The notes under the pieces were generated by a model. It saw only the letters and a list, made by a program, of their open reading frames with translations, did not search any database and had not been told where the DNA came from. DNA of 64,000 nt, taken from NCBI GenBank assembly GCA_000687975.1, contig JIAB01000001.1, forward strand, positions 1,550,001 through 1,614,000. The letters are read 5' to 3'. Origin of the DNA: Lachnospiraceae bacterium AC2031. GTDB lineage: Bacteria; Bacillota; Clostridia; Lachnospirales; Lachnospiraceae. Positions 1 to 64,000 of the stretch are shown in pieces (position 1 is the first letter of the stretch; each line of letters begins with the position of its first letter). The position numbers were made by a program, and so were the translations under genes.

Positions 1-727
1 CAGCCTTCTTGACCGAATCATAGAAGCTGTGTCCGTTCATGTACATTCCAGCGATAACAGAGCTTATGATATCTCCTGTACCACTTCTGTCCTCTCCGAT
101 CCTGTCCACCATAACGATCTGAGGATCTTCGCCCTTACTATAGATATAGTTCATTATCTGTTTCTTGTGAAATGGAATTCCTGTAACCACAATGTGATCA
201 GGACCCTTTGCAGAAAGCTCGACGCACATGTCATGCAGATCGTCTACGCTGAATTTTCCATTTCCGAAATCCTTATCAAGAAGCGTGCATAGCTCTGTAA
301 GATTTGGAGTAAGGATATTAGCGTAACCAACCAGTTCCTTCATCTTCTCACACATTTCAGGAGTATATGTCTTGTAAAGCTGTCCATAATCTCCCATAAC
401 AGGATCGATAAGGATCACAGATTTATCCGTCTTAAATGTCTGAATAAAATCTGTAACTATATCAACCTGTTCCTTAGAACCGAGGAATCCCGTTGCGATT
501 CCGTCGAATTCCATATTCAGATTTTTATATGTCTGAATGTAGTCCCTCATCTTTGGGGTATAGTCATCAAAGAAATACTCAGGGAACTGTGTATGTGTCG
601 ATAAGATTGCTGTAGGTATAGTAACCGCCTGTATCTTCATGACTGATATAATTGGTGCCATTACAGCTATGGAGCATCTTCCAAAGCCTGTAACGTCATT
701 TATTAGCGCCATTTTTTTCTGTTGCAT
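1..727 (-). CDS. pdxY: Pyridoxamine kinase, 3' end cut by window edge
   Basis: This is a ribokinase-fold vitamin B6 kinase that phosphorylates pyridoxal or pyridoxamine with ATP in the salvage route to PLP. The visible 242 residues begin MQQKKMALINDVTGFGRCS, which is the PdxY/PdxK substrate-binding start. They include the DPVMGDYG strand and end just after DRSGTGD, the family's ATP/anion-hole motif with the catalytic Asp. Family members are about 280 residues, so roughly 40 C-terminal residues lie outside the window. The ATG at 727 follows a good AGGAAG site. Assignment to kinase is firm; the choice between PdxY and a bacillary-type PdxK is less certain. Confidence 0.9.
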   Translation of the reverse strand, partial: MQQKKMALINDVTGFGRCSIAVMAPIISVMKIQAVTIPTAILSTHTQFPEYFFDDYTPKMRDYIQTYKNLNMEFDGIATGFLGSKEQVDIVTDFIQTFKTDKSVILIDPVMGDYGQLYKTYTPEMCEKMKELVGYANILTPNLTELCTLLDKDFGNGKFSVDDLHDMCVELSAKGPDHIVVTGIPFHKKQIMNYIYSKGEDPQIVMVDRIGEDRSGTGDIISSVIAGMYMNGHSFYDSVKKA

Positions 728-744
728 TTTAATACTTCCTCTGT

Positions 745-1203
745 TTATGCTGTAGCATACTTCTCTATAAATGCATTAAAGTTGTCCTTATGGTATGGGA
801 AATCCTTCTCGTCAACTCTTGCATATAATTTATGAGACTTACCATCTCTAGTATCTATAGAAATTCTCTTAACCTTTGAATTGAGTAATGCGAATTTCTT
901 AACTGTAATCTTATCAATATTTTCAGCAGGTATAAAGATACAATTCTCTTTATCAAGGCTCATCTTAGATGGGCTTGCTAATGAAACCATTCCACTGAAT
1001 GCTCCTGCTTTAAGATAGAACATTACTAAACCTTTTTCAGTTGCATTTATCAATAATCCATCATATGGATATTCCATTCCTGCAGCAGCACCGCTAACCT
1101 TCTCTTTGTCCTGACAAGCTACGAAGAAAAGATTCTCATTTCCTAATCCGTTAACGCTTGCAAATAATGCCTTTACCTTTTCGATATTGTTAAACTCTTC
1201 CAT
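745..1203 (-). CDS. Hypothetical cytosolic protein, 152 aa
   Basis: I do not recognise a family. The protein is soluble with no signal or membrane segment. It is rich in short beta-strand patterns and ends in an amphipathic helix (NFNAFIEKY), so a small beta-rich fold resembling bacterial PH domains is possible but unproven. The ATG at 1203 is chosen because AAGGAG lies just upstream; the open frame extends further but without a ribosome site. It ends 17 bp before the pyridoxamine kinase start, so the two may be co-transcribed. A hairpin followed by a T run sits directly upstream. Confidence 0.7.
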   Translation of the reverse strand: MEEFNNIEKVKALFASVNGLGNENLFFVACQDKEKVSGAAAGMEYPYDGLLINATEKGLVMFYLKAGAFSGMVSLASPSKMSLDKENCIFIPAENIDKITVKKFALLNSKVKRISIDTRDGKSHKLYARVDEKDFPYHKDNFNAFIEKYATA

Positions 1204-1234
1204 ATCTGTTACTCCTTGTATGTAAAAAAAATTA

Positions 1235-1261
1235 GAGTGTTTTGTCTCTTGCAAAACACCC
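1235..1261 (-). terminator. Hairpin with T run upstream of the 745-1203 gene
   Basis: On the minus strand GGGTGTTTTG pairs with CAAAACACTC around a short loop, followed by a run of eight T at 1231-1224. It looks like an intrinsic terminator for transcripts from the small membrane gene upstream, or a leader attenuator for the gene at 745-1203, whose ribosome site lies just beyond it. Confidence 0.6.
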
Positions 1262-1265
1262 TAAT

Positions 1266-1292
1266 ATTATATCAAGGTTATTCATTTTTCAA
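1266..1292 (-). promoter_or_regulatory. Possible sigma-A promoter for the 745-1203 gene
   Basis: TTGAAA (1292-1287) and TATAAT (1271-1266) are seen on the minus strand, but the 15 bp spacer is short. A TG just before the -10 could compensate as an extended -10. The predicted start would fall at the edge of the following hairpin. Confidence 0.4.
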
Positions 1293-1304
1293 TCATAAGA
1301 TATA

Positions 1305-1538
1305 TTAAGTAACTACTTCGTTCTTCTTTGCTTCTTTATCTTTCTTTGCGCCAAAGTAATTCATGCAGAAGATAATTGTTTCAAATACTGCAAGACTTGA
1401 AGCCTCACCAAGCAGATGACTATCTGCTGAAACAATACCAACTATTGTTGCCATTACACATACTACTAGTCCTATAATTGCGAGTCCGCTCACAACCTGT
1501 CTTGCATTTAAAACTACTTCTTTCTTTGTATCCTTCAT
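1305..1538 (-). CDS. Small two-helix membrane protein, paralogue 1
   Basis: This 77-residue protein has a charged N-terminus (MKDTKKEV), two hydrophobic helices at about residues 13-38 and 45-62, and a Lys/Glu-rich tail. Function is unknown. Genes at 21842-22084 and 25782-26051 have the same size and layout and share the upstream leader. The ATG at 1538 is supported by GGAGGATATAACA; the frame stays open upstream, but that part corresponds to the conserved leader. Promoter-proximal direct repeats at 1642-1672 suggest induction by a LytTR-type response regulator. A role in signalling, or a small membrane peptide of a competence/bacteriocin regulon, is only a guess. Confidence 0.6.
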   Translation of the reverse strand: MKDTKKEVVLNARQVVSGLAIIGLVVCVMATIVGIVSADSHLLGEASSLAVFETIIFCMNYFGAKKDKEAKKNEVVT

Positions 1539-1641
1539 TGTTATATCCTCCATCATCTTATTATTTATTTCTGTGATTCGTTCGTGTCTCTTTATTTGAT
1601 GATTGAATGATACAACAACCGTTATACTTATATAGAAAATC

Positions 1642-1672
1642 TGTTGTGAATGGATAAAATGATGTCGCAAAT
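1642..1672 (-). promoter_or_regulatory. Direct repeats 21 bp apart, LytTR-like, copy 1
   Basis: On the minus strand ATTTGCGACA (1672-1663) and ATTCACAACA (1651-1642) are direct repeats exactly 21 bp apart, with a TATAAG-like -10 downstream. Two roughly 10 bp direct repeats about two helical turns apart are typical of LytTR-family activator sites. The same arrangement recurs at 22184-22214 and 26155-26184. Confidence 0.55.
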
Positions 1673-1679
1673 TGAAATA

Positions 1680-1871
1680 TCACTTTACACCTATCACTGT
1701 TTGGGTAGAACAATCAATAAAATATGTTTCAAAAGCAACCGCTAATACATCATCCAAGTTTTCCTTAATTCTTTTTCCAGAACTTACTACAACCGGAAGC
1801 GTTAATTCATCCCAAACTATATAATACTGATCATCATCATTCAGATTTAATACATCAGAATATTTATGCAT
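1680..1871 (-). CDS. Hypothetical protein, 63 aa
   Basis: A short acidic soluble protein of unknown function. It lies 20 bp after the stop of the gene at 1892-2299, the last of four closely packed minus-strand genes (DUF4272, SUKH-like, then two hypothetical). Its ribosome site is weak (GGGTAAAG). The WDELTLPVVVSSGKRI stretch looks like the strands of a small beta domain, so it may be an immunity protein or the remnant of one. Confidence 0.5.
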   Translation of the reverse strand: MHKYSDVLNLNDDDQYYIVWDELTLPVVVSSGKRIKENLDDVLAVAFETYFIDCSTQTVIGVK

Positions 1872-1891
1872 TTCTTTACCCGATAAAGATG

Positions 1892-2299
1892 CTAGTCACA
1901 AATATAAAACTCAAGAAGATAGAATTCATTTCCTTTTTGTAAAAGGCGACAAGTACTCCACAAATATCCATAAGAAGCATACGTTCCATCTGCCCATATA
2001 CGATAATATCCATCAGCATTTTCCACTATATGAGAAAGTTCAGATGTTATCTTTTCTTTGAAATGCCACTCTTCACAGATTGATTCAACATCTTCAGTTG
2101 GAGCATCCACTTTTGTTAATGTAACGACATCATCTGATGCTATAACCTTATTCTTAACAAGAATTTCTTTCAACGGATTTAAATCTGACAAATCCATCGA
2201 AACCATGTCACAACAGAAGCAGAACGAAACCTGATCATCTGTGAAACATGTTGAATCTATTTCCTTTTGAATATTCTTTAGTTCAGTAAATAAGGACAT
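1892..2299 (-). CDS. Hypothetical protein of an immunity-like cluster
   Basis: An acidic soluble protein of 135 residues with no recognised domain. It is Cys-rich in its first third (CFCCDMVSMDLSDL). The C-terminal half carries aromatic beta-strand patterns (GYYRIWADGTYASYGYLW) ending in LEFYICD. The ATG at 2299 is preferred to the in-frame TTG at 2317 because GGAAGG precedes it. Position between a SUKH-like gene and a 63-residue ORF suggests an antitoxin or immunity role in a polymorphic toxin context; no toxin is present here. Confidence 0.6.
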   Translation of the reverse strand: MSLFTELKNIQKEIDSTCFTDDQVSFCFCCDMVSMDLSDLNPLKEILVKNKVIASDDVVTLTKVDAPTEDVESICEEWHFKEKITSELSHIVENADGYYRIWADGTYASYGYLWSTCRLLQKGNEFYLLEFYICD

Positions 2300-2326
2300 C
2301 CCCTTAATTCCTTCCAATTATTCTTC

Positions 2327-3007
2327 TTACGATTCTCCAATATCACCTATAAGCTCATTCATCCTTTGCAGTGCCGCTTCACTCTTTGCTGAATAAGTTC
2401 CCTGCGGCTCATCAGCCATCATAATATATAGCACCGCTTCATCATTCAGGGTATATATATCGATTCTGTCTGAATACCAATTGTATATGTGATACGGCTG
2501 TTTCGTGAGAATCGTTTCTAGCCTTTTGATATCATCTTCCTCATACCAGATAAAATCTTCATTAAAATAGCTAAATGGACCTGCGCACAGGGCAGCTTCA
2601 TAAAGAAACATTCCCATCAAGAACTTTGATATACTTTCTTCCGCCTGTCCGACTTCTCGCACCTCTCCACCCTGAAGAGGTTCAACAACATATACGGGAG
2701 GATCTGAAAGACTCATATCTTCCCTTCTTATCGCCATTTGATAGCAGTGCTGATTCTCATCCAACAGGTAGTAATAATCCTTGGAATTCTCATTTACCCA
2801 CTTACTGTTTCCATGAAATTCCAGATTGATCCAATAATCATTAGTGCCCTTATATAACTCTTCCGATTTGCCGCATTTTTTCCAAAATTCTATTAATGCA
2901 GCAGGCACCTCATCAAACCCTTCACTCATCTCCTTGATCTCATCATCCGAGTATCCAGCAAATGTATCTATACTATACAGTTTTTGTAATAATTCATATT
3001 CAATCAT
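2327..3007 (-). CDS. SMI1/KNR4 (SUKH)-like immunity protein
   Basis: A 226-residue acidic protein. The N-terminal third fits the SUKH fold start: a helical segment, then EVPAALIEFWKKCGKSEELY, which matches the conserved P..L..FW...G turn. Later aromatic strands (FNEDFIWYEEDD and YHIYNWYSDRIDIYTLND) complete a beta-rich domain. SUKH proteins usually neutralise nuclease or deaminase toxins of contact-dependent systems. It is 14 bp downstream of the DUF4272-like gene. Family assignment is by pattern only and moderately secure. Confidence 0.55.
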   Translation of the reverse strand: MIEYELLQKLYSIDTFAGYSDDEIKEMSEGFDEVPAALIEFWKKCGKSEELYKGTNDYWINLEFHGNSKWVNENSKDYYYLLDENQHCYQMAIRREDMSLSDPPVYVVEPLQGGEVREVGQAEESISKFLMGMFLYEAALCAGPFSYFNEDFIWYEEDDIKRLETILTKQPYHIYNWYSDRIDIYTLNDEAVLYIMMADEPQGTYSAKSEAALQRMNELIGDIGES

Positions 3008-3021
3008 CTTTAAAACGAGTA

Positions 3022-3801
3022 CTACTTTGAAATCAAATACTTATCGATACTAAAAGACGTTACCATGTCGATTGCAGATTTATGCTCACGAATGCAATCC
3101 AATTTCAAATCCTTTAATTCTTTTGTATCTTTTTTTGATAACGTAAGTTCCATACAATAGAAATCTAGTCTTGATATATAATCAGCATATTCCATGATTT
3201 CGTCTTTAGATATGATATTGCTTCCTTCAATAAGAGCTCTGATACTATCATATTTCGCAAATATACTTACTAAATTACTTCCTAAAGTCAATTCCGTTTC
3301 CACAGGTTTCTCAGCTAACCCCAGCACCCATGCCAACACTCTAGCCTGTTCACCTAAATATGCCAACTCGTTTAACTGGTCTTCTCCGATTTCTCCTTTT
3401 GAAATTGCAGACAGATAACTCGCTAATTGATTAAATTCCGGAACATATTTCAATGCCAGCATCATAACGTCTGCATCATCTACATCTCCCCTATTATTTA
3501 ATCTATTGAATGCTTTTCTTCCTACAAAAAAATCAAAAATTAAACGTAAAGCTAATTCTTGTTTTTCCTCTATTTCTACAATAGAATCAACCGGTACGAG
3601 TTTCAATTCTTTATAGCAGGGTAATCCCATTTTTTCCAGAATTTCACAATTCTTTTCTATTCTGGAAATATCATTACTCGAATAATTAATATTATCCGTA
3701 TTTATCTTAAATCTTGAATTAAAATAGTTTTCCAAGAAATTCCCATTTCCTTCACTATTCTCATTCCCTTTATCCTTCTTAAAAACACTAAAAAATCCCA
3801 T
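3022..3801 (-). CDS. DUF4272-like protein
   Basis: A 259-residue soluble, mostly helical acidic protein. After a low-complexity N-terminus (MGFFSVFKKDKGNENSEGN), the segment with EKMGLPCYKELKLVP followed by helices beginning EKQELALRLIFDFFVGRKAF is the hallmark order of DUF4272: R..N...L...G, then LP, then RA..L..VA.KA. Such proteins often sit in toxin-immunity neighbourhoods, consistent with the SUKH-like gene 14 bp downstream. No catalytic motif is visible. It appears to be the first gene of a four-gene operon ending at 1680. Confidence 0.55.
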   Translation of the reverse strand: MGFFSVFKKDKGNENSEGNGNFLENYFNSRFKINTDNINYSSNDISRIEKNCEILEKMGLPCYKELKLVPVDSIVEIEEKQELALRLIFDFFVGRKAFNRLNNRGDVDDADVMMLALKYVPEFNQLASYLSAISKGEIGEDQLNELAYLGEQARVLAWVLGLAEKPVETELTLGSNLVSIFAKYDSIRALIEGSNIISKDEIMEYADYISRLDFYCMELTLSKKDTKELKDLKLDCIREHKSAIDMVTSFSIDKYLISK

Positions 3802-3861
3802 CTACTTTTTTCTCCATTCGCATTGCCCTTGTATATTAGTCCAGTAAGAAATGTCCAATCC

Positions 3862-4497
3862 TCAGCTTAGCGGTATCCCTAATACCTCACAAAAATCATC
3901 AATAAATTTAATTATCTTATTTCTATAATTAATCTCGACTGCAAAAAGCCAAACAAGGGCAATAGTCGTCATTATAACCGCGACCAGCTTATATTCTCCT
4001 GTAAGTGCCTCGAAATCAAGCTCATATATAGAAGCAACAATACCAAACTCTGCTGGAATCAGTATTGAATTAAATAACTCAACTCTTTCAGAAGTCTCAC
4101 GCCTGATATCCTTCAGGTAGTGCTGCATATCCTCCGTGATTTCCTGTTTCCCATTCTCATTATCTTTGCCATTATATCTGCAAAAGTTTTTTAACAGATC
4201 TTCTTTCCAAGCGGAATACATATAATGATCCTTAGTGTCCATAATCCTCTTATAGTTATTATAAGGTTCACTCAGATCAAAACCCAATTGCTCCGCCCAT
4301 GCCAGAGTCTTCTTATTGTCTGAAAAAGATGCTTCAATTCTAGAAAGAATAAAACCAAGATAGATAAGCGTTATTCCCCCAATAACCAGAATATTTTTTA
4401 AGGTACTATCCATCTCAATATCCAAAATGGCCATTCCCATACTCAAAACAAAACCCACTAAAGAGATAAGCGTTGTCTTATTAATTTTTTTACTCAT
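3862..4497 (-). CDS. Membrane protein with two N-terminal and one C-terminal hydrophobic region
   Basis: The protein has two hydrophobic helices near the N-terminus (residues about 10-50), a charged cytosolic middle with EDMQHYLKDIRRETSERVEL, then further hydrophobic helices near residues 165-195 and a short tail. No family is recognised. The ATG at 4497 follows GAGGAGCAGATTA, a better site than the upstream in-frame ATG at 4548. It lies between the immunity-like cluster and a Nudix gene and has no obvious operon partner. Confidence 0.6.
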   Translation of the reverse strand: MSKKINKTTLISLVGFVLSMGMAILDIEMDSTLKNILVIGGITLIYLGFILSRIEASFSDNKKTLAWAEQLGFDLSEPYNNYKRIMDTKDHYMYSAWKEDLLKNFCRYNGKDNENGKQEITEDMQHYLKDIRRETSERVELFNSILIPAEFGIVASIYELDFEALTGEYKLVAVIMTTIALVWLFAVEINYRNKIIKFIDDFCEVLGIPLS

Positions 4498-4616
4498 TAA
4501 TCTGCTCCTCAAAAGTAATTCTTCCCCAATATACCATCTTGTTTTCAAATATACAAATCTATAAGATCAACCTAATATTGAATACATATAGCTACAACTG
4601 AAATATGCAGAAAAAA

Positions 4617-4659
4617 CTGATGACTTCTGCATCACCCAAAGAAATGCAGAAGTCATCAG
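4617..4659 (-). terminator. Intrinsic terminator of the first Nudix gene
   Basis: A perfect 16 bp stem (CTGATGACTTCTGCAT with its complement) around a 10-11 nt loop, followed on the minus strand by six T. It starts 4 bp after the Nudix stop codon. Confidence 0.9.
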
Positions 4660-4662
4660 CGA

Positions 4663-5229
4663 TTATATCATTTCAAGTACTACTTCTAGGTCAGCAGGCA
4701 GCCAGTCTACAGCATTGGGGAGTTTATCATTTATTTCTACCCACTTTGCAGCTTCATGCTCGAGTAGTGTAAGTTCTCCCTTTACTATATCGCACCAATA
4801 AACATGCATAGTAATGTGAAACGAAGGATAATCAGTTTCGACGGTCTTTATTAGATCACCAACTTTTATTTCTGTAGCCAGCTCTTCCTTTATCTCTCTA
4901 ACAAGAGCTTCCCTCGGATCTTCTCCCAGTTCGATCTTACCTCCAGGAAACTCCCACTTATCTTTAAACTCTCCATAACCTCTTTGGGTTGCAAATATCT
5001 TGTCACCATGACGAATAACAGCAGCAACAACATTTATTGCCTTGATTATAGTATTGTCATCTTTAATCCAAACCGTTTTTCCTTCTTCGATTCCATTTTC
5101 TGAAATCCACTTTTCAGAAACCTCACGACTAGTTCCATCTTCAAAAACAAGAACTGCGTGAGGTCCATCTGTGTGTTCCTCGCAACCAAAGTCAGCTTCT
5201 GTTATGTCTATTATCTTGTGTAAACTCAT
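4663..5229 (-). CDS. MutT-type Nudix hydrolase with N-terminal extra domain, copy 1
   Basis: 188 residues. Residues 1-60 form a small domain containing EADFGCEEHTDG and VSEKWISENGIEEGK. Residues 65-188 form a Nudix domain with GGKIELGEDPREALVREIKE followed by ELAT, a full GX5EX7REUXEEXGU box. The substrate is probably an oxidised nucleoside triphosphate, by family. A close paralogue at 27102-27674 has the same two domains. Both are directly preceded by fragments of a DUF3427-type helicase, so helicase plus Nudix was probably an ancestral two-gene operon. A strong terminator follows. Confidence 0.85.
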   Translation of the reverse strand: MSLHKIIDITEADFGCEEHTDGPHAVLVFEDGTSREVSEKWISENGIEEGKTVWIKDDNTIIKAINVVAAVIRHGDKIFATQRGYGEFKDKWEFPGGKIELGEDPREALVREIKEELATEIKVGDLIKTVETDYPSFHITMHVYWCDIVKGELTLLEHEAAKWVEINDKLPNAVDWLPADLEVVLEMI

Positions 5230-5242
5230 CTTCTGTCTCCAT

Positions 5243-5330
5243 ATTACTCATTTACTATGTAATGATAGATATCTTCTCTTACTGGTGTATCCAGTTGCTG
5301 TCATCCTGCCTAAGTAATAAAACTCCTGTC
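5243..5330 (-). pseudogene. Remnant of DUF3427-type helicase C-terminus
   Basis: The frame reads EFYYLGRMTATGYT, matching the C-terminal EFYYLGRMTATGFT of the helicase at 29271-31522. It then jumps, in a shifted frame, to TPVREDIYHYIVNE, matching that protein's last residues TPVREDIYQYIVNG. About 17 codons between the two are deleted. It ends 13 bp before the Nudix start, so a helicase gene once preceded this Nudix gene. Confidence 0.8.
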
Positions 5331-5392
5331 GTCGATAAAACTGAAATATATTCCGGAATATTTTTCTATCTATTTATTATATTATTATGATT

Positions 5393-5899
5393 TTAGAATG
5401 AATTTAAAAATCTTATAGCTAATAGAATAAACAAGAGAATGACAACGATAACACCAAGAACTATAAATATAGGAATAATATGTTCAGTGCCATTATCAGC
5501 CTTTTTTCCCCAAGGTGTACAGCTATTTGATGGATCATGTGGATCATATAAAACTTCTATTGTTTTCCCTACTCCACCTAAAGAAGTAAATATTTCATCT
5601 CTGCCAGTATATCTTACACCATTTACAAAATACTCATAACTTGCAATTGTACGATCACCACCTGACCAAGCATCAGAATCACCGCGAAATTCAACTGGCA
5701 TAGTACCATACATATCTGTAACTCTCGCCTTTGTTTTTACAGTACACTTTTTATTTCGTTTTATTTTTTCCTTAACAGTCTTAGGATTAGTAAGTCTCGT
5801 AACTAATATAGGCAACCCGAATGCTATAAATACCATTAAAATAATCATTATTATCCCAAAAATCTGACGTCCACTTGCCAAAATCATCATATACCCCAT
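5393..5899 (-). CDS. DUF3592-like membrane protein
   Basis: 168 residues. One hydrophobic helix at residues 6-35, a charged linker, then an extracytoplasmic-type beta domain with YEYFVNGVRYTGRDEIF and VLYDPHDPSNSCTPWG, then a second strongly hydrophobic helix near the C-terminus. The pattern YxYxVNGxxYTG...VxYDPxxPxxs is that of DUF3592-type proteins. The gene at 10086-10619 shares this core behind a zinc ribbon. The ATG at 5899 is chosen for its AAGGAG site. Function is unknown. Confidence 0.65.
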   Translation of the reverse strand: MGYMMILASGRQIFGIIMIILMVFIAFGLPILVTRLTNPKTVKEKIKRNKKCTVKTKARVTDMYGTMPVEFRGDSDAWSGGDRTIASYEYFVNGVRYTGRDEIFTSLGGVGKTIEVLYDPHDPSNSCTPWGKKADNGTEHIIPIFIVLGVIVVILLFILLAIRFLNSF

Positions 5900-5971
5900 A
5901 AACCCATTCTCCTTAATTTCTATCACAGTCAACAACTGATTCTCTGGACTATTATCCTGAAAAAACGAGTT

Positions 5972-6403
5972 CTATTCACTATACATACAAATGGTTCCTT
6001 GCGACAATTTAAAACCATTTTTTTCATAGAACTTAGCCGCAGGTGCATATTCACTTGTGTAAAGAACAACCCCTGCAAATCCCTCTTCTTTACTATATTC
6101 TAATACGGCATTTAATAATTGCCTTCCAATTCCTTGTCGTTGTCTTTTAGGCAATACTGCCATCTCGTTGATATATACTTCTTTTTTACTTCCTGATAAC
6201 TTACATACTGCAAATATACATCCAATTATCGTGTCGTCTTCTTCATACACATATCCTATAAATTTCTTCTGCTCGTAATAATCCGTCAAATATTCTCTTG
6301 CATTATCAGAGTTCCAATCAATCCCCCAATATTCTATTGGAAATGCCATAGCATAGATTTCTCCACATTGCTGCAAATCTTCTTTTATCATCCTTCTTAT
6401 CAT
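5972..6403 (-). CDS. GNAT family N-acetyltransferase
   Basis: 143 residues covering a complete GNAT fold. The acetyl-CoA loop is visible as VLPKRQRQGIGRQLL (Q/RxxGxG/A), preceded by the beta4 strand EVYINEMAVL and followed by VVLYTSEYAPAAKFYEKNGF, the usual beta5-alpha4 region. The substrate cannot be predicted. The ATG at 6403 with AGGTG upstream is preferred to a GTG nine bases earlier. It has no obvious operon partner. Confidence 0.85.
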   Translation of the reverse strand: MIRRMIKEDLQQCGEIYAMAFPIEYWGIDWNSDNAREYLTDYYEQKKFIGYVYEEDDTIIGCIFAVCKLSGSKKEVYINEMAVLPKRQRQGIGRQLLNAVLEYSKEEGFAGVVLYTSEYAPAAKFYEKNGFKLSQGTICMYSE

Positions 6404-6452
6404 ATAATTCACCTACAAAATCACGATTTACCTTAGTCAATTATTCTGAAAG

Positions 6453-7049
6453 TTATTTTCTTCTGAACGTATAATCGCACATAGTCCCGCCGTTCCCTAT
6501 CTGCTGTGAATATAAAAAATCCGCACGGGGCAGATCACTGTATAAAATATCATCAACCTTGCAGAATATCGCAGTCATCTCAGGCATACCATATTTTTCG
6601 AATATCTGATGGAAAATGCACTTATGCGTTATCATAGAAAACTCATCCCTACCGCACTTCGGGAACTCAACATCCCATCCATATCCAAGTGTATTCCTAA
6701 ACTTCATTGGCATAGTAAGCTTGAGAAAACGCACAAACCAGCCATTGCTCGCCAGCTTTTTCATAGACTTGATCTGCGGTTCTATAAACTTATACATAGC
6801 ATCGGCTGTATACTGTTCAGCCTCTTTTCTCGGCATGCCCTTACTTTCAAGCACTTGAACGATAGCAAGGGATGTAAGAAGATTACACAAAAAACCGTAG
6901 TTCTTGGAATCTGTATATTGAGAGTTCTCGAAGAGAAGGACATTCATCTTATCTATCAAAAGAGCCCGGTCCTCCTCGTCCCATTCTTTATATAGGTCTC
7001 TGAACCGACTTCGAGGGATCATTTTCCTTGGTATATATTTCTTGTTCAT
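6453..7049 (-). CDS. L-2-amino-thiazoline-4-carboxylate hydrolase-like protein
   Basis: 198 residues. The C-terminal half shows GYGWDVEFP, then FSMITHKCIFHQIFEKYGMPE, FCKVDDILYSDL and finally GNGGTMCDYTFRR, which matches the conserved pattern of the ATC-hydrolase family (PF14196): a Cys followed by YGxPExxxxFCxxD and GGxxCD. The named activity is rare and most family members are uncharacterised. A GGTGAGATT ribosome site supports the ATG at 7049. Confidence 0.7.
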   Translation of the reverse strand: MNKKYIPRKMIPRSRFRDLYKEWDEEDRALLIDKMNVLLFENSQYTDSKNYGFLCNLLTSLAIVQVLESKGMPRKEAEQYTADAMYKFIEPQIKSMKKLASNGWFVRFLKLTMPMKFRNTLGYGWDVEFPKCGRDEFSMITHKCIFHQIFEKYGMPEMTAIFCKVDDILYSDLPRADFLYSQQIGNGGTMCDYTFRRK

Positions 7050-7076
7050 AATCTCACCATTTTCCGATACACGTGA

Positions 7077-7316
7077 TCATTCTCCTCCCCGTAAGTTACC
7101 ACATGTAATTAGTAAGGCCAAAAACACAATACTCATACACGCATATCCGACAGCCGCAGGAATACCGACAATAATAAATGTGTTAAAAATATCCATAGAA
7201 AAACATTCAGCGTTTTCAAATCCATAAAATGACAGTTTATTATAAACATAGGCAGTAACCGCAAAGACATTATGATAAAGTGTCCCCACTGATACAAACA
7301 CAAATGCAGATATCAA
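7077..7316 (-). CDS. Small membrane protein, probably 5'-truncated
   Basis: An open frame of about 80 codons with two hydrophobic helices joined by a polar loop. It continues upstream of 7316 as NGETGGLFLISAFVF to an in-frame TGA near 7356, with no ATG and no ribosome site at the TTG. The natural N-terminus is therefore missing and this is probably the C-terminal part of a larger membrane protein. A divergent-looking short frame MRQKEEWGDRW upstream may be its old start after a frameshift. Confidence 0.4.
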   Translation of the reverse strand: MISAFVFVSVGTLYHNVFAVTAYVYNKLSFYGFENAECFSMDIFNTFIIVGIPAAVGYACMSIVFLALLITCGNLRGGE

Positions 7317-7369
7317 AAACAGTCCACCGGTCTCCCCATTCTTCTTTTTGTCTCATGATCAGTTATGCT

Positions 7370-8137
7370 TTAATATATTCCGGTATATGCTACTGAACTA
7401 TTCGGAATTGTTACATAGCCTTGTTTACAGTATCTGTTGAAAACTTCAACAATAGAAGCTATATATTCATCATAGCATCTGTCTCCTTCTTTTATAGAAT
7501 AAGAACCAGATAAACTTCTTTTGATAAACTTTTCTTTATCCAATGTAAGAGGATTCATGCATGATATATACTCGTATCCATTCACAAAAAATTCCTTTAT
7601 TCTCGGATCGTCCTTGATAATACCTCCGTTAAATCCGATAAATCTGGGACAATATTTTTTATATATTTCATAAAGTTCCTGATTCAGGGGAGACGCCATA
7701 TCCCTAACATTCCAAATGAGTGAAATCTTTCCGTTTTCTTTTACTATCCTCTTGCACTCCGATCTAAACTTACCTACCTCAAACCAGTGAAATGCTTGAG
7801 CCGTAGTGATAAGATCGACCGAATGATCAGCTAATGTTGTGTTCTCAGCATCCCCCTTAATGGAATGAAAATTTTTATAACTACTAAGTTCTGATTCAGC
7901 AGTATTTCTCATATCATCATTAGGTTCTACGGCATATACTTCGCAGCCACGTGCAAGAAGCTGAGAAGAGAATTTACCGGTACCGGAACCTATATCCGCA
8001 ATCGTAAAATCCCCTGACAAGTTAGATTTTTCAAGGATATGATCTATCAATTCATCAGAATACTGCGGTCTTCCAATAGTGTAGTCATTTGCATAGCCAT
8101 CAAATCTATTATGTGTATTCAAATAATTATCCCCCAT
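7370..8137 (-). CDS. Class I SAM-dependent methyltransferase
   Basis: 255 residues. The N-terminal NRFDGYANDYTIGRPQY is typical of the family. The SAM-binding motif I is IADIGSGTGKFS (about residues 46-57), followed by VYAVEPNDDMR (motif II acidic residue) and DLITTAQAFHWF (motif IV region). The substrate is unknown. Its ATG lacks a clear ribosome site, and the sequence immediately upstream is a copy of the dispersed promoter repeat, so the original 5' region has probably been replaced. The stop codon lies in a TATACCGGAATAT stretch also seen at other gene edges. Confidence 0.8.
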   Translation of the reverse strand: MGDNYLNTHNRFDGYANDYTIGRPQYSDELIDHILEKSNLSGDFTIADIGSGTGKFSSQLLARGCEVYAVEPNDDMRNTAESELSSYKNFHSIKGDAENTTLADHSVDLITTAQAFHWFEVGKFRSECKRIVKENGKISLIWNVRDMASPLNQELYEIYKKYCPRFIGFNGGIIKDDPRIKEFFVNGYEYISCMNPLTLDKEKFIKRSLSGSYSIKEGDRCYDEYIASIVEVFNRYCKQGYVTIPNSSVAYTGIY

Positions 8138-8152
8138 CGTACATAAAACCGA

Positions 8153-8280
8153 AATAAACTTTTACAAGCCATTCCGAAAAACAAACACATATGTTTCGGA
8201 AAACAAATTAATTATAACATGGATTATCATGGTTTCAATGTCACTAATCAGCAAAAAAGACATATATCATAACCCCCTTA
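8153..8280 (-). repeat. Dispersed promoter-leader repeat, copy A
   Basis: Nearly identical to copies at 11380-11560, 21681-21847 and 29076-29265. On the minus strand it carries TTGAAA (8238-8233), a 16 bp spacer and TATAAT (8216-8211). Downstream a TTTCCGAAA / TTTTTCGGAA inverted repeat follows, pointing at the methyltransferase gene. Unlike copies B, D and E, its upstream side joins a GGCGTTA-type terminator instead of the GCATATCGTAG-type. Confidence 0.85.
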
Positions 8281-8298
8281 CCCTGAATAGATGAAAAA

Positions 8299-8328
8299 GG
8301 CGTTACAAGTATTTCTACTCATAACGCT
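8299..8328 (-). terminator. GGCGTTA-type terminator, copy 1
   Basis: The minus strand reads AGCGTTATGAGTAGAAATAC then TTGTAACGCC and TTTTTC. It has near-identical sisters at 10009-10041, 12409-12438 and 25710-25739 and a diverged one at 28035-28071. It follows the zinc-ribbon gene at 8412-8588. Confidence 0.85.
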
Positions 8329-8411
8329 CTGTCGCTGTTGATATGTTTGTTTAAAATCTATTTCTTGTCATTTTTGTTCTTGTTATCTAATTTTCCAATA
8401 TCATAAATCTC

Positions 8412-8588
8412 CTACATCAGCAATGTATTGATCACGACCATATCGTCGTTCTGCTTTTTGATTTCTCTCATTTCTTCTTCCGTATACTGAGTTTCAATCT
8501 TCCCTCCACAAACAGGACATTTTCGCTTAGGGCATTTCTTCTCCGATAGGTCATATTTTTTCCCACAGTTCATACAAATCTTATACAT
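8412..8588 (-). CDS. Small zinc-ribbon protein, 58 aa
   Basis: Two Cys pairs, CMNCG and CPVCGG, plus KCP form a rubredoxin-like zinc ribbon, followed by a charged helix (YTEEEMREIKKQNDD) and a short hydrophobic end. The ATG at 8588 sits 5 nt after AGGAGG, a better start than the GTG two codons upstream. Function is unknown; such proteins are often small DNA- or RNA-associated factors. A repeat-family terminator follows. Confidence 0.7.
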   Translation of the reverse strand: MYKICMNCGKKYDLSEKKCPKRKCPVCGGKIETQYTEEEMREIKKQNDDMVVINTLLM

Positions 8589-8652
8589 AAGCACCTCCTG
8601 TAATTTTCTTTTTATTCATATAAACCTCTTTGTCATCTACTTTTTTAAGAAC

Positions 8653-9318
8653 CTACCGAGAAATCATAAATGCGTATGTTAAAAGAGCATACAAGTTAAA
8701 TATTATATGAATACCAGAGGTTATTATAACATTTCTTTTTCTAACCATGATAATAGCTAATACAACTCCACTCATTACATGAGAGAAGCAGCTTACAAAT
8801 TCAGGAACATTTAAAACATGCATGTGATAGGCTCCAAACAACACCCCTGATATAATAACAGGAATAACCCATGGTATTCTATTTCTCAACTTATCAACGA
8901 GTATCAGTCTGAACATTATTTCCTCAGCAATCGGACCAATAATTCCCATTATCGAAATATACAGGAACGGCGGAAGAACTTTCATTGCATTCATTACACC
9001 AACTGTATTGGCATTACTGTAATCCGGATAAAAAATGTTCTCGGGGATTGCACCAAGCATCTGTGCAATATAATTTGCAATCAGTCCAACAAATATCCAA
9101 ATTGTATTCTTAAATGGTTTCTCCTTAAAATCTTTAAGTCCTGTTAAAAAATCTTCTCGAAACAGAATTATTCCCACTACCGCAAGAATCACATAGCCTG
9201 ACAGCTTGATTACGTAGGAATCCGTGAATTTAGAAATGATATATCTCGCAACAAATAAAACCGTAAAAATGGCGCACTTTAACAAACCGCTGTGCTCGGC
9301 GGTTCTTTCCTGAATCAT
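8653..9318 (-). CDS. CPBP family intramembrane metalloprotease
   Basis: 221 residues with about six membrane helices. The CPBP (Abi/CAAX protease) motifs are intact: EExxxR at 132-137 (AEEIMFR), FGAYH with His165, and SGIH with His203 in the last helices. Family members cleave prenylated proteins in eukaryotes. In Firmicutes they often act in bacteriocin self-immunity or maturation. The start follows GGAGGAATATT. It lies 15 bp downstream of an HTH-membrane regulator and is probably co-transcribed with it. Confidence 0.9.
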   Translation of the reverse strand: MIQERTAEHSGLLKCAIFTVLFVARYIISKFTDSYVIKLSGYVILAVVGIILFREDFLTGLKDFKEKPFKNTIWIFVGLIANYIAQMLGAIPENIFYPDYSNANTVGVMNAMKVLPPFLYISIMGIIGPIAEEIMFRLILVDKLRNRIPWVIPVIISGVLFGAYHMHVLNVPEFVSCFSHVMSGVVLAIIMVRKRNVIITSGIHIIFNLYALLTYAFMISR

Positions 9319-9333
9319 AATATTCCTCCATGT

Positions 9334-9879
9334 TTAGTGTATATTGATACTTACGGCCATTAAAAGAAACAGAATGGCAGCGACAATAATAAGCATCATC
9401 ATCGCATAGAAAATGAATTTGAAACTCCTGAACCTCTTATAATCCACAAACATCATCACTGCACCAAACAGATAGAGAAGACCAACAGCAGATGTAATTA
9501 CTGCTATAATATTGGTTCTTTTGAATAGTGAAAGTATAAGAATTATTACGAGCGAACATATAAGAAAAACCATGGTAAATATTCGCTCTTTACGTCTGCT
9601 ACCAATATTCATTTTAATGGTATCTGAGATAGTCCGGCTTGCATCCTCAACTGACACAGTATCAGTTTTATTTTTTTCACTATGCATAAGCTCAAGCAAA
9701 CTGATCTGTAACGAATCAGATAAAGCTTCAAGCGTTTCGATATCTGGATATCCGTGACCATTCTCCCATCGACTTATCGCTTTATCAGTAACCATCAGCT
9801 TCTCAGCGAGCTCTTTCTGAGTCATACCGATTTCTTTACGCTGTTGAGCGATAAAAGACCCGAATTCTTTTGTATCCAT
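9334..9879 (-). CDS. XRE-type regulator with C-terminal membrane helices
   Basis: 181 residues. Residues 5-62 are a helix-turn-helix of XRE type (MTQKELAEKLMVTDKAISRW, then ENGHGYPD). Residues about 100-178 form three hydrophobic helices, so this is a membrane-anchored regulator. The architecture is common beside CPBP proteases and bacteriocin immunity genes in Lachnospiraceae and Streptococcaceae. The ATG follows AGGAGG by six bases. The CPBP gene is 15 bp downstream. Confidence 0.88.
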   Translation of the reverse strand: MDTKEFGSFIAQQRKEIGMTQKELAEKLMVTDKAISRWENGHGYPDIETLEALSDSLQISLLELMHSEKNKTDTVSVEDASRTISDTIKMNIGSRRKERIFTMVFLICSLVIILILSLFKRTNIIAVITSAVGLLYLFGAVMMFVDYKRFRSFKFIFYAMMMLIIVAAILFLLMAVSINIH

Positions 9880-10008
9880 TATGAACCTCCTGGATCATTT
9901 CGATAGTTCAAGTATACAAATACATAATATTTTTTCAATCTATGATTCATAGAGTGCCCTATTTTACTGGGTTTTCAGTATGCTTCTGATACTCCTTCAT
10001 AGGAAAAA

Positions 10009-10041
10009 GGCGCCTATAAGTACTGCTACTCATAGACGCCT
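10009..10041 (-). terminator. GGCGTTA-type terminator, copy 2
   Basis: The stem GGCGTCTAT pairs with ATAGGCGCC across a short loop, followed by TTTTTCC on the minus strand. It ends the zinc-ribbon/DUF3592-like gene at 10086. Confidence 0.85.
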
Positions 10042-10085
10042 TATCGCTGTATAGAAATCATTAAGTTATCTTCCGGCTTCCCATC

Positions 10086-10619
10086 TTACCAAAACGTTAT
10101 TCCACAAAGACGAAGAGCTAAAATCATTATTACTGGAATAAGTATCCCCATCAAAAGACTAAATACCGGACTTCTTAATATAGCCATGGTTCTTGCATAC
10201 TTAGTTCTATTTTTAGACGGATCCTCAGGATTATATAAAATCCTACATGTCCTCTGAAGTGGGTGTACGATATCGTATCCTGAATAAGTCTTTCCGTCCA
10301 CTTCGAAAACATAATTTGCCCAGTTAGTATTACTGTTATGAAATGACAGTATATTACTATCTCCAGCAAGAGGTAAATATGACGAATCATTCTTCTTATC
10401 AAGAATTCTAGCCTTAGCGCTCCTAGTCATTTTCTTATACTCAAGACGGTGCTTTTGACGAATTTCTTTTATCGAATACTGTACTTCGTTACTTCTGATG
10501 GTTTGGGGTTGCATTTGGATTCGGGGTTGAGGTGTCGTTATTGCTATTGGCTTTCCACATTTACTACAGAACCTATCTGCATCATTAACATTTGCTCCAC
10601 AACTACTACAAAAAGACAT
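10086..10619 (-). CDS. Zinc-ribbon plus DUF3592-like membrane protein
   Basis: 177 residues. Residues 4-24 are a zinc ribbon with CSSCG and CSKCGKP. A Pro/Gln linker follows, then a basic helix, then a beta domain with YVFEVDGKTYSGYDIVHP and ILYNPEDPSKNRT. A hydrophobic helix ends the protein. The beta core matches the DUF3592-like protein at 5393-5899. The ATG at 10619 is chosen for GGGGGATTCATT upstream. The region just 5' of it is a 58 bp repeat shared with 17621-17678. Confidence 0.75.
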   Translation of the reverse strand: MSFCSSCGANVNDADRFCSKCGKPIAITTPQPRIQMQPQTIRSNEVQYSIKEIRQKHRLEYKKMTRSAKARILDKKNDSSYLPLAGDSNILSFHNSNTNWANYVFEVDGKTYSGYDIVHPLQRTCRILYNPEDPSKNRTKYARTMAILRSPVFSLLMGILIPVIMILALRLCGITFW

Positions 10620-10639
10620 AATGAATCCCCCTTTAATCA

Positions 10640-10697
10640 TCATTTGGATCAGGATGAAACTTCCGGTATAATGCTCATCCTAACAAACAGGAATTTA
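10640..10697 (-). repeat. 58 bp repeat beginning at a stop codon, copy 1
   Basis: Matches 17621-17678 with one difference in 58 bp. On the minus strand it begins with the TAA that ends the DUF4256 gene and includes GGATGA...TCATCC arms around GCATTATACCGGAAG. The same TAA-to-leader position is used at the other copy after an unrelated gene. Confidence 0.8.
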
Positions 10698-11216
10698 TAT
10701 AAGAGTATAACCTCTGAACCCGCGCACGGAATAGTATGAATCCGCCCCATTATGAAATGTGAAAACCATTCCGTAACGTCGTTCGCAGAACAATGCACCG
10801 CCCTTGTCGCGAATATCATCCGGCGTAGCGATCCAACTTGACGTTTTCAAATCAAATTCCCCGAGACTTTGCAGTCGGCGATAGAGTTCCTCCGTCATGA
10901 TCAAAACGCCGATTTCTTTTGCTTTCCATTCGGCGCTGCCTGACGGCGGGTTTTTAGCACGCCCCTGTAATGCCTTTTCGTCATAGCACAGGCTTCTGCG
11001 CCCAGAAGGGGACTCCTTTGCGCAGTCGCAGAAAATTAGTTTTCCCGTATTTTCGTCATAGCCGATGGTATCCGGTTCTCCGCCGCTCTCCTCCATCCTT
11101 CTCAAAACGTCCATGGAGCCCGGATGCTCAAGCAAACGTTTCTCCACGTCAAGCCAACTCAGTTCCATATGAAGATTCATATTATCCTGAAACCTCGCTT
11201 TTAATATTTCTAACAT
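10695..11216 (-). CDS. DUF4256 family protein
   Basis: 173 residues covering the whole DUF4256 family. The landmarks are GGEPDTIGYDENTGKLIFCD, the next block ESPSGRRSLCYDEKAL, then LLTEELYRRLQ-like (LIMTEELYRRLQ), GEFDLKTSSWIATP and GGALFCERRYG with FHNGADSYYSVRGFRG. Function is unknown. The ATG at 11216 has GGAGGGG upstream. It overlaps by 7 bp the stop of a Nudix fragment, so it was once translationally coupled to that gene. Confidence 0.85.
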   Translation of the reverse strand: MLEILKARFQDNMNLHMELSWLDVEKRLLEHPGSMDVLRRMEESGGEPDTIGYDENTGKLIFCDCAKESPSGRRSLCYDEKALQGRAKNPPSGSAEWKAKEIGVLIMTEELYRRLQSLGEFDLKTSSWIATPDDIRDKGGALFCERRYGMVFTFHNGADSYYSVRGFRGYTLI

Positions 11217-11374
11217 GTTTTCCCCTCCAATCCACCGATTTGACATGCTTCAAGCAAGCGACAATTCAATTCATACAATGCTGTTTTATTGGAATCCCAC
11301 GTCAGCCTTGTTATAGCTTCATCGTAAGTCAACCACTCAAAGCCATTATGTTCACTCGAAAGTACTATTTTTGA
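11210..11374 (-). pseudogene. C-terminal fragment of a Nudix hydrolase
   Basis: The frame SKIVLSSEHNGFEWLTYDEA, then ITRLTWDSNKTALYELNCRL is the C-terminal end of a Nudix hydrolase of the dihydroneopterin-triphosphatase type, ending in TAG at 11212-11210. The upstream part, including the Nudix box, is missing: a TAA and the end of the promoter repeat (GGCTTGTAA) lie immediately before it. A 24 bp piece of the same coding sequence recurs at 19824-19847. Confidence 0.8.
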
Positions 11375-11379
11375 ACCGC

Positions 11380-11560
11380 ATTACAAGCCATTCCGAAAAG
11401 CAAACACATCAGTTTCAGAAAACAAATAAATTATAACATAGATTATCATGGTTTCAATGTCACTATTCAGCAAAAAAGACATATCGTAGCTACTATTTCG
11501 TAACTACGATATGCCTTATTTCCTTTTATTTTTATGCTATAGGATGTCGTAAATGGTATT
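11380..11560 (-). repeat. Dispersed terminator-promoter repeat, copy B
   Basis: It contains the hairpin CATATCGTAG / CTACGATATG (11480-11513) followed on the minus strand by GTCTTTTTTG, and then a promoter with TTGAAA (11457-11452) and TATAAT (11435-11430). It directs transcription toward the Nudix fragment and the DUF4256 gene. Its upstream edge fuses TTTACGACATC of the small-membrane-gene leader to CTATAGCATAA, the end of that gene, so it is a deletion scar. Confidence 0.85.
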
Positions 11561-11698
11561 TTTGTATGAATAACGATTCTACTTTTCGAGACACTGGTAA
11601 CAGTAATTTCTGTTTTTCTCACTTAGTTATATTCAGATTTTTCTCAATATTTCTACTCTTTTACTTATCCATTGAAACATTTAATATCTACACTATCC
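11561..11698. other. Intergenic, nothing recognised
   Basis: AT-rich spacer between repeat copy B and the flavodoxin-fold gene. I see no convincing coding frame, hairpin or promoter. It may hold decayed coding sequence. Confidence 0.4.
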
Positions 11699-12295
11699 TT
11701 ATCTTAATCCTTTCCCCAAATCATATGCCCTTTGCGAAAATGTTTCGATTCTTTCTTCTCTATTTATACCATTACCATAGCCTCTGGTCATTTCGTCAAA
11801 AGCATATACTTCGCATTTCTTTGCCCTGTTACGAATTCGGTCACCAACCATAACAGTCTTCATAGCCTCAAGTTGCTGCAACCTGATTTCATCCTTTAAT
11901 GAGCCTCCCATTGTAATAAGAAACATGGCTTTTTCCAAAGTTTTCATCGAAGTATTATCTCCATAGGCAAAACCATATGTCCATACCCTTTGGAACCATC
12001 CCTCAAGCATAGCCGGAGAAGCCGTCCAAAAATCAGGATAAATAAATACAACCATGTCGGCCGAATTAATCTTCGCCTGTTCATTAAGAATGTCTTTCTC
12101 TACTGGATCCTCTAAACGATAAAATCCTTCTCTGATGTATTCACTTTCCGACATGACTGGATTAAATCCCTGCGCATACAAATCAGAGACCTCATAAGAG
12201 TGGCCTGCATCCTCGAGCCCTCGTATAAAGGATTCCTTTATCGTATGTGTAAAACTGTTTTTACTTGGATGACAATATACAACTAATACCTTCAT
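11699..12295 (-). CDS. NAD(P)H-dependent flavodoxin-fold oxidoreductase
   Basis: 198 residues of the Flavodoxin_2 fold (quinone reductase / Kef ancillary type). The N-terminal VLVVYCHPSKNSFTHTIKES binds FMN phosphate. FIYPDFWTASPAMLEGWFQRV is the family's conserved central segment (YPxxWxxxPAxLKGWxDRV), and FLITMGGS follows. It probably reduces quinones or similar acceptors using NAD(P)H. GGAGGTGTT supports the start. The neighbouring PPOX flavoprotein gene and AraC regulator may form a redox-response group with it. Confidence 0.88.
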   Translation of the reverse strand: MKVLVVYCHPSKNSFTHTIKESFIRGLEDAGHSYEVSDLYAQGFNPVMSESEYIREGFYRLEDPVEKDILNEQAKINSADMVVFIYPDFWTASPAMLEGWFQRVWTYGFAYGDNTSMKTLEKAMFLITMGGSLKDEIRLQQLEAMKTVMVGDRIRNRAKKCEVYAFDEMTRGYGNGINREERIETFSQRAYDLGKGLR

Positions 12296-12408
12296 AACAC
12301 CTCCATTATCTCATTATTCTGGATTTATCATACTAAGTTTTCTTATAAGATTTTTTGCTTCCAATTTTAAAATATATCATAAACCATTTATTCTGAATAG
12401 ATGAAAAA

Positions 12409-12438
12409 GGCGTTACAAGTATCTATACTCATAACGCC
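12409..12438 (-). terminator. GGCGTTA-type terminator, copy 3
   Basis: The stem GGCGTTAT / GTAACGCC is followed by TTTTTCATC on the minus strand. It follows the PPOX-family gene at 12497. Confidence 0.85.
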
Positions 12439-12496
12439 CTGCCACTGTATTTATTTTACATTTATTTAAGCTACTACTTCTTTCGTCTTTTCATTT

Positions 12497-12928
12497 TTAT
12501 CTTTCTAATTCAGTAATCTCAACATATTCCTTAGGATTAAAATTTGTTTGCATAGTCCATGTTGTTCCAATACAATCTGTAACTCGAAATACGGTAAGCA
12601 AATTATCTATTCCCATATCTTTCCAGGCCTGAAGGAATTTACGAGTTGGATGAGCGAAAATTTCCTCCCTAAGCTTCGGATCATCATCTACATGTGCGAC
12701 ACCAGTCACTCGTAACTGAGTATCAGGACTATTAAAACATATCTCAACATTTGGATTCTTCATCAGCTGCTTATACAAATCTTTTGTATTTGCGGTATGA
12801 AATATGATTCCTTTTTCATCCGCTTTAAAAAGCAAAATCGCCCTAACTCTTGGCTTATCCCCCTCAACAGTTGCAAGCTGCATTACCGGATTTGCATTCA
12901 TAAAAGCAATCATTTCTTCTTTTGTCAT
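12497..12928 (-). CDS. Pyridoxamine 5'-phosphate oxidase family flavoprotein
   Basis: 143 residues forming one split-barrel FMN-binding domain. Motifs include MQLATVEGDKPRVRAILLF, FHTANTKDLYKQLMKNPNVE and LRVTGVAHVDDDP, typical of the small general-stress/PPOX family. The substrate is unknown, and these proteins frequently reduce xenobiotics or bind F420/FMN. AGGGAGGAATATATT precedes the ATG. The AraC regulator lies upstream on the same strand, and a repeat-family terminator follows. Confidence 0.85.
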   Translation of the reverse strand: MTKEEMIAFMNANPVMQLATVEGDKPRVRAILLFKADEKGIIFHTANTKDLYKQLMKNPNVEICFNSPDTQLRVTGVAHVDDDPKLREEIFAHPTRKFLQAWKDMGIDNLLTVFRVTDCIGTTWTMQTNFNPKEYVEITELER

Positions 12929-13048
12929 AATATATTCCTCCCTTTAGTTTTTGCATATTATAACGAAATAGTATACTTTTGGCTTTAGGAATCCTGCATA
13001 GTATTTATACAATCCTGCAACTAGTATGCCTTTATGAAATGATATCAC

Positions 13049-13837
13049 CTATACATAATGCTTTATATATTCAGTTGGAGTCATTCCCATCTTCGATGTG
13101 AAATACTTTGAAAAATGTGACAAACTGGAGAAGCCGCATGATTCTGCGACGTCCGTCAATGATACATTTTTTCTCCTCATCATATTCTGCGCCTTCTGAA
13201 GTCTCACTTCCAAAAGATAATCTATCGGTGATACTCCCATTTCCGATTTAAATTTATGCGACAAACTTGAAGAAGATATATATGTTAATCCAGCAAGTAG
13301 CTCCACTGTGATTTTTTCAGAATAATGCTGTTCTATATAATGCTGAGCCCTTGCTACCGAATAATCAGAAGAAATAGCTCTCATATCAACCGATTCTCCA
13401 AGAATACTTCTTATAATCCAATGTCCGATAAGGGTAGTATGTGCCCCTATTGTCACTTCTGAATTAGGCATAGACTTAGATGACTCAAATGCAAACATAT
13501 TCAGATATTTAAGTATATCACTACATATCTCGACATAAGTATTCTCATAATGAGGAATTTCTTCTTCTGCCTCATCATACATGGCATAAACCTTTTCGAA
13601 GAAATCTTTCTTAATCAAAACGATATAGTAATCATTTGACAATTCTTCGCTAAGCTTTGTATGCGGTGAACTTATTATAGATACATAATAATTTCTTTTC
13701 TTCGCCTTTAATTTGAAATCTATCACTATCCTATAATCGTCTGATGTACCGTCAAATATTTCTATATCCTGACTCACTTTAGATATCGGAATCAAAAGGC
13801 TTATATTAGGTTGTATAAATGCATCAAATTCTTTCAT
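13049..13837 (-). CDS. AraC family transcriptional regulator
   Basis: 262 residues. Residues about 160-260 form the double helix-turn-helix of AraC. The first HTH includes ITVELLAGLTYISSSSLSHK with FKSEMGVSPIDYLLEVRLQK. The second includes VSLTDVAESCGFSSLSHFSK and YFTSKMGMTPTEY. The N-terminal half is a cupin-like sensor (residues 1-140) with no identifiable ligand. It likely controls the downstream flavoprotein genes at 12497 and 11699. Confidence 0.9.
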   Translation of the reverse strand: MKEFDAFIQPNISLLIPISKVSQDIEIFDGTSDDYRIVIDFKLKAKKRNYYVSIISSPHTKLSEELSNDYYIVLIKKDFFEKVYAMYDEAEEEIPHYENTYVEICSDILKYLNMFAFESSKSMPNSEVTIGAHTTLIGHWIIRSILGESVDMRAISSDYSVARAQHYIEQHYSEKITVELLAGLTYISSSSLSHKFKSEMGVSPIDYLLEVRLQKAQNMMRRKNVSLTDVAESCGFSSLSHFSKYFTSKMGMTPTEYIKHYV

Positions 13838-13941
13838 CCTTATATCCTTGTATCATTTGATGGTTTTTGCCAATCATACCGAAATCATAATTTTCTACAA
13901 ATACCTGTTTTAGTTTCTAAGTTATCTTCCGGTATAATGCA

Positions 13942-15330
13942 TTAACGAGTAATTTCATCTAGTGCATTATTAAATGAAATCATAGCTTTTTCTAAATCGA
14001 TTGATGGAATAGAACTAAAACCAACTAATATTTGATTTTCAGCACACTTCTCATGTAATATCCAGTAACGTTCCGTTGAATATATACCGATTCCATATTT
14101 TTCCATTATTTGCATAATCTGTGTTCTATTAAGATTCGTATTAATATTCATTAAAAAATGCAATCCTGCTTCTGTTCCTAATAATTCAATATCATCTCTC
14201 TTTAGATGTTCCAGAATATAATCATGCTTTCTTTTATAAAATGTTCTTATAGCTCTTAATCCATTTTCATATTCTCCGGATTCTATGTATTCGGCCAATG
14301 CCTCTTGAATGAGTGTTGGTACATTTGAATTTGATACTTTATATTTTTCTTTATAAGTCGACAATAGTTTTTCCGGTAGTACTAGATACGCTATTCTAAG
14401 ATCTGGCGATAACGATTTTGAAAATGTACCAAGATATATAACTCTGTTTCCACCATCTAAAGATTGTAAAGATTGAATAGGATGTGAATTATATCTCAAT
14501 TCGCTATCATAATCATCTTCTATAATATAACTATCTGTTCTTTTTGCCCAATCTATTATACCCAACCTTTTACCTATTGGCAGTATACACCCCGTAGGAA
14601 ACTGATGTGATGGAGTCACATAAACTATTTGATGTTTTTTGTTTTGCAATTCATCAATAGATATCCCATTATACTCTACAATGATAGGCTGAGGATTAAA
14701 TCCATGGCGTTCAAAAACAACTCTACAGCCATCGTATCCCGGATCTTCTATAGCAAATTCATATTTCATATCATCAAATAATGTGCAGATAATATCTATC
14801 GCTGCCTGATGTCCATTGGTAATAACTATCTGTTCAGGATTACATTTAACTGCTCGAGATGACAGTAAAAAATCTGCCACATTCCGTCTCAAGCATTCAC
14901 TTCCATTAGACAATAAGTAATTAATGCTAGAATTCATGGATAATGTATTCATAGAATTCATAAGACATTTTCGCCATTTTCGATTTTGATAGCAATTATA
15001 TTCGAGATTACCGTATCTAAAATTATATTTCGGTTCAACATTTTTTTTACTTGTCTCAAAGGTATTACTATTTGGTTTCTTATCTGGCTGATATGGAATT
15101 TCTATTTTTTCAACGTAATATCCTGAACCTATAACAGTTCTAACATAGCCTTCGACAAGTAGCTGTTCGTAGGCAGCAACAACAGAGTTCCTACTTATAC
15201 CATATTCCTGCGCTAACCCTCTGGTTGCTTGTAATCTAGTACCTGGTTTTAGTTCGCCCGACAGAATCTGTTTTTTTATCTGCTCATATAGTTGTTCATA
15301 GATTTTTTTATTGTGATCAATCACCAGCAT
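13942..15330 (-). CDS. MocR-type GntR/aminotransferase regulator
   Basis: 462 residues. Residues 8-72 are a GntR winged helix (YEQLYEQIKKQILSGELKPG, then SRNSVVAAYEQLLVEGY). Residues about 105-460 are a fold-type I aminotransferase domain with the PLP-aspartate region EDDYDSELRY (271-280) and the PLP-lysine in GTFSKSLSPD (Lys305). MocR proteins sense PLP or amino-acid ligands and often drive a divergent gene, here the acetyltransferase at 15438. Direct repeats in the shared intergenic region fit MocR operators. Pyridoxine control (PdxR) is possible but unproven. Confidence 0.9.
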   Translation of the reverse strand: MLVIDHNKKIYEQLYEQIKKQILSGELKPGTRLQATRGLAQEYGISRNSVVAAYEQLLVEGYVRTVIGSGYYVEKIEIPYQPDKKPNSNTFETSKKNVEPKYNFRYGNLEYNCYQNRKWRKCLMNSMNTLSMNSSINYLLSNGSECLRRNVADFLLSSRAVKCNPEQIVITNGHQAAIDIICTLFDDMKYEFAIEDPGYDGCRVVFERHGFNPQPIIVEYNGISIDELQNKKHQIVYVTPSHQFPTGCILPIGKRLGIIDWAKRTDSYIIEDDYDSELRYNSHPIQSLQSLDGGNRVIYLGTFSKSLSPDLRIAYLVLPEKLLSTYKEKYKVSNSNVPTLIQEALAEYIESGEYENGLRAIRTFYKRKHDYILEHLKRDDIELLGTEAGLHFLMNINTNLNRTQIMQIMEKYGIGIYSTERYWILHEKCAENQILVGFSSIPSIDLEKAMISFNNALDEITR

Positions 15331-15332
15331 GC

Positions 15333-15384
15333 AAAATTGGTCCCTTCAAAAATGCTAAAATTGGTTCTTATCATAATGCCAATT
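15333..15384. promoter_or_regulatory. Probable MocR operators between divergent genes
   Basis: AAAATTGGT occurs at 15333-15341 and 15357-15365 (24 bp apart, direct), and the inverted form CCAATT at 15379-15384. MocR/PdxR regulators characteristically bind two direct repeats plus a third, inverted one in front of the gene they divergently control. Confidence 0.55.
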
Positions 15385-15437
15385 CTGTTTATAATTGTAT
15401 CATATTATTTTATACAATCAATCAGGAGGTAAAAATT

Positions 15438-15872
15438 TTGACCAGATTAGCCGATATTTCAGATATCAAATCAATAATTCCATTACTCATGGAATACCGT
15501 ACATTTTATGGTATAAATGAGCAAAGCATTGAGGAAGTAGAACAATTCCTACATAACAGAATCACAAATAATGAAAGCATAATATTCATCACCTTCGATG
15601 ATAAAACACCCGTTGGATTTATTCAATTATACCCTTCTTTTTCAACGGTATCTCTAAAACGCCAATGGCACTTAAATGATTTATATGTAAGACCAGAATA
15701 TAGAAGAAAGGGATATGCATCAGCCTTAATGTCTGCAGCTAAAAAACACTTTTATGATAGAGCTAAAGGATTTACATTAATCACCGAAAAAACAAATACA
15801 ACCGCTAAAGCTTTCTATAATGCTAATGGTTGGAAAACAGATGAATATGATTTTTACACATTTTTTTATTAA
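15438..15872 (+). CDS. GNAT family N-acetyltransferase
   Basis: 144 residues with a complete GNAT domain. HLNDLYVRPEYRRKGYASAL gives beta4 and the acetyl-CoA loop, and LITEKTNTTAKAFYNANGW gives beta5-alpha4. The start is TTG at 15438, eight bases after AGGAGG. It is one of only three plus-strand genes here and is divergent from the MocR regulator, its likely controller. The substrate is unknown; acetylation of an amine or toxic amino compound sensed by the regulator is a reasonable guess. Confidence 0.85.
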   Translation: MTRLADISDIKSIIPLLMEYRTFYGINEQSIEEVEQFLHNRITNNESIIFITFDDKTPVGFIQLYPSFSTVSLKRQWHLNDLYVRPEYRRKGYASALMSAAKKHFYDRAKGFTLITEKTNTTAKAFYNANGWKTDEYDFYTFFY

Positions 15873-15880
15873 ATGAATAT

Positions 15881-15905
15881 GAGGATATCCTGTTGGGATA
15901 TCCTC
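15881..15905 (+). terminator. Hairpin after the acetyltransferase
   Basis: A perfect 10 bp stem GAGGATATCC / GGATATCCTC with a 5 nt loop, starting 8 bp after the stop. There is only a weak T run after it, so it may be a 3' stabilising hairpin as much as a terminator. Confidence 0.55.
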
Positions 15906-16017
15906 TACATATTGAAATTATATGTTCCCTTATACATTAACCTGGAAGTTTATTTTGCATCCACAAAAGATCATACCATCTATCAAACTTTTTCCGATAT
16001 CTTCAAATTGATCCAAT

Positions 16018-16581
16018 TTAGAATAATCCATAAACTATCATCCCACACACTGCTGATACGCATATTAACATTATAGGCGAGATTTTCTTTTTTATAAGCT
16101 TTCTTAATCCAAAATATAATCCTCCCAATACTATAGTTAAAGCAATAGCCGGGATATCAGGCACTGCCCCCGAACAAACATTGAAATTCTTCCAGATCAT
16201 ATATATTCCTGTTGCAAGAATAATACCTATAATACAAGGTTTTAAACCACTTAATGCTCCCTGAAACACTTTGTTTTTCAAAAGACTCTTAAATAAAAGC
16301 ATTATAACAAGTATTATTAGAAAAGCTGGAATAACAACAGCGGTTGTAGCAATAAATGCTCCTAGAATCCCACCTTTGATACTCCCTATATATGTTGCTA
16401 GATTCACCATAATTGGTCCGGGGGTACTTTCACTTACGGCAATCATATATGATAACATTTCATCATCTAGCCACCCATACGATAAAACAATTTCACGAAT
16501 CAGCGCTATCGAAACATACCCACCACCAAATGAAAAAAGACCAACCTTTAGAAATCCTATCAATAAATCAATATATATCAT
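16018..16581 (-). CDS. Chromate transporter, half-size CHR protein 2
   Basis: 187 residues, five to six membrane helices. CHR-family motifs are present: LFSFGGGYVSIALIREI near the N-terminus and SESTPGPIMVNLATYIG in the next block. Half-size CHR proteins work as pairs. Its ATG overlaps the stop of the partner gene (TAATG), so the two are translationally coupled. Transport of chromate is inferred from family only; sulfate or another oxyanion is possible. Confidence 0.88.
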   Translation of the reverse strand: MIYIDLLIGFLKVGLFSFGGGYVSIALIREIVLSYGWLDDEMLSYMIAVSESTPGPIMVNLATYIGSIKGGILGAFIATTAVVIPAFLIILVIMLLFKSLLKNKVFQGALSGLKPCIIGIILATGIYMIWKNFNVCSGAVPDIPAIALTIVLGGLYFGLRKLIKKKISPIMLICVSAVCGMIVYGLF

Positions 16582-17153
16582 TAGTCAGCTTCACTCCTTT
16601 CTGTTTTGTTATTTATCAGAAAGGATACCAGTCCGATCAATGCGGCAAAAAGCATAATTACAAGTGATGAAATATGTAAAGAAAAAAAGTTTATCACAAG
16701 CATTGCTATACATGATGCAATAATTATAATGATCTTAAGTGATGTTAATTTAGCCTTTGAAAGCATCTTAACAGCTGCATCCAGTATTAGAATACCAACA
16801 GCTATTTTTATTCCATGAAATGCATTATTTATCCAGGTTATTTCAAGAAACCTATCTAGATATTTTGAAATTAGAAAGATAATAACAAACGATGGAAGAA
16901 CCATACCAATAGTTGCAAATATAGCTCCCAAGAGTTTCTTCCTCTTATATCCTACATATGTAGCACAGTTAATAGCTATCGGTCCTGGTGTTGATTCAGC
17001 TATAACTGTAATATCCATCATTTCATCGTGTGTAATCCATTTTTTCTTTTCTACGCATATATCTTCAATCAGAGATATCATTGCGTATCCACCACCAAAT
17101 GTAAATGCTCCTACTTTAGCAAATGTAAGAAACAACTCAATCAAATCATTCAT
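16581..17153 (-). CDS. Chromate transporter, half-size CHR protein 1
   Basis: 190 residues with CHR motifs AFTFGGGYAMISLIEDICVE and AESTPGPIAINCATYVGYKR and several membrane helices. I start it at the ATG overlapping the TAA of the preceding NifX-like gene (17153), because GGTGGA lies eight bases upstream; an ATG at 17162 is an alternative. The second half-transporter follows with another one-base TAATG overlap. The three genes form one operon. Confidence 0.88.
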   Translation of the reverse strand: MNDLIELFLTFAKVGAFTFGGGYAMISLIEDICVEKKKWITHDEMMDITVIAESTPGPIAINCATYVGYKRKKLLGAIFATIGMVLPSFVIIFLISKYLDRFLEITWINNAFHGIKIAVGILILDAAVKMLSKAKLTSLKIIIIIASCIAMLVINFFSLHISSLVIMLFAALIGLVSFLINNKTERSEAD

Positions 17154-17536
17154 TAATGACATCCACCATGACCGCAACCATGTTCACCATGACCTTCATG
17201 CTCATGATGATCACAAGTTGCTTCTCCAATTTCAGCAAGAGTACCTGAAATATAAGACTTAATCACTTCATCAGCATCCCCAGAAGCACCGGCATACACC
17301 TTAATACCGGATTCGGCCATAGCCATAATTGCTCCACCGCCTATACCACCACATATCATAATTTCTACGCCGCGTTCTCTAAGGAATCCTGCAAGTGCAC
17401 CATGACCTGTCTCACCTGTATCAATCACCTGTGAAGACGTTACCTCACCGCTTTCAATTTCATAAATCTTAAACTGTGGTGTTCTTCCAAAATGTGGAAA
17501 CACCTCACCATTTTCATATGTAACTGCTACTTTCAT
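17153..17536 (-). CDS. NifX/NafY-type metal cofactor-binding protein with His-rich tail
   Basis: 127 residues. Residues 1-105 match the dinitrogenase iron-molybdenum cofactor domain (VAVTYENGEVFPHFGRTPQF, GHGALAGFLRERGVEIMICG, GGIGGGAIMAM). The C-terminal 25 residues are rich in His, Gly and Cys (HHEHEGHGEHGCGHGGCH), which could bind metal. No nitrogenase genes are present. These proteins occur widely in anaerobes as metal or Fe-S handling factors. Coupling to the chromate transporter pair suggests a role in metal or oxyanion stress. Confidence 0.85.
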   Translation of the reverse strand: MKVAVTYENGEVFPHFGRTPQFKIYEIESGEVTSSQVIDTGETGHGALAGFLRERGVEIMICGGIGGGAIMAMAESGIKVYAGASGDADEVIKSYISGTLAEIGEATCDHHEHEGHGEHGCGHGGCH

Positions 17537-17604
17537 TTTCTTCCTCCATTCATAATTTTCTCAAATTTAAACATCCCATCTGGGAATTGATTATCCAAAT
17601 CCAT
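17533..17604 (-). CDS. Very short ORF, 23 aa, upstream of the NifX-like gene
   Basis: ATG at 17604 follows GGAAGGAGAACAT and the frame MDLDNQFPDGMFKFEKIMNG ends in a TGA that overlaps the NifX-like start (ATGA). It could be a leader peptide or the fused ends of a lost gene. The strong ribosome site is the only support. Confidence 0.35.
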   Translation of the reverse strand: MDLDNQFPDGMFKFEKIMNGGRK

Positions 17605-17620
17605 ATGTTCTCCTTCCGGA

Positions 17621-17678
17621 TCATTTGGATCAGGATGAAACTTCCGGTATAATGCTCATCCCAACAAACAGGAATTTA
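17621..17678 (-). repeat. 58 bp repeat beginning at a stop codon, copy 2
   Basis: Matches 10640-10697 with one difference. It starts with the stop codon of the NimA-like gene and runs to GATCCAAATGA just before the 23-codon ORF. Confidence 0.8.
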
Positions 17679-18161
17679 ATGCTTATCGTTTCTTTTTAGC
17701 CTTATTTTCCCAGTCATATGTTCTACAACTAGTTTGTAAACTGTTGTTCGAGGCATGACAGCCTTATTGAATGGAAAATGCTCCATGTGATAATGCTTCA
17801 TTAAAATACACAAGGCATTATACTTTTCTTCATCAGGTATCATCTCGATATGTCCATGCCCAATCACACTTTGATATTCCATTGTGCAGCTTCCACGTTC
17901 AATTTCCGATACCAAATTATGTTCACAATCCATTTCAAAACTTGCCCGATTATCTTTTGCAATTAGTTTGAGTTTTGTTCCCTCTGATGCTCCATGGAAA
18001 TAAAGTTCTAAATTATTATCCTCTGTAATATTGATTCCAAAGTTAAGTGGCAGTATATATGGATAATCCTCATCATTCAAAGCAAGTCTGCACACATCAC
18101 ATTTTTCAATTATTGCAATTATGTCGGAGAACTTTGTAACCTCTCTATCACTGCGTCGCAT
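17676..18161 (-). CDS. NimA-like pyridoxamine 5'-phosphate oxidase family protein
   Basis: 161 residues with the NimA/PPOX-like pattern: MRRSDREVTKFSDIIAIIEK, CRLALNDEDYPYILPLNFGI, LYFHGASEGTKLKLI, then SVIGHGHIEMI. Such proteins are FMN or haem split barrels, and some members inactivate nitroimidazoles. This copy cannot be assigned to resistance on sequence alone. It lies 27 bp downstream of the broken acetyltransferase. Its stop codon is inside the 58 bp repeat. Confidence 0.85.
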   Translation of the reverse strand: MRRSDREVTKFSDIIAIIEKCDVCRLALNDEDYPYILPLNFGINITEDNNLELYFHGASEGTKLKLIAKDNRASFEMDCEHNLVSEIERGSCTMEYQSVIGHGHIEMIPDEEKYNALCILMKHYHMEHFPFNKAVMPRTTVYKLVVEHMTGKIRLKRNDKH

Positions 18162-18188
18162 TGTTTTTCCTCCATAAACCTAAATTTA

Positions 18189-18590
18189 TCAGCATCTCAT
18201 AAAACCACAACAACCTATTTCCGAAAACTCAGAAAAGCCCAATGACTTATAGAATGCAATCGTTTTAGGAGTATTATCCGTAATCAACTCGATTTGTCGA
18301 ACTTCAGGATATCTGTCAAGAACAGATTTCAACAAAGCAGTTCCAACTCCTTTGCGCTGATTGTTCGGAAACACTAAAATATCCTGAACAAATACTATAG
18401 TATACCCATCGCCCACAACTCAAATAATTCCAAGCAACTCATCGTTTTCGTATGCCGCTAAAACAAGCAATGAGTTTTTATAACCTTGTTCAAGCACCTG
18501 AGGTTTTTCAGTATATGCAGTCCATCCTACTTCATTATAAAGACGAAGTATTTCAGTTTCTTTGTAATTTATATATTCTTTGATTTCCAC
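18189..18590 (-). pseudogene. GNAT acetyltransferase interrupted by one in-frame TGA
   Basis: The frame runs VEIKEYINYKETEILRLYNE ... YENDELLGII, then TGA at 18422-18420, then VVGDGYTIVFVQDILVFPN and QRKGVGTALL in the same frame. The stop falls where homologues usually have Arg (GIIRVVGDGY), so CGA to TGA is the simplest change. Otherwise all GNAT motifs are intact, so the loss is recent, or the TGA is a sequencing error or read through. The start is GTG at 18590 with GAGGGG upstream; ATG at 18605 is an alternative. Confidence 0.8.
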
Positions 18591-18801
18591 TCTTTTTCCC
18601 CTCATAAAGCGAAGTTTGTTATCATCTATAAAACTGTAATATAATTATATACCAATTCTATCATAATACTTGTATTTATAACAGATGATGTTATAGAATG
18701 AAGCAGTCTCCAAAGAAGATGGCGACCATCTGCCAATCTATTTTTGATGGTTTTAGTGGCATACTATAGTGTAAGTATTAAAGTAAAACAAAGGAATCAA
18801 T

Positions 18802-19725
18802 ATGATTTGTGGAATGACTATTTACCAGATATTCTGGTACTTTATAATATATTCTCTTATAGGCTGGATGATAGAAGTTGTCTTTCACGCCGTTACTCAG
18901 GGAAAAATCGTTAATAGAGGCTTTTTGAATGGTCCCATATGTCCGGTATATGGTTCTGGTGTTCTTATGGTACTTATCGTGCTTTTTCTTGTAGGTAGTA
19001 TTCTCGGGACCAAAACAACCGTTGATACATCTCATCCGATGATTCTATTTGCTATAGGTATAGTATTTGCTTCATTAATAGAATTTCTTGCAGGCTTTAT
19101 TCTAGATAAACTCTTTCACGCAAGATGGTGGGATTACAGCGATAGAAAGTTTAACATCAACGGATACATATGTCTGGAATTCAGTATGATCTGGGGGTTA
19201 GCAATTGCATTTGTCTTAAGAGTAATACAGCCAGAAATAGAAAATATAGTTGATATAATTCCCCACATACTGGGTATTCTTTTCCTTGTAATTATATACC
19301 TGATTTTCGTTGCCGACATTATTATTACCGTTCTTACAGTTCTAAAAATGAATAAGCAACTCGAAAAAATGGAAGATATCCAGAAATCCATTCTTAAAAT
19401 CAGCGATGAAATGTCTGAAATAATAGGATCTGGAACTATAAAAACAATGGATACGCTTGAAAAGGGATATGAAACAGCAACTAAGAAACAGGAGCAACTA
19501 CACGAGAATTTAAACGAAAACAAAGAAGAACTGCTTAACGCGATAAAGAACAGCAAGGAAGACTATCAGAAACGCAAACTTGAACTTGAAGAACGTTTTG
19601 AACACCTGAAGAAAGAGTTTATGTACAGCAAGCTTTTTGGAACACGCCGCTTGCTTACTGCATTTCCTGGCATGAAACATAATCTTTATCAGAAAATAAT
19701 CGATAAACTTAAAGAGAATAAATAA
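18802..19725 (+). CDS. Putative ABC-transporter type IV (CmpB-like) membrane protein
   Basis: 307 residues. IIYSLIGWMIEVVFHAVTQG and VNRGFLNGPICPVYGSG are the signature of the PF06541 family, with further helices ending near residue 175. Residues about 185-290 form a long charged coiled coil (KKQEQLHENLNENKEELLN). The family is annotated as a putative ABC permease, but biochemistry is lacking. AAAGGAATCAAT precedes the ATG at 18802. The gene is alone on the plus strand, convergent with its downstream neighbour. Confidence 0.85.
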   Translation: MICGMTIYQIFWYFIIYSLIGWMIEVVFHAVTQGKIVNRGFLNGPICPVYGSGVLMVLIVLFLVGSILGTKTTVDTSHPMILFAIGIVFASLIEFLAGFILDKLFHARWWDYSDRKFNINGYICLEFSMIWGLAIAFVLRVIQPEIENIVDIIPHILGILFLVIIYLIFVADIIITVLTVLKMNKQLEKMEDIQKSILKISDEMSEIIGSGTIKTMDTLEKGYETATKKQEQLHENLNENKEELLNAIKNSKEDYQKRKLELEERFEHLKKEFMYSKLFGTRRLLTAFPGMKHNLYQKIIDKLKENK

Positions 19726-19823
19726 CATTTAATATATATCTGTAATATGGATTGTGTGAAAGTTTTTCTGTAGATAAGATATCCTAAGATAATTGACGAG
19801 CTGTATGGCGGTAAGATTACCGT

Positions 19824-19847
19824 AGCCTTGTTATAGCTTCATCGTAA
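19824..19847 (-). pseudogene. 24 bp Nudix coding scrap
   Basis: Identical to 11304-11327, encoding YDEAITRL of the Nudix fragment there. It directly abuts repeat copy C. It marks a recombination junction, not a gene. Confidence 0.6.
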
Positions 19848-19911
19848 ATAAACTTTTACATGCCATTTCCAAAAACTAACACATCAGTTTCAGAAAACAA
19901 ATTAATTATTA
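19846..19911 (-). repeat. Dispersed promoter-leader repeat, copy C (partial)
   Basis: Only the downstream third of the repeat is present (TTTACATGCC to TTAATTATTACA). The -35 side and the terminator are lost. No gene on the minus strand follows it directly. Confidence 0.7.
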
Positions 19912-19913
19912 CA

Positions 19914-20777
19914 TTAAGTCTCATAAATGTAATAGTCCAATAAATCATATATCCAGTCGTGGATATCCGTAAACATAAATCCCAAAGACTTAGCCTTATC
20001 TGAATTAATATTGAACTCAGGATCACCATTATATGGCGCAACATCCCCGTCAGCTTCAAGTATTGCCCTCTTCTTTGTCCTTTTCTCAATATATTTGAGA
20101 ATCTCACCAAGGGAAATAGTACCTTCTGAAGCTCCATTCACAGCTCCTGCAACATTCTTATCAACCATATACGCCATAAGCCTTCCTGCTTCATCGGATT
20201 TTATATAACTCATCTGACAATCCAGATTATCTATATACATAGGATGTTGATTTATAACATGATCCACATAGAATTTAAGTCTATTTGTGTAATCATCCTT
20301 ACCAAGAACAACAGGATATCTGACCGCCAGCCAATTCTTATCTGCATATTTTTGCCACAGAGCGTATTCTGCTTGGCGTTTTATCTCATCATATGGGAAG
20401 TCCGCTCTGTTACACCATATAACAGGACGCTCCATACCATTAAAGTCATCTTCAGTTGTATTTATTTTTTTAGGATTATAAACTGCTGTGCTGGACATTT
20501 GGATATATCTATCAGCATCTATAACTTCCATTGCATTCTTTATATCATTTGAACAGTAGGCAAGTTTATCTATTACCACATCAAAATGTTTGCCTGAAAG
20601 TCCCTCTTTCATACTATCTGAATTTGTCCTTTCGATGGTGATTCTTCTGACTTTTTTACCGAAAGGATCAGACGCATTTCCTCTTGTGGCGATTGTTACA
20701 TCATGCCCATTTTCAAGAAGAACATTAACCATATGAATACCAAAAAATCTGGTACCACCTAAAACTAAAACATTCAT
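19914..20777 (-). CDS. NAD-dependent epimerase/dehydratase family protein
   Basis: 287 residues of the extended SDR fold. MNVLVLGGTRFFGIHMVNVL is a glycine motif variant (GGTxFxGxH), VIDKLAYCSNDIKNAM follows, and MSSTAVYNPK with a later YDEIKRQAEYAL supply a Ser/Tyr-x3-Lys-like active site. RYPVVLGKDDYTNRLKFYVD is the substrate-loop region. It resembles atypical SDRs related to isoflavone reductase or CSP41-like proteins; the substrate is unknown. It ends 25 bp downstream of nothing shared and starts 25 bp after the membrane gene stop at 20803, so the two may be an operon. Confidence 0.85.
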   Translation of the reverse strand: MNVLVLGGTRFFGIHMVNVLLENGHDVTIATRGNASDPFGKKVRRITIERTNSDSMKEGLSGKHFDVVIDKLAYCSNDIKNAMEVIDADRYIQMSSTAVYNPKKINTTEDDFNGMERPVIWCNRADFPYDEIKRQAEYALWQKYADKNWLAVRYPVVLGKDDYTNRLKFYVDHVINQHPMYIDNLDCQMSYIKSDEAGRLMAYMVDKNVAGAVNGASEGTISLGEILKYIEKRTKKRAILEADGDVAPYNGDPEFNINSDKAKSLGFMFTDIHDWIYDLLDYYIYET

Positions 20778-20802
20778 TTTTTTACCGTACCCATTCTAAA
20801 CT

Positions 20803-21615
20803 TTACTCTTTTGATTGATATCTTTTTGAAGCATTCATATATTCAAAGACTTCATATGATTCCCTCAGATATGAAAGATTAATAAGAAACAGAATGAAGT
20901 CGATCACATATATAAGCATCTGGAGACTAAAAAAATCAGTATGAGCCTTGAAATGGAGGAGAGAGATAATATATACGATCGGACATATAAATACAAAAAT
21001 ATAAGATAATCTGTAAAACCTAAGATATGATGGCTTCTTTAGAAGTATCAGTCCGTCTGTAATAAAATGATGAAGAACAACTATTATACAGCATATGATA
21101 CTTACTATCATAAGATTTTTATTGTTTAAATAGTAAACATGATACTTCGTAGAGAATCGTGATAAATGCTCTATATCATCTTTCAGGATAAGTGAATTCA
21201 CAACAAGCATAGCAGTCTGTCCGATACCTATGATCATATATAAAATCACGAAATTCTTAAAGAATCCATGAAGTCGTCCGGAGGAACTTGTGCCCGTACT
21301 ATAATCATCTGACGGATTGAAGAGATATACCAGCGGAATTATGATGAACAGTCTTACAAAGAACATAATGATGAATGTAATAGGATTGAAGAAGACATGT
21401 GAAGACACACCACCGCCCGGATCATCGGAAGTAGTAAGAGGATAATATGTTTCATGGATAAATCCTCCGAGAGTCAGCTTTACATCTATCTCTCCGCCGC
21501 TTCCCAATGGAATCAGTCCTATTCCTGCACCCAAAATCCCTTCGAAAAGAAATAGAATAAGAGTCGAAATAATAGCAATCAGCCATATTTTTTTAGTTCT
21601 GCTTAGTTTTTTCAT
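20803..21615 (-). CDS. Polytopic membrane protein, unknown family
   Basis: 270 residues. A short basic start (MKKLSRTKKIWLIA) leads into helix 1, then an extracytoplasmic Gly-rich loop (GGEIDVKLTLGGFIHETYYP), then five more helices. No family is recognised. Promoter repeat copy D lies directly upstream and is its likely promoter. The SDR gene follows closely downstream. Confidence 0.65.
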   Translation of the reverse strand: MKKLSRTKKIWLIAIISTLILFLFEGILGAGIGLIPLGSGGEIDVKLTLGGFIHETYYPLTTSDDPGGGVSSHVFFNPITFIIMFFVRLFIIIPLVYLFNPSDDYSTGTSSSGRLHGFFKNFVILYMIIGIGQTAMLVVNSLILKDDIEHLSRFSTKYHVYYLNNKNLMIVSIICCIIVVLHHFITDGLILLKKPSYLRFYRLSYIFVFICPIVYIISLLHFKAHTDFFSLQMLIYVIDFILFLINLSYLRESYEVFEYMNASKRYQSKE

Positions 21616-21680
21616 AATTATTTTCCTGTCAGGCCTAGTCTGAAATAAATACCGGAATAAACTATCACAGGTTATTCTGG

Positions 21681-21847
21681 AATAAACTTTTACAAGCCAT
21701 TCCGAAAAACAAACACATCAGATTCTGAAAACAAATTAATTATAACATAGATTATCATGGTTTCAATGTCACTATTCATCAAAAAAAGACATATCGTAGC
21801 TACTATTACGTAACTACGATATGCCATATTTCCTTTTATTTTTATGC
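21681..21847 (-). repeat. Dispersed terminator-promoter repeat, copy D
   Basis: It carries the hairpin CATATCGTAG / CTACGATATG (21790-21823) as terminator of the small membrane gene at 21842, then TTGAAA (21766-21761) and TATAAT (21744-21739). The promoter points at the membrane protein gene. This is the copy still attached to an intact upstream gene. Confidence 0.88.
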
Positions 21848-22084
21848 TATAACCTCTACCTTTGCATTTTTATTTTCATTTTTCTTTTTTTTTCCTATCG
21901 CAAATACTGCACCCGCTATACTACATCCAAATCCTGAAACTGATAATGAAACGATTATGCTTCTAAGAGTCCAATCACTCATAAGCGGTGTGATGATCAT
22001 AAGTTCCCAGATGACTCCTACAGCAAATCCCGCTATCATTCCTTTAACAACTTCCATCTTGCTAACTTTCTTTGTATTCTCCAT
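21842..22084 (-). CDS. Small two-helix membrane protein, paralogue 2
   Basis: 80 residues from the ATG at 22084 (MENTKKVSKMEVV), preferred to an ATG seven codons upstream because GAGGATATTAAA precedes it as in the paralogues. Two hydrophobic helices (residues about 14-32 and 42-63) and a Lys/Asn-rich tail ending EVIA. Its leader carries the same direct-repeat arrangement as the genes at 1305 and 25782. Function is unknown. Confidence 0.6.
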   Translation of the reverse strand: MENTKKVSKMEVVKGMIAGFAVGVIWELMIITPLMSDWTLRSIIVSLSVSGFGCSIAGAVFAIGKKKKNENKNAKVEVIA

Positions 22085-22183
22085 TTTAATATCCTCAACT
22101 TTCATTTATATTCTGCGAATAATTCACTTTGTTTTATCTGATGATTGGATAATACAATATGATAAATCTATATATAGCATTTC

Positions 22184-22214
22184 TGTAGTAAATGGACAAA
22201 AATATGATGTAAAT
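22184..22214 (-). promoter_or_regulatory. Direct repeats 21 bp apart, LytTR-like, copy 2
   Basis: ATTTACATCA (22214-22205) and ATTTACTACA (22193-22184) are 21 bp apart on the minus strand, with TATATA as a possible -10 about 10 bp downstream. Confidence 0.5.
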
Positions 22215-22225
22215 GGTAAAACTGC

Positions 22226-22351
22226 TCAGCTCACTATCTTCAACCCTGGAGTAAAGTTCCATATGATTTCAACTTCTTTCTCCTAGCTTGCCACTACCTT
22301 ATCTATCAGTTGTTCTGCTAGTTCACTGCTGAGTGTCTCTATATTCATCAT
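22226..22351 (-). pseudogene. C-terminal scrap of a large serine recombinase
   Basis: The frame reads MMNIETLSSELAEQLIDKVV, then AS, TAG, then EKEVEIIWNFTPGL and TGA. ELxxxLIDKVxV...EKxVEIxWxF is the conserved end of large serine recombinases; compare FIDKICIGVDNEIEILWKF in the recombinase at 42354. The scrap carries an internal stop and no catalytic domain. Confidence 0.65.
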
Positions 22352-22442
22352 ATCCTTTGATACGTGCAATCCCCAGTATGACGTTTCCTCCTAGGCTTCT
22401 TTTCTGCATCTGCCAGAATCACATCTGTTTTTTTCTTAAACT

Positions 22443-23444
22443 CTAACCTAATTTTGAATGAATATAGCTCTTCAAACCATCTTCTGATTTTAAATCATAC
22501 TGTTTTCCTATATACCTAAAATACTCAGTTATTGCCTTCTTAGATATAATCTCATTAGATTTAACATCATCGCCATAACCTCTTCGAGCATTTACCCAAG
22601 GAGTTTCATGATGTGTTATTTTTTCCAGTGTTTTACCACCATACATTCCAAACGTATCAACAACTAAATCAATAACCTCTTTCTCTTCAGCAGATAAATT
22701 ATCTTTCGATCCATTAAATAAAGCAAAACGAGCATCATCTATTGGATTATACTTAAAATCTCTAAACAACTCAAAAACCTCATAATATACAGGACCATGT
22801 ATCCAAGCTCTACAATCCTCTTCAAATATAGGTGTATCATATAATGCTGAGTATATACCCTGAACATAATAAAGAAGCTTTTGTAGCATTAATGGAGTTA
22901 CTTCCTCTAATTTATTAAATATATAAGCTATAACCCTTATCATCTTTGGAGAAATCGAGAATAGTTTTTCAGTGCTTTCAACAGCCCCGATTGCTTTTCG
23001 AAATGCAGTTTCAGATATTTTATCTCTATTATCAAAAAGGCATTTTTTCATGTATTCCGGAGAAGTAAGCGCAGTCTTTATCACATCTGAATATTCTTTT
23101 GATGGTATCTGCCCTTCCAAATATCTAGTAATTGTAATTTCTCCAAATCCAAGAGCAAGCGATAAAGGAGCTTTTCCAATCTTATATATGCTCATTAATT
23201 TCTGTATATCATTAATGCTTACCAACCCTTCCGCCTCTCTATACTGTTTATCAATTTCTCTAATATTATAATCGAGCAGCCCTGGGAAACTTAATTCTTC
23301 GCCACATTCAGAACATATAGCTGTTGTAATCGTAAAACTATACTCTTTGTCTTTTATTATTTTTTTAATATCTTTTTTCTTCAGATAATATTCTACTTCT
23401 TTGCGACATCCTATACAGAAGTCTCTTCTTTCCTTCGCTAACAT
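22443..23444 (-). CDS. Antitoxin fusing an MqsA-type zinc finger/HTH to a Panacea (SocA-like) domain
   Basis: 333 residues. Residues 8-50 contain two Cys pairs (CIGCRKEVEYYL and ICSECGEELSFPG), an MqsA-like zinc finger. Residues about 75-115 are a helix-turn-helix (MSIYKIGKAPLSLALGFGEI, then TITRYLEGQIP). Residues 170-330 are a Panacea/DUF4065 domain (LQKLLYYVQGIYSALYDTPI, then AWIHGPVYYEVF). Panacea domains serve as antitoxin chaperones. The toxin partner ends 16 bp upstream. AAGGAG precedes the ATG at 23444. Confidence 0.88.
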   Translation of the reverse strand: MLAKERRDFCIGCRKEVEYYLKKKDIKKIIKDKEYSFTITTAICSECGEELSFPGLLDYNIREIDKQYREAEGLVSINDIQKLMSIYKIGKAPLSLALGFGEITITRYLEGQIPSKEYSDVIKTALTSPEYMKKCLFDNRDKISETAFRKAIGAVESTEKLFSISPKMIRVIAYIFNKLEEVTPLMLQKLLYYVQGIYSALYDTPIFEEDCRAWIHGPVYYEVFELFRDFKYNPIDDARFALFNGSKDNLSAEEKEVIDLVVDTFGMYGGKTLEKITHHETPWVNARRGYGDDVKSNEIISKKAITEYFRYIGKQYDLKSEDGLKSYIHSKLG

Positions 23445-23460
23445 ATCAACCATCTCCTTT

Positions 23461-23850
23461 TTATCTAAAATAGTAATTTAATGGATAATGTTGTTCATGA
23501 AATGAAATCACAATCACATAATTGTTTTCCAACTTGTTAAATTTAATGTAGAGTGAAACTGTCACTTCTTCAGTTCCAGTTCTCTCCAGCAATTGAACAT
23601 CCTTTCCAAAAATATATAGCATTTCATGTTCAAATCCAACATGTTCGTTTTGTACTATTTCAGAAAAATCCATAACCTCCAAACTCAGTATGATATCTTT
23701 TGCTTTAGATTCATCAATAACATAATTAATGAACAAATCAATATTATCCTGTCTTCTACTATTACGATCCAATCTATATCTGTCTTCAGATACCGCCTTT
23801 TTTACATCTGAGAGATATTCTTCAATCTCCTCTTGAGTTATATTCTTCAT
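23461..23850 (-). CDS. MqsR-like toxin of the Panacea toxin-antitoxin pair
   Basis: 129 residues. The pattern SRRQDNIDLFINYVIDESKA, LSLEVMDFSEIVQNEH, LYIFGKDVQLL and VIVISFHEQHYPLNYYF is that of MqsR/RelE-fold toxins found with MqsA- or Panacea-type antitoxins. MqsR cleaves mRNA on or off the ribosome; this member is not characterised. It is upstream of its antitoxin, the usual MqsR-MqsA order. The ATG at 23850 follows GGAGGATAGAATA. Confidence 0.75.
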   Translation of the reverse strand: MKNITQEEIEEYLSDVKKAVSEDRYRLDRNSRRQDNIDLFINYVIDESKAKDIILSLEVMDFSEIVQNEHVGFEHEMLYIFGKDVQLLERTGTEEVTVSLYIKFNKLENNYVIVISFHEQHYPLNYYFR

Positions 23851-23881
23851 TATTCTATCCTCCATATAATCAAATTAATGA

Positions 23882-23951
23882 ATGATAGCTTTTTTGATAT
23901 TTCCTATCATTAGGATAACCTGATGATAGCATTTTGTCAATACTCTATCAT
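23882..23951 (-). promoter_or_regulatory. Toxin-antitoxin promoter with two identical inverted-repeat operators
   Basis: ATGATAG-N15-CTATCAT occurs at 23882-23910 and again at 23923-23951, 41 bp apart. Between and across them on the minus strand lies a sigma-A promoter: TTGACA (23940-23935), 17 bp, TATCCT (23917-23912). Both operators overlap promoter elements, as expected for autorepression by the MqsA-like HTH. Confidence 0.8.
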
Positions 23952-24223
23952 TGAAATTCTGAATTAGTTATCCGGCCAGATGCAAAGGCTTCAAAAGAGT
24001 CTCTTAGTTCTATTTTTATCTTGTTAATAAGACTTGTTTGCTTATCTATATTTTTCTTCAGACTTACTCTTTGGTTGCGAATGTCCAAACAGAATTAAGT
24101 AACTATTTCAGACAAATGAACTGCCCCCGCATCATGCAAAGATTTTGCCATCAAATAATATAAACCTATCATTCCTTCATTTTCTATAAGTTCAAATTCT
24201 TCTGATGCCTTCTCTATCGGCAT
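23948..24223 (-). pseudogene. 91-codon frame with one in-frame stop
   Basis: ATG at 24223 follows GGGAGGAGATGAA. The frame MPIEKASEEFELIENEGMIG ... LSEIVT meets TAA at 24097-24095, then continues in the same frame as FCLDIRNQRVSLKK ... LRDSFEAFASGRITNSEFQ to TGA at 23950. The second part resembles the coiled-coil ends of serine recombinases but is too short to assign. The first 42 codons could still be a real small protein. Its 3' end overlaps the toxin operator. Confidence 0.45.
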
Positions 24224-24327
24224 TTCATCTCCTCCCTCGCCTCTCGATTTAAGGTCATTGGATAATTGTCTCACAGACAGTAAAATAGCGTCTCATTTTT
24301 GTCTCAAACATCATGATGCATAAAAAA

Positions 24328-24344
24328 ACGCTCCTAACGGAACG
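24328..24344 (-). terminator. Short terminator downstream of the 24399 gene
   Basis: AACGTTCCGTTAGGAGCGTT followed by TTTTTT on the minus strand; the stem is short with one mismatch. T runs on both sides could also allow plus-strand use. Confidence 0.65.
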
Positions 24345-24398
24345 TTTTTATATAAAGTCGTTTGATTAACATTTCAAATCATTAAATTTCTGCTTAGT

Positions 24399-24782
24399 TT
24401 AAGATAAGTCCTCCCATCCAGAAATATCAACTCTGCCCTGCCTATAAAATGCAATGAACATATCCAGACATTCTCCGACACTGATATCATCTTTATACAA
24501 AATTCTCGGAAAACCCTCCGAGTTCTTCTCATTCAATCCAGCTTCCACATGCATGTATCCGTAACCATTACTTGCAACCTGCAGGAATGTAATACCGTTA
24601 ACTGCTTCTGAAGGAGCGAGCACGATAAACTCTATATCTCCCATCTCGAGATCCTGTAAGAAGCTATCGAGATTAATCTCAAATGTCTCCGATTCTACCG
24701 GCATCTCATCCTCAGCCACACGAAGAGTCCACTGAATATCATCTGCTTTTTTGTTTGATTTTAAAATATTAAAGAGTCCCAT
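24399..24782 (-). CDS. Hypothetical acidic protein, 127 aa
   Basis: Soluble and acidic, starting MGLFNILKSNKKADDIQWTL. The middle is beta-rich (GDIEFIVLAPSEAVNGITFL) and the end is DISVGECLDMFIAFYRQGRV. No family is recognised with confidence. Size, acidity and lack of neighbours in common resemble immunity proteins of polymorphic toxin systems. GAGAGGATAATCGC precedes the ATG and a terminator follows. Confidence 0.65.
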   Translation of the reverse strand: MGLFNILKSNKKADDIQWTLRVAEDEMPVESETFEINLDSFLQDLEMGDIEFIVLAPSEAVNGITFLQVASNGYGYMHVEAGLNEKNSEGFPRILYKDDISVGECLDMFIAFYRQGRVDISGWEDLS

Positions 24783-24806
24783 GCGATTATCCTCTCATGA
24801 CTTGAA

Positions 24807-24926
24807 TTATTCATCCAAAAGTTTATTTATATATGCTCCTGTTACAGAAACTTCCGTATCAAACATTGCTCTTTCCAGATGGATTTTCTTATCATCCGAA
24901 ATGATATGGATACGTGAAATACTCAT
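24807..24926 (-). CDS. Small ORF, 39 aa, upstream of the 24399 gene
   Basis: The frame MSISRIHIISDDKKIHLERA ... GAYINKLLDE ends 24 bp before the next start. There is no ribosome site, so it may be the end of a truncated gene. It resembles the tail of a small DNA-binding or phosphotransfer protein only vaguely. Confidence 0.3.
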   Translation of the reverse strand: MSISRIHIISDDKKIHLERAMFDTEVSVTGAYINKLLDE

Positions 24927-24974
24927 GATAAAAACATTTTGTACTTTAATGTTTTACACCTAGTTTCTTTTTTT

Positions 24975-25571
24975 CTATAATTTTGTTAGTTGAAAGCCCA
25001 TTGTAGTAGCTACAATCTCGGCCTTTTCTTTTCCAACAAGCATTTCCAGTAAGGAAATAGCAACCAGCGGAGCTGTTTCAGGACAAAAACTTGTTATAAT
25101 ATTTTTATCTATCACAACACTTTGGTCAGGAATCACCTCAGCTCCAAACTCAAACAGCTGCTTCTGTCTTCTGCCATCTCCCAAATGATATGTTGTAGCT
25201 TTTCTTCCCTTAAGCACTCCACTTGCGCCAATCGGAAGCGCCCCAACACATATAGAAGCTATATATTTATGAGCACTGTTAAATTCTCGTATGAGATTTA
25301 AAAAGCTTTCACTATAAGCCTCCTCATAAAATCCGAATTCCTCAAATCCACCGGGGATTGCCAGTGCATCATACTCTGAGATGATTATCTCTTCATATAT
25401 CTTATCAACCAAAATTGGAATTCCAAACGCAGAGATAACAATTTTTGAGAAACCTGCTGTAATCACTTCAATTCCCATACCGTAGTCATTTCTTGCCCAT
25501 CCCATCACATCAACAAATGGTGCAAACTCCATAGTTTCAAATCCTTTACAACAAAACAGCAACACCTTCAC
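24975..25571 (-). CDS. DJ-1/PfpI family protein
   Basis: 198 residues. The start is GTG at 25571 (VKVLLFCCKGFETMEFAPFV) with GGAGGAAACGC upstream. The catalytic Cys lies in IASICVGALPIGASG, with Glu in the N-terminal GFETMEFA segment and His in TTYHLGDGRR. The family includes deglycase-like, chaperone and AraC-linked sensors; this one is closest in layout to the stand-alone oxidative-stress type. A GGCGTTA-type terminator lies upstream, so it has its own promoter. Confidence 0.88.
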   Translation of the reverse strand: MKVLLFCCKGFETMEFAPFVDVMGWARNDYGMGIEVITAGFSKIVISAFGIPILVDKIYEEIIISEYDALAIPGGFEEFGFYEEAYSESFLNLIREFNSAHKYIASICVGALPIGASGVLKGRKATTYHLGDGRRQKQLFEFGAEVIPDQSVVIDKNIITSFCPETAPLVAISLLEMLVGKEKAEIVATTMGFQLTKL

Positions 25572-25709
25572 GCGTTTCCTCCAATCATTTATCAAGACAA
25601 ACTGCCGATTTATTCAACGATATTATTAACTTCTGAATTATCATTCAAATTAATTAACATATTGCAATTTCAATATATCATAAACCCCTTACCCTGAATA
25701 GATGAAAAA

Positions 25710-25739
25710 GGCGTTACAAGTATTTCTACTCATAACGCC
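25710..25739 (-). terminator. GGCGTTA-type terminator, copy 4
   Basis: The stem GGCGTTATG / TTGTAACGCC is followed by TTTTTCATC. It ends the small membrane gene at 25782. The flanking AAGGGGTTTATGATATAT is shared with copies 1, 3 and 5. Confidence 0.85.
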
Positions 25740-25781
25740 CTGTCGCTGTTTTTATTATATATTGTCTATATAAACACTTTA

Positions 25782-26051
25782 CTAAGCAATATATGTATTT
25801 GTTGTTCCTACCTTTTTCTCTTTTTTCCATTTAAGAAAATATGCTACTGCACAGCATCCAAAAACAACTGCTATTGCTATATCTGACCAGAAGTTCCATC
25901 CAAGTTTATCACCCGAAGAAATTGAACCTGCAAGTATCATTCCTGCATTGAATAGCCAAAGAACTGTTGTAATAGAATGCAGAATTGCACATACCTTTGT
26001 CTCTGTAACCTTTGTTTCCTTCTTATTTGTATTCATAACTGTATTTTTCAT
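25782..26051 (-). CDS. Small two-helix membrane protein, paralogue 3
   Basis: 89 residues from the ATG at 26051 (MKNTVMNTNKKETKV), chosen for GGAGGATACAACA, almost identical to the site before the gene at 1305. Two hydrophobic helices at about residues 22-45 and 53-74, then a Lys-rich tail. The frame remains open far upstream, but that stretch is the shared leader. It lies just after the TraX gene stop. Function is unknown. Confidence 0.6.
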   Translation of the reverse strand: MKNTVMNTNKKETKVTETKVCAILHSITTVLWLFNAGMILAGSISSGDKLGWNFWSDIAIAVVFGCCAVAYFLKWKKEKKVGTTNTYIA

Positions 26052-26154
26052 TGTTGTATCCTCCATCGATTTATTATTTATTTCTGCGATTTGTTCGCGT
26101 TCATTTATCTTATGTCTGGATAATACACCAGGATCACTCATATAATTGGAAATC

Positions 26155-26184
26155 TGTTGTGAATAGAAAAATATTGTCGTAAAT
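26155..26184 (-). promoter_or_regulatory. Direct repeats 20 bp apart, LytTR-like, copy 3
   Basis: ATTTACGACA (26184-26175) and ATTCACAACA (26164-26155) on the minus strand, with a TATATG-like -10 downstream. The second repeat is identical to that at 1651-1642. Confidence 0.55.
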
Positions 26185-26191
26185 TGCCGTA

Positions 26192-26983
26192 TTACGAAAC
26201 AAGGATATAACGTATAATCATAAGAATCCACAAATGTATCGGATATATAATATAGAACATATACTTAGTTAATCTCGTATTTCTGCCTCTTTCTCCATTA
26301 TATAAAAGAATAAAGAAGATAACTAAAAACATAGCCCACTCATTATCAAAGCATAAATCAGAATAAAGCGAAGTCGCAATATCACCTGAGTAATACGAGA
26401 TAAGTGCTTTAGCTAACAAGATAGCACACCATACTCCTATTCCAATATACTGCAAAGACTTCTTTTCATGGAATAGCCATACAATTACTGTAATCGGTAA
26501 TAAGAAAAAACCACCTTCTAAGAAAATACAGAAGAATGCGGAGACGCAAGCGAGAAAAATACTAAGTATCAAACGCTTCCTTTGTTTTATATTCTCCAAG
26601 CACCAGACAAATGTAAAGAGAACCGCAAGGGTGAGGAAGATATTATGCCCTTCGATAATTGAAGAAAAACTATATCTACCTGTTGAATAATTAACATTAT
26701 GGAATAATAAGTTTATAACTACATTTCCGCCCAACATAATAAATGCAGCCACAAAAAGTCTTATCAGGAATTTCTTACGACTCCTTGTATGATAGAAGCC
26801 ATCAATCATTAGATATAGAAAAAGTGGCGAAACAAAACGTGTTAGCACAGGAATCCACTCTGGCCAAGTTCTACCAATCTGATATCCATGAATAGGGCCA
26901 TTCAGATAAGTATATACATGATCCACTATCATAAATAGTAATGCTATCGACTTTAGTTTAAAAGAATCGAGTCCCTTTTTCAT
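26192..26983 (-). CDS. TraX family membrane protein
   Basis: 263 residues with about eight membrane helices. LKSIALLFMIVDHVYTYLNG is the TraX/acyltransferase-3-like opening with the conserved D-H pair. RFVSPLFLYLMIDGFYHTRS and a C-terminal YMFYIIYPIHLWILMIIRYI complete the family pattern. TraX of F plasmid acetylates pilin. Chromosomal Firmicute members are thought to modify surface polymers. The ATG at 26983 is preferred by its AGGA spacing. Confidence 0.88.
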   Translation of the reverse strand: MKKGLDSFKLKSIALLFMIVDHVYTYLNGPIHGYQIGRTWPEWIPVLTRFVSPLFLYLMIDGFYHTRSRKKFLIRLFVAAFIMLGGNVVINLLFHNVNYSTGRYSFSSIIEGHNIFLTLAVLFTFVWCLENIKQRKRLILSIFLACVSAFFCIFLEGGFFLLPITVIVWLFHEKKSLQYIGIGVWCAILLAKALISYYSGDIATSLYSDLCFDNEWAMFLVIFFILLYNGERGRNTRLTKYMFYIIYPIHLWILMIIRYILVS

Positions 26984-27062
26984 ATCCATATTCCTAATTA
27001 ATCCTCCACTAAAAACTCTCTGTTTATAGGAATATTACGATATAAAAGTTATAAAAAATAAA

Positions 27063-27093
27063 CGGCATTCTTAAAATATTATTAAGAATGCCG
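27063..27093 (-). terminator. Intrinsic terminator of the second Nudix gene
   Basis: CGGCATTCTTAAT pairs with the complementary arm ending AAGAATGCCG around a short loop, followed by TTTATTTTTT on the minus strand. It starts 9 bp after the stop. Confidence 0.88.
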
Positions 27094-27101
27094 TTTATAT
27101 A

Positions 27102-27674
27102 TTATTTTCTTAATATCTCTTCTACCACTTCCATATCTGCAGGAAGCCATTCAACAGCACTAGGAATTGACGGATCAATCTTCACCCATTTAGCTGCCTC
27201 ATGCTCTAGAAGTGTTAGTTCTCCACTAACAATGGAGCACCAATAAACATGCATCTTGATATGGAAATTAGGATAATCTGTATCGACAGTTATTATGTGT
27301 TCACCAACTTTGATATCCGTAACAAGTTCTTCCTTTATCTCTCTTACGAGCGCTTCTTCAGGAGACTCTCCCGGTTCCATCTTACCTCCAGGGAACTCCC
27401 ACATATCTACAAACTCACCATATCCCCTCTGAGTTGCAAATATCTTATCACCATGCTTTATAACTGCAGCAACTACTTCTATTCCTTTACTGACATTTCC
27501 CTTGTCATCGATCCATACTTGCTTGCCTTCTTCAATTCCATATTCAGCAATCCATTTCTCAGTTACTTCAACTTTCAAACCATCTTCAAGTATCAACATT
27601 GCGTGAGAGCCATCAGTATGTTCCTCACATCCAAACTCAGCTTCTTTTATGTCTTTAATTCTAAATAGTGCCAT
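27102..27674 (-). CDS. MutT-type Nudix hydrolase with N-terminal extra domain, copy 2
   Basis: 190 residues from the ATG at 27674. The same two-domain layout as copy 1 at 4663: an N-terminal EAEFGCEEHTDGSHAMLILE domain and a Nudix box GGKMEPGESPEEALVREIKE followed by ELVT. The two are clear paralogues throughout. It too is preceded by a helicase fragment, here carrying the Walker A motif. The substrate is probably a damaged dNTP, by family. Confidence 0.85.
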   Translation of the reverse strand: MALFRIKDIKEAEFGCEEHTDGSHAMLILEDGLKVEVTEKWIAEYGIEEGKQVWIDDKGNVSKGIEVVAAVIKHGDKIFATQRGYGEFVDMWEFPGGKMEPGESPEEALVREIKEELVTDIKVGEHIITVDTDYPNFHIKMHVYWCSIVSGELTLLEHEAAKWVKIDPSIPSAVEWLPADMEVVEEILRK

Positions 27675-27701
27675 CTTAATTTTCCTCAAACCTTTTATTC
27701 T

Positions 27702-27800
27702 TTACTTTAGCATTCTCAGCTTATAACCTTTATCATTTACATTAATTCTGTTAAGTGCATCACGAAGGCCAAAAACAGATGCGTACGTCTTACCTGTTCC
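27702..27800 (-). pseudogene. Remnant of DUF3427-type helicase at Walker A
   Basis: The frame GTGKTYASVFGLRDALNRIN matches GTGKTYASAFGLRDAMGDND at the 5' end of the helicase at 29271-31522, then diverges into VNDKGYKLRMLK and a stop. Homology begins at the GGN ACN GGN codons; just upstream is unrelated sequence with an in-frame TGA. The rest of the helicase is deleted. Confidence 0.8.
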
Positions 27801-28034
27801 GATGTTTTGTCAATACCTAAAATCTGTGAATTTCTCAAAAAGCCCCTAAATTAGAGCTTTCAGCGTGTATCAGAAAATCCAGAGTATTCTACATTATGAC
27901 ATGCTACCCTAATTATTCACCACTTAACCAACAAAAAATATCACATATGTTAAATATTTAGATTATCAATTAGATAGTTCAAAAACTTCTACATTTTCAA
28001 TGTATCATAACCCCCTTACTCTGAATAGAAGAAA
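27801..28034. other. Intergenic, nothing recognised
   Basis: Between the helicase remnant and the terminator at 28035 I see no coding frame. The 28000-28030 stretch (ATGTATCATAACCCCCTTAC) is shared with the other GGCGTTA-type terminator copies. Confidence 0.4.
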
Positions 28035-28071
28035 AACGCCTACAAGTACAAATCATATACTCATAGACGTC
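28035..28071 (-). terminator. GGCGTTA-type terminator, copy 5 (diverged)
   Basis: GACGTCTATGAGTAT...TACTTGTAGGCGT followed by TTTTTC on the minus strand. It has a longer loop than its sisters. It ends the secreted-protein gene at 28174. Confidence 0.75.
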
Positions 28072-28173
28072 TTATTGCTATATATTATTAAGTTCAATTC
28101 CGATTTTAAACCACTATAAATTCTTAGTATGTTTTATTCCGATATAACTTACTACCACTTCCATCTTAGTTCA

Positions 28174-28560
28174 TTAGTTGTCGCCAGCTGTAACTGTGCC
28201 GTTGAAAAACAAAGAATATGTAATATCTTCTTGTTCTTCTCCACTGACTATTATTTTAACTTTATCGTCAAACCACGAAACATTAAAATCATCAGCAGTA
28301 GCCCACATTCCATCATTGAGTTGTTTAAAATTGAAATTGGAAATATCCTTACCATCTTTAGATAACACAAATCTACATTTCCCAGATCCGAATGGCCATT
28401 CTGGTTCACCAATGGTGTATATAACCAACTTGTATGTTTTATCATCGGAATAATATGTATTAATCTCTTTTCTGGCATAATCAGTATTATATTTTAATGT
28501 ACCAATAGCAATTAGTATTAGTGACAAAGTCACTATTATAAAAACTTTCTTTTTATTCAT
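28174..28560 (-). CDS. Membrane-anchored extracytoplasmic protein, unknown
   Basis: 128 residues. MNKKKVFIIVTLSLILIAIG is a signal anchor without a lipobox. The exported part has YTIGEPEWPFGSGKCRFVLS, FNFKQLNDGMWATADDFNVS and VSGEEQEDITYSLFF, a pattern of alternating strands. No named family is recalled. No clear ribosome site precedes the ATG. It is probably monocistronic, with its own repeat-family terminator. Confidence 0.6.
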   Translation of the reverse strand: MNKKKVFIIVTLSLILIAIGTLKYNTDYARKEINTYYSDDKTYKLVIYTIGEPEWPFGSGKCRFVLSKDGKDISNFNFKQLNDGMWATADDFNVSWFDDKVKIIVSGEEQEDITYSLFFNGTVTAGDN

Positions 28561-28655
28561 TTACAAAATCGTACCATGTCTATCAAATATCAAAGTTTCT
28601 AAGTTAGTTTTATTCCGGTATAACTTAATATCAAATTATACAGACAATGTTGTAT

Positions 28656-29040
28656 TTACGTTTCATCCATGTATATATCTACTTTTTTATAATCATCAGA
28701 TATAGCATAGTTAAATGACTCCGATTTTCGAACATATTCAAATATATTCTCTTCAATATCCTCATTCCACACAGTCTCTTGCAAAGCTTTATTCTCATCA
28801 TTAGTATCAAAATAATACATCTACATGAATCTGGTAATACTCCTCTTCTTCGTTAGGAAATTGCCTTACCAAAGAAAAATAAAATAGTTTTTCGCCTGTA
28901 AAAGAAAATGTTCCTGATTCAAACAAAATCATATCGTTATCTATAGGCTCATTGCACATTTCTTCAAAACGACTAACGATGTCTTGAACTGATGCATCTT
29001 CTTTTATCACTTCTTTCAATCGCTTAATATAATCAATCAT
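28656..29040 (-). pseudogene. Frameshifted gene, about 127 codons
   Basis: The first frame MIDYIKRLKEVIKEDASVQD ... EEEEYYQIHVDVLF stops at TGA at 28807. The next frame, entered at the TATTATTTT stretch, continues as FDTNDENKALQETVWNEDIE ... YKKVDIYMDET and stops at 28656. Together they make one plausible acidic protein, so a single-base indel near 28810 has broken it. AAGGAGATGAA precedes the ATG at 29040, and promoter repeat copy E lies upstream. Family unknown, possibly immunity-like. Confidence 0.6.
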
Positions 29041-29075
29041 TTCATCTCCTTAAACTCTCTTGAATATAAAACTGT

Positions 29076-29265
29076 AATAAACTTTTACAAGCCATTCCGA
29101 AAAACAAACACATCAGTTTCGGAAAACAAATAAATTATAACATAGATTATCATGGTTTCAATGTCACTATTCATCAAAAAAAGACATATCGTAGCTACTA
29201 TTACGTAACTACGATATGCCATATTTCCTTTTATTTTTATGCTATAGGATGTCGTAAATGGAAAA
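29076..29265 (-). repeat. Dispersed terminator-promoter repeat, copy E
   Basis: It contains the terminator hairpin (29185-29218) for the helicase gene side, then TTGAAA (29161-29156) and TATAAT (29139-29134) directed at the gene at 29040. Like copy B, its upstream end joins TTTACGACATC to CTATAGCATAA, a deletion scar of the small membrane gene. Confidence 0.88.
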
Positions 29266-29270
29266 ATATC

Positions 29271-31522
29271 TTACCCATTAACTATATACTGATATATATC
29301 CTCTCTCACCGGTGTTTCCAGCTTCCACTCTATCTCAACCGCGGTCTTATCAGTATTCGGCATAATAAATGGTCTTGTAAATCCTGTAGCTGTCATTCTA
29401 CCAAGATAATAGAACTCCTTGGAGATTTTATCGTCTTTATTCTTTCTCACGAAAAGTTCAACATCTATGCCGCGTTCCTTTGCATGAAGGAAGTTCTGTA
29501 CATCTTCTGATTCAACAGTTCTACTCTGCTTTGATATTGCAATGAGTGAGCTGCGGGATGTGAAATGATCTTCGTACTTTATAGTATCCTGAATGTCATC
29601 ACTTTTATCATAGTTGATGAATACCGGAAATGTCTTAGTAGTCTTATCATACTTATAACCACCAATATTAAGTGGCACTTCATTATGCTCCCAGTTAAGA
29701 AGTCGACATGCATCTTCGTAGGTATACTTCTGATACAGCACTAGCTCTGTATCTTGGTATGTCTTTGAATAATCACGCTCGTATCTGTATCTTCCGAATT
29801 CAAGAAGCTCTTTCACAATGTCGTAGAACTCTTTGTTATGAATCATTTTCTGTAGAGGCTTGCTTATCTCGAAGTCACCATCCCGGCTCTTCTCGATAAA
29901 TACACAATCCTCGTAGGTCTTCTTTCCGGAACCGGATGGGAACTCATTTGTAAGTACATTCACGACACTCTTCACAACCTTGTCCGGGCAATCCTTGTTG
30001 TAATTCTCCTTTAGCGAAGTCTTCATCCCCTGAACCAGCGTATCATTATAAATCAGCATGCGAGAAAGCATTTCCAGTTCATGTATACGCTTTCCACTTG
30101 CGAGCTTCTTGGAAATGAATTCAACAATCTTCTCCTCATTTGCGGAAAGCCTTACCTTATAATCCTTCTCATACTTCACTAGGAACTTGTAATATGAACC
30201 AAGGGAATTATTGTCGAATATGCGGAGCACATCCATTTCACCGTATCTATCAAAGTCCATCAGGTTTGGAATGCGTCCCAGCTTATATTTCAGATTCTTG
30301 TAGTTTTCTCTGATAAGCTTGATGTCGCTAAAGTTTGCCGTATCGATTGCAGCGTATATCTTCTTCTTGGATATCTCATCAAAATGAATTGTCGAGATTC
30401 CCGGAATAACCTTTTCACCCTCAGTAACATAGCGGCGGATGTTGTCCTTGTTGTAGGTCCTGTCGCCCGAAAGAGCAATCGGAATCATGAAGTTATTCTT
30501 ATAATTGGCAATGAAATCAAGGATAACTACAAAGTCCTTATCGTCAGCCTTTCTAAGTCCACGGCCAAGCTGCTGGACAAATACAATCGGGGACTCTGTA
30601 GGTCGGAGCATAACAACCTGATTCACCTCAGGGATATCAACACCTTCATTGAATATATCCACAGTGAAAATGTAATCGAGATAATCCCCATGCTTTGTTC
30701 CATCTATATCAACCTGAATATCCTTTGTCAGAAGTTCTATCGCAACTTCTCTTTCTTCCTGACTGTCTGCACCTGTGAGTGCCTTTGTCTTATATCCCCT
30801 ATCATTAAAGATTCCACTTAGAGTTTCTGCTTCCTTCCTAGAACTACAGAAGATAAGTCCCTTCACTCTGTCACCTGAATAACCATAGAAGTTCATTTGA
30901 TTAATGATATAATCCACTCTCTTGTCAGACACAAGGAACCTAAAATTCTCAATTTCGGTTTTCTCATCGATTACTACACCATCGATTTCCATATCAGTTA
31001 TACCGAAGTAATGGAATGGACAGAGGAGATTTTCCTCCATAGCCTGCTGAAGTCTAATCTCAAGAGCAATGTTGTGATCAAATGTCGCGAACACATCAAA
31101 GTCATCTGTACGTTCAGGAGATGCAGTCATACCAAGCCAGAATTCCGGTTCAAAATAATCCATAATCTTCTGATAACTAGCCGCTCCTGTTCTATGAGCC
31201 TCATCTATTACTATGGTTTTAAAACAGTCCTTAGAAAACTGATTCATCACTTCTTCCTTTGACATCATTTGCATTGTAGCAAAGAGAATATCCGCATCAG
31301 TATCCTTGCTATTACCAGAAAGAAGTCCGTATGTCTTACTTCGACCGAATACATTTTTATATGACTTCATCGCCTGCTTTGCAATCTGCTCACGGTGGAC
31401 AATGAAAAGAATGCGGTTAGATTTCTTAGAATTATTCTTGAAACCACTCTTCACATTACCATCATTATCACCCATAGCATCACGGAGTCCGAAGGCAGAT
31501 GCGTACGTTTTGCCCGTCCCAG
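29271..31522 (-). pseudogene. DEAD/DEAH helicase with DUF3427-type C-terminus, 5'-truncated
   Basis: An open frame of about 750 codons. The frame begins right after a TAA with SGTGKTYASAFGLRDAMG, the Walker A motif, so everything upstream is missing; homologues carry a PLD-type nuclease domain and the Q region there. Further motifs are intact: ILFIVHREQ (Ia), IVIDEAHRTG (II), GMTASPERTD (III) and QLGRGLRKADDKDF (VI). The C-terminal half (DUF3427-type) ends EDIYQYIVNG. An internal ATG at 31475 lacks Walker A, so any product could not hydrolyse ATP. Known helicases of this group are linked to DNA repair or defence. Confidence 0.85.
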
Positions 31523-31542
31523 ATTAAATCAAGTACTTTTTT

Positions 31543-31587
31543 AATCCCCCGACAAAGCCTCAGTAAATATGGGCTTTGCGGGGGATT
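31543..31587 (-). terminator. Intrinsic terminator of the endonuclease gene
   Basis: The strong stem AATCCCCCGCAAAGCCC pairs with the arm GGCTTTGTCGGGGGATT, followed by AAAAAAG on that strand. The T run on the plus strand side (31538-31542) makes it possibly bidirectional. It lies 20 bp from the helicase truncation point. Confidence 0.75.
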
Positions 31588-31680
31588 GAGTGTTTTGCTT
31601 TTTTATCCCTGATATGACATATAGCTATTTTATCCCACAATTGATACAGTAATACAGGTTATTTGCAAGATATCTTTTTT

Positions 31681-33207
31681 CTAGTTGTCATATTTAAAAT
31701 AATATCCTTTATATTTCTTTCCTGACCTACAAGCATATTGTATTCTTGATTTTGTAAATACTACACCATATTTTTCAAAACTCTGGTCTACCAACTCTTG
31801 TGCAGATTCATATACATCAATTTTAATCATTTCTTCTGTATATACAACAACTCTAAAACTCAAATTTCTTTTATTAATTTCCCCAGCTTTTTGACTTCCT
31901 CTTTCCCTTTCAGTTTGGGGATCATAATCACACCAACCATACTTCATTCCTATTTTTAAGTATCTTGCAATTGTTGATTTATCTAATTTCATCATCTTAC
32001 CGATGTCACTTGTCGAATATAATTCATTTTCTTTTTTATAATCGCACGCCATCTTTACTAAGTTCGAATATGTTTTTTCACTCAATGCATACCAATCCAC
32101 ATCAGATAAATTGAAAAAATCATTTAGTCTTGAGTTTAGAATATTTGCTTTAATATATTCATAATCACTTATCCTACAATCTATAACAATATAGTTATTA
32201 GGTTTTACACCATTTTCTATAGCAATTGATTTTTTTATCCTATCATTTTCTTTTTCCTGTTCAAGATTTCTTCCACGATGAGAAGAATTATAGTGTTGAT
32301 CACCATGTGTTTCTACGATACACAACTCATCATTTATAAGAAATCCAAAATCATATTTATACTCACCACACCAGCTATAATTCTTTTTACTTAACTGAAA
32401 TACAAAATCAATTTTTAAATAATCCAGAAGGAAATACATTACTTTTTCTGGAAAAGGAAAATTATCACTACAAGGACAACTAATATTTTTATCCCTTGCT
32501 AACTTACTTATCATAACGGGTTGATTTTTTATTTGTTTACAACAAGGACATATAAGATATACTTTTTCTTCACTGCTTTTTGTATATTTTTCAGCTTCTT
32601 TTTTTCCATTTTGAAAAAAAACTATAAGTTCTGGCATAACGCTTGCCAATGAATTTATATGTGGAACAACAACGTGTGCTGGATTAGAACAACATGCACA
32701 TCCGCTCTTTCCTCTTATAAGATTTGACTCCTCAACCCAATATTCAAATATCGGCTTCCGCGATTTTATATTATATCCCTCATCACATGAATAACCACAT
32801 TTTTCACATCTATATCTATAAAGCTTATCTGTTCGTACCTTATTATTTTTCCCAATTCGCTTTTCTTTTTTTCTATCTATTATCGTAAGATTACGACCAA
32901 AATCATTAAAGGTTGTTCCTATCTCAATTTTATAATCACCAGTAACATTATTAATCATATGGCCAAGACGACAATCTTTAAAATGTTTGGCCTTCATCAT
33001 ATATCTTTTATTATTGTATTCAATACAAATCTCACGGTTCACGGTATTATAATCTATTATTCTAACAAAGCCTTTAATTCCATTATAATTAAACCGAACT
33101 TTATATCCTATGCTATCAGACCATTTTATTTTTCCCGCATATATAGTATCCTCTCCCCAATGAGGCAAATCTTCTGTATATATAAATTGTTCACATTCTT
33201 TGTTCAT
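31681..33207 (-). CDS. Zinc-ribbon protein with VSR/EDxHD-like endonuclease domain
   Basis: 508 residues. Residues 130-230 contain several Cys pairs (YRCEKCGYSC, SGCACCSNPAH, LICPCCKQIK, ISCPCSD), resembling zinc ribbons that read DNA. Residues about 250-350 are a VSR-like nuclease: FPEKVMYFLLDYL, YDFGFLINDELCIVETHGDQ, then NYIVIDCRISDYEYI. The C-terminal 130 residues include an HTH segment (YSTSDIGKMMKLDKSTIARY) and a NUMOD-like end. This order is found in phage-type homing endonucleases of the I-Bth0305I sort. It sits directly beside the truncated helicase. GAGGAATATAACCT supports the start. Confidence 0.7.
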   Translation of the reverse strand: MNKECEQFIYTEDLPHWGEDTIYAGKIKWSDSIGYKVRFNYNGIKGFVRIIDYNTVNREICIEYNNKRYMMKAKHFKDCRLGHMINNVTGDYKIEIGTTFNDFGRNLTIIDRKKEKRIGKNNKVRTDKLYRYRCEKCGYSCDEGYNIKSRKPIFEYWVEESNLIRGKSGCACCSNPAHVVVPHINSLASVMPELIVFFQNGKKEAEKYTKSSEEKVYLICPCCKQIKNQPVMISKLARDKNISCPCSDNFPFPEKVMYFLLDYLKIDFVFQLSKKNYSWCGEYKYDFGFLINDELCIVETHGDQHYNSSHRGRNLEQEKENDRIKKSIAIENGVKPNNYIVIDCRISDYEYIKANILNSRLNDFFNLSDVDWYALSEKTYSNLVKMACDYKKENELYSTSDIGKMMKLDKSTIARYLKIGMKYGWCDYDPQTERERGSQKAGEINKRNLSFRVVVYTEEMIKIDVYESAQELVDQSFEKYGVVFTKSRIQYACRSGKKYKGYYFKYDN

Positions 33208-33323
33208 AGGTTATATTCCTCGCAAAGTTTTTTATATTAATTAAAACTTCTAATCACATTTGTACAATTTGAATCAGTTACTAAATCAACAAAAATATAT
33301 ATCAATCACTTCTTAGCTATATA

Positions 33324-34433
33324 CTACCTATAATTTAAAGATGTTTGTCTCGAAACGGAAAGCACCAACCCTATTTCTGTTAATAATATTGACAATGATG
33401 TACCACCATAGCTTATAAAAGGAAGTGTCACTCCTGTATTAGGTAAAATATTAGTTACAACACACATATTCAATAGTGTCTGTGATGCCAGATGCGCTAT
33501 AACCCCTACAACAATCAATGAACCAAACAAATCATAAGCTTGATCAGCTATATACTTAAGCCTCCATAGCAACATCAAGTATACTGCAATTATTCCTGCC
33601 GCTCCAAATACACCTAGTTCTTCGCATACTATTGCAAATATCATATCATTTTGAGCCTCTGGTATAAAGCCTCTCTTTTGGGCACTCTGTCCTAATCCCT
33701 TTCCAAAAAATCCTCCAGTTCCTATAGCATATAATGACTGCATTGTTTGGTATCCAGCATCGGATGTTTCAGGATTAAAGTATGCTGATATTCTATCACC
33801 TCTATATCCTCTTGCTGCGATTAGAACAATTATAACAAGAACTGCTACTCCACCTAAAATAAAAGCATATTGCGGTTTAGGAGTTACAATTATCCAAATT
33901 AATCCTGCTATAGCAACACATATAATGGCTGTACTAAGATTCTCTATTGCTATTATTAGTACTATGGCCATTGGATATATCAATATCTTCAGAGTTCCCA
34001 CAAAAGTTTGCATAGATTTTTGTCTTACTGAGCATATATGTGCCATGTAAAGTATTATGGAAAACTTTGCAAACTCTGATGGTTGGAAACTTATTGGTCC
34101 CAGGATAATCCATCTTGTAGATCCATTCCGTGCTGATCCTATAACATATACTAGTAAAAGCAGTATCCCGGACAGAATCAAAAGTATTTTAGTAATATAC
34201 TTAAAATATTGATATCTAATCCGGGATACAACATACATTCCAACGAATCCTATTATTGCAGCACCAAATTGCTTTATAGCATAATATGCTGGTTTTCCAT
34301 AGTCACGAGAAGACACAAATGAACTCGCACTATACACCATCAATATACCGAATCCTACAAGAAAGAATACATATATAAACAACTGGTAATCCATAGTTTT
34401 CTTATTACTTATGAATATACTTTTGTCAGACAT
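33324..34433 (-). CDS. FtsW/RodA/SpoVE family SEDS protein
   Basis: 369 residues with about ten membrane helices. SEDS motifs: GSTRWIILGPISFQPSEFAK and, near the C-terminus, ITNILPNTGVTLPFISYGGT (PxTGxxLPFxSYGG). The AQNDMIFAIVCEELG segment is the usual large-loop ending. SEDS proteins polymerise peptidoglycan glycan strands with a class B PBP. No PBP gene is nearby, so this is an extra copy and could be cargo. The ATG at 34433 follows GGAGAGAATTAAT. Confidence 0.92.
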   Translation of the reverse strand: MSDKSIFISNKKTMDYQLFIYVFFLVGFGILMVYSASSFVSSRDYGKPAYYAIKQFGAAIIGFVGMYVVSRIRYQYFKYITKILLILSGILLLLVYVIGSARNGSTRWIILGPISFQPSEFAKFSIILYMAHICSVRQKSMQTFVGTLKILIYPMAIVLIIAIENLSTAIICVAIAGLIWIIVTPKPQYAFILGGVAVLVIIVLIAARGYRGDRISAYFNPETSDAGYQTMQSLYAIGTGGFFGKGLGQSAQKRGFIPEAQNDMIFAIVCEELGVFGAAGIIAVYLMLLWRLKYIADQAYDLFGSLIVVGVIAHLASQTLLNMCVVTNILPNTGVTLPFISYGGTSLSILLTEIGLVLSVSRQTSLNYR

Positions 34434-34503
34434 ATTAATTCTCTCCATTTTAATCAGTGAACTATCTATTTATAACTTTAGAAATAATGTCAGCAAACCA
34501 TTT

Positions 34504-34722
34504 TTATAAATACTGATGTAACCAATCTGGCATATTAGGATCATCCAACTCCCAGGAATCCTCCTCGTGTTCATCTTCATCCCAGCTACTTTCATCTCCA
34601 TCAAAAAACTTTTGTCGGTGACACTTGTATTTCACAACTCTATCTCCCTCTAAACGATACTCGTTCCAGTAATAATTTTGCTTGCCATAACCCTTCCATT
34701 CATTAGTTGTATAAATTGTCAT
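34504..34722 (-). CDS. Small acidic protein, 72 aa
   Basis: Starts [20 protein letters not shown] and ends in a very acidic stretch ([20 protein letters not shown]). No family is recognised. The start follows AGGAGGATTGAGCGT. It is the last gene of the NERD/HNH operon; its acidity could suit a nuclease inhibitor or DNA mimic, which is speculation. Confidence 0.6.
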
Positions 34723-34759
34723 ACGCTCAATCCTCCTATATTTTTTATTAGCTGTCTTA

Positions 34760-34981
34760 CTAAAACTTAAAAATATCAATCAAACCCTTATGAACCTTTT
34801 GATGATGGTCATGACAGAGAGTTATAATATTGTCCTTATCAGCCGCACCAGAGAAAGCATAATCTAGTATATGATGTCCCTCTGCATGATCTGAAGATCC
34901 ACAAATCTGGCAAATATTACCATCTCTTTCACGTCCTGCTTTCTGTGCTCGTGTATGAGCAGAAGACCTCTTCTTTGACAT
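34760..34981 (-). CDS. HNH endonuclease, minimal
   Basis: 73 residues forming one HNH domain: [20 protein letters not shown], then [17 protein letters not shown]. The two CxxC/CxxH zinc knuckles and the HH pair are intact. A basic N-terminus ([20 protein letters not shown]) would bind DNA. AGGAGGTGGATT precedes the ATG. It is the fifth gene of an operon led by the Ala/Gly-rich membrane protein. Confidence 0.85.
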
Positions 34982-34991
34982 AATCCACCTC

Positions 34992-35189
34992 CTAATCTTT
35001 TCCTATTCGCTTCTGTCCACCCTGAAGCATTTTTCCAACATTTGACCAAGCTCCACTAGCTGCTGTACCTCTGCTCAAAGGAGCATTTTTCTGTTTTGAT
35101 TTCATAATGTCTCCAAGTATGTTTGCTGCCTGGTTATCTGTTAATCCTGATATTACTGCTACTACCGCTTTATCTTTCTTTCTTGACAT
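34992..35189 (-). CDS. Small basic protein, 65 aa
   Basis: Basic and soluble: MSRKKDKAVVAVISGLTDNQ, AANILGDIMKSKQKN, ending QGGQKRIGKD. No family is recognised. AAGGAGGAAAAGAACC supports the start. It lies between the beta-strand protein at 35205 and the HNH gene, with spacings of 15 and 10 bp, so it belongs to the operon. Confidence 0.6.
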   Translation of the reverse strand: MSRKKDKAVVAVISGLTDNQAANILGDIMKSKQKNAPLSRGTAASGAWSNVGKMLQGGQKRIGKD

Positions 35190-35204
35190 GGTTCTTTTCC
35201 TCCT

Positions 35205-35417
35205 TTAAAAAGTTGTTATTGTAACGTCATCAAACTTGTTTTCTACATAGTTATCGCCAAAACCTATAGTCGTAATGTTTTCCATATCTAAGCGAATGAC
35301 TCCATCATCGTTTCTGACCGGAATGATATCCACTTCACCTGAAACTCTTTCTACCGCAATACACTCCGCGGTAACACTCATTACACGATCACCTTTTTTC
35401 AATATTCCAATCTTCAT
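35205..35417 (-). CDS. Small beta-rich protein, 70 aa
   Basis: MKIGILKKGDRVMSVTAECI, then AVERVSGEVDIIPVRNDDGV and a C-terminal run of Asp/Asn and strands. The alternating hydrophobic pattern suggests a small beta barrel. No family is recognised. It lies 7 bp after the NERD gene stop and has an AAGGAGG site, so it is co-translated with it. Confidence 0.6.
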   Translation of the reverse strand: MKIGILKKGDRVMSVTAECIAVERVSGEVDIIPVRNDDGVIRLDMENITTIGFGDNYVENKFDDVTITTF

Positions 35418-35424
35418 TTTGCTT

Positions 35425-36474
35425 TTACCTCCTTGAACTTTCTGCTATAAAAGCTGCAATACCACCTACTACTACGCCACCAAACATAGCTGCAACCTGA
35501 CTTGTTAATACTTTTCTAATCAAGCTATATGCCGCTTGTCTTTTATTTCTTTTTTCTGATATTTCCTCATCACTTATGCAATCTGCGTCATCAACAGTTT
35601 CTTCTATTTCTTTCTCACCATGTGCATCTTCAAGCATCGCCATAATTACCGCAAAATCATATTTAAACTGGTCTATGTCAAATCTGACAGGGTATGATTC
35701 AAGTTCTTCAGCTATCTTTATTTTTGTACATATATCGTCCATGTCTGACTTTTCATACTTTCTTCCGCTATCGAAACGTTCAATTACATATGTAAGTTGT
35801 GTAAGGAAGCAGGTTTCCATATCCTGATATTTATTCTGTATTTCTACCTTATCGTTAGTAAAAACAACTACTTTATTTACTATGCAGTCTTCATATTCTT
35901 TTCCCAATGCCTTCTTGAGTAGTGCTTCCTTTGTTTCGAATTTTTCTTTAATATTGCTATCCCATCTTAAATATCTGCCCATTCTGTAATAATCACCATT
36001 TTCATCAATAAAGATGTCTCGACCAGTGTTCTTAACTTCTACAATAACCAGTGCTTTCGGAGTAACCACCAGCGCATCAATTTCTGTTCTTTCCCCGTCA
36101 TTTGATAGTTCTATGTTTTTCAGAAGAACGTTCCCATTGTATTTATATGAATCTAATATATTAAATACCTTTGCTTCCCCCTTATTACCTGAGATTATTC
36201 CCCTTATCATATTTGAATAGTCATATACTTCATCGGAGAACTTCTTTATTTCTTCATCAGCTATATTTCCACATTCATTATTAAGTTGAACCAGATGATC
36301 TTTTACATCCCATATTTTTAGATTAGCTATAGATGCATGTTCTTCGTTAAATGTCATCTCAACCATTTCAGCTTGAAGTTTTAATAATTCTGGAAGAAGT
36401 TCATCCCTCTTATATGATTCTTTTTCAAAAGCCTCAAAGTTATTTATAATTTCATTTATTCTTTCTTTACTCAT
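35425..36474 (-). CDS. NERD-domain protein with C-terminal membrane helix
   Basis: 349 residues. Residues 1-95 are helical. Residues about 98-215 are a NERD (nuclease-related) domain: GEAKVFNILDSYKYNGNVLL, then RTEIDALVVTPKALVIVEVK with the D...EVK catalytic-type residues of the PD-(D/E)XK fold. A charged linker leads to a C-terminal glycine-rich membrane helix (MFGGVVVGGIAAFIAESS). NERD domains are predicted nucleases. A membrane-tethered form is unusual. AGGAGGTAGTAGAA precedes the start. An mRNA hairpin separates it from the membrane protein gene upstream. Confidence 0.85.
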   Translation of the reverse strand: MSKERINEIINNFEAFEKESYKRDELLPELLKLQAEMVEMTFNEEHASIANLKIWDVKDHLVQLNNECGNIADEEIKKFSDEVYDYSNMIRGIISGNKGEAKVFNILDSYKYNGNVLLKNIELSNDGERTEIDALVVTPKALVIVEVKNTGRDIFIDENGDYYRMGRYLRWDSNIKEKFETKEALLKKALGKEYEDCIVNKVVVFTNDKVEIQNKYQDMETCFLTQLTYVIERFDSGRKYEKSDMDDICTKIKIAEELESYPVRFDIDQFKYDFAVIMAMLEDAHGEKEIEETVDDADCISDEEISEKRNKRQAAYSLIRKVLTSQVAAMFGGVVVGGIAAFIAESSRR

Positions 36475-36508
36475 TTCTACTACCTCCTCATATTAATTTT
36501 TTTATTTA

Positions 36509-36545
36509 GCAGATGGGGATTTAAATCACTTTTCTCCCCATCTGC
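36509..36545 (-). promoter_or_regulatory. Intercistronic hairpin in the NERD operon
   Basis: An 11 bp stem GCAGATGGGGA / TCCCCATCTGC around a 15 nt loop, 15 bp after the stop of the 36561 gene. It is followed by A-rich sequence on the transcribed strand, not T, so it probably blocks 3' decay or sets the ratio of the two products. Confidence 0.6.
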
Positions 36546-36560
36546 TTTGGGGTAAGTTTC

Positions 36561-36902
36561 TTATGTTAGGTTATCTACAACTTCATAGAGTCTGCTCTTT
36601 AGCTTTGCTGTTACCGGATACTTGCTAACCTTAGCCTTGATAGACTCCTTGGATTCTCCTCCTTTGTAGAGTTCTTTTAGAACTGCCTCTGCAACTTTAT
36701 CGAATCCATATTCTGCTATGAGATCTGCAAGTGCACCTATTGCACATAAGGTCATCACCCCTCCGATCATTCCTCCTGGTCCTAATGCTGCAAGAGCTGC
36801 TGTAAGTGCCGCCGCTCCGGTAAAACCCGTAAGCTCTATTGCAACCATTAGTATCAATCCAGGAACTCCCAACGCTGCTACTTTTTTAATAATTGTGTCC
36901 AT
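36561..36902 (-). CDS. Ala/Gly-rich membrane protein, first gene of the NERD operon
   Basis: 113 residues from the ATG at 36902, which follows AAAGGAGAAAAAAGT. Two hydrophobic Ala/Gly segments with glycine-zipper spacing (VPGLILMVAIELTGFTGAAA, then LAALGPGGMIGGVMTLCAIG) are followed by a soluble helical tail (KVAEAVLKELYKGGESKE). It could oligomerise in the membrane like small pore-forming or effector peptides, but this is inference. Its promoter carries the GCAAC operator array shared with the HTH-PIN-ankyrin operon. Confidence 0.65.
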   Translation of the reverse strand: MDTIIKKVAALGVPGLILMVAIELTGFTGAAALTAALAALGPGGMIGGVMTLCAIGALADLIAEYGFDKVAEAVLKELYKGGESKESIKAKVSKYPVTAKLKSRLYEVVDNLT

Positions 36903-36954
36903 ACTTTTTTCTCCTTTCATTAATGAATACTTTGGTTTCTTTGCTTGTGAGTAC

Positions 36955-37125
36955 ACTTTACAATATTGTTGCGTTTTAATCAATAGTTTTGGTGCATATC
37001 GCAACACGCGCAACAAAGTTGCAACTCAACCCACTATTTAGGCTTGTATTGCAACAGTTGCAACTTTTCTGCAACAACTCATAAAAATCAAGTGTTTTTT
37101 GCAACTTTTTGAGACTTTTTGCAAC
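36955..37125 (-). promoter_or_regulatory. Promoter with GCAAC operator array 1
   Basis: GCAAC occurs at 37001, 37010, 37021, 37051, 37060, 37071, 37101 and 37121, and the inverted GTTGC at 36968. This gives a 50 bp period with sites at +0, +9 and +20 in each unit (the +9 site is lost in the third). The promoter on the minus strand is TTGATT (36983-36978), 17 bp, TAAAGT (36960-36955), with the GTTGC site in its spacer. The arrangement matches array 2 at 42245-42364. Confidence 0.85.
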
Positions 37126-37133
37126 TTTTCAAT

Positions 37134-37168
37134 AAAAAAAGACTAGGTTAAACGACATAACCCAGTCT
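37134..37168 (-). terminator. Intrinsic terminator of the PIN/radical-SAM operon
   Basis: AGACTGGGTTA / TAACCTAGTCT with an 7 nt loop followed by TTTTTTT on the minus strand, about 30 bp after the phosphoribosyltransferase stop. It separates that operon from the NERD operon. Confidence 0.9.
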
Positions 37169-37198
37169 ATTTATATCTATTTTCAAATAATTTATTGT

Positions 37199-37702
37199 TT
37201 ATAATTGATTAAATAATCGCATTGTTGTATCCGGTCCAACTTCGCCTATCTGTTTTTTTACATTCTTACCCACAAAAGAGTTTTTCGACACCCTTACCGT
37301 ATAGAGATAATCTTTAAACTTAGGAACAGCTTTTTCATTTATTACACAACAGGCAACCTTCATATCGGGATCCAGTATTTCCAGAAGCGTCTTTCCAGTA
37401 TTTATGACAGAATCCACAAGAATAATATTCTTAGTTTTCGGTCTTACAAATGAATCATGCTTAGGATCGTATGTCTGAAACTTGCACCCCATAGCAAAAT
37501 ACATCCCCTCCGCAAAGAAGATTCCTCCTCTAAGCATTGCGACAATCGTTGTATCTTCCGGTGCAAGTCCCTTTATCTGACTACCCAAAGCCCTTCCAAG
37601 CTTAATATGAGCCTTAGCCAACTCTGGTCCCGATATTCCGGAGTCGGATTTGGTTATGGCAATCAATTTATTTATTTCTTCTGTTTTTTCCAATTCAAAC
37701 AA
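37199..37702 (-). CDS. Phosphoribosyltransferase (type I PRTase fold)
   Basis: 167 residues. The PRPP-binding motif is IILVDSVINTGKT (residues about 92-104). VAMLRGGIFFAEGMYFAMG is the usual PPi-loop region of uracil or orotate-type PRTases. The base substrate is not predictable. The start is TTG at 37702, overlapping the kinase-HAD stop by 8 bp, so expression is coupled. It is the last gene of the HTH-PIN-ankyrin/radical SAM operon. Confidence 0.8.
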   Translation of the reverse strand: MFELEKTEEINKLIAITKSDSGISGPELAKAHIKLGRALGSQIKGLAPEDTTIVAMLRGGIFFAEGMYFAMGCKFQTYDPKHDSFVRPKTKNIILVDSVINTGKTLLEILDPDMKVACCVINEKAVPKFKDYLYTVRVSKNSFVGKNVKKQIGEVGPDTTMRLFNQL

Positions 37703-38750
37703 TGATTAAGCCCTCCATATCTCTTCCTTTTAAGGATCTGCTGATGGATCCATCATTCTTTGCGATAAGATATCCTTCATCAGCCTGTTTAAGCATAAAA
37801 TAATCGTTCATCCCATCACCATAAGCAATCACTTTCTTCCCTGCTGACTGAAGATACTTTGTAATGAATAGTTTTGTTTCAGCAGACATTTGTTTTCCAG
37901 AAAAAAAATCTATCCCAAGATATTTAGAAATATTACTCCAAATTCGTTTATGACCTGAAGTCAGAATAAAAGTATCTTCCGTAATAGCAGTTTTGACCTT
38001 CTCATTAAAATGAACTGGAATTTCTGTAAGATTTTCTTCAAATGAATATTGTTTAAATTCTTCATCTTGTTTCCAGGTTTGATAACCTGTATAGAAATTA
38101 CCATCATACAAATGTGTTTTATATCCAAACACGGCACTACTACTATCTTCAATAGTTAGTGTTTTATCTCCATCCATCAGAACAACAGTATCTGTCTTGG
38201 ATTTCTTAATAATATAATCCGCACACATTCTCGCATAAGTAATATTGCTATAGCCATTTATGATGTCTTTGATGAATCTAATAATACAAGATATATCTTC
38301 AAAATAGTTTGTTGGAGGATTATCTATGACATAGAAATCCTTTCCATTATCATGGCAATATTGTCTTAATCCATCTATTTCTAGTTTCTGCCATTCGTTA
38401 ATATCATATTTTAAATATTTACGATTCTTATCAGATAATTCCATTCGTTTTTTTATAATATCTGGAGATATATAGAGATATAAAAATACATCATATAACT
38501 CCCCATCATCCTCGGTGAATGCTATTTCATCCCCAAACGCATAATGGCCATCCATGATAAGATTTTCCTTTTCTTTCAGCTGACGAGCTAACACTTTTCT
38601 ATCTCGTTCTCTTCCAGCTGCATCACGGCTATCAAAATCAGGATCATACTCTTTTAGACATTTACTTCCATTTACTACCTCAATAAAATATATCTGGTTC
38701 AATATATGAGTTTTTCCTACTGATGGCATTCCATATAACCCTATACGCAT
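37695..38750 (-). CDS. P-loop kinase fused to HAD phosphatase
   Basis: 351 residues in two domains. Residues 1-165 are a small P-loop kinase with Walker A GMPSVGKT (7-14), a LID-like Arg segment (KKRMELSDKNRKYLK) and NLIMDGHY. Residues about 185-350 are a HAD phosphatase with VVLMDGDKTLT (DxDxT/L nucleophile), FILTSGHKRI (motif II Ser/Thr), the Lys of motif III and VIAYGDGMNDYFML (motif IV). A kinase and phosphatase in one chain suggests nucleotide or RNA-end processing, as in polynucleotide kinase-phosphatases. It overlaps the radical SAM gene by 10 bp and the PRTase by 8 bp. Confidence 0.85.
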   Translation of the reverse strand: MRIGLYGMPSVGKTHILNQIYFIEVVNGSKCLKEYDPDFDSRDAAGRERDRKVLARQLKEKENLIMDGHYAFGDEIAFTEDDGELYDVFLYLYISPDIIKKRMELSDKNRKYLKYDINEWQKLEIDGLRQYCHDNGKDFYVIDNPPTNYFEDISCIIRFIKDIINGYSNITYARMCADYIIKKSKTDTVVLMDGDKTLTIEDSSSAVFGYKTHLYDGNFYTGYQTWKQDEEFKQYSFEENLTEIPVHFNEKVKTAITEDTFILTSGHKRIWSNISKYLGIDFFSGKQMSAETKLFITKYLQSAGKKVIAYGDGMNDYFMLKQADEGYLIAKNDGSISRSLKGRDMEGLIIV

Positions 38751-39553
38751 ACCGTCTCCTTATAGCAATTGTTTCTATCAAAATCTAAAGAAATCCGTTC
38801 CAGCTCTTCAAATGACATACCACTAGTTCCCACAGGAGGCAAATCAATACAGTTGCCACAATAATACACATTGCCGTTGGCAAAGAAATAGTTATTAATC
38901 CCTGCGCCACACTTTCCACCATACATAGTACAATCATTTCCACCGCGCCTTATTAGCAATATCTCTTCAGCGATTTTTAAGAAATATCTATACTCTTGAA
39001 GAGATATTCCATACTTTCCGATCATTCGAGAAAAAGTAATCCTTGTTCCAAAGGGTTTAAAAAATGAAAACACTCTACTTGCATTATCCAGGCTTTCCCT
39101 TCCAACTGTCGCATTAAATGTCGGATAATGCCCTGTTATATTTTTATAATTCTCCACATTATCCATAGCCCGATCAAATGAATCACATCGATACAAATTA
39201 TGCAGTTCCCTGTATCCATCAATCGAAAACCCGACATTTACCTTATGACTCTCTAAAAAAATCCAATCATCCTCTGAAAGATCAACTGTTCCATTAGTAA
39301 TGGTGTATATACTAATATTTGGCGCATCTTCAAGATATGCAATATAAGACTTTAGCTTCGGCCACTCCAGAAAGCACTCACCATTTCCAACAAACCCTAT
39401 CTTGAACTTATTTCTAGTGTATCTCTTTACATTATCTAAAATCTCAAACACATCCATATCCGCAGTTTCAATCTTTCCTTTTTCATGGAAATGACAATAT
39501 CTGCAAGCTAAGTTGCACTGATTATTAATTGAAATACATATTCTATCAATCAA
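38741..39553 (-). CDS. Radical SAM enzyme
   Basis: 270 residues. The Fe-S motif is CNLACRYCHFHEKG (CxxxCxxC, residues 13-20). GFVGNGECFLEWPKL is the SAM-binding GGE-like strand. The C-terminal CTMYGGKCGAGINNYFFANG and VYYCGNCIDLP give four more Cys, a shortened SPASM/twitch-like auxiliary cluster. Such enzymes often modify peptides or nucleotides. The start is TTG at 39553 after GGGAGTG. It follows the second HTH-PIN-ankyrin gene by 6 bp. Confidence 0.85.
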   Translation of the reverse strand: MIDRICISINNQCNLACRYCHFHEKGKIETADMDVFEILDNVKRYTRNKFKIGFVGNGECFLEWPKLKSYIAYLEDAPNISIYTITNGTVDLSEDDWIFLESHKVNVGFSIDGYRELHNLYRCDSFDRAMDNVENYKNITGHYPTFNATVGRESLDNASRVFSFFKPFGTRITFSRMIGKYGISLQEYRYFLKIAEEILLIRRGGNDCTMYGGKCGAGINNYFFANGNVYYCGNCIDLPPVGTSGMSFEELERISLDFDRNNCYKETVCV

Positions 39554-39559
39554 CTTTTT

Positions 39560-40843
39560 TCACTCCCTAACCCAGCTATTTCGTATAAACTCATCCCATC
39601 TATCTTCAGCTGATAAACCTTCATGATCAAGAATTGTTACATCGGCTCCAGCCTCCTCAATAATCCTTCGACAACGTTTATTTCCTTTTATGCAAGCCTT
39701 GATTAAAGCTGTAAATCCATTTCCATCCTGTTGATTTAGGCTGACTCGTTTATCAGCGCACAAATCCTTAACCATTTCCTCCTGTTCCTCCCATGCTGCA
39801 ACCATCAGAGGCATATTCCCATCATTCTTCTGTCTTATCTTGCCAACATCATAAGGATTTCGACTTCCTATATTAGGGTTTGCACCACATTCATTAAGAA
39901 GAAAAGAGAACATCTTATAATCATGCTTCTTTATTGCATGTGTAATAGGCGGAAAATTTTTACTTTCTCTATCTCTACGATTAACATCTGCTCCATTTTT
40001 TATAAGCCATCGTATTTTTTCTCTTCGCTGTTCAAAATTAGCAGAACAATTATCAACAGCCGAAATAATAAGCGTTGATCCATCCGCCAAAAAACAATTC
40101 CACTCATCTTCACTTAGAGAATTAATTCTAATTCCTAACACATCCTCAATATCATCGTATGAATTTGCATAGTAATCATTTATAGCGTTTAAAGCAATCC
40201 AATTGACAAGTTTCTGCTTCGTAGCTGCGTACTCTTCCAAGAATAAAAGGTTATAAGGACTCTTTTCTGTTATAGAACCTTTAATTTGAAGAGCACGCGG
40301 AACATCATTAGTAATAATATCCACATCACAACAAAGCTCCTCAGAAACAGCATTCGCTATATCAATGATAACCATTTCGGATGTACTCGGAATAGAATAA
40401 CTTTTTGTCTGTATTCTTTCATTTCTTCGAATCTTAGTTATCAAATCCAGTGCCCTACCACCAAGCTCATTTGCATTATTATTTTTTATGTTTTTCAAAT
40501 CATCTATTACAAATCCTGGGATAAAAACGCAACTATATTCTTCACTAAGCTCCCCCAAAAGATCCGGTCTTGTTAAAAGTGCAGACGTATCCACCACTAC
40601 TGCTCTTTCACCTCGAAGAAATAGTTTTTTCTGTTTTTCTGTCATTCCAAGCACATCACAGTATTTCTCAGCGAATTCATGGACTTTATTAAAACTGGTT
40701 TCTCCACCTATTTTTTCAGCTCTAGATAGTGCTGATTTACTAATGTGAATAGCATTAGCCATCTGAGTAATTGTATAATTATTTTTTTCACGAAGTTGAG
40801 TCATTCTTCGTCTTAAAAAATCTGTTTTCATCATTATATCCAC
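39560..40843 (-). CDS. HTH-PIN-ankyrin protein, copy 2
   Basis: 427 residues. Residues 12-67 are an XRE helix-turn-helix (NNYTITQMANAIHISKSALS). Residues about 82-205 are a PIN-type ribonuclease domain: VVVDTSALLTRPDLL with Asp85, FVIDDLKNIK with Asp114/115, Asp161 and DVDIITND (Asp173-180). Residues about 265-420 are ankyrin repeats (GADVNRRDRESKNFPPITHA, CGANPNIGSR, GNGFTALIKACIKGNKRC). The start is GTG at 40843, after AAGGAGTAAGTC. The paralogue is 28 bp upstream, and the radical SAM gene follows by 6 bp. Confidence 0.85.
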   Translation of the reverse strand: MDIMMKTDFLRRRMTQLREKNNYTITQMANAIHISKSALSRAEKIGGETSFNKVHEFAEKYCDVLGMTEKQKKLFLRGERAVVVDTSALLTRPDLLGELSEEYSCVFIPGFVIDDLKNIKNNNANELGGRALDLITKIRRNERIQTKSYSIPSTSEMVIIDIANAVSEELCCDVDIITNDVPRALQIKGSITEKSPYNLLFLEEYAATKQKLVNWIALNAINDYYANSYDDIEDVLGIRINSLSEDEWNCFLADGSTLIISAVDNCSANFEQRREKIRWLIKNGADVNRRDRESKNFPPITHAIKKHDYKMFSFLLNECGANPNIGSRNPYDVGKIRQKNDGNMPLMVAAWEEQEEMVKDLCADKRVSLNQQDGNGFTALIKACIKGNKRCRRIIEEAGADVTILDHEGLSAEDRWDEFIRNSWVRE

Positions 40844-40871
40844 GACTTACTCCTTCCAGCTATACAGCGGT

Positions 40872-42194
40872 CTATTTACGATTCTTTTTATATCGCCTAT
40901 TATCATTACCTCTATTATATTTTTTTTCATTTGGTCCATTTTCCAAAAACGCATGATAATGATCCATAAATGTCAATCCATTAATATCCACTATTTTTTC
41001 ATCCGCATTATACTCTTGGAGAATATCTCTACATCTTGTATTTCCATTCATACAAGCCTTCATCAAAGCAGTAAACCCATTTCCATCCTGCTGATTAATA
41101 CTTGTTTTTGAATTTTGACATAATAACCGAACTATATCTTCGCGTCCATGATAAGCAGCAACCATAAGCGGCATATTTCCTTCATTCTTATGACGTACAT
41201 ATCCTGATTCAAATGGATCTCTGCTACCCACATTAGGATCAGCATTACATTCATTCAAAAGAAATTTAACCATTTCAACATCATTTTTTTGTACAGCATG
41301 AGTCAATGGAGGAAAGTATCTTCTACCGCAATCCCTCTTGTTTACATCTGCCCCACAACTTATCAACCATAGTATTTTTTTCTTACGTTGTTCAAATGAA
41401 ACACCATTTTTACGAACCACCGAAATAATCATCGTGTTTCCATCTTTTAAATAACCATTAGCTTCTTCTATAGTAGGACGTTCTGCTTCTTCATACGAAT
41501 CTAAATATAATGAATTAAAACTATCTAATCTATCCATATTTAGAAGCTCTTGCTTTTTCTTCATATAATCTTTTAAATGAATTGCTGAAATCGAATCATC
41601 ACCCTTGAGATATGCAGAATAATCTGTATCCTCCGTAATGATATCTACCTTACAGCTATATTTTGCAGAAGAATTACGTGCTATACTTATAATCTTACAG
41701 TCATTATTTACATCCTGCTTAGTATCAGTATATTTTTCTAGAATAGTTTTCTCTCCGTAGCTTATCCCACGAATAATTTCCCATGCTTTCTTTGCAAGTG
41801 TAGTATTGTTATTATGATTTTTAATGTTACCTAGCTCATTCATAACCACATCAGGAATGACAACTTTGCTGTATTCTTTATTTAACTCATCAATAAGTTG
41901 AGCATTTTTAAGCAACGCAGATGTATCTGGGATCGCTATCTTATCACCTCTCATAAACTGTTCAGTCTGGCTTTTTGACATGCCAAACACCTGACAATAT
42001 TTCCTGGCCATATCAAGTAAAGTTTTTTCACTGGTTTTCCCAGATTCAACTCTTGAAATAGAAGATTTATTAGGCGCAATACCATTGTCATATTTCGCCA
42101 GTTTTTGAGTCATTTCTTCCATCGTACAATTATTTTTTTCACGAAGTTCTTTTAATCGAATGCATAGAAACGCAACATCTGATTTATTATCCAT
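40872..42194 (-). CDS. HTH-PIN-ankyrin protein, copy 1
   Basis: 440 residues. Same three-part layout as copy 2: XRE HTH at 14-68 (NNCTMEEMTQKLAKYDNGIA), PIN domain at about 86-212 with Asp90 (AIPDTSALL), Glu120 (VVMNELGNIK), Asp165 and Asp184-191 (VDIITEDTDY), and ankyrin repeats at about 275-415 (GADVNKRDCGRRYFPPLTHA). The tail is basic (KKYNRGNDNRRYKKNRK), fit for nucleic acid. The full acidic set suggests an active RNase. The promoter has the GCAAC operator array, so this HTH is the likely regulator of both operons. GGAGGGCGATTCTTT precedes the ATG. Confidence 0.85.
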   Translation of the reverse strand: MDNKSDVAFLCIRLKELREKNNCTMEEMTQKLAKYDNGIAPNKSSISRVESGKTSEKTLLDMARKYCQVFGMSKSQTEQFMRGDKIAIPDTSALLKNAQLIDELNKEYSKVVIPDVVMNELGNIKNHNNNTTLAKKAWEIIRGISYGEKTILEKYTDTKQDVNNDCKIISIARNSSAKYSCKVDIITEDTDYSAYLKGDDSISAIHLKDYMKKKQELLNMDRLDSFNSLYLDSYEEAERPTIEEANGYLKDGNTMIISVVRKNGVSFEQRKKKILWLISCGADVNKRDCGRRYFPPLTHAVQKNDVEMVKFLLNECNADPNVGSRDPFESGYVRHKNEGNMPLMVAAYHGREDIVRLLCQNSKTSINQQDGNGFTALMKACMNGNTRCRDILQEYNADEKIVDINGLTFMDHYHAFLENGPNEKKYNRGNDNRRYKKNRK

Positions 42195-42244
42195 AAAGAA
42201 TCGCCCTCCTTTGGATTATTTTGGCTTTGATAACTTATAATCTC

Positions 42245-42364
42245 ATTATAAACCATGTTGCGTTTTGTGCAATATAATCCAGTGATTTTGCAACAATTTT
42301 TTACAATGCGCAACACAAACTCTCTATCTGTTGAGATACGCAACAAAAAGAAATTATATGCAAC
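42245..42364 (-). promoter_or_regulatory. Promoter with GCAAC operator array 2
   Basis: GTTGC at 42257 and GCAAC at 42290, 42310, 42340 and 42360. The offsets from GTTGC are +33, +53, +83 and +103, identical to array 1 (36968, 37001, 37021, 37051, 37071). On the minus strand TTGCAC (42272-42267), 16 bp, TATAAT (42250-42245) form the promoter, with GTTGC in the spacer and AAAACGCAACA identical in both promoters. The last site lies within the recombinase coding end. Confidence 0.85.
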
Positions 42365-43940
42365 TTACGATTCCAAGTCTCTTTTGGAACTTCCATAGTA
42401 TCTCTATCTCGTTATCGACACCGATACAAATCTTATCTATAAAGATATTCTCCAGTTCCTTGTTCATCTCTTCTACATTGGTTATCGTCTCCACTGATGT
42501 AAGCTCGGACTTAATCTCTTTTATCTTCCTTGTGATGTTCTTCTTTTCGACTTCAAGTTCTAGCTTCCTGGCATCATATTCCCTGATCAAGGCATCGTTG
42601 TTCTTCTTCACTTCCAGATATTCTTCTTTGGTCAAAACTTGGTCGTGGTAATTCTCGTATGCTATCCTCAAGTCACCCTTCAGCAGATTTATTCTTTCAT
42701 TAATGTCTGCAATGGACTCCTTTACGGTATTCAACTCACCATATGCTAGATTACTCTTACCGCATATGATTCTATCTATATCTACTTGTTCTTTTATATA
42801 CTTATTCAAACTCGATACGACAACTTGTTCTATATCTTTTTGAAGTACTGATTTTACACAGCTATCACAAGATCTATCGCTATATATCGTAGAGCAAAAA
42901 TACTTCGGATTTCCATTACCATTATAACTAAGTTTCTTGCCACACCCTTTGCAATACAGCTTTCCAAATACGCTTTTCCGTCGTTTAAGATTTGCAGTAT
43001 TTGAAGAAGTGATTCCAAAACTATTATTATTTCTCATCTTCTCTTGAACGGCTTCAAAGTCTTTTCTTCGGATTATCGCTTTATGGCAATGTTCTATAGT
43101 CTTCCATTCATCCTTTGAAATTAGTTTCTTTTTCTTAGAACCGGTTGATGCAGCCTCAGCTTTTCCATAGGTTATATTACCAATATAAATATCATTATGA
43201 AGTATTCTGCTGACTGCAGCATTCGACCATACCGCTGTTGCTATATCTTTTCTATGCGTAGTGGATAAACCTTTTTCATATTGATATCTAGCCGGACACG
43301 GAACACCTTCTGCATTAAGATCTTTTCGAATTGCATACATAGATTTTCCATCTAGATATTCTTTGAAGATTCTCTTCACTATTACAGCTGAAGATTCATC
43401 GATTTCAAGCTTATGCTTATCACACTCGAATTTCTTATATCCATACGGTGGTGAAGTGGCTATATATTTACCACTCGCTCTTTTTGTATGTAGAGATGAT
43501 TTAACCTTCTCTGACAAATCTTCACTATACATATCATAAAGGATTTCCTTGAAAGCTATGTCTATACCGCCGACTCCACCTATTGTTCTGTCGCTGTCAT
43601 AATTATCATTTATAGCTATGAATCTGACACCCATAAAGGGAAATATCTGCTCTCGGTATTTACCGCACACAATCTGATCTCGGGAGAATCTGGACATATC
43701 CTTTACGATAACACAGTTTATCTCACCAGCCTTTACCAGATTCATCATACGTTCAAATCCGGGACGATTCTCACTCTTTCCGGATAGACCATCATCTTTG
43801 AATTCATAGCAGTCATACTGCCTTAAATCCTTATGAGCAAAAATGTATTCTTTTATATATATTCTCTGATTCTTTATACTGTTACTCTCATCAGCTCCTT
43901 CTTCCTCTTTGGAAAGTCTGAGGTACATTGCAAGTTTCAT
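42354..43940 (-). CDS. Large serine recombinase 3
   Basis: 528 residues. The resolvase domain has the catalytic Ser in MYLRLSKEEEG (Ser10), with DDGLSGKSENRPGFERMMNL and VIVKDMSRFSRD (Arg residues). The recombinase domain (about 155-280), a zinc-ribbon segment (LYCKGCGKKLSYNGNGNPKY) and a C-terminal coiled coil follow, ending ICIGVDNEIEILWKF. It overlaps the upstream recombinase by 4 bp. Three such enzymes in a row probably act together in integration and excision. Its last codons contain one GCAAC operator site of the neighbouring operon. Confidence 0.92.
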   Translation of the reverse strand: MKLAMYLRLSKEEEGADESNSIKNQRIYIKEYIFAHKDLRQYDCYEFKDDGLSGKSENRPGFERMMNLVKAGEINCVIVKDMSRFSRDQIVCGKYREQIFPFMGVRFIAINDNYDSDRTIGGVGGIDIAFKEILYDMYSEDLSEKVKSSLHTKRASGKYIATSPPYGYKKFECDKHKLEIDESSAVIVKRIFKEYLDGKSMYAIRKDLNAEGVPCPARYQYEKGLSTTHRKDIATAVWSNAAVSRILHNDIYIGNITYGKAEAASTGSKKKKLISKDEWKTIEHCHKAIIRRKDFEAVQEKMRNNNSFGITSSNTANLKRRKSVFGKLYCKGCGKKLSYNGNGNPKYFCSTIYSDRSCDSCVKSVLQKDIEQVVVSSLNKYIKEQVDIDRIICGKSNLAYGELNTVKESIADINERINLLKGDLRIAYENYHDQVLTKEEYLEVKKNNDALIREYDARKLELEVEKKNITRKIKEIKSELTSVETITNVEEMNKELENIFIDKICIGVDNEIEILWKFQKRLGIVSCI

Positions 43941-45631
43941 ATAGTAGCACCCCCATCCCTTATAGGCTTTATTGGAAGATCAATCTCAACTTCATGCCCA
44001 GGAAGAACCCTAATTTCTTTTACAAGAATACTTAGCAAGGATTCATCTAGGAAAAATCTCTTTCTTTTCTTCCCTTGAATCAACGCCTTACACCAGTTTA
44101 TGACAGACTCAACCTCTCTTTTCGCGTCGGAGTATTTCTTATCAAGTTCATTTATCTCTTCTCTGAAATGTTCAGCATCTTTCTGCTGTTCTTTCTGTCT
44201 GAGTAAATATTCTCCCTTTTCAAGCTTACCTTCAGAATACTGTGCATACAACTCTGTCATTTCATATTTACAGCCATCCATTTTCTGAGATAATATCTTT
44301 CGCTGCATTTCATATTGATTTTCCATCTCCTGGAGAATTGCCTCTGTCTTTTCCTTAAAAAGCATGACATTATATCTAGGAGTGCGATCATCAAAATGAG
44401 CCATCTTCCCCGCTGTCTTAAGAAGCGTATTATATACTGCATCATCCAGTACTTTTTCTGTGAGCCGGACACCACAGGCACGTGATTTGCTTGTTTCATC
44501 ACCTCTCGGGCAGAAATAATAATAATTTCTGTACTTTACTCCTTTTGATGTCCTTATCTCTGAAGCCATCTGAAGTGAAGCACCACAGATTCCACATTTG
44601 AGGATTTTCTTATATTTGTTATCTTTCTTCTTTAGTCTTTTCCCGGCATCAGACTTGAAGGATGCAATATCTTTTCTCTCCTCTATTTCCTTCCTGACAT
44701 TTTCAAACTCTTCCTCACTAATGATTGCATCATGAGTTCCTGGAACAATTATCCAGTCAGACTCATTTTGCTTATGTCTCTTTTCACCTTCGAATAGCTT
44801 GGATGTTCTCTTTCCCTGGATCAATACTCCTGTATATTCTTTATTACTCAGAATATTTGATATTGTACCAACATGCCATTTGCAGTCTGCATCATCTTTG
44901 GATTTGATAATACCAGTCTTTTTGTATATTGCAGGACCGGTATAACCTTTCCCAGAAAGATATATCGCAATATCTCTTAAAGAATCACCTTCAGCCGCCT
45001 TTGTATAAATCTCTTTAACCACCTTGGCAGCATCCGGATCCACCACAAATCTTCTTGTATTCTTATCCACCTTATAACCATACGGAGCCTCCTTTCCGGT
45101 GAAGATTCCTCTTTCCATCTCACTTTGCCTAGTTGAATATATTTTTTGAGATATATCCTTCGCATACATATCATTTACAAGGTTCTTCAAAGCAAGTTCC
45201 AGCGCTTTGTTAGAATTCATTTTATCTGCAGAATCATAATTATCATTTACAGATATAAATCTGACCTGAAGGAAAGGAAGAATCGTCTCAAGAAGATTAC
45301 TGGTCTCAAGATCATTTCTTCCAAACCTCGACAGGTCTTTTACAATAATCGCATTTATCCGTCCAGCCTTGATATCTGCCATAAGCTCATTAAAAGCAGG
45401 TCTGTTAAATGTGGTTCCTGAATATCCCTTGTCCACATATTCTTTATAATTCTTAAACTCAGGACGTGTAGCTATATAGTTCTTAATGATTTCCATCTGA
45501 TTTTCGATGGATTCACTTTTTAAATTATTTCTGTCCACTGACAGTCTGGCATATAATGCCGTCTTATATATATCGGAAGTCTCTGCAGCAGTTTCTTCCA
45601 CTGCCATATAACGCTTAGCTCTTTTCGCCAT
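43937..45631 (-). CDS. Large serine recombinase 2
   Basis: 564 residues. Catalytic Ser in TALYARLSVDRNN (Ser31), DKGYSGTTFNRPAFNELMAD and VKDLSRFGRNDLETSNLLET. The recombinase domain, a zinc ribbon (KCGICGASLQMASEIRTSKG) and a coiled-coil domain follow, ending VLPGHEVEIDLPIKPI. Start at the ATG at 45631, 3 bp after the stop of recombinase 1, and its stop overlaps the start of recombinase 3. All key residues appear intact. Confidence 0.92.
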   Translation of the reverse strand: MAKRAKRYMAVEETAAETSDIYKTALYARLSVDRNNLKSESIENQMEIIKNYIATRPEFKNYKEYVDKGYSGTTFNRPAFNELMADIKAGRINAIIVKDLSRFGRNDLETSNLLETILPFLQVRFISVNDNYDSADKMNSNKALELALKNLVNDMYAKDISQKIYSTRQSEMERGIFTGKEAPYGYKVDKNTRRFVVDPDAAKVVKEIYTKAAEGDSLRDIAIYLSGKGYTGPAIYKKTGIIKSKDDADCKWHVGTISNILSNKEYTGVLIQGKRTSKLFEGEKRHKQNESDWIIVPGTHDAIISEEEFENVRKEIEERKDIASFKSDAGKRLKKKDNKYKKILKCGICGASLQMASEIRTSKGVKYRNYYYFCPRGDETSKSRACGVRLTEKVLDDAVYNTLLKTAGKMAHFDDRTPRYNVMLFKEKTEAILQEMENQYEMQRKILSQKMDGCKYEMTELYAQYSEGKLEKGEYLLRQKEQQKDAEHFREEINELDKKYSDAKREVESVINWCKALIQGKKRKRFFLDESLLSILVKEIRVLPGHEVEIDLPIKPIRDGGATI

Positions 45632-45634
45632 AGC

Positions 45635-47290
45635 TTATGCCTCCTTCTGCCTTACCGCTGTAATTATCAGTTCCGAGAGTTCATCCAGCTCCTTTAATTT
45701 TTCAATCTCCGGCTGGTATCGGAACATTATCTTTATACTGTTATCAGCATATACTTCAATCTTGTCCACAAATGTCACAAGTATTCTTTTCTCTATAATG
45801 CCAACCTTCAGACCATCCCTCAGGTTATCAAGCTTCTCGCCTGCCAGAACTCCCTCATCATATATTCGGGAAATGATATTCTTCTGATTATCAATAGCCT
45901 TCTGAATATTTTCTTTCCTAGTTTCATAGGATTTTCTATATTCATAGTACTGTTCCTCATCCACTAATCCTTCTTCTCTGTCTGATTCAAGTGTTTTAAG
46001 AATAGAATTGTATCTGACAAGTTCCTGACTGAGTTTTGCTATCTTCTTGTCGTGTGACACAGCTTCATCAAAATTGATTTCTGCCATATTAAGTTTTTCT
46101 ATTACTTTGTCGTAATTACTGTATTCATTCAGCATTTTTGTAAGCTGCTTCTTTACGATTTCGTCCAGGTCATCATGATATATTCTGTGATTAGTACATC
46201 CGCCAGAACGCTTATAGTTAGAACACTGATAATAAATGACTTCTCCCTTCTTTCCCTTATATATCTTCCTTATCATTGGAGTCTTGCAGTCACCGCAGAA
46301 AAGGATTCCATTATAGATATAAGAAGTATTGGAATCTGGAGCCATTACCATGTCTCTCACCATAAGATTCTGGACAGTTCGGAAATCTACTTTACTAACG
46401 ATTGGATCCATAGCATTTTCAATACGAATCCATTCATCCTCCGGTTTATAGATGACTTTATTAACCTTATAACTGACTTTTGCAGTCTTTCCCTGAATCA
46501 AAGTTCCAGTATAGATTTCATTTTCAAGGATTCTGATGACCGTTCTAGCTGACCATCTTCCACTGCATGTTCTCTTATATCCGGATTTCTTTCCTCTTTT
46601 GTTTTTCTGATACTCAGATGGCGTCATAACACCTGCTTCGGTAAGTTCCTTAGCAATAGCATTTGAACTCTTTCCATCCAGCTTCTTCGCGAAAATACTT
46701 CGAACAACTTCTGCAGCCTCTTCATCTATAACCAGCTTGTTTTTATTCTCTGAACTCTTAACATATCCATAAGGAGCATATGGGCCTATATAGTCACCAC
46801 GTTTCATCTTCACTTCCTTACTGGATCTAACCTTCATGGATATGTCTCTGCTGTAGTTATCATTTGTCAGAGCCTTAATTGGAAGAATAACATGAGTTTC
46901 ACTGCCCGATGCTGTTAGCGAATCATAACAGTCATTTACAGATATAAATCTGACTCCCTTTTCCTTAAATGTTTTGAGAAGATATGTTCCGGCTTCAATC
47001 CTCTCCCTTCCAAATCTGGACAGATCCTTCACGATAATGCAGTTAATAAGTCCCGCATCAATATCATTCATCATTTCTTCCAGGCCAGGACGGTTAAAGT
47101 TCATACCGGTATAGCCATCATCCTGATATTCTTTCACGAACTTAATATCAGACTGCTTCTGAATATAGTTCATGGTAATCAGTCTCTGATTAGTTATGCT
47201 ATTACTCTCAGACTTTTCATAAGAGCGCAGATCATCATCCCCCTTGGAAAGACGAAGGTAAATAGCAGCCTTATATATTTTTCTTTTCAT
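45635..47290 (-). CDS. Large serine recombinase 1
   Basis: 551 residues, first of the three. Catalytic Ser in AAIYLRLSKGDDD (Ser15), QDDGYTGMNFNRPGLEEMMN and VKDLSRFGRERIEAGTYLLK. The zinc ribbon is ILFCGDCKTPMIRKIYKGKK, and the C-terminal coiled coil precedes VTFVDKIEVYADNSIKI. It follows the TnpW-like gene by 41 bp across a CACGTCT hairpin, and a sigma-A promoter lies at 47584-47612. Confidence 0.92.
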   Translation of the reverse strand: MKRKIYKAAIYLRLSKGDDDLRSYEKSESNSITNQRLITMNYIQKQSDIKFVKEYQDDGYTGMNFNRPGLEEMMNDIDAGLINCIIVKDLSRFGRERIEAGTYLLKTFKEKGVRFISVNDCYDSLTASGSETHVILPIKALTNDNYSRDISMKVRSSKEVKMKRGDYIGPYAPYGYVKSSENKNKLVIDEEAAEVVRSIFAKKLDGKSSNAIAKELTEAGVMTPSEYQKNKRGKKSGYKRTCSGRWSARTVIRILENEIYTGTLIQGKTAKVSYKVNKVIYKPEDEWIRIENAMDPIVSKVDFRTVQNLMVRDMVMAPDSNTSYIYNGILFCGDCKTPMIRKIYKGKKGEVIYYQCSNYKRSGGCTNHRIYHDDLDEIVKKQLTKMLNEYSNYDKVIEKLNMAEINFDEAVSHDKKIAKLSQELVRYNSILKTLESDREEGLVDEEQYYEYRKSYETRKENIQKAIDNQKNIISRIYDEGVLAGEKLDNLRDGLKVGIIEKRILVTFVDKIEVYADNSIKIMFRYQPEIEKLKELDELSELIITAVRQKEA

Positions 47291-47331
47291 GGATTTTTGT
47301 AACCTCTTGATCCACGTCTGTGAGACGTGTG

Positions 47332-47508
47332 TTAAAAAACCAACGAAGCTACATGATCGATATAGTTTATGATGAGCTCAGTGATATCTTCTTCTCCTAC
47401 GAAGTATGACTTTACAGTATACTTACCATAGGTACTGATATCGTCTGGCTGTTTAGAATCATCATCGACAGTAGCCAGGTCGTCTTGTTGACTAGTATCA
47501 TCCTTCAT
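47332..47508 (-). CDS. TnpW-like small element protein, 58 aa
   Basis: MKDDTSQQDDLATVDDDSKQ, then YGKYTVKSYFVGEEDITELI and INYIDHVASLVF. The C-terminal pattern (YxVxSYFxxxxDxxxLIxxYI) resembles the small TnpW-type proteins that precede recombinases of clostridial elements. GGGAGATTCT precedes the ATG. Its role is unknown; it may modulate recombination. Confidence 0.6.
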   Translation of the reverse strand: MKDDTSQQDDLATVDDDSKQPDDISTYGKYTVKSYFVGEEDITELIINYIDHVASLVF

Positions 47509-47583
47509 AGAATCTCCCTTCTATGCCGGATAAAGCCTGACTTTGTCCTAATGATTTTTAAGAGATTTTTTCTTCAATTAAGG

Positions 47584-47612
47584 ATTATACATTGAATATC
47601 ACTCTCAATCAA
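47584..47612 (-). promoter_or_regulatory. Promoter of the recombinase operon
   Basis: TTGATT (47612-47607), 17 bp spacer, TATAAT (47589-47584) on the minus strand, about 75 bp before the TnpW-like start. Confidence 0.6.
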
Positions 47613-47645
47613 GTACAAAGCAAGCTTTCCAGCACTTTTTTACAT

Positions 47646-48515
47646 TTATTTCTTCAAAATAGCCTCTCTTATAACTTTATTATTCTCTTCCATATTTATT
47701 TTTCTGATATTCCTACCCTCGATCAGGATTGGCGTGCATCTCTCCAGGATTCGGTCATAGATTCTCTTATGAGCCAGATCCTTTGGATTTTTCAGATCAT
47801 CAAGAATAATATTGGTTGTGATTATCATTGGTCTGCCGCTTCTGTATCTGGTATCGATTACGTTATAAACCTGCTCAGTGGCATAGTCTGTATTTCTCTC
47901 TATCCCAAGATCATCAATTATCAGAAGCGACTTTTGATTGATTGTTTCAATTATCTGATTCTTTTCTTCCGAAAATGCGCCTGTCAGCTGATTGATAATC
48001 GTAGAAAAATTAGTCATATAAACTGATATGCCTTTATCGATAAGAGCATTTGCGATACAGCCGGCAAAATATGTTTTTCCGGTTCCTGTCTGGCCCCACA
48101 GAAGAAGACCTCTTCCATCAGCCTTAAGGTCTTCAAATCTATCAACATAGTTTTGTGCCATATAAAGCTTTGTGTTATAGCCCTTATCATTTTCAAATGT
48201 GTACTCCCACATCTTTCTATCTGGCATTCCGGTTCGACGTAAACTCTCAGTGCGGCGCTGAAACTCTCTTCTTTCCTCTTCCTGAATCCTCGCGTCACGT
48301 TCTGCTTCACCACATTTACAAAGCGTTCTCACAATATGTTCTTCTCCATGTATATTGAAGCGGAGCTGACGATGCTTACCGCAAACCCGGCAATAAATTA
48401 ATCCATCAACAGGATCTATATATTCATCTTCAGCCAAGGCAACCGGATTTTCATCAAGAGAATGATTAAGAGCATTATTAAAAACTGAATTATTATCAGT
48501 ATTTTCCATATTCAT
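47646..48515 (-). CDS. DnaC/IstB-type helicase loader
   Basis: 289 residues. An N-terminal zinc-binding segment (IYCRVCGKHRQ, CKCG) precedes an AAA+ ATPase with Walker A GQTGTGKT (141-148), Walker B LLIIDDLGIE and an Arg-containing sensor stretch (YRSGRPMIITTN). Such loaders recruit DnaB to an initiator on mobile elements. Its ATG overlaps the RepA stop by 4 bp (ATGA), coupling the two. A GGAGGAAGTTT site precedes the start. Confidence 0.9.
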   Translation of the reverse strand: MNMENTDNNSVFNNALNHSLDENPVALAEDEYIDPVDGLIYCRVCGKHRQLRFNIHGEEHIVRTLCKCGEAERDARIQEEERREFQRRTESLRRTGMPDRKMWEYTFENDKGYNTKLYMAQNYVDRFEDLKADGRGLLLWGQTGTGKTYFAGCIANALIDKGISVYMTNFSTIINQLTGAFSEEKNQIIETINQKSLLIIDDLGIERNTDYATEQVYNVIDTRYRSGRPMIITTNIILDDLKNPKDLAHKRIYDRILERCTPILIEGRNIRKINMEENNKVIREAILKK

Positions 48516-49102
48516 AAACTTCCTCCACCTTCTGTATATTTCTTTTCATAATCATCCATGGAATAATTGTATGGATTAGTATTATTAAAATCTTTATAGA
48601 TAACTTTATTACTCTTATTATTAGGTGTACTTTTGGAATAATACACGCTGTTCTTTTGGGCGCTAACATACTCCTTTTCGGCGCATGTATAGTTCTTTTC
48701 GACGTAATTTTTTTTATATTCATCCTTCAGGTCTTCATACTCGGGAATAAACTTATGAACATATATAATCGCGGGTTTGCCTCGACCTTGTTCAACTCTC
48801 GTAATCAAGCCAACGCCTTCATCTCCAAGCTCTTTGAATATATCTCTCGCCTTATGATTGCTACAGTCAAAAAACTTCTCAACACTCTTAAGCGTATATC
48901 TTATATATAGTCTGTCTTCATCGTCATACCATCCTGCCCTTACGGAAAACTCTACTAATTCAAGAAACTTTCCATAGAGAACTTTTGCTTCAGTAGAAAG
49001 CCTACTCAGGGATTTATATTCAAAAAGAAACTTTGGTAATCTGAAGAATACACTTCTATCTATTGGATCATTCTTCTTATAAGCGAATCTTTCAATTGCC
49101 AT
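48512..49102 (-). CDS. RepA_N-type replication initiator
   Basis: 196 residues from the ATG at 49102. Residues 12-120 match RepA N-terminal domains of clostridial elements: VFFRLPKFLFEYKSLSRLST, AKVLYGKFLELVEFS, RLYIRYTLKSVEKFFDCSNH, and ITRVEQGRGKPAIIYVHKFI. The rest is a polar tail that ends at the loader gene. The element may therefore replicate after excision. GGGGGTGTTACAT precedes the start. Confidence 0.85.
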   Translation of the reverse strand: MAIERFAYKKNDPIDRSVFFRLPKFLFEYKSLSRLSTEAKVLYGKFLELVEFSVRAGWYDDEDRLYIRYTLKSVEKFFDCSNHKARDIFKELGDEGVGLITRVEQGRGKPAIIYVHKFIPEYEDLKDEYKKNYVEKNYTCAEKEYVSAQKNSVYYSKSTPNNKSNKVIYKDFNNTNPYNYSMDDYEKKYTEGGGSL

Positions 49103-49129
49103 ATGTAACACCCCCTTTCGCTATTTTTC

Positions 49130-50839
49130 TTAATCTAATGTCTCTCCCTTCACAGTCTTACGCTTAATGTTACTTCTCTTATCATTCTGCTTCCTGGCAG
49201 CCTCAGCTTTCTTAACCTCTTCTTGCTTCTTCTGAATCTTGAGTAATACACTATCCTGTTTAATTTCCTTTGCTACGTCCGAAGGTTCTTCCTTAACCCT
49301 TTCAAGTGCAATATCAACACAATATTTAATTGCATTTATTTCCTCCAAATCCTTTTCTATCTTTGCAAGCTTTGGATCCAGATCAGCCTTCTCAGCCTGA
49401 AGCTTTTTCTTCTCAGAATTAAGATCAGATATATTATCAATGCGTCCACTATTATGAATCTCAAGATATTTCTTTGCCTTATAGTATTCATCAATCTCCG
49501 GCCTATGCTTCTCATAAAAATCACTTCTTGTTTTCTTAAACTTCTTCTTGTTAAGCTCATCCACAACAGATTGATTCTTCCTCATAATGCCTGTCTTAGT
49601 TTCAATCATCGATATCTCTTTAAGACGTCTATCATGATACTTTACAGCTGCACCTATCTTTTTATAAGCGTACTCAAGTTGTGATACTTTCTTATCGAGT
49701 TCTGAAATCGAACTTAACTTATGAATTGTCACATACTGTGTTGCCTTTGAAAAAATCGCCTGGTCTCTCCTGATTGCCGCCATTCTTTCCTCTATCGGAA
49801 GATTACGGTTTTCTTCAGTTCTTTTATTCATAAATGCAGTAAGCGAATGAATGACCGGCATCTTCTCAAGAGCCTTTATTATATTTTCCTTATTTATATC
49901 TTTTATATCAGCTCGTCTGGATTCGTCTGCTGGAACCCAGTATTTGACTTCCTCTCTACCAGACCTGATATCTTCGATAAGCCTATCTATCTTATGAGTC
50001 AAATGTGATATCCAATACGTAAGACCACTTATCTTTCTTCTTAATTCACTGAACCTTGAATTAAATGCCTTAATATCTCTATTTAGATTGCCTATGTCTG
50101 TCTGAATTCCTCGCCTCTCCATATTGGTAACAGCCGGTCCCATATGTACTGTTGGAACTTGAGCCTTGCCTTGCCTTTCATAAGAACGCATATCAATCCT
50201 CACATCTGATCCGGCCCGTTCAAGATATTCATTTACAATAGTTTCCCAGTCATGTCTCCAAGCTTCAGCATTACTTTGTTCATCCCAACCGGTAGTAGAA
50301 ACCTTATGAGATTTATACTCTCCGTTCGGAAGTTTTATCCTCTCGCCGAACTCATCCAGGTCATAAACCTTATGGCTTTTATCTGTCCAGTTGCCATGTT
50401 CATCCATAGGTCTGAGCGTAAGGAGTATATGCGCATGTGGATTCCTTTCTCCACCATACTTTTCATGAATAGCAATATCACAGCACATGCCTTTCTCAAC
50501 AAATCCCTTCATACAATACTCATGTACTAATTCAGAATACTGATTTTCCGGAATCTCCTTCGGAATACCGATTATGAATCTTCTAGCCAGCTGAGAATTC
50601 CATTGTTTCTCAACTTTCTCTACCGCATTCCACAAAGTATTTCTATCTTTATATTCTTCCGGTGCATTTGAAGGGATTATCACTTCTGTTGAAACTATTC
50701 CCTGCTTCATACTGTAATGCTTAGTTTTAGAGTCTCGCTCTGAATATAACTTTTCTCCACTTTGATAAGCTGCTGCAGCTACCGCAGATTCGCCCTTACT
50801 TCTTTTAACTATTTTCATATTAAAATGCGTTGTAGACAT
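49130..50839 (-). CDS. MobA/MobL-type relaxase (MobQ family)
   Basis: 569 residues. The relaxase domain covers residues 1-230, with the Tyr in AAYQSGEKLY (Tyr25), a WNAVEKVEKQWNSQLARRFI segment and the HUH metal motif NPHAHILLT (133-141). The remainder is a long coiled coil with Lys/Glu-rich ends. It nicks oriT, found 140 bp upstream at 50956-51003, for mobilization by a helper conjugation system. No type IV secretion genes are visible, so the element is mobilizable and not self-transmissible as seen here. Confidence 0.92.
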   Translation of the reverse strand: MSTTHFNMKIVKRSKGESAVAAAAYQSGEKLYSERDSKTKHYSMKQGIVSTEVIIPSNAPEEYKDRNTLWNAVEKVEKQWNSQLARRFIIGIPKEIPENQYSELVHEYCMKGFVEKGMCCDIAIHEKYGGERNPHAHILLTLRPMDEHGNWTDKSHKVYDLDEFGERIKLPNGEYKSHKVSTTGWDEQSNAEAWRHDWETIVNEYLERAGSDVRIDMRSYERQGKAQVPTVHMGPAVTNMERRGIQTDIGNLNRDIKAFNSRFSELRRKISGLTYWISHLTHKIDRLIEDIRSGREEVKYWVPADESRRADIKDINKENIIKALEKMPVIHSLTAFMNKRTEENRNLPIEERMAAIRRDQAIFSKATQYVTIHKLSSISELDKKVSQLEYAYKKIGAAVKYHDRRLKEISMIETKTGIMRKNQSVVDELNKKKFKKTRSDFYEKHRPEIDEYYKAKKYLEIHNSGRIDNISDLNSEKKKLQAEKADLDPKLAKIEKDLEEINAIKYCVDIALERVKEEPSDVAKEIKQDSVLLKIQKKQEEVKKAEAARKQNDKRSNIKRKTVKGETLD

Positions 50840-50955
50840 TTACTTGCACACCCTTTCCTTAAAACACTTGTAGTAGGTAGCCGGAACGGCGCAGGGCAAA
50901 GCCCTGGCATTATCATCTATGCTGATTCCTTTTCCAGCCTCGCAGAGCGCATATC

Positions 50956-51003
50956 ACACCGCCCCATTCGGGTCGGTGTATAATTGCGCCCTTTCTAAGA
51001 AAG
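50956..51003 (+). other. Predicted oriT of MobQ type
   Basis: The inverted repeat ACACCGCCCC / GGGTCGGTGT (50956-50979) is followed by TAATTGCGCCCT (50981-50992), very close to the RSF1010-type nic region TAA(A/G)TGCGCCCT. A second stem CTTTCTAAGAAAG follows. Location between the relaxase gene and the 51057 gene is typical. The surrounding 50890-51050 is clearly richer in GC than its flanks. Confidence 0.75.
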
Positions 51004-51056
51004 GGGTAGGTGCCGGACGGCTAGGTACCCCGTCACCGCCAACTAATCCCACTACT

Positions 51057-51377
51057 TTAGCTCTTTGTTTCAGTTTTAGCATTCACAGGCTTTACACTTG
51101 TAGTCTTTCTCTTCTGTATCACCTGATTAACCTTCTGCTTTACAGATTCATTGTTAAAAGCAAATGTAAGTATCTCCATAACATCATCCTGGGTAAGCAG
51201 CTCCGGTTCTCTGATAAACTTCTCAACCATTCCACCTCTTGAACAAAGTCTATGAGTACGAATGTTTCTAGTCATCTCCGTAGCTTTCTTTTTAAGGATT
51301 TTTTCTTCTTCCTGATAACGTTTAAGCTGATTATCCATTTCCAGCTTCTTCTGCTGAAGTCTCTCTAATTCATCCAT
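51057..51377 (-). CDS. DUF3847 family protein
   Basis: 106 residues of DUF3847 type: a coiled-coil start (RLQQKKLEMDNQLKRYQEEE), then THRLCSRGGMVEKFIREPEL, which matches the family core (R(T)HRLxxRGGxxE...EP), and a basic tail. These proteins accompany MobQ relaxases on clostridial elements and may act as relaxosome accessories. It lies just upstream of oriT with a start following an AGGAGGATTACTAAT site. Confidence 0.8.
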   Translation of the reverse strand: MDELERLQQKKLEMDNQLKRYQEEEKILKKKATEMTRNIRTHRLCSRGGMVEKFIREPELLTQDDVMEILTFAFNNESVKQKVNQVIQKRKTTSVKPVNAKTETKS

Positions 51378-51378
51378 A

Positions 51379-51705
51379 TTAGTAATCCTCCTCTACAGTA
51401 TCAAAAATAATTCTCCAGATATTATTCATCAGAAAATAGTCTTCATCAGCATCACAAAGCTCAATCATATCTGCCATATTACAAAGCAGATAATCTTTAC
51501 CGCTGATAACCGCCGATGGCCATTCATATGCTAAACTATGCAAACTAATTGCAATAATCCCTCCTGTCTCCCTATGACGAAAGTACACATGTGCTTCTGG
51601 AACACAAGAACCATATTTCATCACAAATGGTTTTCTCTGCTTCACCATTTTTTCTTTAAAATCATTTGTAACAATTATATTTTCAATATCAGATTCATCA
51701 GCCAT
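51379..51705 (-). CDS. Hypothetical element protein, 108 aa
   Basis: Starts at the ATG at 51705 (MADESDIENIIVTNDFKEKM) after AAGGAGAATAAGAAT. A beta-rich middle (YGSCVPEAHVYFRHRETGGI) and an acidic tail follow. No family is recognised. It sits between an HTH gene and the DUF3847 gene with tight spacing, so it is part of the mobilization/replication operon. Confidence 0.65.
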   Translation of the reverse strand: MADESDIENIIVTNDFKEKMVKQRKPFVMKYGSCVPEAHVYFRHRETGGIIAISLHSLAYEWPSAVISGKDYLLCNMADMIELCDADEDYFLMNNIWRIIFDTVEEDY

Positions 51706-51728
51706 ATTCTTATTCTCCTTCATTTATA

Positions 51729-52052
51729 CTAATCTTCTGGAATCAGAACATATATCCTATTGGCCTTACCTCTTCCCATTCTCTTCCTTACTATCAGACC
51801 TTCATCATCAAGTTCATGAAGCGTTCTCTTCACTGTAGATCTGCTGATGTCCAGGTCCTTTCCTATCTCACTATATGAAGCTGTAATAAAGATAAAACCG
51901 ATATCATCTTCATCCTTATTTTGTTTAGAACGGTTTAACAGATAGATGTATATCTGCTTAGCAGTCATTGATACCTCTGCAGTTAGTATCTCGACCGGCA
52001 CACATATAACCGAATTGAAATCTGTGTGACTTGATATGTAGTTGTATGCCAT
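51729..52052 (-). CDS. Winged-helix protein of the replication/mobilization operon
   Basis: 107 residues. LTAEVSMTAKQIYIYLLNRS and YSEIGKDLDISRSTVKRTLH with DEGLIVRKRMGRGKANRIYV make a helix-turn-helix with wing, as in RepA_N-like or MarR-like elements. It is the first minus-strand gene of the element operon and is divergent from the XRE gene at 52292. Confidence 0.75.
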   Translation of the reverse strand: MAYNYISSHTDFNSVICVPVEILTAEVSMTAKQIYIYLLNRSKQNKDEDDIGFIFITASYSEIGKDLDISRSTVKRTLHELDDEGLIVRKRMGRGKANRIYVLIPED

Positions 52053-52226
52053 CTTTTGAACCTCGCTTTCTGCCCTGGCCAGGGTTGGTTTTTTTTCGAG
52101 CCATCATCGATGACACCATCATTAAACCACAAAAAATCGAAAAACCTAGTTTTGTAGTAAAATCTGGTTTATTTTCTAATTCTTAATGAATCCACATATT
52201 AAGACACGTGAAATAAACGGCTAAAA

Positions 52227-52255
52227 TTGAACTATCATAATTTCCGTGATATGTT
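52227..52255 (+). promoter_or_regulatory. Promoter of the XRE regulator gene
   Basis: TTGAAC (52227-52232), 17 bp, TATGTT (52250-52255), then AAGGAGG before the ATG at 52292. The -35 overlaps an AT-rich palindromic stretch that may be an operator. Confidence 0.5.
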
Positions 52256-52291
52256 AGAATGAATTTAGAATCGTTATAAGGAGGTAAGCCA

Positions 52292-53221
52292 ATGAGAAGT
52301 ACACTTAGCCTCGGAGAGAGACTAACTGACCTGAGAATTCAGAAAGGGCTTAAACAGGAAGAAGTTGCCGAAGCACTTGATCTATCAAGATCAGCAATAA
52401 GTAAATATGAAAATATAGATGAGAACAATAAGAATACCATTGATCATTTATCTCTCATTAAATTTGCGAAGTTCTATGGTGTGTCCGCCGATTATCTCAT
52501 CGGTTTAGATGATAATCTGACTCAAAAATCAACTCCTATTTCTGAATTACATTTATCTGATGATGCAATTGAAGAAATTAAAAAACAAAAGTTTAACAAC
52601 CGACTTCTAGGCGAAATCATTACGCATCCTGATTTCTTAGAGTTAATCGATGATATAGAAATATATGTTAATGGCTATGTGGAATATCGCTTTAACAAAC
52701 TGAATGCAGAAGTCCAAACATTAAGATTGCAAATGGAATATGCAAAAAGAAAATATTCAGACGTAGAACAAACCGATAGAGATATATATGAAAAGGCTGT
52801 AAAGGAAGGCCTGATCGAGGAGACTGATTTCTTCTCCTATAAGATACTGGAAGTATTAAAAAAGATTCTTAAGGATTTACGCAATAAACATAAACACAAA
52901 AAAGAAAATATGACAACAACTAAAAAAGATATATATACCGAACTATCCGACGAAGAAATCGAAGATAAATTCATAACATATAAAGCAATCAAGGATGGTG
53001 TCGATCCTGAAGTATTGCGAGCTGCAAATAGATTTGCAAAGTCCGAGAATCCTGACGATATGGATATGCAACTCGTATTAGACTGGCTTGGATTGAGAAA
53101 TGATGCATTAACCAGAGAAGAGTTTGATTTTCTATATGATATACTTCTTAAATCTGATAAGGTTGATAAGTTCTCAAAGAGACACAAAAGTAAAAATACA
53201 AAGAAAAAAGACACCAACTAA
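52292..53221 (+). CDS. XRE family element regulator
   Basis: 309 residues. Residues 7-70 are the HTH (LRIQKGLKQEEVAEALDLSR, then SAISKYENIDENN, DYLIGLDDN). The middle is a coiled coil with charged helices. The C-terminal 80 residues (LSDEEIEDKFITYKAIKDGV) carry repeats of short helices. Divergent from the operon starting at 52052, it probably represses element genes. AAGGAGG precedes the start. Confidence 0.85.
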   Translation: MRSTLSLGERLTDLRIQKGLKQEEVAEALDLSRSAISKYENIDENNKNTIDHLSLIKFAKFYGVSADYLIGLDDNLTQKSTPISELHLSDDAIEEIKKQKFNNRLLGEIITHPDFLELIDDIEIYVNGYVEYRFNKLNAEVQTLRLQMEYAKRKYSDVEQTDRDIYEKAVKEGLIEETDFFSYKILEVLKKILKDLRNKHKHKKENMTTTKKDIYTELSDEEIEDKFITYKAIKDGVDPEVLRAANRFAKSENPDDMDMQLVLDWLGLRNDALTREEFDFLYDILLKSDKVDKFSKRHKSKNTKKKDTN

Positions 53222-53225
53222 AGAA

Positions 53226-53256
53226 AAAGGTGAAGTCTTGTGATGGCTTCACCTTT
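53226..53256. terminator. Bidirectional terminator between the XRE and RecQ genes
   Basis: AAAGGTGAAG pairs with CTTCACCTTT across an 11 nt loop, with T-rich flanks on both strands. It lies 4 bp after the XRE stop and 16 bp from the RecQ stop on the other strand. Confidence 0.75.
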
Positions 53257-53271
53257 ACTATCTTTTCTATA

Positions 53272-55545
53272 TCATATATCATCTTCATCATCTAAAAGAA
53301 TCTTTCCAAACTCATAGAAAAACTGAACTATTTCTTTTTGGATAACAATCGGATACTTTAATAACGTATACGAATTTCCATCCTTACTGATTTTATCTAC
53401 TGTTATTATACCTTTATCTTTTCCTAGTGCTGTCTGAGTTTTATAGGATTTTCCTTCTATCAACTGTTCTTCAACATACCCTCTAGACACCAGATAATCC
53501 ATTATTCTGGCACCTGATAATTTTTTTATATTATCAGCAGTTGAAATCCTATTTAACTCATCTTTTATCTCCGTCAAATAATAATACTCATTATATTCAA
53601 ATTCATCTATATCAGCTTCGTTGATATAGAATTCCCTTTTCTTAGTCTTCTTCTTGACGGTCTTTTCTTTTTTTTCTACATGATTAGTAGAGGATGATTC
53701 AACTATACTTGTAACCGCTTCCGGATTTTCACGAATATATTCGTTAATGCGGTTCAAAAATAGAATACCATACTTTTCAAACTTAGCTTCCCCCACTCCA
53801 GAAACATTTAACATTTCTTCTTTGGATTTTGGAAGCTTTACGCACATATCAATCAATGTCTTATCATTAAAAACAATATATGGCGGAACAGCATTTTCTC
53901 TTGCCAATTCAAGTCTAAACTGTCGAAGAATTTCAAACAAATCATACCCTGCACTTGTAAGCTGATCCGTTTTTTTAGCTTTGGGGCTTTGTGTTTTATC
54001 TTCCAATGGATTATTAATTTTCACAATCACATGGACATCAGATTTTTTTAATGGTTCAATATTACCAATTCGAAGAACACTATACTTTTCATCTGTTTGA
54101 TATATGTAGCCATCATAAATCATCTGATTTACGAGCACTTTGAGTACGTCTTCCTTATATTCTTTTAATTCACCGTATGTTTTATAATTTATTGCGCCAA
54201 CCTCTTTTAGCCTTGCTCTATTTGCTCCAATCAATGTACCAAGTATTATATTTATTCCATATCGTCCTTTAGCTTCATAAATACAATTAATTATAGCCTT
54301 AGCCTCTTCAGTCATATCCAATTCTGAATATTCACTATGACAATTACCGCAGTTATTACAGCATGAATCATGCTTTTCTCCAAAATATCCAAGAATATAA
54401 TTTCTAAGACATTCTGTTGTATTACAATAGCCTTCCATAATATGAAGCCTACGAGAATCTCTCTCTTTAATTGATTCAATATCCTCTAAAGGTATACCAG
54501 AAAAGTCCTTATGGTCTAAAAGGAACTTGTTAATTATAATATCTTGTGCTGAAAACAATAATATACAATTAGCAGTTTCCCCATCTCTTCCTGCACGGCC
54601 TGCTTCCTGATAATAATTTTCCATACTTTGTGGCATATTATAATGGATAACAAATCGCACATTAGATTTATCAATTCCCATTCCAAAAGCATTAGTTGCA
54701 ATAATGATTGGAATTCGGTCAAATACAAAATCATTCTGATTATCTATTCTATCAGTATTTGACATTCCCGCATGATACCTTCCAACGGATAACCCTTTTC
54801 CTTTTAACAACTCATACAAAGAATCAACATTATTTCTCGTTGCAGCATAAATTATCCCACTATCATTAGGATGATTTAATATGTAATCAATAACAAACTC
54901 ATCTTTCTTTTTGGTCCTCTCAACAGTGTAATACAAATTTTCTCTGTCAAACCCTGTTGTAACGATTTTAGGCGAATATAAATTTAACACACAAGCAATA
55001 TCATTTTTAACTTCTTCAGTGGCGGTAGCCGTAAATGCGCTTACTATAGGACGTTTTGAAAGCGATTTGATGAAGTCAACAATTTTAAGGTAACTAGGTC
55101 TGAAATCCTGTCCCCACTGTGATATACAATGTGCCTCATCAATGGTTACCATTGATATGTCTATCTGACTAACAAAGTCAAGAAAATCATAGCTTTCTAA
55201 ACGTTCAGGAGCCACATATATGATTTTAAATTCATTATTTTTTGCCAGCTCATACACCTTAAATATCTGAGTTTCTGATAATGACGAATTAATATATCCA
55301 GCACTGATTCCTACTTCATTTAATGCCTTAACCTGATCTTGCATGAGAGAAATCAGCGGCGATATCACTATTGTTATTCCTGGAAGAACCATTGCAGGAA
55401 TTTGATAACACAGAGATTTACCTGATCCAGTTGGCATTATGGCTAAAACATCTGAACCTGACAAAATTGATTCAATAACGTCTTCTTGCCCCTCCTTAAA
55501 CGAAGAATAACCAAAATATTTATTTAGTACTTCTTTTACATCCAT
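53272..55545 (-). CDS. recQ: ATP-dependent DNA helicase RecQ
   Basis: 757 residues. Walker A is MPTGSGKSLCYQIP (residues about 38-51), the DEAH box is TIDEAHCISQWGQDFRP, TATATEEV is motif III, and the motif VI region is QEAGRAGRDG. Zinc-binding Cys follow in the RQC region (CNNCGNCHSEY), then an HRDC domain at about 515-605 and an extra C-terminal helical domain ending DDEDDI. It unwinds DNA 3' to 5' in recombination repair. It is the last gene of the restriction island and may be ordinary RecQ or part of the defence set. Confidence 0.93.
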   Translation of the reverse strand: MDVKEVLNKYFGYSSFKEGQEDVIESILSGSDVLAIMPTGSGKSLCYQIPAMVLPGITIVISPLISLMQDQVKALNEVGISAGYINSSLSETQIFKVYELAKNNEFKIIYVAPERLESYDFLDFVSQIDISMVTIDEAHCISQWGQDFRPSYLKIVDFIKSLSKRPIVSAFTATATEEVKNDIACVLNLYSPKIVTTGFDRENLYYTVERTKKKDEFVIDYILNHPNDSGIIYAATRNNVDSLYELLKGKGLSVGRYHAGMSNTDRIDNQNDFVFDRIPIIIATNAFGMGIDKSNVRFVIHYNMPQSMENYYQEAGRAGRDGETANCILLFSAQDIIINKFLLDHKDFSGIPLEDIESIKERDSRRLHIMEGYCNTTECLRNYILGYFGEKHDSCCNNCGNCHSEYSELDMTEEAKAIINCIYEAKGRYGINIILGTLIGANRARLKEVGAINYKTYGELKEYKEDVLKVLVNQMIYDGYIYQTDEKYSVLRIGNIEPLKKSDVHVIVKINNPLEDKTQSPKAKKTDQLTSAGYDLFEILRQFRLELARENAVPPYIVFNDKTLIDMCVKLPKSKEEMLNVSGVGEAKFEKYGILFLNRINEYIRENPEAVTSIVESSSTNHVEKKEKTVKKKTKKREFYINEADIDEFEYNEYYYLTEIKDELNRISTADNIKKLSGARIMDYLVSRGYVEEQLIEGKSYKTQTALGKDKGIITVDKISKDGNSYTLLKYPIVIQKEIVQFFYEFGKILLDDEDDI

Positions 55546-55579
55546 AATGACTCTCCACTCTCACAATATGTAAAAATAA

Positions 55580-55606
55580 AATGTGGAGTCTTTTAAACGC
55601 CACATT
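55580..55606 (-). terminator. Terminator of the C5-methyltransferase gene
   Basis: AATGTGG pairs with CCACATT around a GCGTTTAAAAGACT loop and is followed by TTTTATTTTT on the minus strand, 25 bp after the stop. Confidence 0.7.
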
Positions 55607-55633
55607 TTACTACATTCAATCTGCACAAGAAAT

Positions 55634-57025
55634 CTACTCTTTTTCAAAAATCTTAGAAAGTGTTTTTTCCATATCATTTACAAGATTTACAACCAAAGCA
55701 TTTCCCATCATAAATCTTCTTTTATTAAGCGGCATTTCCACTATTTCATCTCCAACTTTACAATACTTTGTATGTTCTGTAGGAAATCCCTGAATTCTTT
55801 CAGTCTCTTCAGCAGTAAGTAATCTTATTCTTCCAGTTTTCTTATCCTTAACAATATGAGTAGTTCTACTGAATCCACCTTCAGAAGTAAGCATAGTCCT
55901 TGCAGGTTTATCATAAGCATCGATCATAGGTATAGCACCTTCTGAGAATATGTACTCATGACCATTTGCAGCCTTTCTAGGAAGCTTTTTAGCACCCTTA
56001 AGATACTGCCAAGTCTGTCTTTGTTCTTTACTCAATCGTTCCCTGGACTCATCACTATGTGTCACATCTGGAATTGTATAATACAGTTTTTCTTCTGGAA
56101 TAAAATATTTTTCATCTACATCAGTATCTTCAGATTCCATTATATCTCCTAATGTGATTACTGGACCATCATATGAAGGTACAGTCTTAACTGTATAAAC
56201 ATACCCATCCTTCATTACTCCGGAATTCTGAAAATCAAACTTAAAGGACTCTGATAATTCTCCTAAACCAACCGGAAGATCAACTATCTTCAAAAGATTT
56301 GAATCTAAAGTATCAACTTCAAATGTTTTTGCAAAGAATCCTTCTCGTAAAATTATATCTGCAACACTGTTTCTATTATCTTCTGGATTTTCGCTAAACT
56401 CATATTTACTTTTTTTTACGATTCTCTGCGCATATTTGGTATCATTTTTATATGCAAAGATATATGTTCTTCTTCTACGCTGTTGATATCCATACTCGGC
56501 AGCATTTATGACTCTCCATTCAACCGTGTAGCCTTCATCCCTGAAGCATGCAAGCATGATTCCAAAATCACGTCCACGCTGACTTGCAGGACTCTTTAGA
56601 AGACGATCAACATTTTCAAGTAAAACAAATGGAGGTTTCTTTTCTTCAAGAACTTCTCTTATCGACCACCAAAGAATACCTTTTTTACCTTCTAATCCCT
56701 TAGAAGTTGCAAGTGACGATGCAACAGAATAATCCTGGCAAGGAAAACCACCTACAAGCAGGTTAAAGTCAGGTATCTTGCTCTTATCAACATCTTCAAT
56801 ATTCATATTGGTTGTATCATTTCCATCAACATCTAATGGAGTTCCAAAATGATAAACATAGCAATCATGTGCATATTGAGTACTCTTTTCTGCTGGTTCC
56901 CACTGACTAAACCAAACAGTCTCCCATTTCTCAGGTTTCTTACAATCCTCAACATCTTTTATATGATTCAAACCACACCGGAATCCCCCAACTCCGGCAA
57001 ATAATTCACAAACAGTCTTTTTCAT
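55634..57025 (-). CDS. DNA (cytosine-5-)-methyltransferase
   Basis: 463 residues. Motif I is LFAGVGGFRCGL, motif IV VGGFPCQDYS with catalytic Cys96, motif VI LLENVDRLL (137-139 ENV), motif VIII QQRRRRTYIFA and motifs IX-X TMLTSEGGFSRTTH and LTAEETERIQGFP with GNALVV. The target recognition domain lies at about 200-370. Next to a Sau3AI-like nuclease, it probably methylates GATC at C (GATm5C), as M.Sau3AI does. It is expressed from the same strand as the nuclease and Vsr. Confidence 0.92.
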   Translation of the reverse strand: MKKTVCELFAGVGGFRCGLNHIKDVEDCKKPEKWETVWFSQWEPAEKSTQYAHDCYVYHFGTPLDVDGNDTTNMNIEDVDKSKIPDFNLLVGGFPCQDYSVASSLATSKGLEGKKGILWWSIREVLEEKKPPFVLLENVDRLLKSPASQRGRDFGIMLACFRDEGYTVEWRVINAAEYGYQQRRRRTYIFAYKNDTKYAQRIVKKSKYEFSENPEDNRNSVADIILREGFFAKTFEVDTLDSNLLKIVDLPVGLGELSESFKFDFQNSGVMKDGYVYTVKTVPSYDGPVITLGDIMESEDTDVDEKYFIPEEKLYYTIPDVTHSDESRERLSKEQRQTWQYLKGAKKLPRKAANGHEYIFSEGAIPMIDAYDKPARTMLTSEGGFSRTTHIVKDKKTGRIRLLTAEETERIQGFPTEHTKYCKVGDEIVEMPLNKRRFMMGNALVVNLVNDMEKTLSKIFEKE

Positions 57026-57154
57026 TAATTATAAATCCCCTTAAATCATAAATCTTTTAGTATTTTACCATACTTAGCTGTTCGGATCAACAAATAATTT
57101 TCTAAATTTTGAACATACTAATTATCTAAAGTAGAATACTCTTTAATCATAAAT

Positions 57155-57186
57155 AAAGTGATGTATCAAAATCGACACATCACTTT
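57155..57186 (-). terminator. Hairpin at the end of the Sau3AI-like gene
   Basis: AAAGTGATGT pairs with ACATCACTTT around GTCGATTTTGAT; the stop codon TGA lies in the stem. ATTTATG-rich sequence, not a clean T run, follows, so termination may be partial and the methyltransferase may also be reached. Confidence 0.65.
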
Positions 57187-58604
57187 AATGCATCATCAAT
57201 CTGAGAGTAGATATAGCTATTATTTAGCCAAAAACATTGTTTTGTATATCTTCTTCCATCAGGAAGCTCATATGTATCCTCAGCATTCTTTGCATGTGGT
57301 CTCACATGGCTTACTCTGTTATCCTTTTGCTTAGGCAGATTATTAACCCTTCGGCCATTCACTTCTGAAATAATCAAACCATCAGATAGAACTCTTTTGG
57401 TTTCTTCCCATACCTTTTTAACTTCATTTTCCAGGTCTTCATATGGAATATTCCAGAATTGTCCACCTCTTACCCGTAACTCACCATTTTCATCTTCTTT
57501 ATATACTACAAAGAAGAATCTGGTATCTCTTAAATAATTACCGAAAGTGGAATCCTCCCAATTTTCTTTTATCAGCTCTTTAAACTGAAAAGCCGGGAAC
57601 GACATATTCTCTTTTATCTTATCATTTCTTCCAATTCTAATTACTTTAACAACAATATTAGCTTTAACAAATTCCTCTGCCTTGTTTCCTTTAATTCCAA
57701 GCATTTTATACGCCAATAATGCTTCTAAATTCTTCGGTTTCTTTGTAATATCAACTTCATATTCAGAACACAATTCACTGACTGACTTATTTCTATGCTT
57801 ATTAAGTTTGCTGATAACATACAATTCAAAATCATCAATGATATCATCAGTCACTATAGACTCATAAGTTGTGGTTCCGGGAATAATATATGTATTTAAT
57901 ACATATGTCATATAAGTATTCTTGAAAGAAAATGCCCTTGGTTTTGCTAGTTCAGTACTGTAAGGCTGTTTTCTTCTATCCTTTGATGTCTGTGCTTTTG
58001 TAGCTGCTCCTAAATATAAAGTATCTCCCTCAGATAATTCATGAGCTTTACCTGCAGCAATCTTATCCCTGATAGTATAAAAGTCTTTCATGATAATTCT
58101 CTTATCCTGTTCAGGTGGAGTGAAGAGCTTAGCAAAATCAATCTGATATAACAGCTTATTTGTGATTTCTTTTTTGTATAAATAATAGATCAAAAGTATC
58201 AATCTACATTTTTTCCACATATGACTATCTTCAAACTCTTCATTAATAACTGAAAAGTAGTCAATCATAGTTAAAATCATTCGTTCTTTTGCAACATAAT
58301 CACCTTTGGAGTTAATCTTATAGGGAGAAACCTTTAGCTCCACTCCTGCCTCATAAAAATCCGGTCTAGAGTCACTATTTGCTGCATAATGAAAAAATCG
58401 TTCTTCTATAAGTGTTCCGAGGCTTCCTTTATACTTTTTATCCTCGTGAGACGCAATATAAGAACTTGATTCCTGGACTTCATCCAAGAATCCACTATCT
58501 TCCATTACAACATCCGCAAATGTTTTTCCTATCAACTTCTGCGCATAATCCTCGATAGATTGAGGATCCGTTTTATCATAATCCGCTAAATAATTCATAT
58601 TCAT
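57180..58604 (-). CDS. Sau3AI-like type II restriction endonuclease
   Basis: 474 residues. Residues about 55-240 are a MutH/Sau3AI-type nuclease domain: KGSLGTLIEERFFHYAANSD, then PDFYEAGVELKVSPYKINSK with the D...ExK pattern (Asp82, Glu89, Lys91), and VAKERMILTMIDYFSV. Residues about 250-470 are a second MutH-like region without clear catalytic residues, as in Sau3AI, whose C-terminal domain acts allosterically. The predicted site is GATC. The ATG at 58604 is one of three near candidates. Its start overlaps the Vsr gene end by 29 bp. Confidence 0.85.
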   Translation of the reverse strand: MNMNYLADYDKTDPQSIEDYAQKLIGKTFADVVMEDSGFLDEVQESSSYIASHEDKKYKGSLGTLIEERFFHYAANSDSRPDFYEAGVELKVSPYKINSKGDYVAKERMILTMIDYFSVINEEFEDSHMWKKCRLILLIYYLYKKEITNKLLYQIDFAKLFTPPEQDKRIIMKDFYTIRDKIAAGKAHELSEGDTLYLGAATKAQTSKDRRKQPYSTELAKPRAFSFKNTYMTYVLNTYIIPGTTTYESIVTDDIIDDFELYVISKLNKHRNKSVSELCSEYEVDITKKPKNLEALLAYKMLGIKGNKAEEFVKANIVVKVIRIGRNDKIKENMSFPAFQFKELIKENWEDSTFGNYLRDTRFFFVVYKEDENGELRVRGGQFWNIPYEDLENEVKKVWEETKRVLSDGLIISEVNGRRVNNLPKQKDNRVSHVRPHAKNAEDTYELPDGRRYTKQCFWLNNSYIYSQIDDALK

Positions 58605-59067
58605 CACCAAACTCAGAATCAGCCATATTTATATCAAATATAGCATCTTCTATAACCCTTATACATTCATCTGTATTTTTCAGAATATCTTTGCCCCAGA
58701 AGTGGATCACGGTCCAACCTTCCATTTCTAGTTTTTTATCTTTGTCCCAATCTCGTTCAATATTTCTTTCTATTTTCTTTATCCAATATCCTGGATTTTT
58801 TCCTTTTTCAAGCTTGGCCTTTAAAGAATCCCAATCTTTCCCATGAAAAAACTCGCTGTCACAAAAGATAGCAATTTTATATTTGGTTAATGCTATATCC
58901 GGAGAACCCGGAAGTCCTTTATAATTCTTTCTATATCTGTATCCCTTTGCCCATAATGCCCTTCTCAAAGCAAGTTCTATACTCGTATCTTTTCCACGAA
59001 TACGGCTCATATTATTATGACTTTTTTCAGAAACTTCACCATGAAATCTTGGTTCTTTCTTTTTCAT
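58576..59067 (-). CDS. vsr: Vsr, very short patch repair endonuclease
   Basis: 163 residues. The N-terminal SRIRGKDTSIELALRRALWA, then YRKNYKGLPGSPDIALTKYK with the catalytic Asp, and IAIFCDSEFFHGKDW with FFHG are intact. Vsr nicks T:G mismatches that arise when 5-methylcytosine deaminates, which fits the adjacent C5-methyltransferase. It overlaps the Sau3AI-like gene and lies 6 bp downstream of the Mrr-like gene. Confidence 0.93.
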   Translation of the reverse strand: MKKKEPRFHGEVSEKSHNNMSRIRGKDTSIELALRRALWAKGYRYRKNYKGLPGSPDIALTKYKIAIFCDSEFFHGKDWDSLKAKLEKGKNPGYWIKKIERNIERDWDKDKKLEMEGWTVIHFWGKDILKNTDECIRVIEDAIFDINMADSEFGDEYELFSGL

Positions 59068-59073
59068 AGAAAA

Positions 59074-60321
59074 TCACAGCTTTCTCATATTAACAAATGC
59101 AGAATAATAAGCTTCTAACCTCGATGTTGTTGAATCAATATGCTTCATCCATTCTTCAACATCATTTGAATTTATAGAATTAGCACGAAGTACCGCTGCT
59201 ATATCGGATGCCGTCACAATCAATATCGGATGACCATCCTCTACCACTTCTTTATATGCCTGATCTGCAACATAACTAGTCGTAATCAAAATACCAAACT
59301 GCCTATATCTTATTCTGGATATAAGTCTAGACATTTGTTTGACTTTTACAGAATCATCCGGTGAATAACACTTTGCTTCTATAGCACAGTCAATCTTTAA
59401 TGGATAATTACTCTTTCCACCTTGAGTTATAGCATAATGACCAATAGCATCTCTACCGCCATCCCGCCACGGTCTTGTTAATGAAAAGTCCACAAAATTA
59501 GGATCCATCTTTTCTATTATATTAACGGCACATGCCTCAAAGCCATATGGATTATCTCTGTAATGACTTCGGATGAGATCAAGACATCTGTTTCCTTCAA
59601 TATCACTTTGAAGCTGATCATATTTCGAAGGAATCTTAAATATTCTATTTGCCTTTAATGGAGTTATACCATCTCTTCCATATTTTAAGAATCGTTTCCA
59701 AGCTGCAGGTGCATACTGCTCACTATTTTTGTGATCATAAATCAATGATTCAATCCATTTTCTTGGAATTGCTTCAGAACCAGTATCTAGGATAGTAAAA
59801 TATGATTCATAGTTCTGAAATCTCTTCCCATTTACTGTCCTCCAAAACGCAACCAAATCTCTATCTGGAGAAATCTTTGGATTACCTGGAGCAGCAAGTC
59901 CAAGAAATTGAACATCTCTTCCATTACCTGTCTTTTTAAAAACAAAAAATGGAGGAATATCATCAAGACGTGTTCCCTCGTTGAGGAGTGCAAATGTGTC
60001 TTCAAGAATCTTGTTTCCCTTTTTCTTTGTATCTGTTAACTCCCTACCTGGATGACGATTATCACCGTAATATCGAAAGATCCCAGTTTCTTCATCTAGA
60101 TAATCTGGCCACTCAAGTTCTTCCATAGAGGTATAAAGAACCACATAAGCATATCTTCCTGAACCATCTTCCCTGAGTTTTTTTCTAAAACCACCAGCAT
60201 TTTCGCACCTCGGAATCAACTTATGAAATGGTTCAGAAGACATATCACTTGTTTTTCCGCCTTTATATACACAATCAATTATGAGATTAGCTATGTCTAA
60301 TTCCTCAAAAGCAATTTCCAT
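59074..60321 (-). CDS. AspBHI/Mrr-like restriction endonuclease
   Basis: 415 residues. Residues 1-180 resemble the SRA-like domain of modification-dependent enzymes (GGFRKKLREDGSGRYAYVVL, FVFKKTGNGRDVQFLGLAAP). Residues about 260-400 are an Mrr-type catalytic domain: RDGGRDAIGHY and IDCAIEAKCYS (D...ExK), then RQFGILITTSYVADQAYKEV. Type IV AspBHI-family enzymes have this domain order. Spacing of 6 bp to vsr places it in the same operon. If it cuts m5C DNA, its site must not be the self-made GATm5C. Confidence 0.75.
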   Translation of the reverse strand: MEIAFEELDIANLIIDCVYKGGKTSDMSSEPFHKLIPRCENAGGFRKKLREDGSGRYAYVVLYTSMEELEWPDYLDEETGIFRYYGDNRHPGRELTDTKKKGNKILEDTFALLNEGTRLDDIPPFFVFKKTGNGRDVQFLGLAAPGNPKISPDRDLVAFWRTVNGKRFQNYESYFTILDTGSEAIPRKWIESLIYDHKNSEQYAPAAWKRFLKYGRDGITPLKANRIFKIPSKYDQLQSDIEGNRCLDLIRSHYRDNPYGFEACAVNIIEKMDPNFVDFSLTRPWRDGGRDAIGHYAITQGGKSNYPLKIDCAIEAKCYSPDDSVKVKQMSRLISRIRYRQFGILITTSYVADQAYKEVVEDGHPILIVTASDIAAVLRANSINSNDVEEWMKHIDSTTSRLEAYYSAFVNMRKL

Positions 60322-60341
60322 GATTAACCTCCGTATCTATG

Positions 60342-61028
60342 TTACAGCTTTTTTACATTTGCAAAACCATCTGGTGAAATCAAATATACCTTATCAGCTA
60401 TATCAAACAACAACCTTTTTCTCACTACTAAATTAATAGGCTTCTCATTTAATCTGTCAGAAAGCATAATCTTTATATCGTCATCCAACGGTACTCCCTT
60501 TGTATATTTTTCAACATTTGCAGCTAATCTTATTGCTTTTACATAAGCCAATAATCTCTCTATCGAAAGCATTCTTCTTTCAAATTCATTATTTATTTTC
60601 TTTTTATCAATCAACATAGCCTCAACAATTGTAAAATCATTTACCGTTATCTCTGAAACATCCTTTCTGATCCACTTCTTTAGCCTATCATCATATGAAT
60701 CACGAACATTAGGCCATATCAACATATAATAATCAGTCAAAAGACTTTCATTAAGAAACCATCCCGTATGACTAGCATTTCCACTCATAAAATCTAATTC
60801 AAAAACAAATGTTGGAATCATTGCATTGCTATAATACAAAGATGCCTTTTCATCAATATTGTATGAATCTAGAATCACATCAACGCCTTTTAGTTGTAAG
60901 TCTCGATCTGTTACTCGTTTATAGGAAGTATTCAACTTATCATAAAAATACATATCCATATACTTTGCAAGTTGTTCTTCCGCTCTTAGATCCTGTCTTC
61001 TAAGCGATTTTTCTCTTGTATCCTGCAT
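60342..61028 (-). CDS. Predicted PD-(D/E)XK-like protein, unknown
   Basis: 228 residues. The N-terminal third has LQLKGVDVILDSYNIDEKAS, a D-x9-(D/E)xK pattern at Asp50, Asp59 and Lys61 that fits a PD-(D/E)XK nuclease core, preceded by a helix with a Glu (RAEEQLAKYM). The rest is helical with aromatic strands (MIPTFVFELDFMSGNASHTG). It ends 20 bp before the Mrr-like gene and starts 58 bp after the large helicase, suggesting a helicase-nuclease unit. The family is not recognised. Confidence 0.65.
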   Translation of the reverse strand: MQDTREKSLRRQDLRAEEQLAKYMDMYFYDKLNTSYKRVTDRDLQLKGVDVILDSYNIDEKASLYYSNAMIPTFVFELDFMSGNASHTGWFLNESLLTDYYMLIWPNVRDSYDDRLKKWIRKDVSEITVNDFTIVEAMLIDKKKINNEFERRMLSIERLLAYVKAIRLAANVEKYTKGVPLDDDIKIMLSDRLNEKPINLVVRKRLLFDIADKVYLISPDGFANVKKL

Positions 61029-61086
61029 AATCCTGTTCCCTTTTAACTGAAAGAAATATTATAAAACAGCAATAAAATAAGGATAA

Positions 61087-64000
61087 TTAGTCAAACATCA
61101 TATCTGGTTTTTCTTTTTTGCAAAGTTTCTTAACCTTTTCAGGAATTTGTCCAAGGAAATAATCCTCTAGTAAATTCCATATATCATCGTTTTTAAAACC
61201 ACCTTCATATAAATAAGTCAACATTTTTACAGAAATTAAATGTCTCTCCGAAACCATATCCAAAAGTCTATTATTATATCTATATGGCGCGTTTATAATA
61301 TTTTTTAATGCCTGAATCTGGTTAACGTATATATACAACTGACTATTTGCCCCTCCTATCATCTCAAAAGTCAGGCAACCCATAGCTTCTAGAATGCCCA
61401 AAATCACACCATATTCCTTCGTCCTATTGCTATTATTATTTATCAAATATAACCTTCCATTATTGGTCTCTTTTATAACATTATTAAACCCTTTCTCTAC
61501 CCAAGAAAAATAAGAATTTACAGCCACATTAAATTGATACTTTGTAGTTCCATTTATGGCAGTTTTTTCCTGCGCAATTGGTGTAGAAGTTCTTGAAAAG
61601 TTATTCCTATATGAATCCATTGAAGCAATAACTACTTCGCATATATTTTGAGCCTTATACTGATTAATGCCACATTCATTTACCATGCCACTAACTATTT
61701 CTGAAATAGCAGTATGCTCAGATGATTGAACCTTATCAAATACAATCTTCTTTATCGTATCCCAGATATTTTTAAATGTTATATTGTATTCATCGTTAAA
61801 CGAAATATCTACACACAATGCCGGTACCATAGTATATTTAGTAACAAAATCCAAATCAGAGTCATTATTATATAGCATGTATTTAAACTTTGGGAATGAT
61901 AGCGATTTATAATCTTTATTCCATATTCCACTTAATAGCACTCGACATATATTTTTATGAGAATCTATTTCTTCAACCGTTCCAGGATAATGTTTTTCTA
62001 GATTTTTTTGAACAACCGGACTAATCTCAAAAAATCCAATAGAAAACATCGGAATAGGTCTAACATTTATAGGCGAGAATCCAATCTTATTTTCATAATC
62101 TTTTTGTATCAACAATAATGCTGTTTTTACTTTATTTATATTACTATCTTCATCACTAACAGGAGATCCAAAAATATAGGAAAAATTCTCAGCATCTAAT
62201 AGCATCGCATTTCTTTTTTTTGTGAAATCCTTTCTTTTCCCACCTTTTATACCTTGTTGATATAATTCATCTATTTTTTCAATCACCTTAATCAACTGAT
62301 AATGTTGAATCGTTGATAATCCATGTAATCTATTAATATGTTTAAAGTCTTTTGAATTATAGTGATAATATGCCTCTCCAACCAAATCATTTCTTCTAGC
62401 AGCTCTTCCTATTTCCTGAACATAATCACAAACATTACCAGTAGGAGCAAAATGAACAACCAACTCTATATCATTAATATCTATACCCATTCCAAAAGCT
62501 TTTGTGGCTAACATCACCAATTTTTTCTTTGAATAAAAATCCTCATAATTTTCCTGTTTTTCTTCTTTTTTTAGAGTACCATAATATTTTGCGATATGCT
62601 CCACTTCTCGTCTGTTTTTTAGAAATTCATAACATCTTTCTATTAGTGCAACGGTCGGAAAATATATCAAAGTCTTTTTATTTGTTATTATCGCACGTTT
62701 CAATATTTGTTCCACTTGTTCGAATTTATCCTGCTCATATTCTGAACGTGCTCCTTTTTCTTTCTTTGAATCATCTATAACAATTGTGATATCTTTTCGC
62801 TTTATATACCCCAAGTATGTAATAGGATTTATCATATGCAAGCTATTTATTGTTTCTGTATACATATCTTCTATGCCATGGAATATCGCTGTTGCAGTAA
62901 ACGTTGCTATCACAAATGATCTATGTTTATTCTCAATTTGTTTTTTACGAAGTTTTTTAATATGATCTCCCAAATACCAGTAATCCGGTCTGAACTGCTT
63001 TCCCCACGTAGTCACAATATGTGCTTCATCGATTACTATCATACCAATTGTTCGATTTCCGATCAGCTGTTCTACATCACTTCTACTAAGTAATGTTTCT
63101 GGAGAAATATATAAAATGTGATATTTTCCTTCAGAAACCTTATCTATAATATCTTGTTTTATTATCGGTGAAATATCAGAATTAATAGTCTTCGCATATT
63201 TGTAATTAACCATTTCAAGATTTTTGACCTGATCATTCATCAAACCAATTAGGGGAGATATCACAATTGTCAATAAATTATATTTCTCTGCCAAATAAAT
63301 AGCTGGCACCTGAAACATTACTGATTTCCCCCCACCAGTAGGCGCAGTAACAAATACATCTCTAAAAGCTTTGTCTTCTCCACAGTTCTCTACTTGTTCA
63401 ACAAGATTAGATACAATTGCTTCTTGAGACACCTTTATAACTTTTTTATTTCCATCTTCTAATTCCCTCATATCGTAAACCGATATATCGCGATATGATT
63501 CATATCCCCAATATTTTTTTAAGATATCACTATATTCTTCTCTGTGTTCATATTGATTATCTACCTCTTGAATTTGAGCGTAGTAAACATCAGAATAATC
63601 TTTCCAATAATAGGAAACTAGAGCAATGTGTTCTTTAAGACGATTTATATCGCCCGTATAATTGCTTATTCTCACATATAATTCATCAGGAGTATCAAAT
63701 AAGCGTTTAATAAAATCTAAATAATCAGATTCCTCTATCAAATCACAATCAACAATATCATCATTCGTAATTGTTGGTTGTAGGAGTTTTTCATAATCAA
63801 ATAGATTAACAACTATAACTTTATTATTTGATAAGACAGCCGGTTCACTATATACTCCCAACAAATAACCATTAAACTCTTTAAGGCCTTCAAAAATAGA
63901 AATATATTCATCTATATCACCAATAACTGTTTCATCATTCTCATCAATATCTGACTCTTCAAAATGATATAACAAGCCTTTCTTTACTTCGTCAGAAAAA
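61087..64000 (-). CDS. Large RecQ-like helicase, 5' end beyond window
   Basis: At least 970 residues; the frame is open to the right edge (FSDEVKKGLLYHFEESD), so the start lies outside. Helicase motifs lie in the middle: VTAPTGGGKSVMFQVPAIYL (Walker A), VIDEAHIVTTWGKQFRPDYW (DEAH with the RecQ aromatic loop), TFTATA, ATKAFGMGIDI and VQEIGRAARRN. There is no RQC zinc site or HRDC domain; the C-terminal 400 residues are unassigned. It is adjacent to the PD-(D/E)XK-like protein and the restriction genes and is probably a defence helicase. Confidence 0.85.
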   Translation of the reverse strand, partial: FSDEVKKGLLYHFEESDIDENDETVIGDIDEYISIFEGLKEFNGYLLGVYSEPAVLSNNKVIVVNLFDYEKLLQPTITNDDIVDCDLIEESDYLDFIKRLFDTPDELYVRISNYTGDINRLKEHIALVSYYWKDYSDVYYAQIQEVDNQYEHREEYSDILKKYWGYESYRDISVYDMRELEDGNKKVIKVSQEAIVSNLVEQVENCGEDKAFRDVFVTAPTGGGKSVMFQVPAIYLAEKYNLLTIVISPLIGLMNDQVKNLEMVNYKYAKTINSDISPIIKQDIIDKVSEGKYHILYISPETLLSRSDVEQLIGNRTIGMIVIDEAHIVTTWGKQFRPDYWYLGDHIKKLRKKQIENKHRSFVIATFTATAIFHGIEDMYTETINSLHMINPITYLGYIKRKDITIVIDDSKKEKGARSEYEQDKFEQVEQILKRAIITNKKTLIYFPTVALIERCYEFLKNRREVEHIAKYYGTLKKEEKQENYEDFYSKKKLVMLATKAFGMGIDINDIELVVHFAPTGNVCDYVQEIGRAARRNDLVGEAYYHYNSKDFKHINRLHGLSTIQHYQLIKVIEKIDELYQQGIKGGKRKDFTKKRNAMLLDAENFSYIFGSPVSDEDSNINKVKTALLLIQKDYENKIGFSPINVRPIPMFSIGFFEISPVVQKNLEKHYPGTVEEIDSHKNICRVLLSGIWNKDYKSLSFPKFKYMLYNNDSDLDFVTKYTMVPALCVDISFNDEYNITFKNIWDTIKKIVFDKVQSSEHTAISEIVSGMVNECGINQYKAQNICEVVIASMDSYRNNFSRTSTPIAQEKTAINGTTKYQFNVAVNSYFSWVEKGFNNVIKETNNGRLYLINNNSNRTKEYGVILGILEAMGCLTFEMIGGANSQLYIYVNQIQALKNIINAPYRYNNRLLDMVSERHLISVKMLTYLYEGGFKNDDIWNLLEDYFLGQIPEKVKKLCKKEKPDMMFD

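Follow-up and report, generated by a model that had tools for sequence, protein, structure and literature searches.

Two operons on the minus strand of a 64,000-nucleotide stretch of Lachnospiraceae bacterium AC2031 DNA (the window) carry at their promoters a regularly spaced series of the pentamer GCAAC together with its inverted copy GTTGC, which raises the question of what reads these arrays and to what effect. The initial annotation took them to join the operons into one regulon, controlled by one or both of two HTH-PIN-ankyrin proteins (here HPA and HPA2; Table 1). Every array coordinate given there was correct on recheck, and an identical sequence, AAAACGCAACA, is indeed common to both promoters on the transcribed strand; two further inverted copies in array 1, at 37018 and 37057, were absent from that list. 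In array 2 the sites lie at +33, +53, +83 and +103 from GTTGC. A search of the window for the five-site pattern GTTGC-28-GCAAC-15-GCAAC-25-GCAAC-15-GCAAC, allowing up to three mismatches, gave three matches, all exact (36968, 37018 and 42257), with no other location in the window and none in 100 dinucleotide shuffles of it. The core GCAAC-15-GCAAC-25-GCAAC occurs three times in the 3.19 Mb genome, every copy within the two arrays, and its reversed control does not occur in that genome. The arrays have the form of direct-repeat operators, in which copies of one word all point the same way and stand at set distances at a promoter, and their sites are putative operators of this kind.

The claim that the sites of the 50 bp period lie on the same helix face needed revision. 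Over 31 arrays the best fit is a period of 10.0 bp, not 10.5 bp; in B-DNA a pair of sites 20 bp apart nearly shares one face, whereas the sites of the full array would do so only with the DNA wrapped or overwound. In promoters picked for having arrays, 20 bp gaps account for 39 of 77 consecutive gaps at 20 HPA promoters and for 16 of 65 at 11 operon B promoters.

GTTGC had been placed in the promoter spacer, about 65 bp from the start codon. It lies within the spacer at both operons, 63 bp from the start codon in array 2 (start 42194) and 60 bp in array 1 (36908), and in relatives too the inverted copy is usually between the -35 and -10 elements. Where the inverted copy is exact (30 promoters), GCAAC always precedes the best -10 by 6-7 bp, and in 21 of them it follows the best -35 by 5 bp; the copy is inexact in L031, L039, L040, L050, L051 and L052. 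For the operon B promoter the mechanical best-match -35 is TTAAAA, which differs from the hexamer chosen by eye, and in several promoters the mechanical match is the poorer hexamer of the two.

Table 1 Features of the two operons and their promoters (window positions).
Feature	Position	Strand	Basis or remark
Array 2, operon A promoter	42257..42364	-	GTTGC 42257; GCAAC 42290, 42310, 42340, 42360
Operon A promoter, sigma-A-like	42240..42275 (approximate)	-	-10 TATAAT; inverted GCAAC copy in spacer
HPA (HTH-PIN-ankyrin), proposed regulator	40872..42194	-	Pfam and structure model
HPA2, HTH-PIN-ankyrin paralogue of HPA	39560..40843	-	44-46% identical to HPA
Radical SAM protein, 270 aa	38741..39553	-	
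Adenylate-kinase-like P-loop domain fused to SerB-like HAD domain	37695..38750	-	
Phosphoribosyltransferase-like protein	37199..37702	-	
Array 1, operon B promoter	36968..37125	-	GTTGC 36968, 37018, 37057; GCAAC 37001, 37010, 37021, 37051, 37060, 37071, 37101, 37121
Operon B promoter	36950..36988 (approximate)	-	GCAAC in spacer; TTGATT ... TAAAGT by eye
Small membrane-like protein, first gene of operon B here	36561..36908	-	Without Pfam family
NERD-domain protein	35425..36474	-	Hydrophobic C-terminus (by eye)
p70, small conserved protein	35205..35417	-	100% in L082
p65, small conserved protein	34992..35189	-	98.5% in L103 (L082's contig)
HNH-domain protein, 73 aa	34760..34981	-	100% in L082
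p72, small conserved protein	34504..34722	-	98.6% in L082; without Pfam family

HPA consists of a putative XRE-like HTH (residues ~4-82), a PIN domain (~85-206) and ankyrin repeats (~220-420). Its HTH matches Pfam HTH_19 at 1.8e-4, below the curated cut-off, and the N-terminus is helical in the structure model; the HTH of HPA2 likewise matches HTH_31 (6e-5) and HTH_3 (2.9e-4) below their curated cut-offs. The PIN domain matches PIN_4 at 3.4e-10, above the cut-off, and nuclease activity is predicted. Among 36 sequences D90 and D189 are invariant and E120 and D165 nearly so; we take these four to be the PIN catalytic residues. In HPA2 two of the four are changed (D for E120, E for D165).

The array geometry recurs with HPA. 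Among 397 genomes of the family, the four-site pattern gave eight matches in four genomes, all at this system, and exactly these four genomes encode a near-full-length HPA homologue. At least three sites at the window offsets (±1-3 bp) stand upstream of HPA in 17 of 26 related loci; the array 2 offsets are repeated in L020, L021, L028, L029 and L046, and the long form of the operon B array in L021, L022, L028, L035, L045, L046, L088 and L094. Arrays with the window geometry are found at both operons in L021, L028, L035, L045, L046, L088 and L094, as expected of the single regulon first proposed, while L022 has a full operon B array and a weak HPA array (+33 and +82 only), and in L027 the gene that follows the second array is lipoprotein-like and is not NERD. 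With a looser pattern, 20 of 32 genomes with HPA gave 40 matches in all (reversed controls gave four) and the other 12 gave none; by our own mapping, 37 of the 40 lie at the system. Sequence comparison indicates that the geometry is conserved over genera; since HPA homologues share ancestry, the locus counts are not independent.

To which protein the word belongs can be judged from how the two vary together. The initial annotation named a lack of periodic sites at homologous operons as a refuting outcome, and these operons mostly retain them: a GTTGC pair (copies 19-21 bp apart) is present at 26 of 29 HPA genes with a matching HTH (recognition helix of the KS[STA]xSR type) and at 0 of 12 with other helices. 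The three exceptions are L043 (164 bp upstream only), L048 and L054, and L031, L039, L050 and L052 have two sites only. When rows were tested singly, a GTTGC-type word came top at p ≤0.05 in 19 of 28 matching-HTH rows; in L043, which lacks GTTGC, the top word is TGCCG (p 0.03, within 164 bp). The KS[STA]xSR grouping and the words of L053 and L082 were found by inspection. The 41 rows comprise 34 of 44 genome loci, L020, L079, L081, L082, L083, L084 and the window; they do not include L030, L049, L055-L058, L062, L067, L069 and L070 (truncated, HTH-less or with unusable upstream sequence) or the viral loci L080 and L085. To judge by their equal lengths, L021/L032 and L022/L048 are apparently the same records, each pair counted once, and the count from a control set of 325 ORFs was set aside, the set containing the system's own genes.

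In L082 an operon B nearly the same as that of the window is combined with a foreign HPA, and both promoters carry TGTGCA arrays and lack GTTGC. At operon B the word TGTGCA occurs nine times, against a mean of 0.54 and a maximum of 4 in 1000 shuffles. The window and L082 share 90% DNA identity as far as the start codon of the NERD gene (36474) and similarity is back from 37200, with no blastn match in the array-bearing segment. L059, whose HPA belongs to the L082 clade, has TGTGCA upstream of its first gene, and L053, with another HTH type, has TGCCA (0/100 in the shuffle test, p 0.105 in the spacing test). Upstream of the archaeal HPAs L060 and L061 are TTGTAA words (6-mer p 0.08 and 0.03, 100 shuffles), which are no more than suggestive; the distant HPAs L063-L066, L068, L083 and L084 showed no clear array. 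Because the operator word differs with HPA type at both promoters, HPA very probably reads the words, which agrees with the initial choice of an HTH-PIN-ankyrin protein as regulator; in the window either paralogue may be the one that acts.

Arrays were also sought in viral contigs, and HPA matches in plasmids and phages. The GCAAC pattern matched 12 stretches of viral contigs, three of which belong to the system (L080, L088 and L094); in the other nine, blastp gave no gene of the system, and the position 33 bp ahead of the first site lacks GTTGC. Among these nine, L087 shows array-like steps of 30, 21, 31 and 20 bp, and was rejected as an orphan array as it lies in a GC-rich stretch within long reading frames; the remainder were rejected as tandem or coding repeats (L093 and L096 checked for frame only). 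TGTGCA arrays were found in 11 viral stretches, two on the L082 contig and nine with no system gene by tblastn. The plasmid search gave no HPA match, and three records of the phage search match HPA in its ankyrin part only.

We consider it likely that the arrays are the operators of a self-contained two-promoter regulon read by HPA, which most likely represses both operons. The word, its geometry, the two promoters and the HTH-word correspondence are supported by comparison; HPA binding, cooperativity, the sign of control, the signal and the purpose we infer. The XRE-like HTH would recognise GTTGC, and HPA dimers or larger assemblies would fill the 20 bp direct-repeat pairs, which follow a 10 bp lattice ahead of the promoter, thereby aiding the loading of the one inverted copy that lies between -35 and -10. 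The promoters are near consensus and enclose the last site, so that its occupation would most likely repress both operons: HPA would negatively autoregulate operon A, and operon B, with its longer array, would be silenced more tightly. A signal, perhaps sensed via the ankyrin domain or made by the enzymes, would free both operons together.

It is unlikely that HPA is instead an activator, bound near -54 and -74 to recruit RNA polymerase, with the spacer copy tuning expression or shutting it off at high dose. The shortest arrays (L031, L039 and L052) do retain two upstream copies 20-21 bp apart, and λ CII, a binder of direct repeats, activates; against this, the -35 and -10 elements of most of the promoters are near consensus as they stand, and the inverted copy sits where RNA polymerase binds. 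Distinctly unlikely, in our judgement, is a polymerised HPA that acts as a promoter-bound nuclease, its lattice advancing exactly 10 bp per step and wrapping the DNA, while the PIN domain, kept in place there, would cleave the nascent transcripts of both operons. In this reading regulators and words evolve as exchangeable dialects, like phage immunity specificities, with no cross-regulation among mobile copies in one cell. A host regulator unrelated to HPA is very unlikely to read the arrays: the box of LacI-type CytR, GTTGCATT, does contain the word (as GTTGCA) and may be arranged directly or inverted, with no fixed multi-site array among the features in the available text on it (PMC3454398), but across the searched genomes the strict pattern was confined to this locus and to genomes with HPA, the looser one nearly so, and the operator word varies with HPA type. 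It is extremely unlikely that the adjacent serine recombinases use the repeats as sites of recombination or attachment, for although the +103 site of array 2 falls inside a recombinase gene (42354-43940), at its 3′ end, and L037, L044, L088 and L100 have recombinase homologues close to the system, array 1 is 5 kb off at a different promoter, L021 and L028, for example, have arrays without a recombinase match, and array position is fixed relative to the promoter boxes. Chance or simple-sequence repetition has a negligible claim, being refuted by the shuffles, the conservation over genera and the restriction of the strict pattern to the system, even if the loose pattern in viruses reflects GC-rich or in-frame repeats in 9 of 12 stretches.

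The proposed repression by HPA from direct repeats has partial precedents. λ CII reads TTGC repeats near -35, and differs from HPA in its one-turn spacing, in being an activator and in being a different protein; the Omega repressor is a ribbon-helix-helix protein on contiguous heptads, whereas the present system has an HTH protein and widely spaced pentamers. CII is listed among direct-repeat binders (PMC4752584), and Omega, from plasmid pSM19035, is described as bound to direct and inverted repeats (PMC4752584, and titles cited in PMC3874152). Another precedent is the HTH repressor C of phage P2, which binds cooperatively to two 8 bp direct repeats 22 bp apart centre to centre, likewise about two turns apart at a promoter, and which was solved when only three other proteins on direct repeats were in the Protein Data Bank (2015) (PMC4752584). 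It differs in being a 99 aa protein on two repeats flanking the -10, whereas in the arrays here as many as eight copies lie upstream, spaced along a 10 bp lattice, with one inverted copy in the promoter, and HPA carries PIN and ankyrin parts. Direct-repeat operators are thus already known; a PIN and ankyrin regulator on a rigid lattice is unusual. Our literature searches found no description of this conserved, often mobile system, which is now tied to a probable regulator whose DNA code is readable from sequence: each of three HTH types goes with an operator word of its own, on one promoter plan. As a natural specificity swap, L082 opens HTH-operator recognition and cooperative loading to direct test.

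The purpose of the system is perhaps defence. PADLOC was applied to the proteins of Table 1 other than p70, p65 and the 73 aa HNH protein. It gave no strong match of the core proteins to known defence systems: matches were weak for HPA (PDC-M72A, 5e-13), HPA2 and the radical SAM and NERD proteins, and there were none for the kinase/HAD, phosphoribosyltransferase-like, membrane-like and p72 proteins. The pairing of a radical SAM protein with a nucleotide-kinase-like domain recalls pVip, the prokaryotic viperins with nucleotide kinases, but the protein here best matches an HxsB-like family (2.3e-19) and not viperin (6.3e-9; 35.4 bits, below the cut-off of 180), and its match to PADLOC pVip is weak (39 bits). 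The kinase/HAD protein was also considered as a polynucleotide kinase, which was rejected when the fold search returned adenylate kinase and SerB-like matches instead; it is fused to the phosphoribosyltransferase-like protein in L020, L021, L036, L037 and L053.

Every GCAAC and GTTGC site (one word in either orientation) that the initial annotation had read in the two promoter arrays was re-located at its assigned coordinate. The full five-site geometry has three occurrences within the window, two in array 1 that overlap each other and one in array 2; 100 shuffles of the window yielded none. Across the entire 3.19 Mb genome the three-site core is confined to these two arrays, and the reversed pattern gave no match. 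The +103 site of array 2 falls inside the last codons of a serine recombinase gene, such that operator and gene end overlap (42354-42364). The arrays precede two putative operons, assigned as such from gene spacing and strand, and the proposed regulator, HPA, is one of two paralogous HTH-PIN-ankyrin proteins encoded in the first. The 50 PDB matches listed for the predicted structure of HPA (mean pLDDT 85.9) include ankyrin-type chains and fusions. In the matches listed for the kinase/HAD model (mean pLDDT 94.4), one part mostly drew adenylate and shikimate kinases, and the other mostly HAD domains of SerB-like proteins or P-type ATPases.

Features of the window, and array layouts (GTTGC offsets are counted from the inverted promoter copy)
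Feature	Position	Strand	Content or offsets
Array 1	36968..37125	-	operon B promoter
Array 2	42257..42364	-	operon A promoter
Operon A (putative)			behind array 2: HPA, HPA2, radical SAM protein, kinase/HAD protein, phosphoribosyltransferase-like protein
HPA	40872..42194	-	HTH-PIN-ankyrin protein
HPA2	39560..40843	-	HTH-PIN-ankyrin protein
Operon B (putative)			behind array 1: small membrane-like protein, NERD protein, p70, p65, 73 aa HNH protein, p72
GTTGC arrays			0 (inverted), 33, 53, 83, 103, (133, 153)
TGTGCA arrays			26, 58-60, 78-81, 91-94, 111-114; L082 HPA promoter without 78-81, L082 operon B promoter with extra 36
TGCCA array			30, 69, 88, 108, 127
Serine recombinase gene	42354-43940
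Mobile element	42354-64000		three tandem serine recombinases, RepA_N, MobA/MobL, RecQ-like helicase, DNA methyltransferase, Vsr-like and AspBHI/Mrr-type endonuclease, second helicase (methyltransferase and Vsr-like labels putative, read from sequence by eye)
FtsW/RodA/SpoVE-like gene	33324-34448		adjoins operon B
Type IV restriction-like helicase	29271-31475		PADLOC mREase_IV 5.6e-169
Match to same-genus genome G160	29064-30644		86% DNA identity
Match to L082	34483-36474		to first base of NERD gene; 90% DNA identity
Match to L082 3913-5438	22443-23968		95% DNA identity; directly upstream of HPA in L082, about 17-20 kb from HPA in the window

Among 397 family genomes, 13 carry any HPA match at E 0.001 and four, the window's own genome included, a near-full-length homologue of at least 50% identity. 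The four-site pattern is found in the identical four, where all eight matches sit at an HPA or operon B promoter; its reversed control gave 0 among the genomes listed. A peptide-pattern scan of a collection with one genome per species (84,980 species) yielded 44 HPA loci. Of the 28 that reach at least 43% identity over a long match or over the 3′ part of one (L027-L054), 26 have usable upstream DNA (L030 and L049 left out), and arrays were counted in these. Periodic GCAAC upstream of homologous operons, which the initial annotation had proposed to look for, was indeed found: at least three copies at the expected offsets, allowing 1-3 bp shifts that leave the 20 bp and roughly 30 bp steps intact, precede HPA in 17 of 26 loci. 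The other nine (L031, L039, L043, L048, L050-L054) are without three such copies, and most of them retain two copies 20-21 bp apart. Among these, L050, from Anaerobiospirillum sp. (Pseudomonadota), bears a GTTGC pair at 20 bp spacing; the presence of the system there perhaps reflects inter-phylum transfer.

A long form of the array, with +133 and +153 added, precedes operon B in L021, L022, L028, L035, L045, L046, L088 and L094. In L030 (from 4278) this long form is intact ahead of only a short NERD-like frame, apparently a decayed NERD gene, and the second array of L027 has a lipoprotein-like gene downstream in place of operon B. When 32 HPA genomes were searched with a looser pattern, 20 of them had matches, 40 in total (reversed controls, 4); by coordinate mapping, 37 of these matches fall at the system and three elsewhere (G232 contig 1, G730 contig 51 and G723 contig 1). 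Since nearly all lie at the system, the regulon seems limited to the HPA and operon B promoters.

GTTGC pairs 19-21 bp apart lie upstream of 26 of 29 HPAs with a KS[STA]xSR recognition helix and of 0 of 12 with other motifs, a grouping set up after inspection of the data and applied to related proteins, on which a Fisher test gives no true probability. L053 (helix DPTVISK) instead has six TGCCA copies, five upstream and a sixth, inverted, within the spacer of the promoter (1000 shuffles: mean 0.84, maximum 4), although a test demanding spacings of exactly 20/30/50 bp reached only p 0.105. Because the operon of L059 begins with NERD, an array was expected ahead of that gene, and TGTGCA emerged there de novo (6 copies; 1000 shuffles: mean 0.60, maximum 3). 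All three words share steps of about 20 bp and an inverted copy at the promoter; the remaining layout differs.

The most telling case for which protein would read the word is L082, from a viral-contig collection. Its operon B is the nearest to that of the window (p70 and HNH protein 100%, p72 98.6% and NERD 80% identical; L059 NERD, 39%), and its three enzymes are 67-78% identical, whereas its HPA is only 32% identical. Blastn gave no match between window and L082 over the promoter and array segment, similarity returning at 37200. Both L082 promoters have TGTGCA arrays with an inverted TGCACA within the promoter, and GTTGC is absent from both. In a tree built from the PIN and ankyrin regions, HTH excluded, L059 and L082 form a group (100/99, with a long-branch warning from the tool), and L053 lies within the GTTGC group at a position the tree does not resolve. 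The operon B of L082 is thus closest to that of the window, yet its word matches the HPA clade of L059, which argues that the operator word goes with HPA rather than with the adjoining genes. This change of word with HPA type supports an HTH-PIN-ankyrin protein as regulator, the candidate originally put forward. Sequence comparison shows the arrays to be under selection, tied to one system and matched to the HTH of HPA.

In 31 arrays (20 HPA and 11 operon B promoters, picked for having arrays and including near-relatives), the 427 pair distances agree with a 10.0 bp period (mean cosine 0.85) but not with one of 10.5 bp (0.08); with sites placed at random, no value above 0.14 arose in 500 trials. 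All 30 promoters that have an exact inverted copy place it 6-7 bp ahead of the best -10 hexamer, and in 21 of these it lies 5 bp past the end of the best -35 hexamer. We propose that HPA, as dimers or larger assemblies, would bind site pairs two turns apart, that HPA on upstream pairs would load the copy inside the promoter, and that bound HPA would repress both operons; operon B has more sites and would perhaps be held more tightly. P2 C is described as binding, at a promoter, direct repeats with a 22 bp spacing (PMC4752584). The CytR box contains the same word (PMC3454398), but CytR belongs to another protein family. A search for the HTH-PIN-ankyrin combination, covering few subscription papers, found no account of the system; PMC8195603 and PMC3710099, as far as their accessible text goes, deal with other systems. 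The three domain terms also occur together in PMC2848206, and PMC7824862 was one further match.

The neighbourhood, with restriction-like genes and a mobile element, makes a defence role plausible. No match between the window and G160 was reported across 34.5-46 kb. Viral contigs L101, L105, L108 and L110 contain TGTGCA/TGCACA clusters, with no system gene by tblastn; these are perhaps operators of different repressors. The FtsW/RodA/SpoVE-like protein has a 96% identical counterpart in L103, also beside the system, and so its gene may travel along with it.
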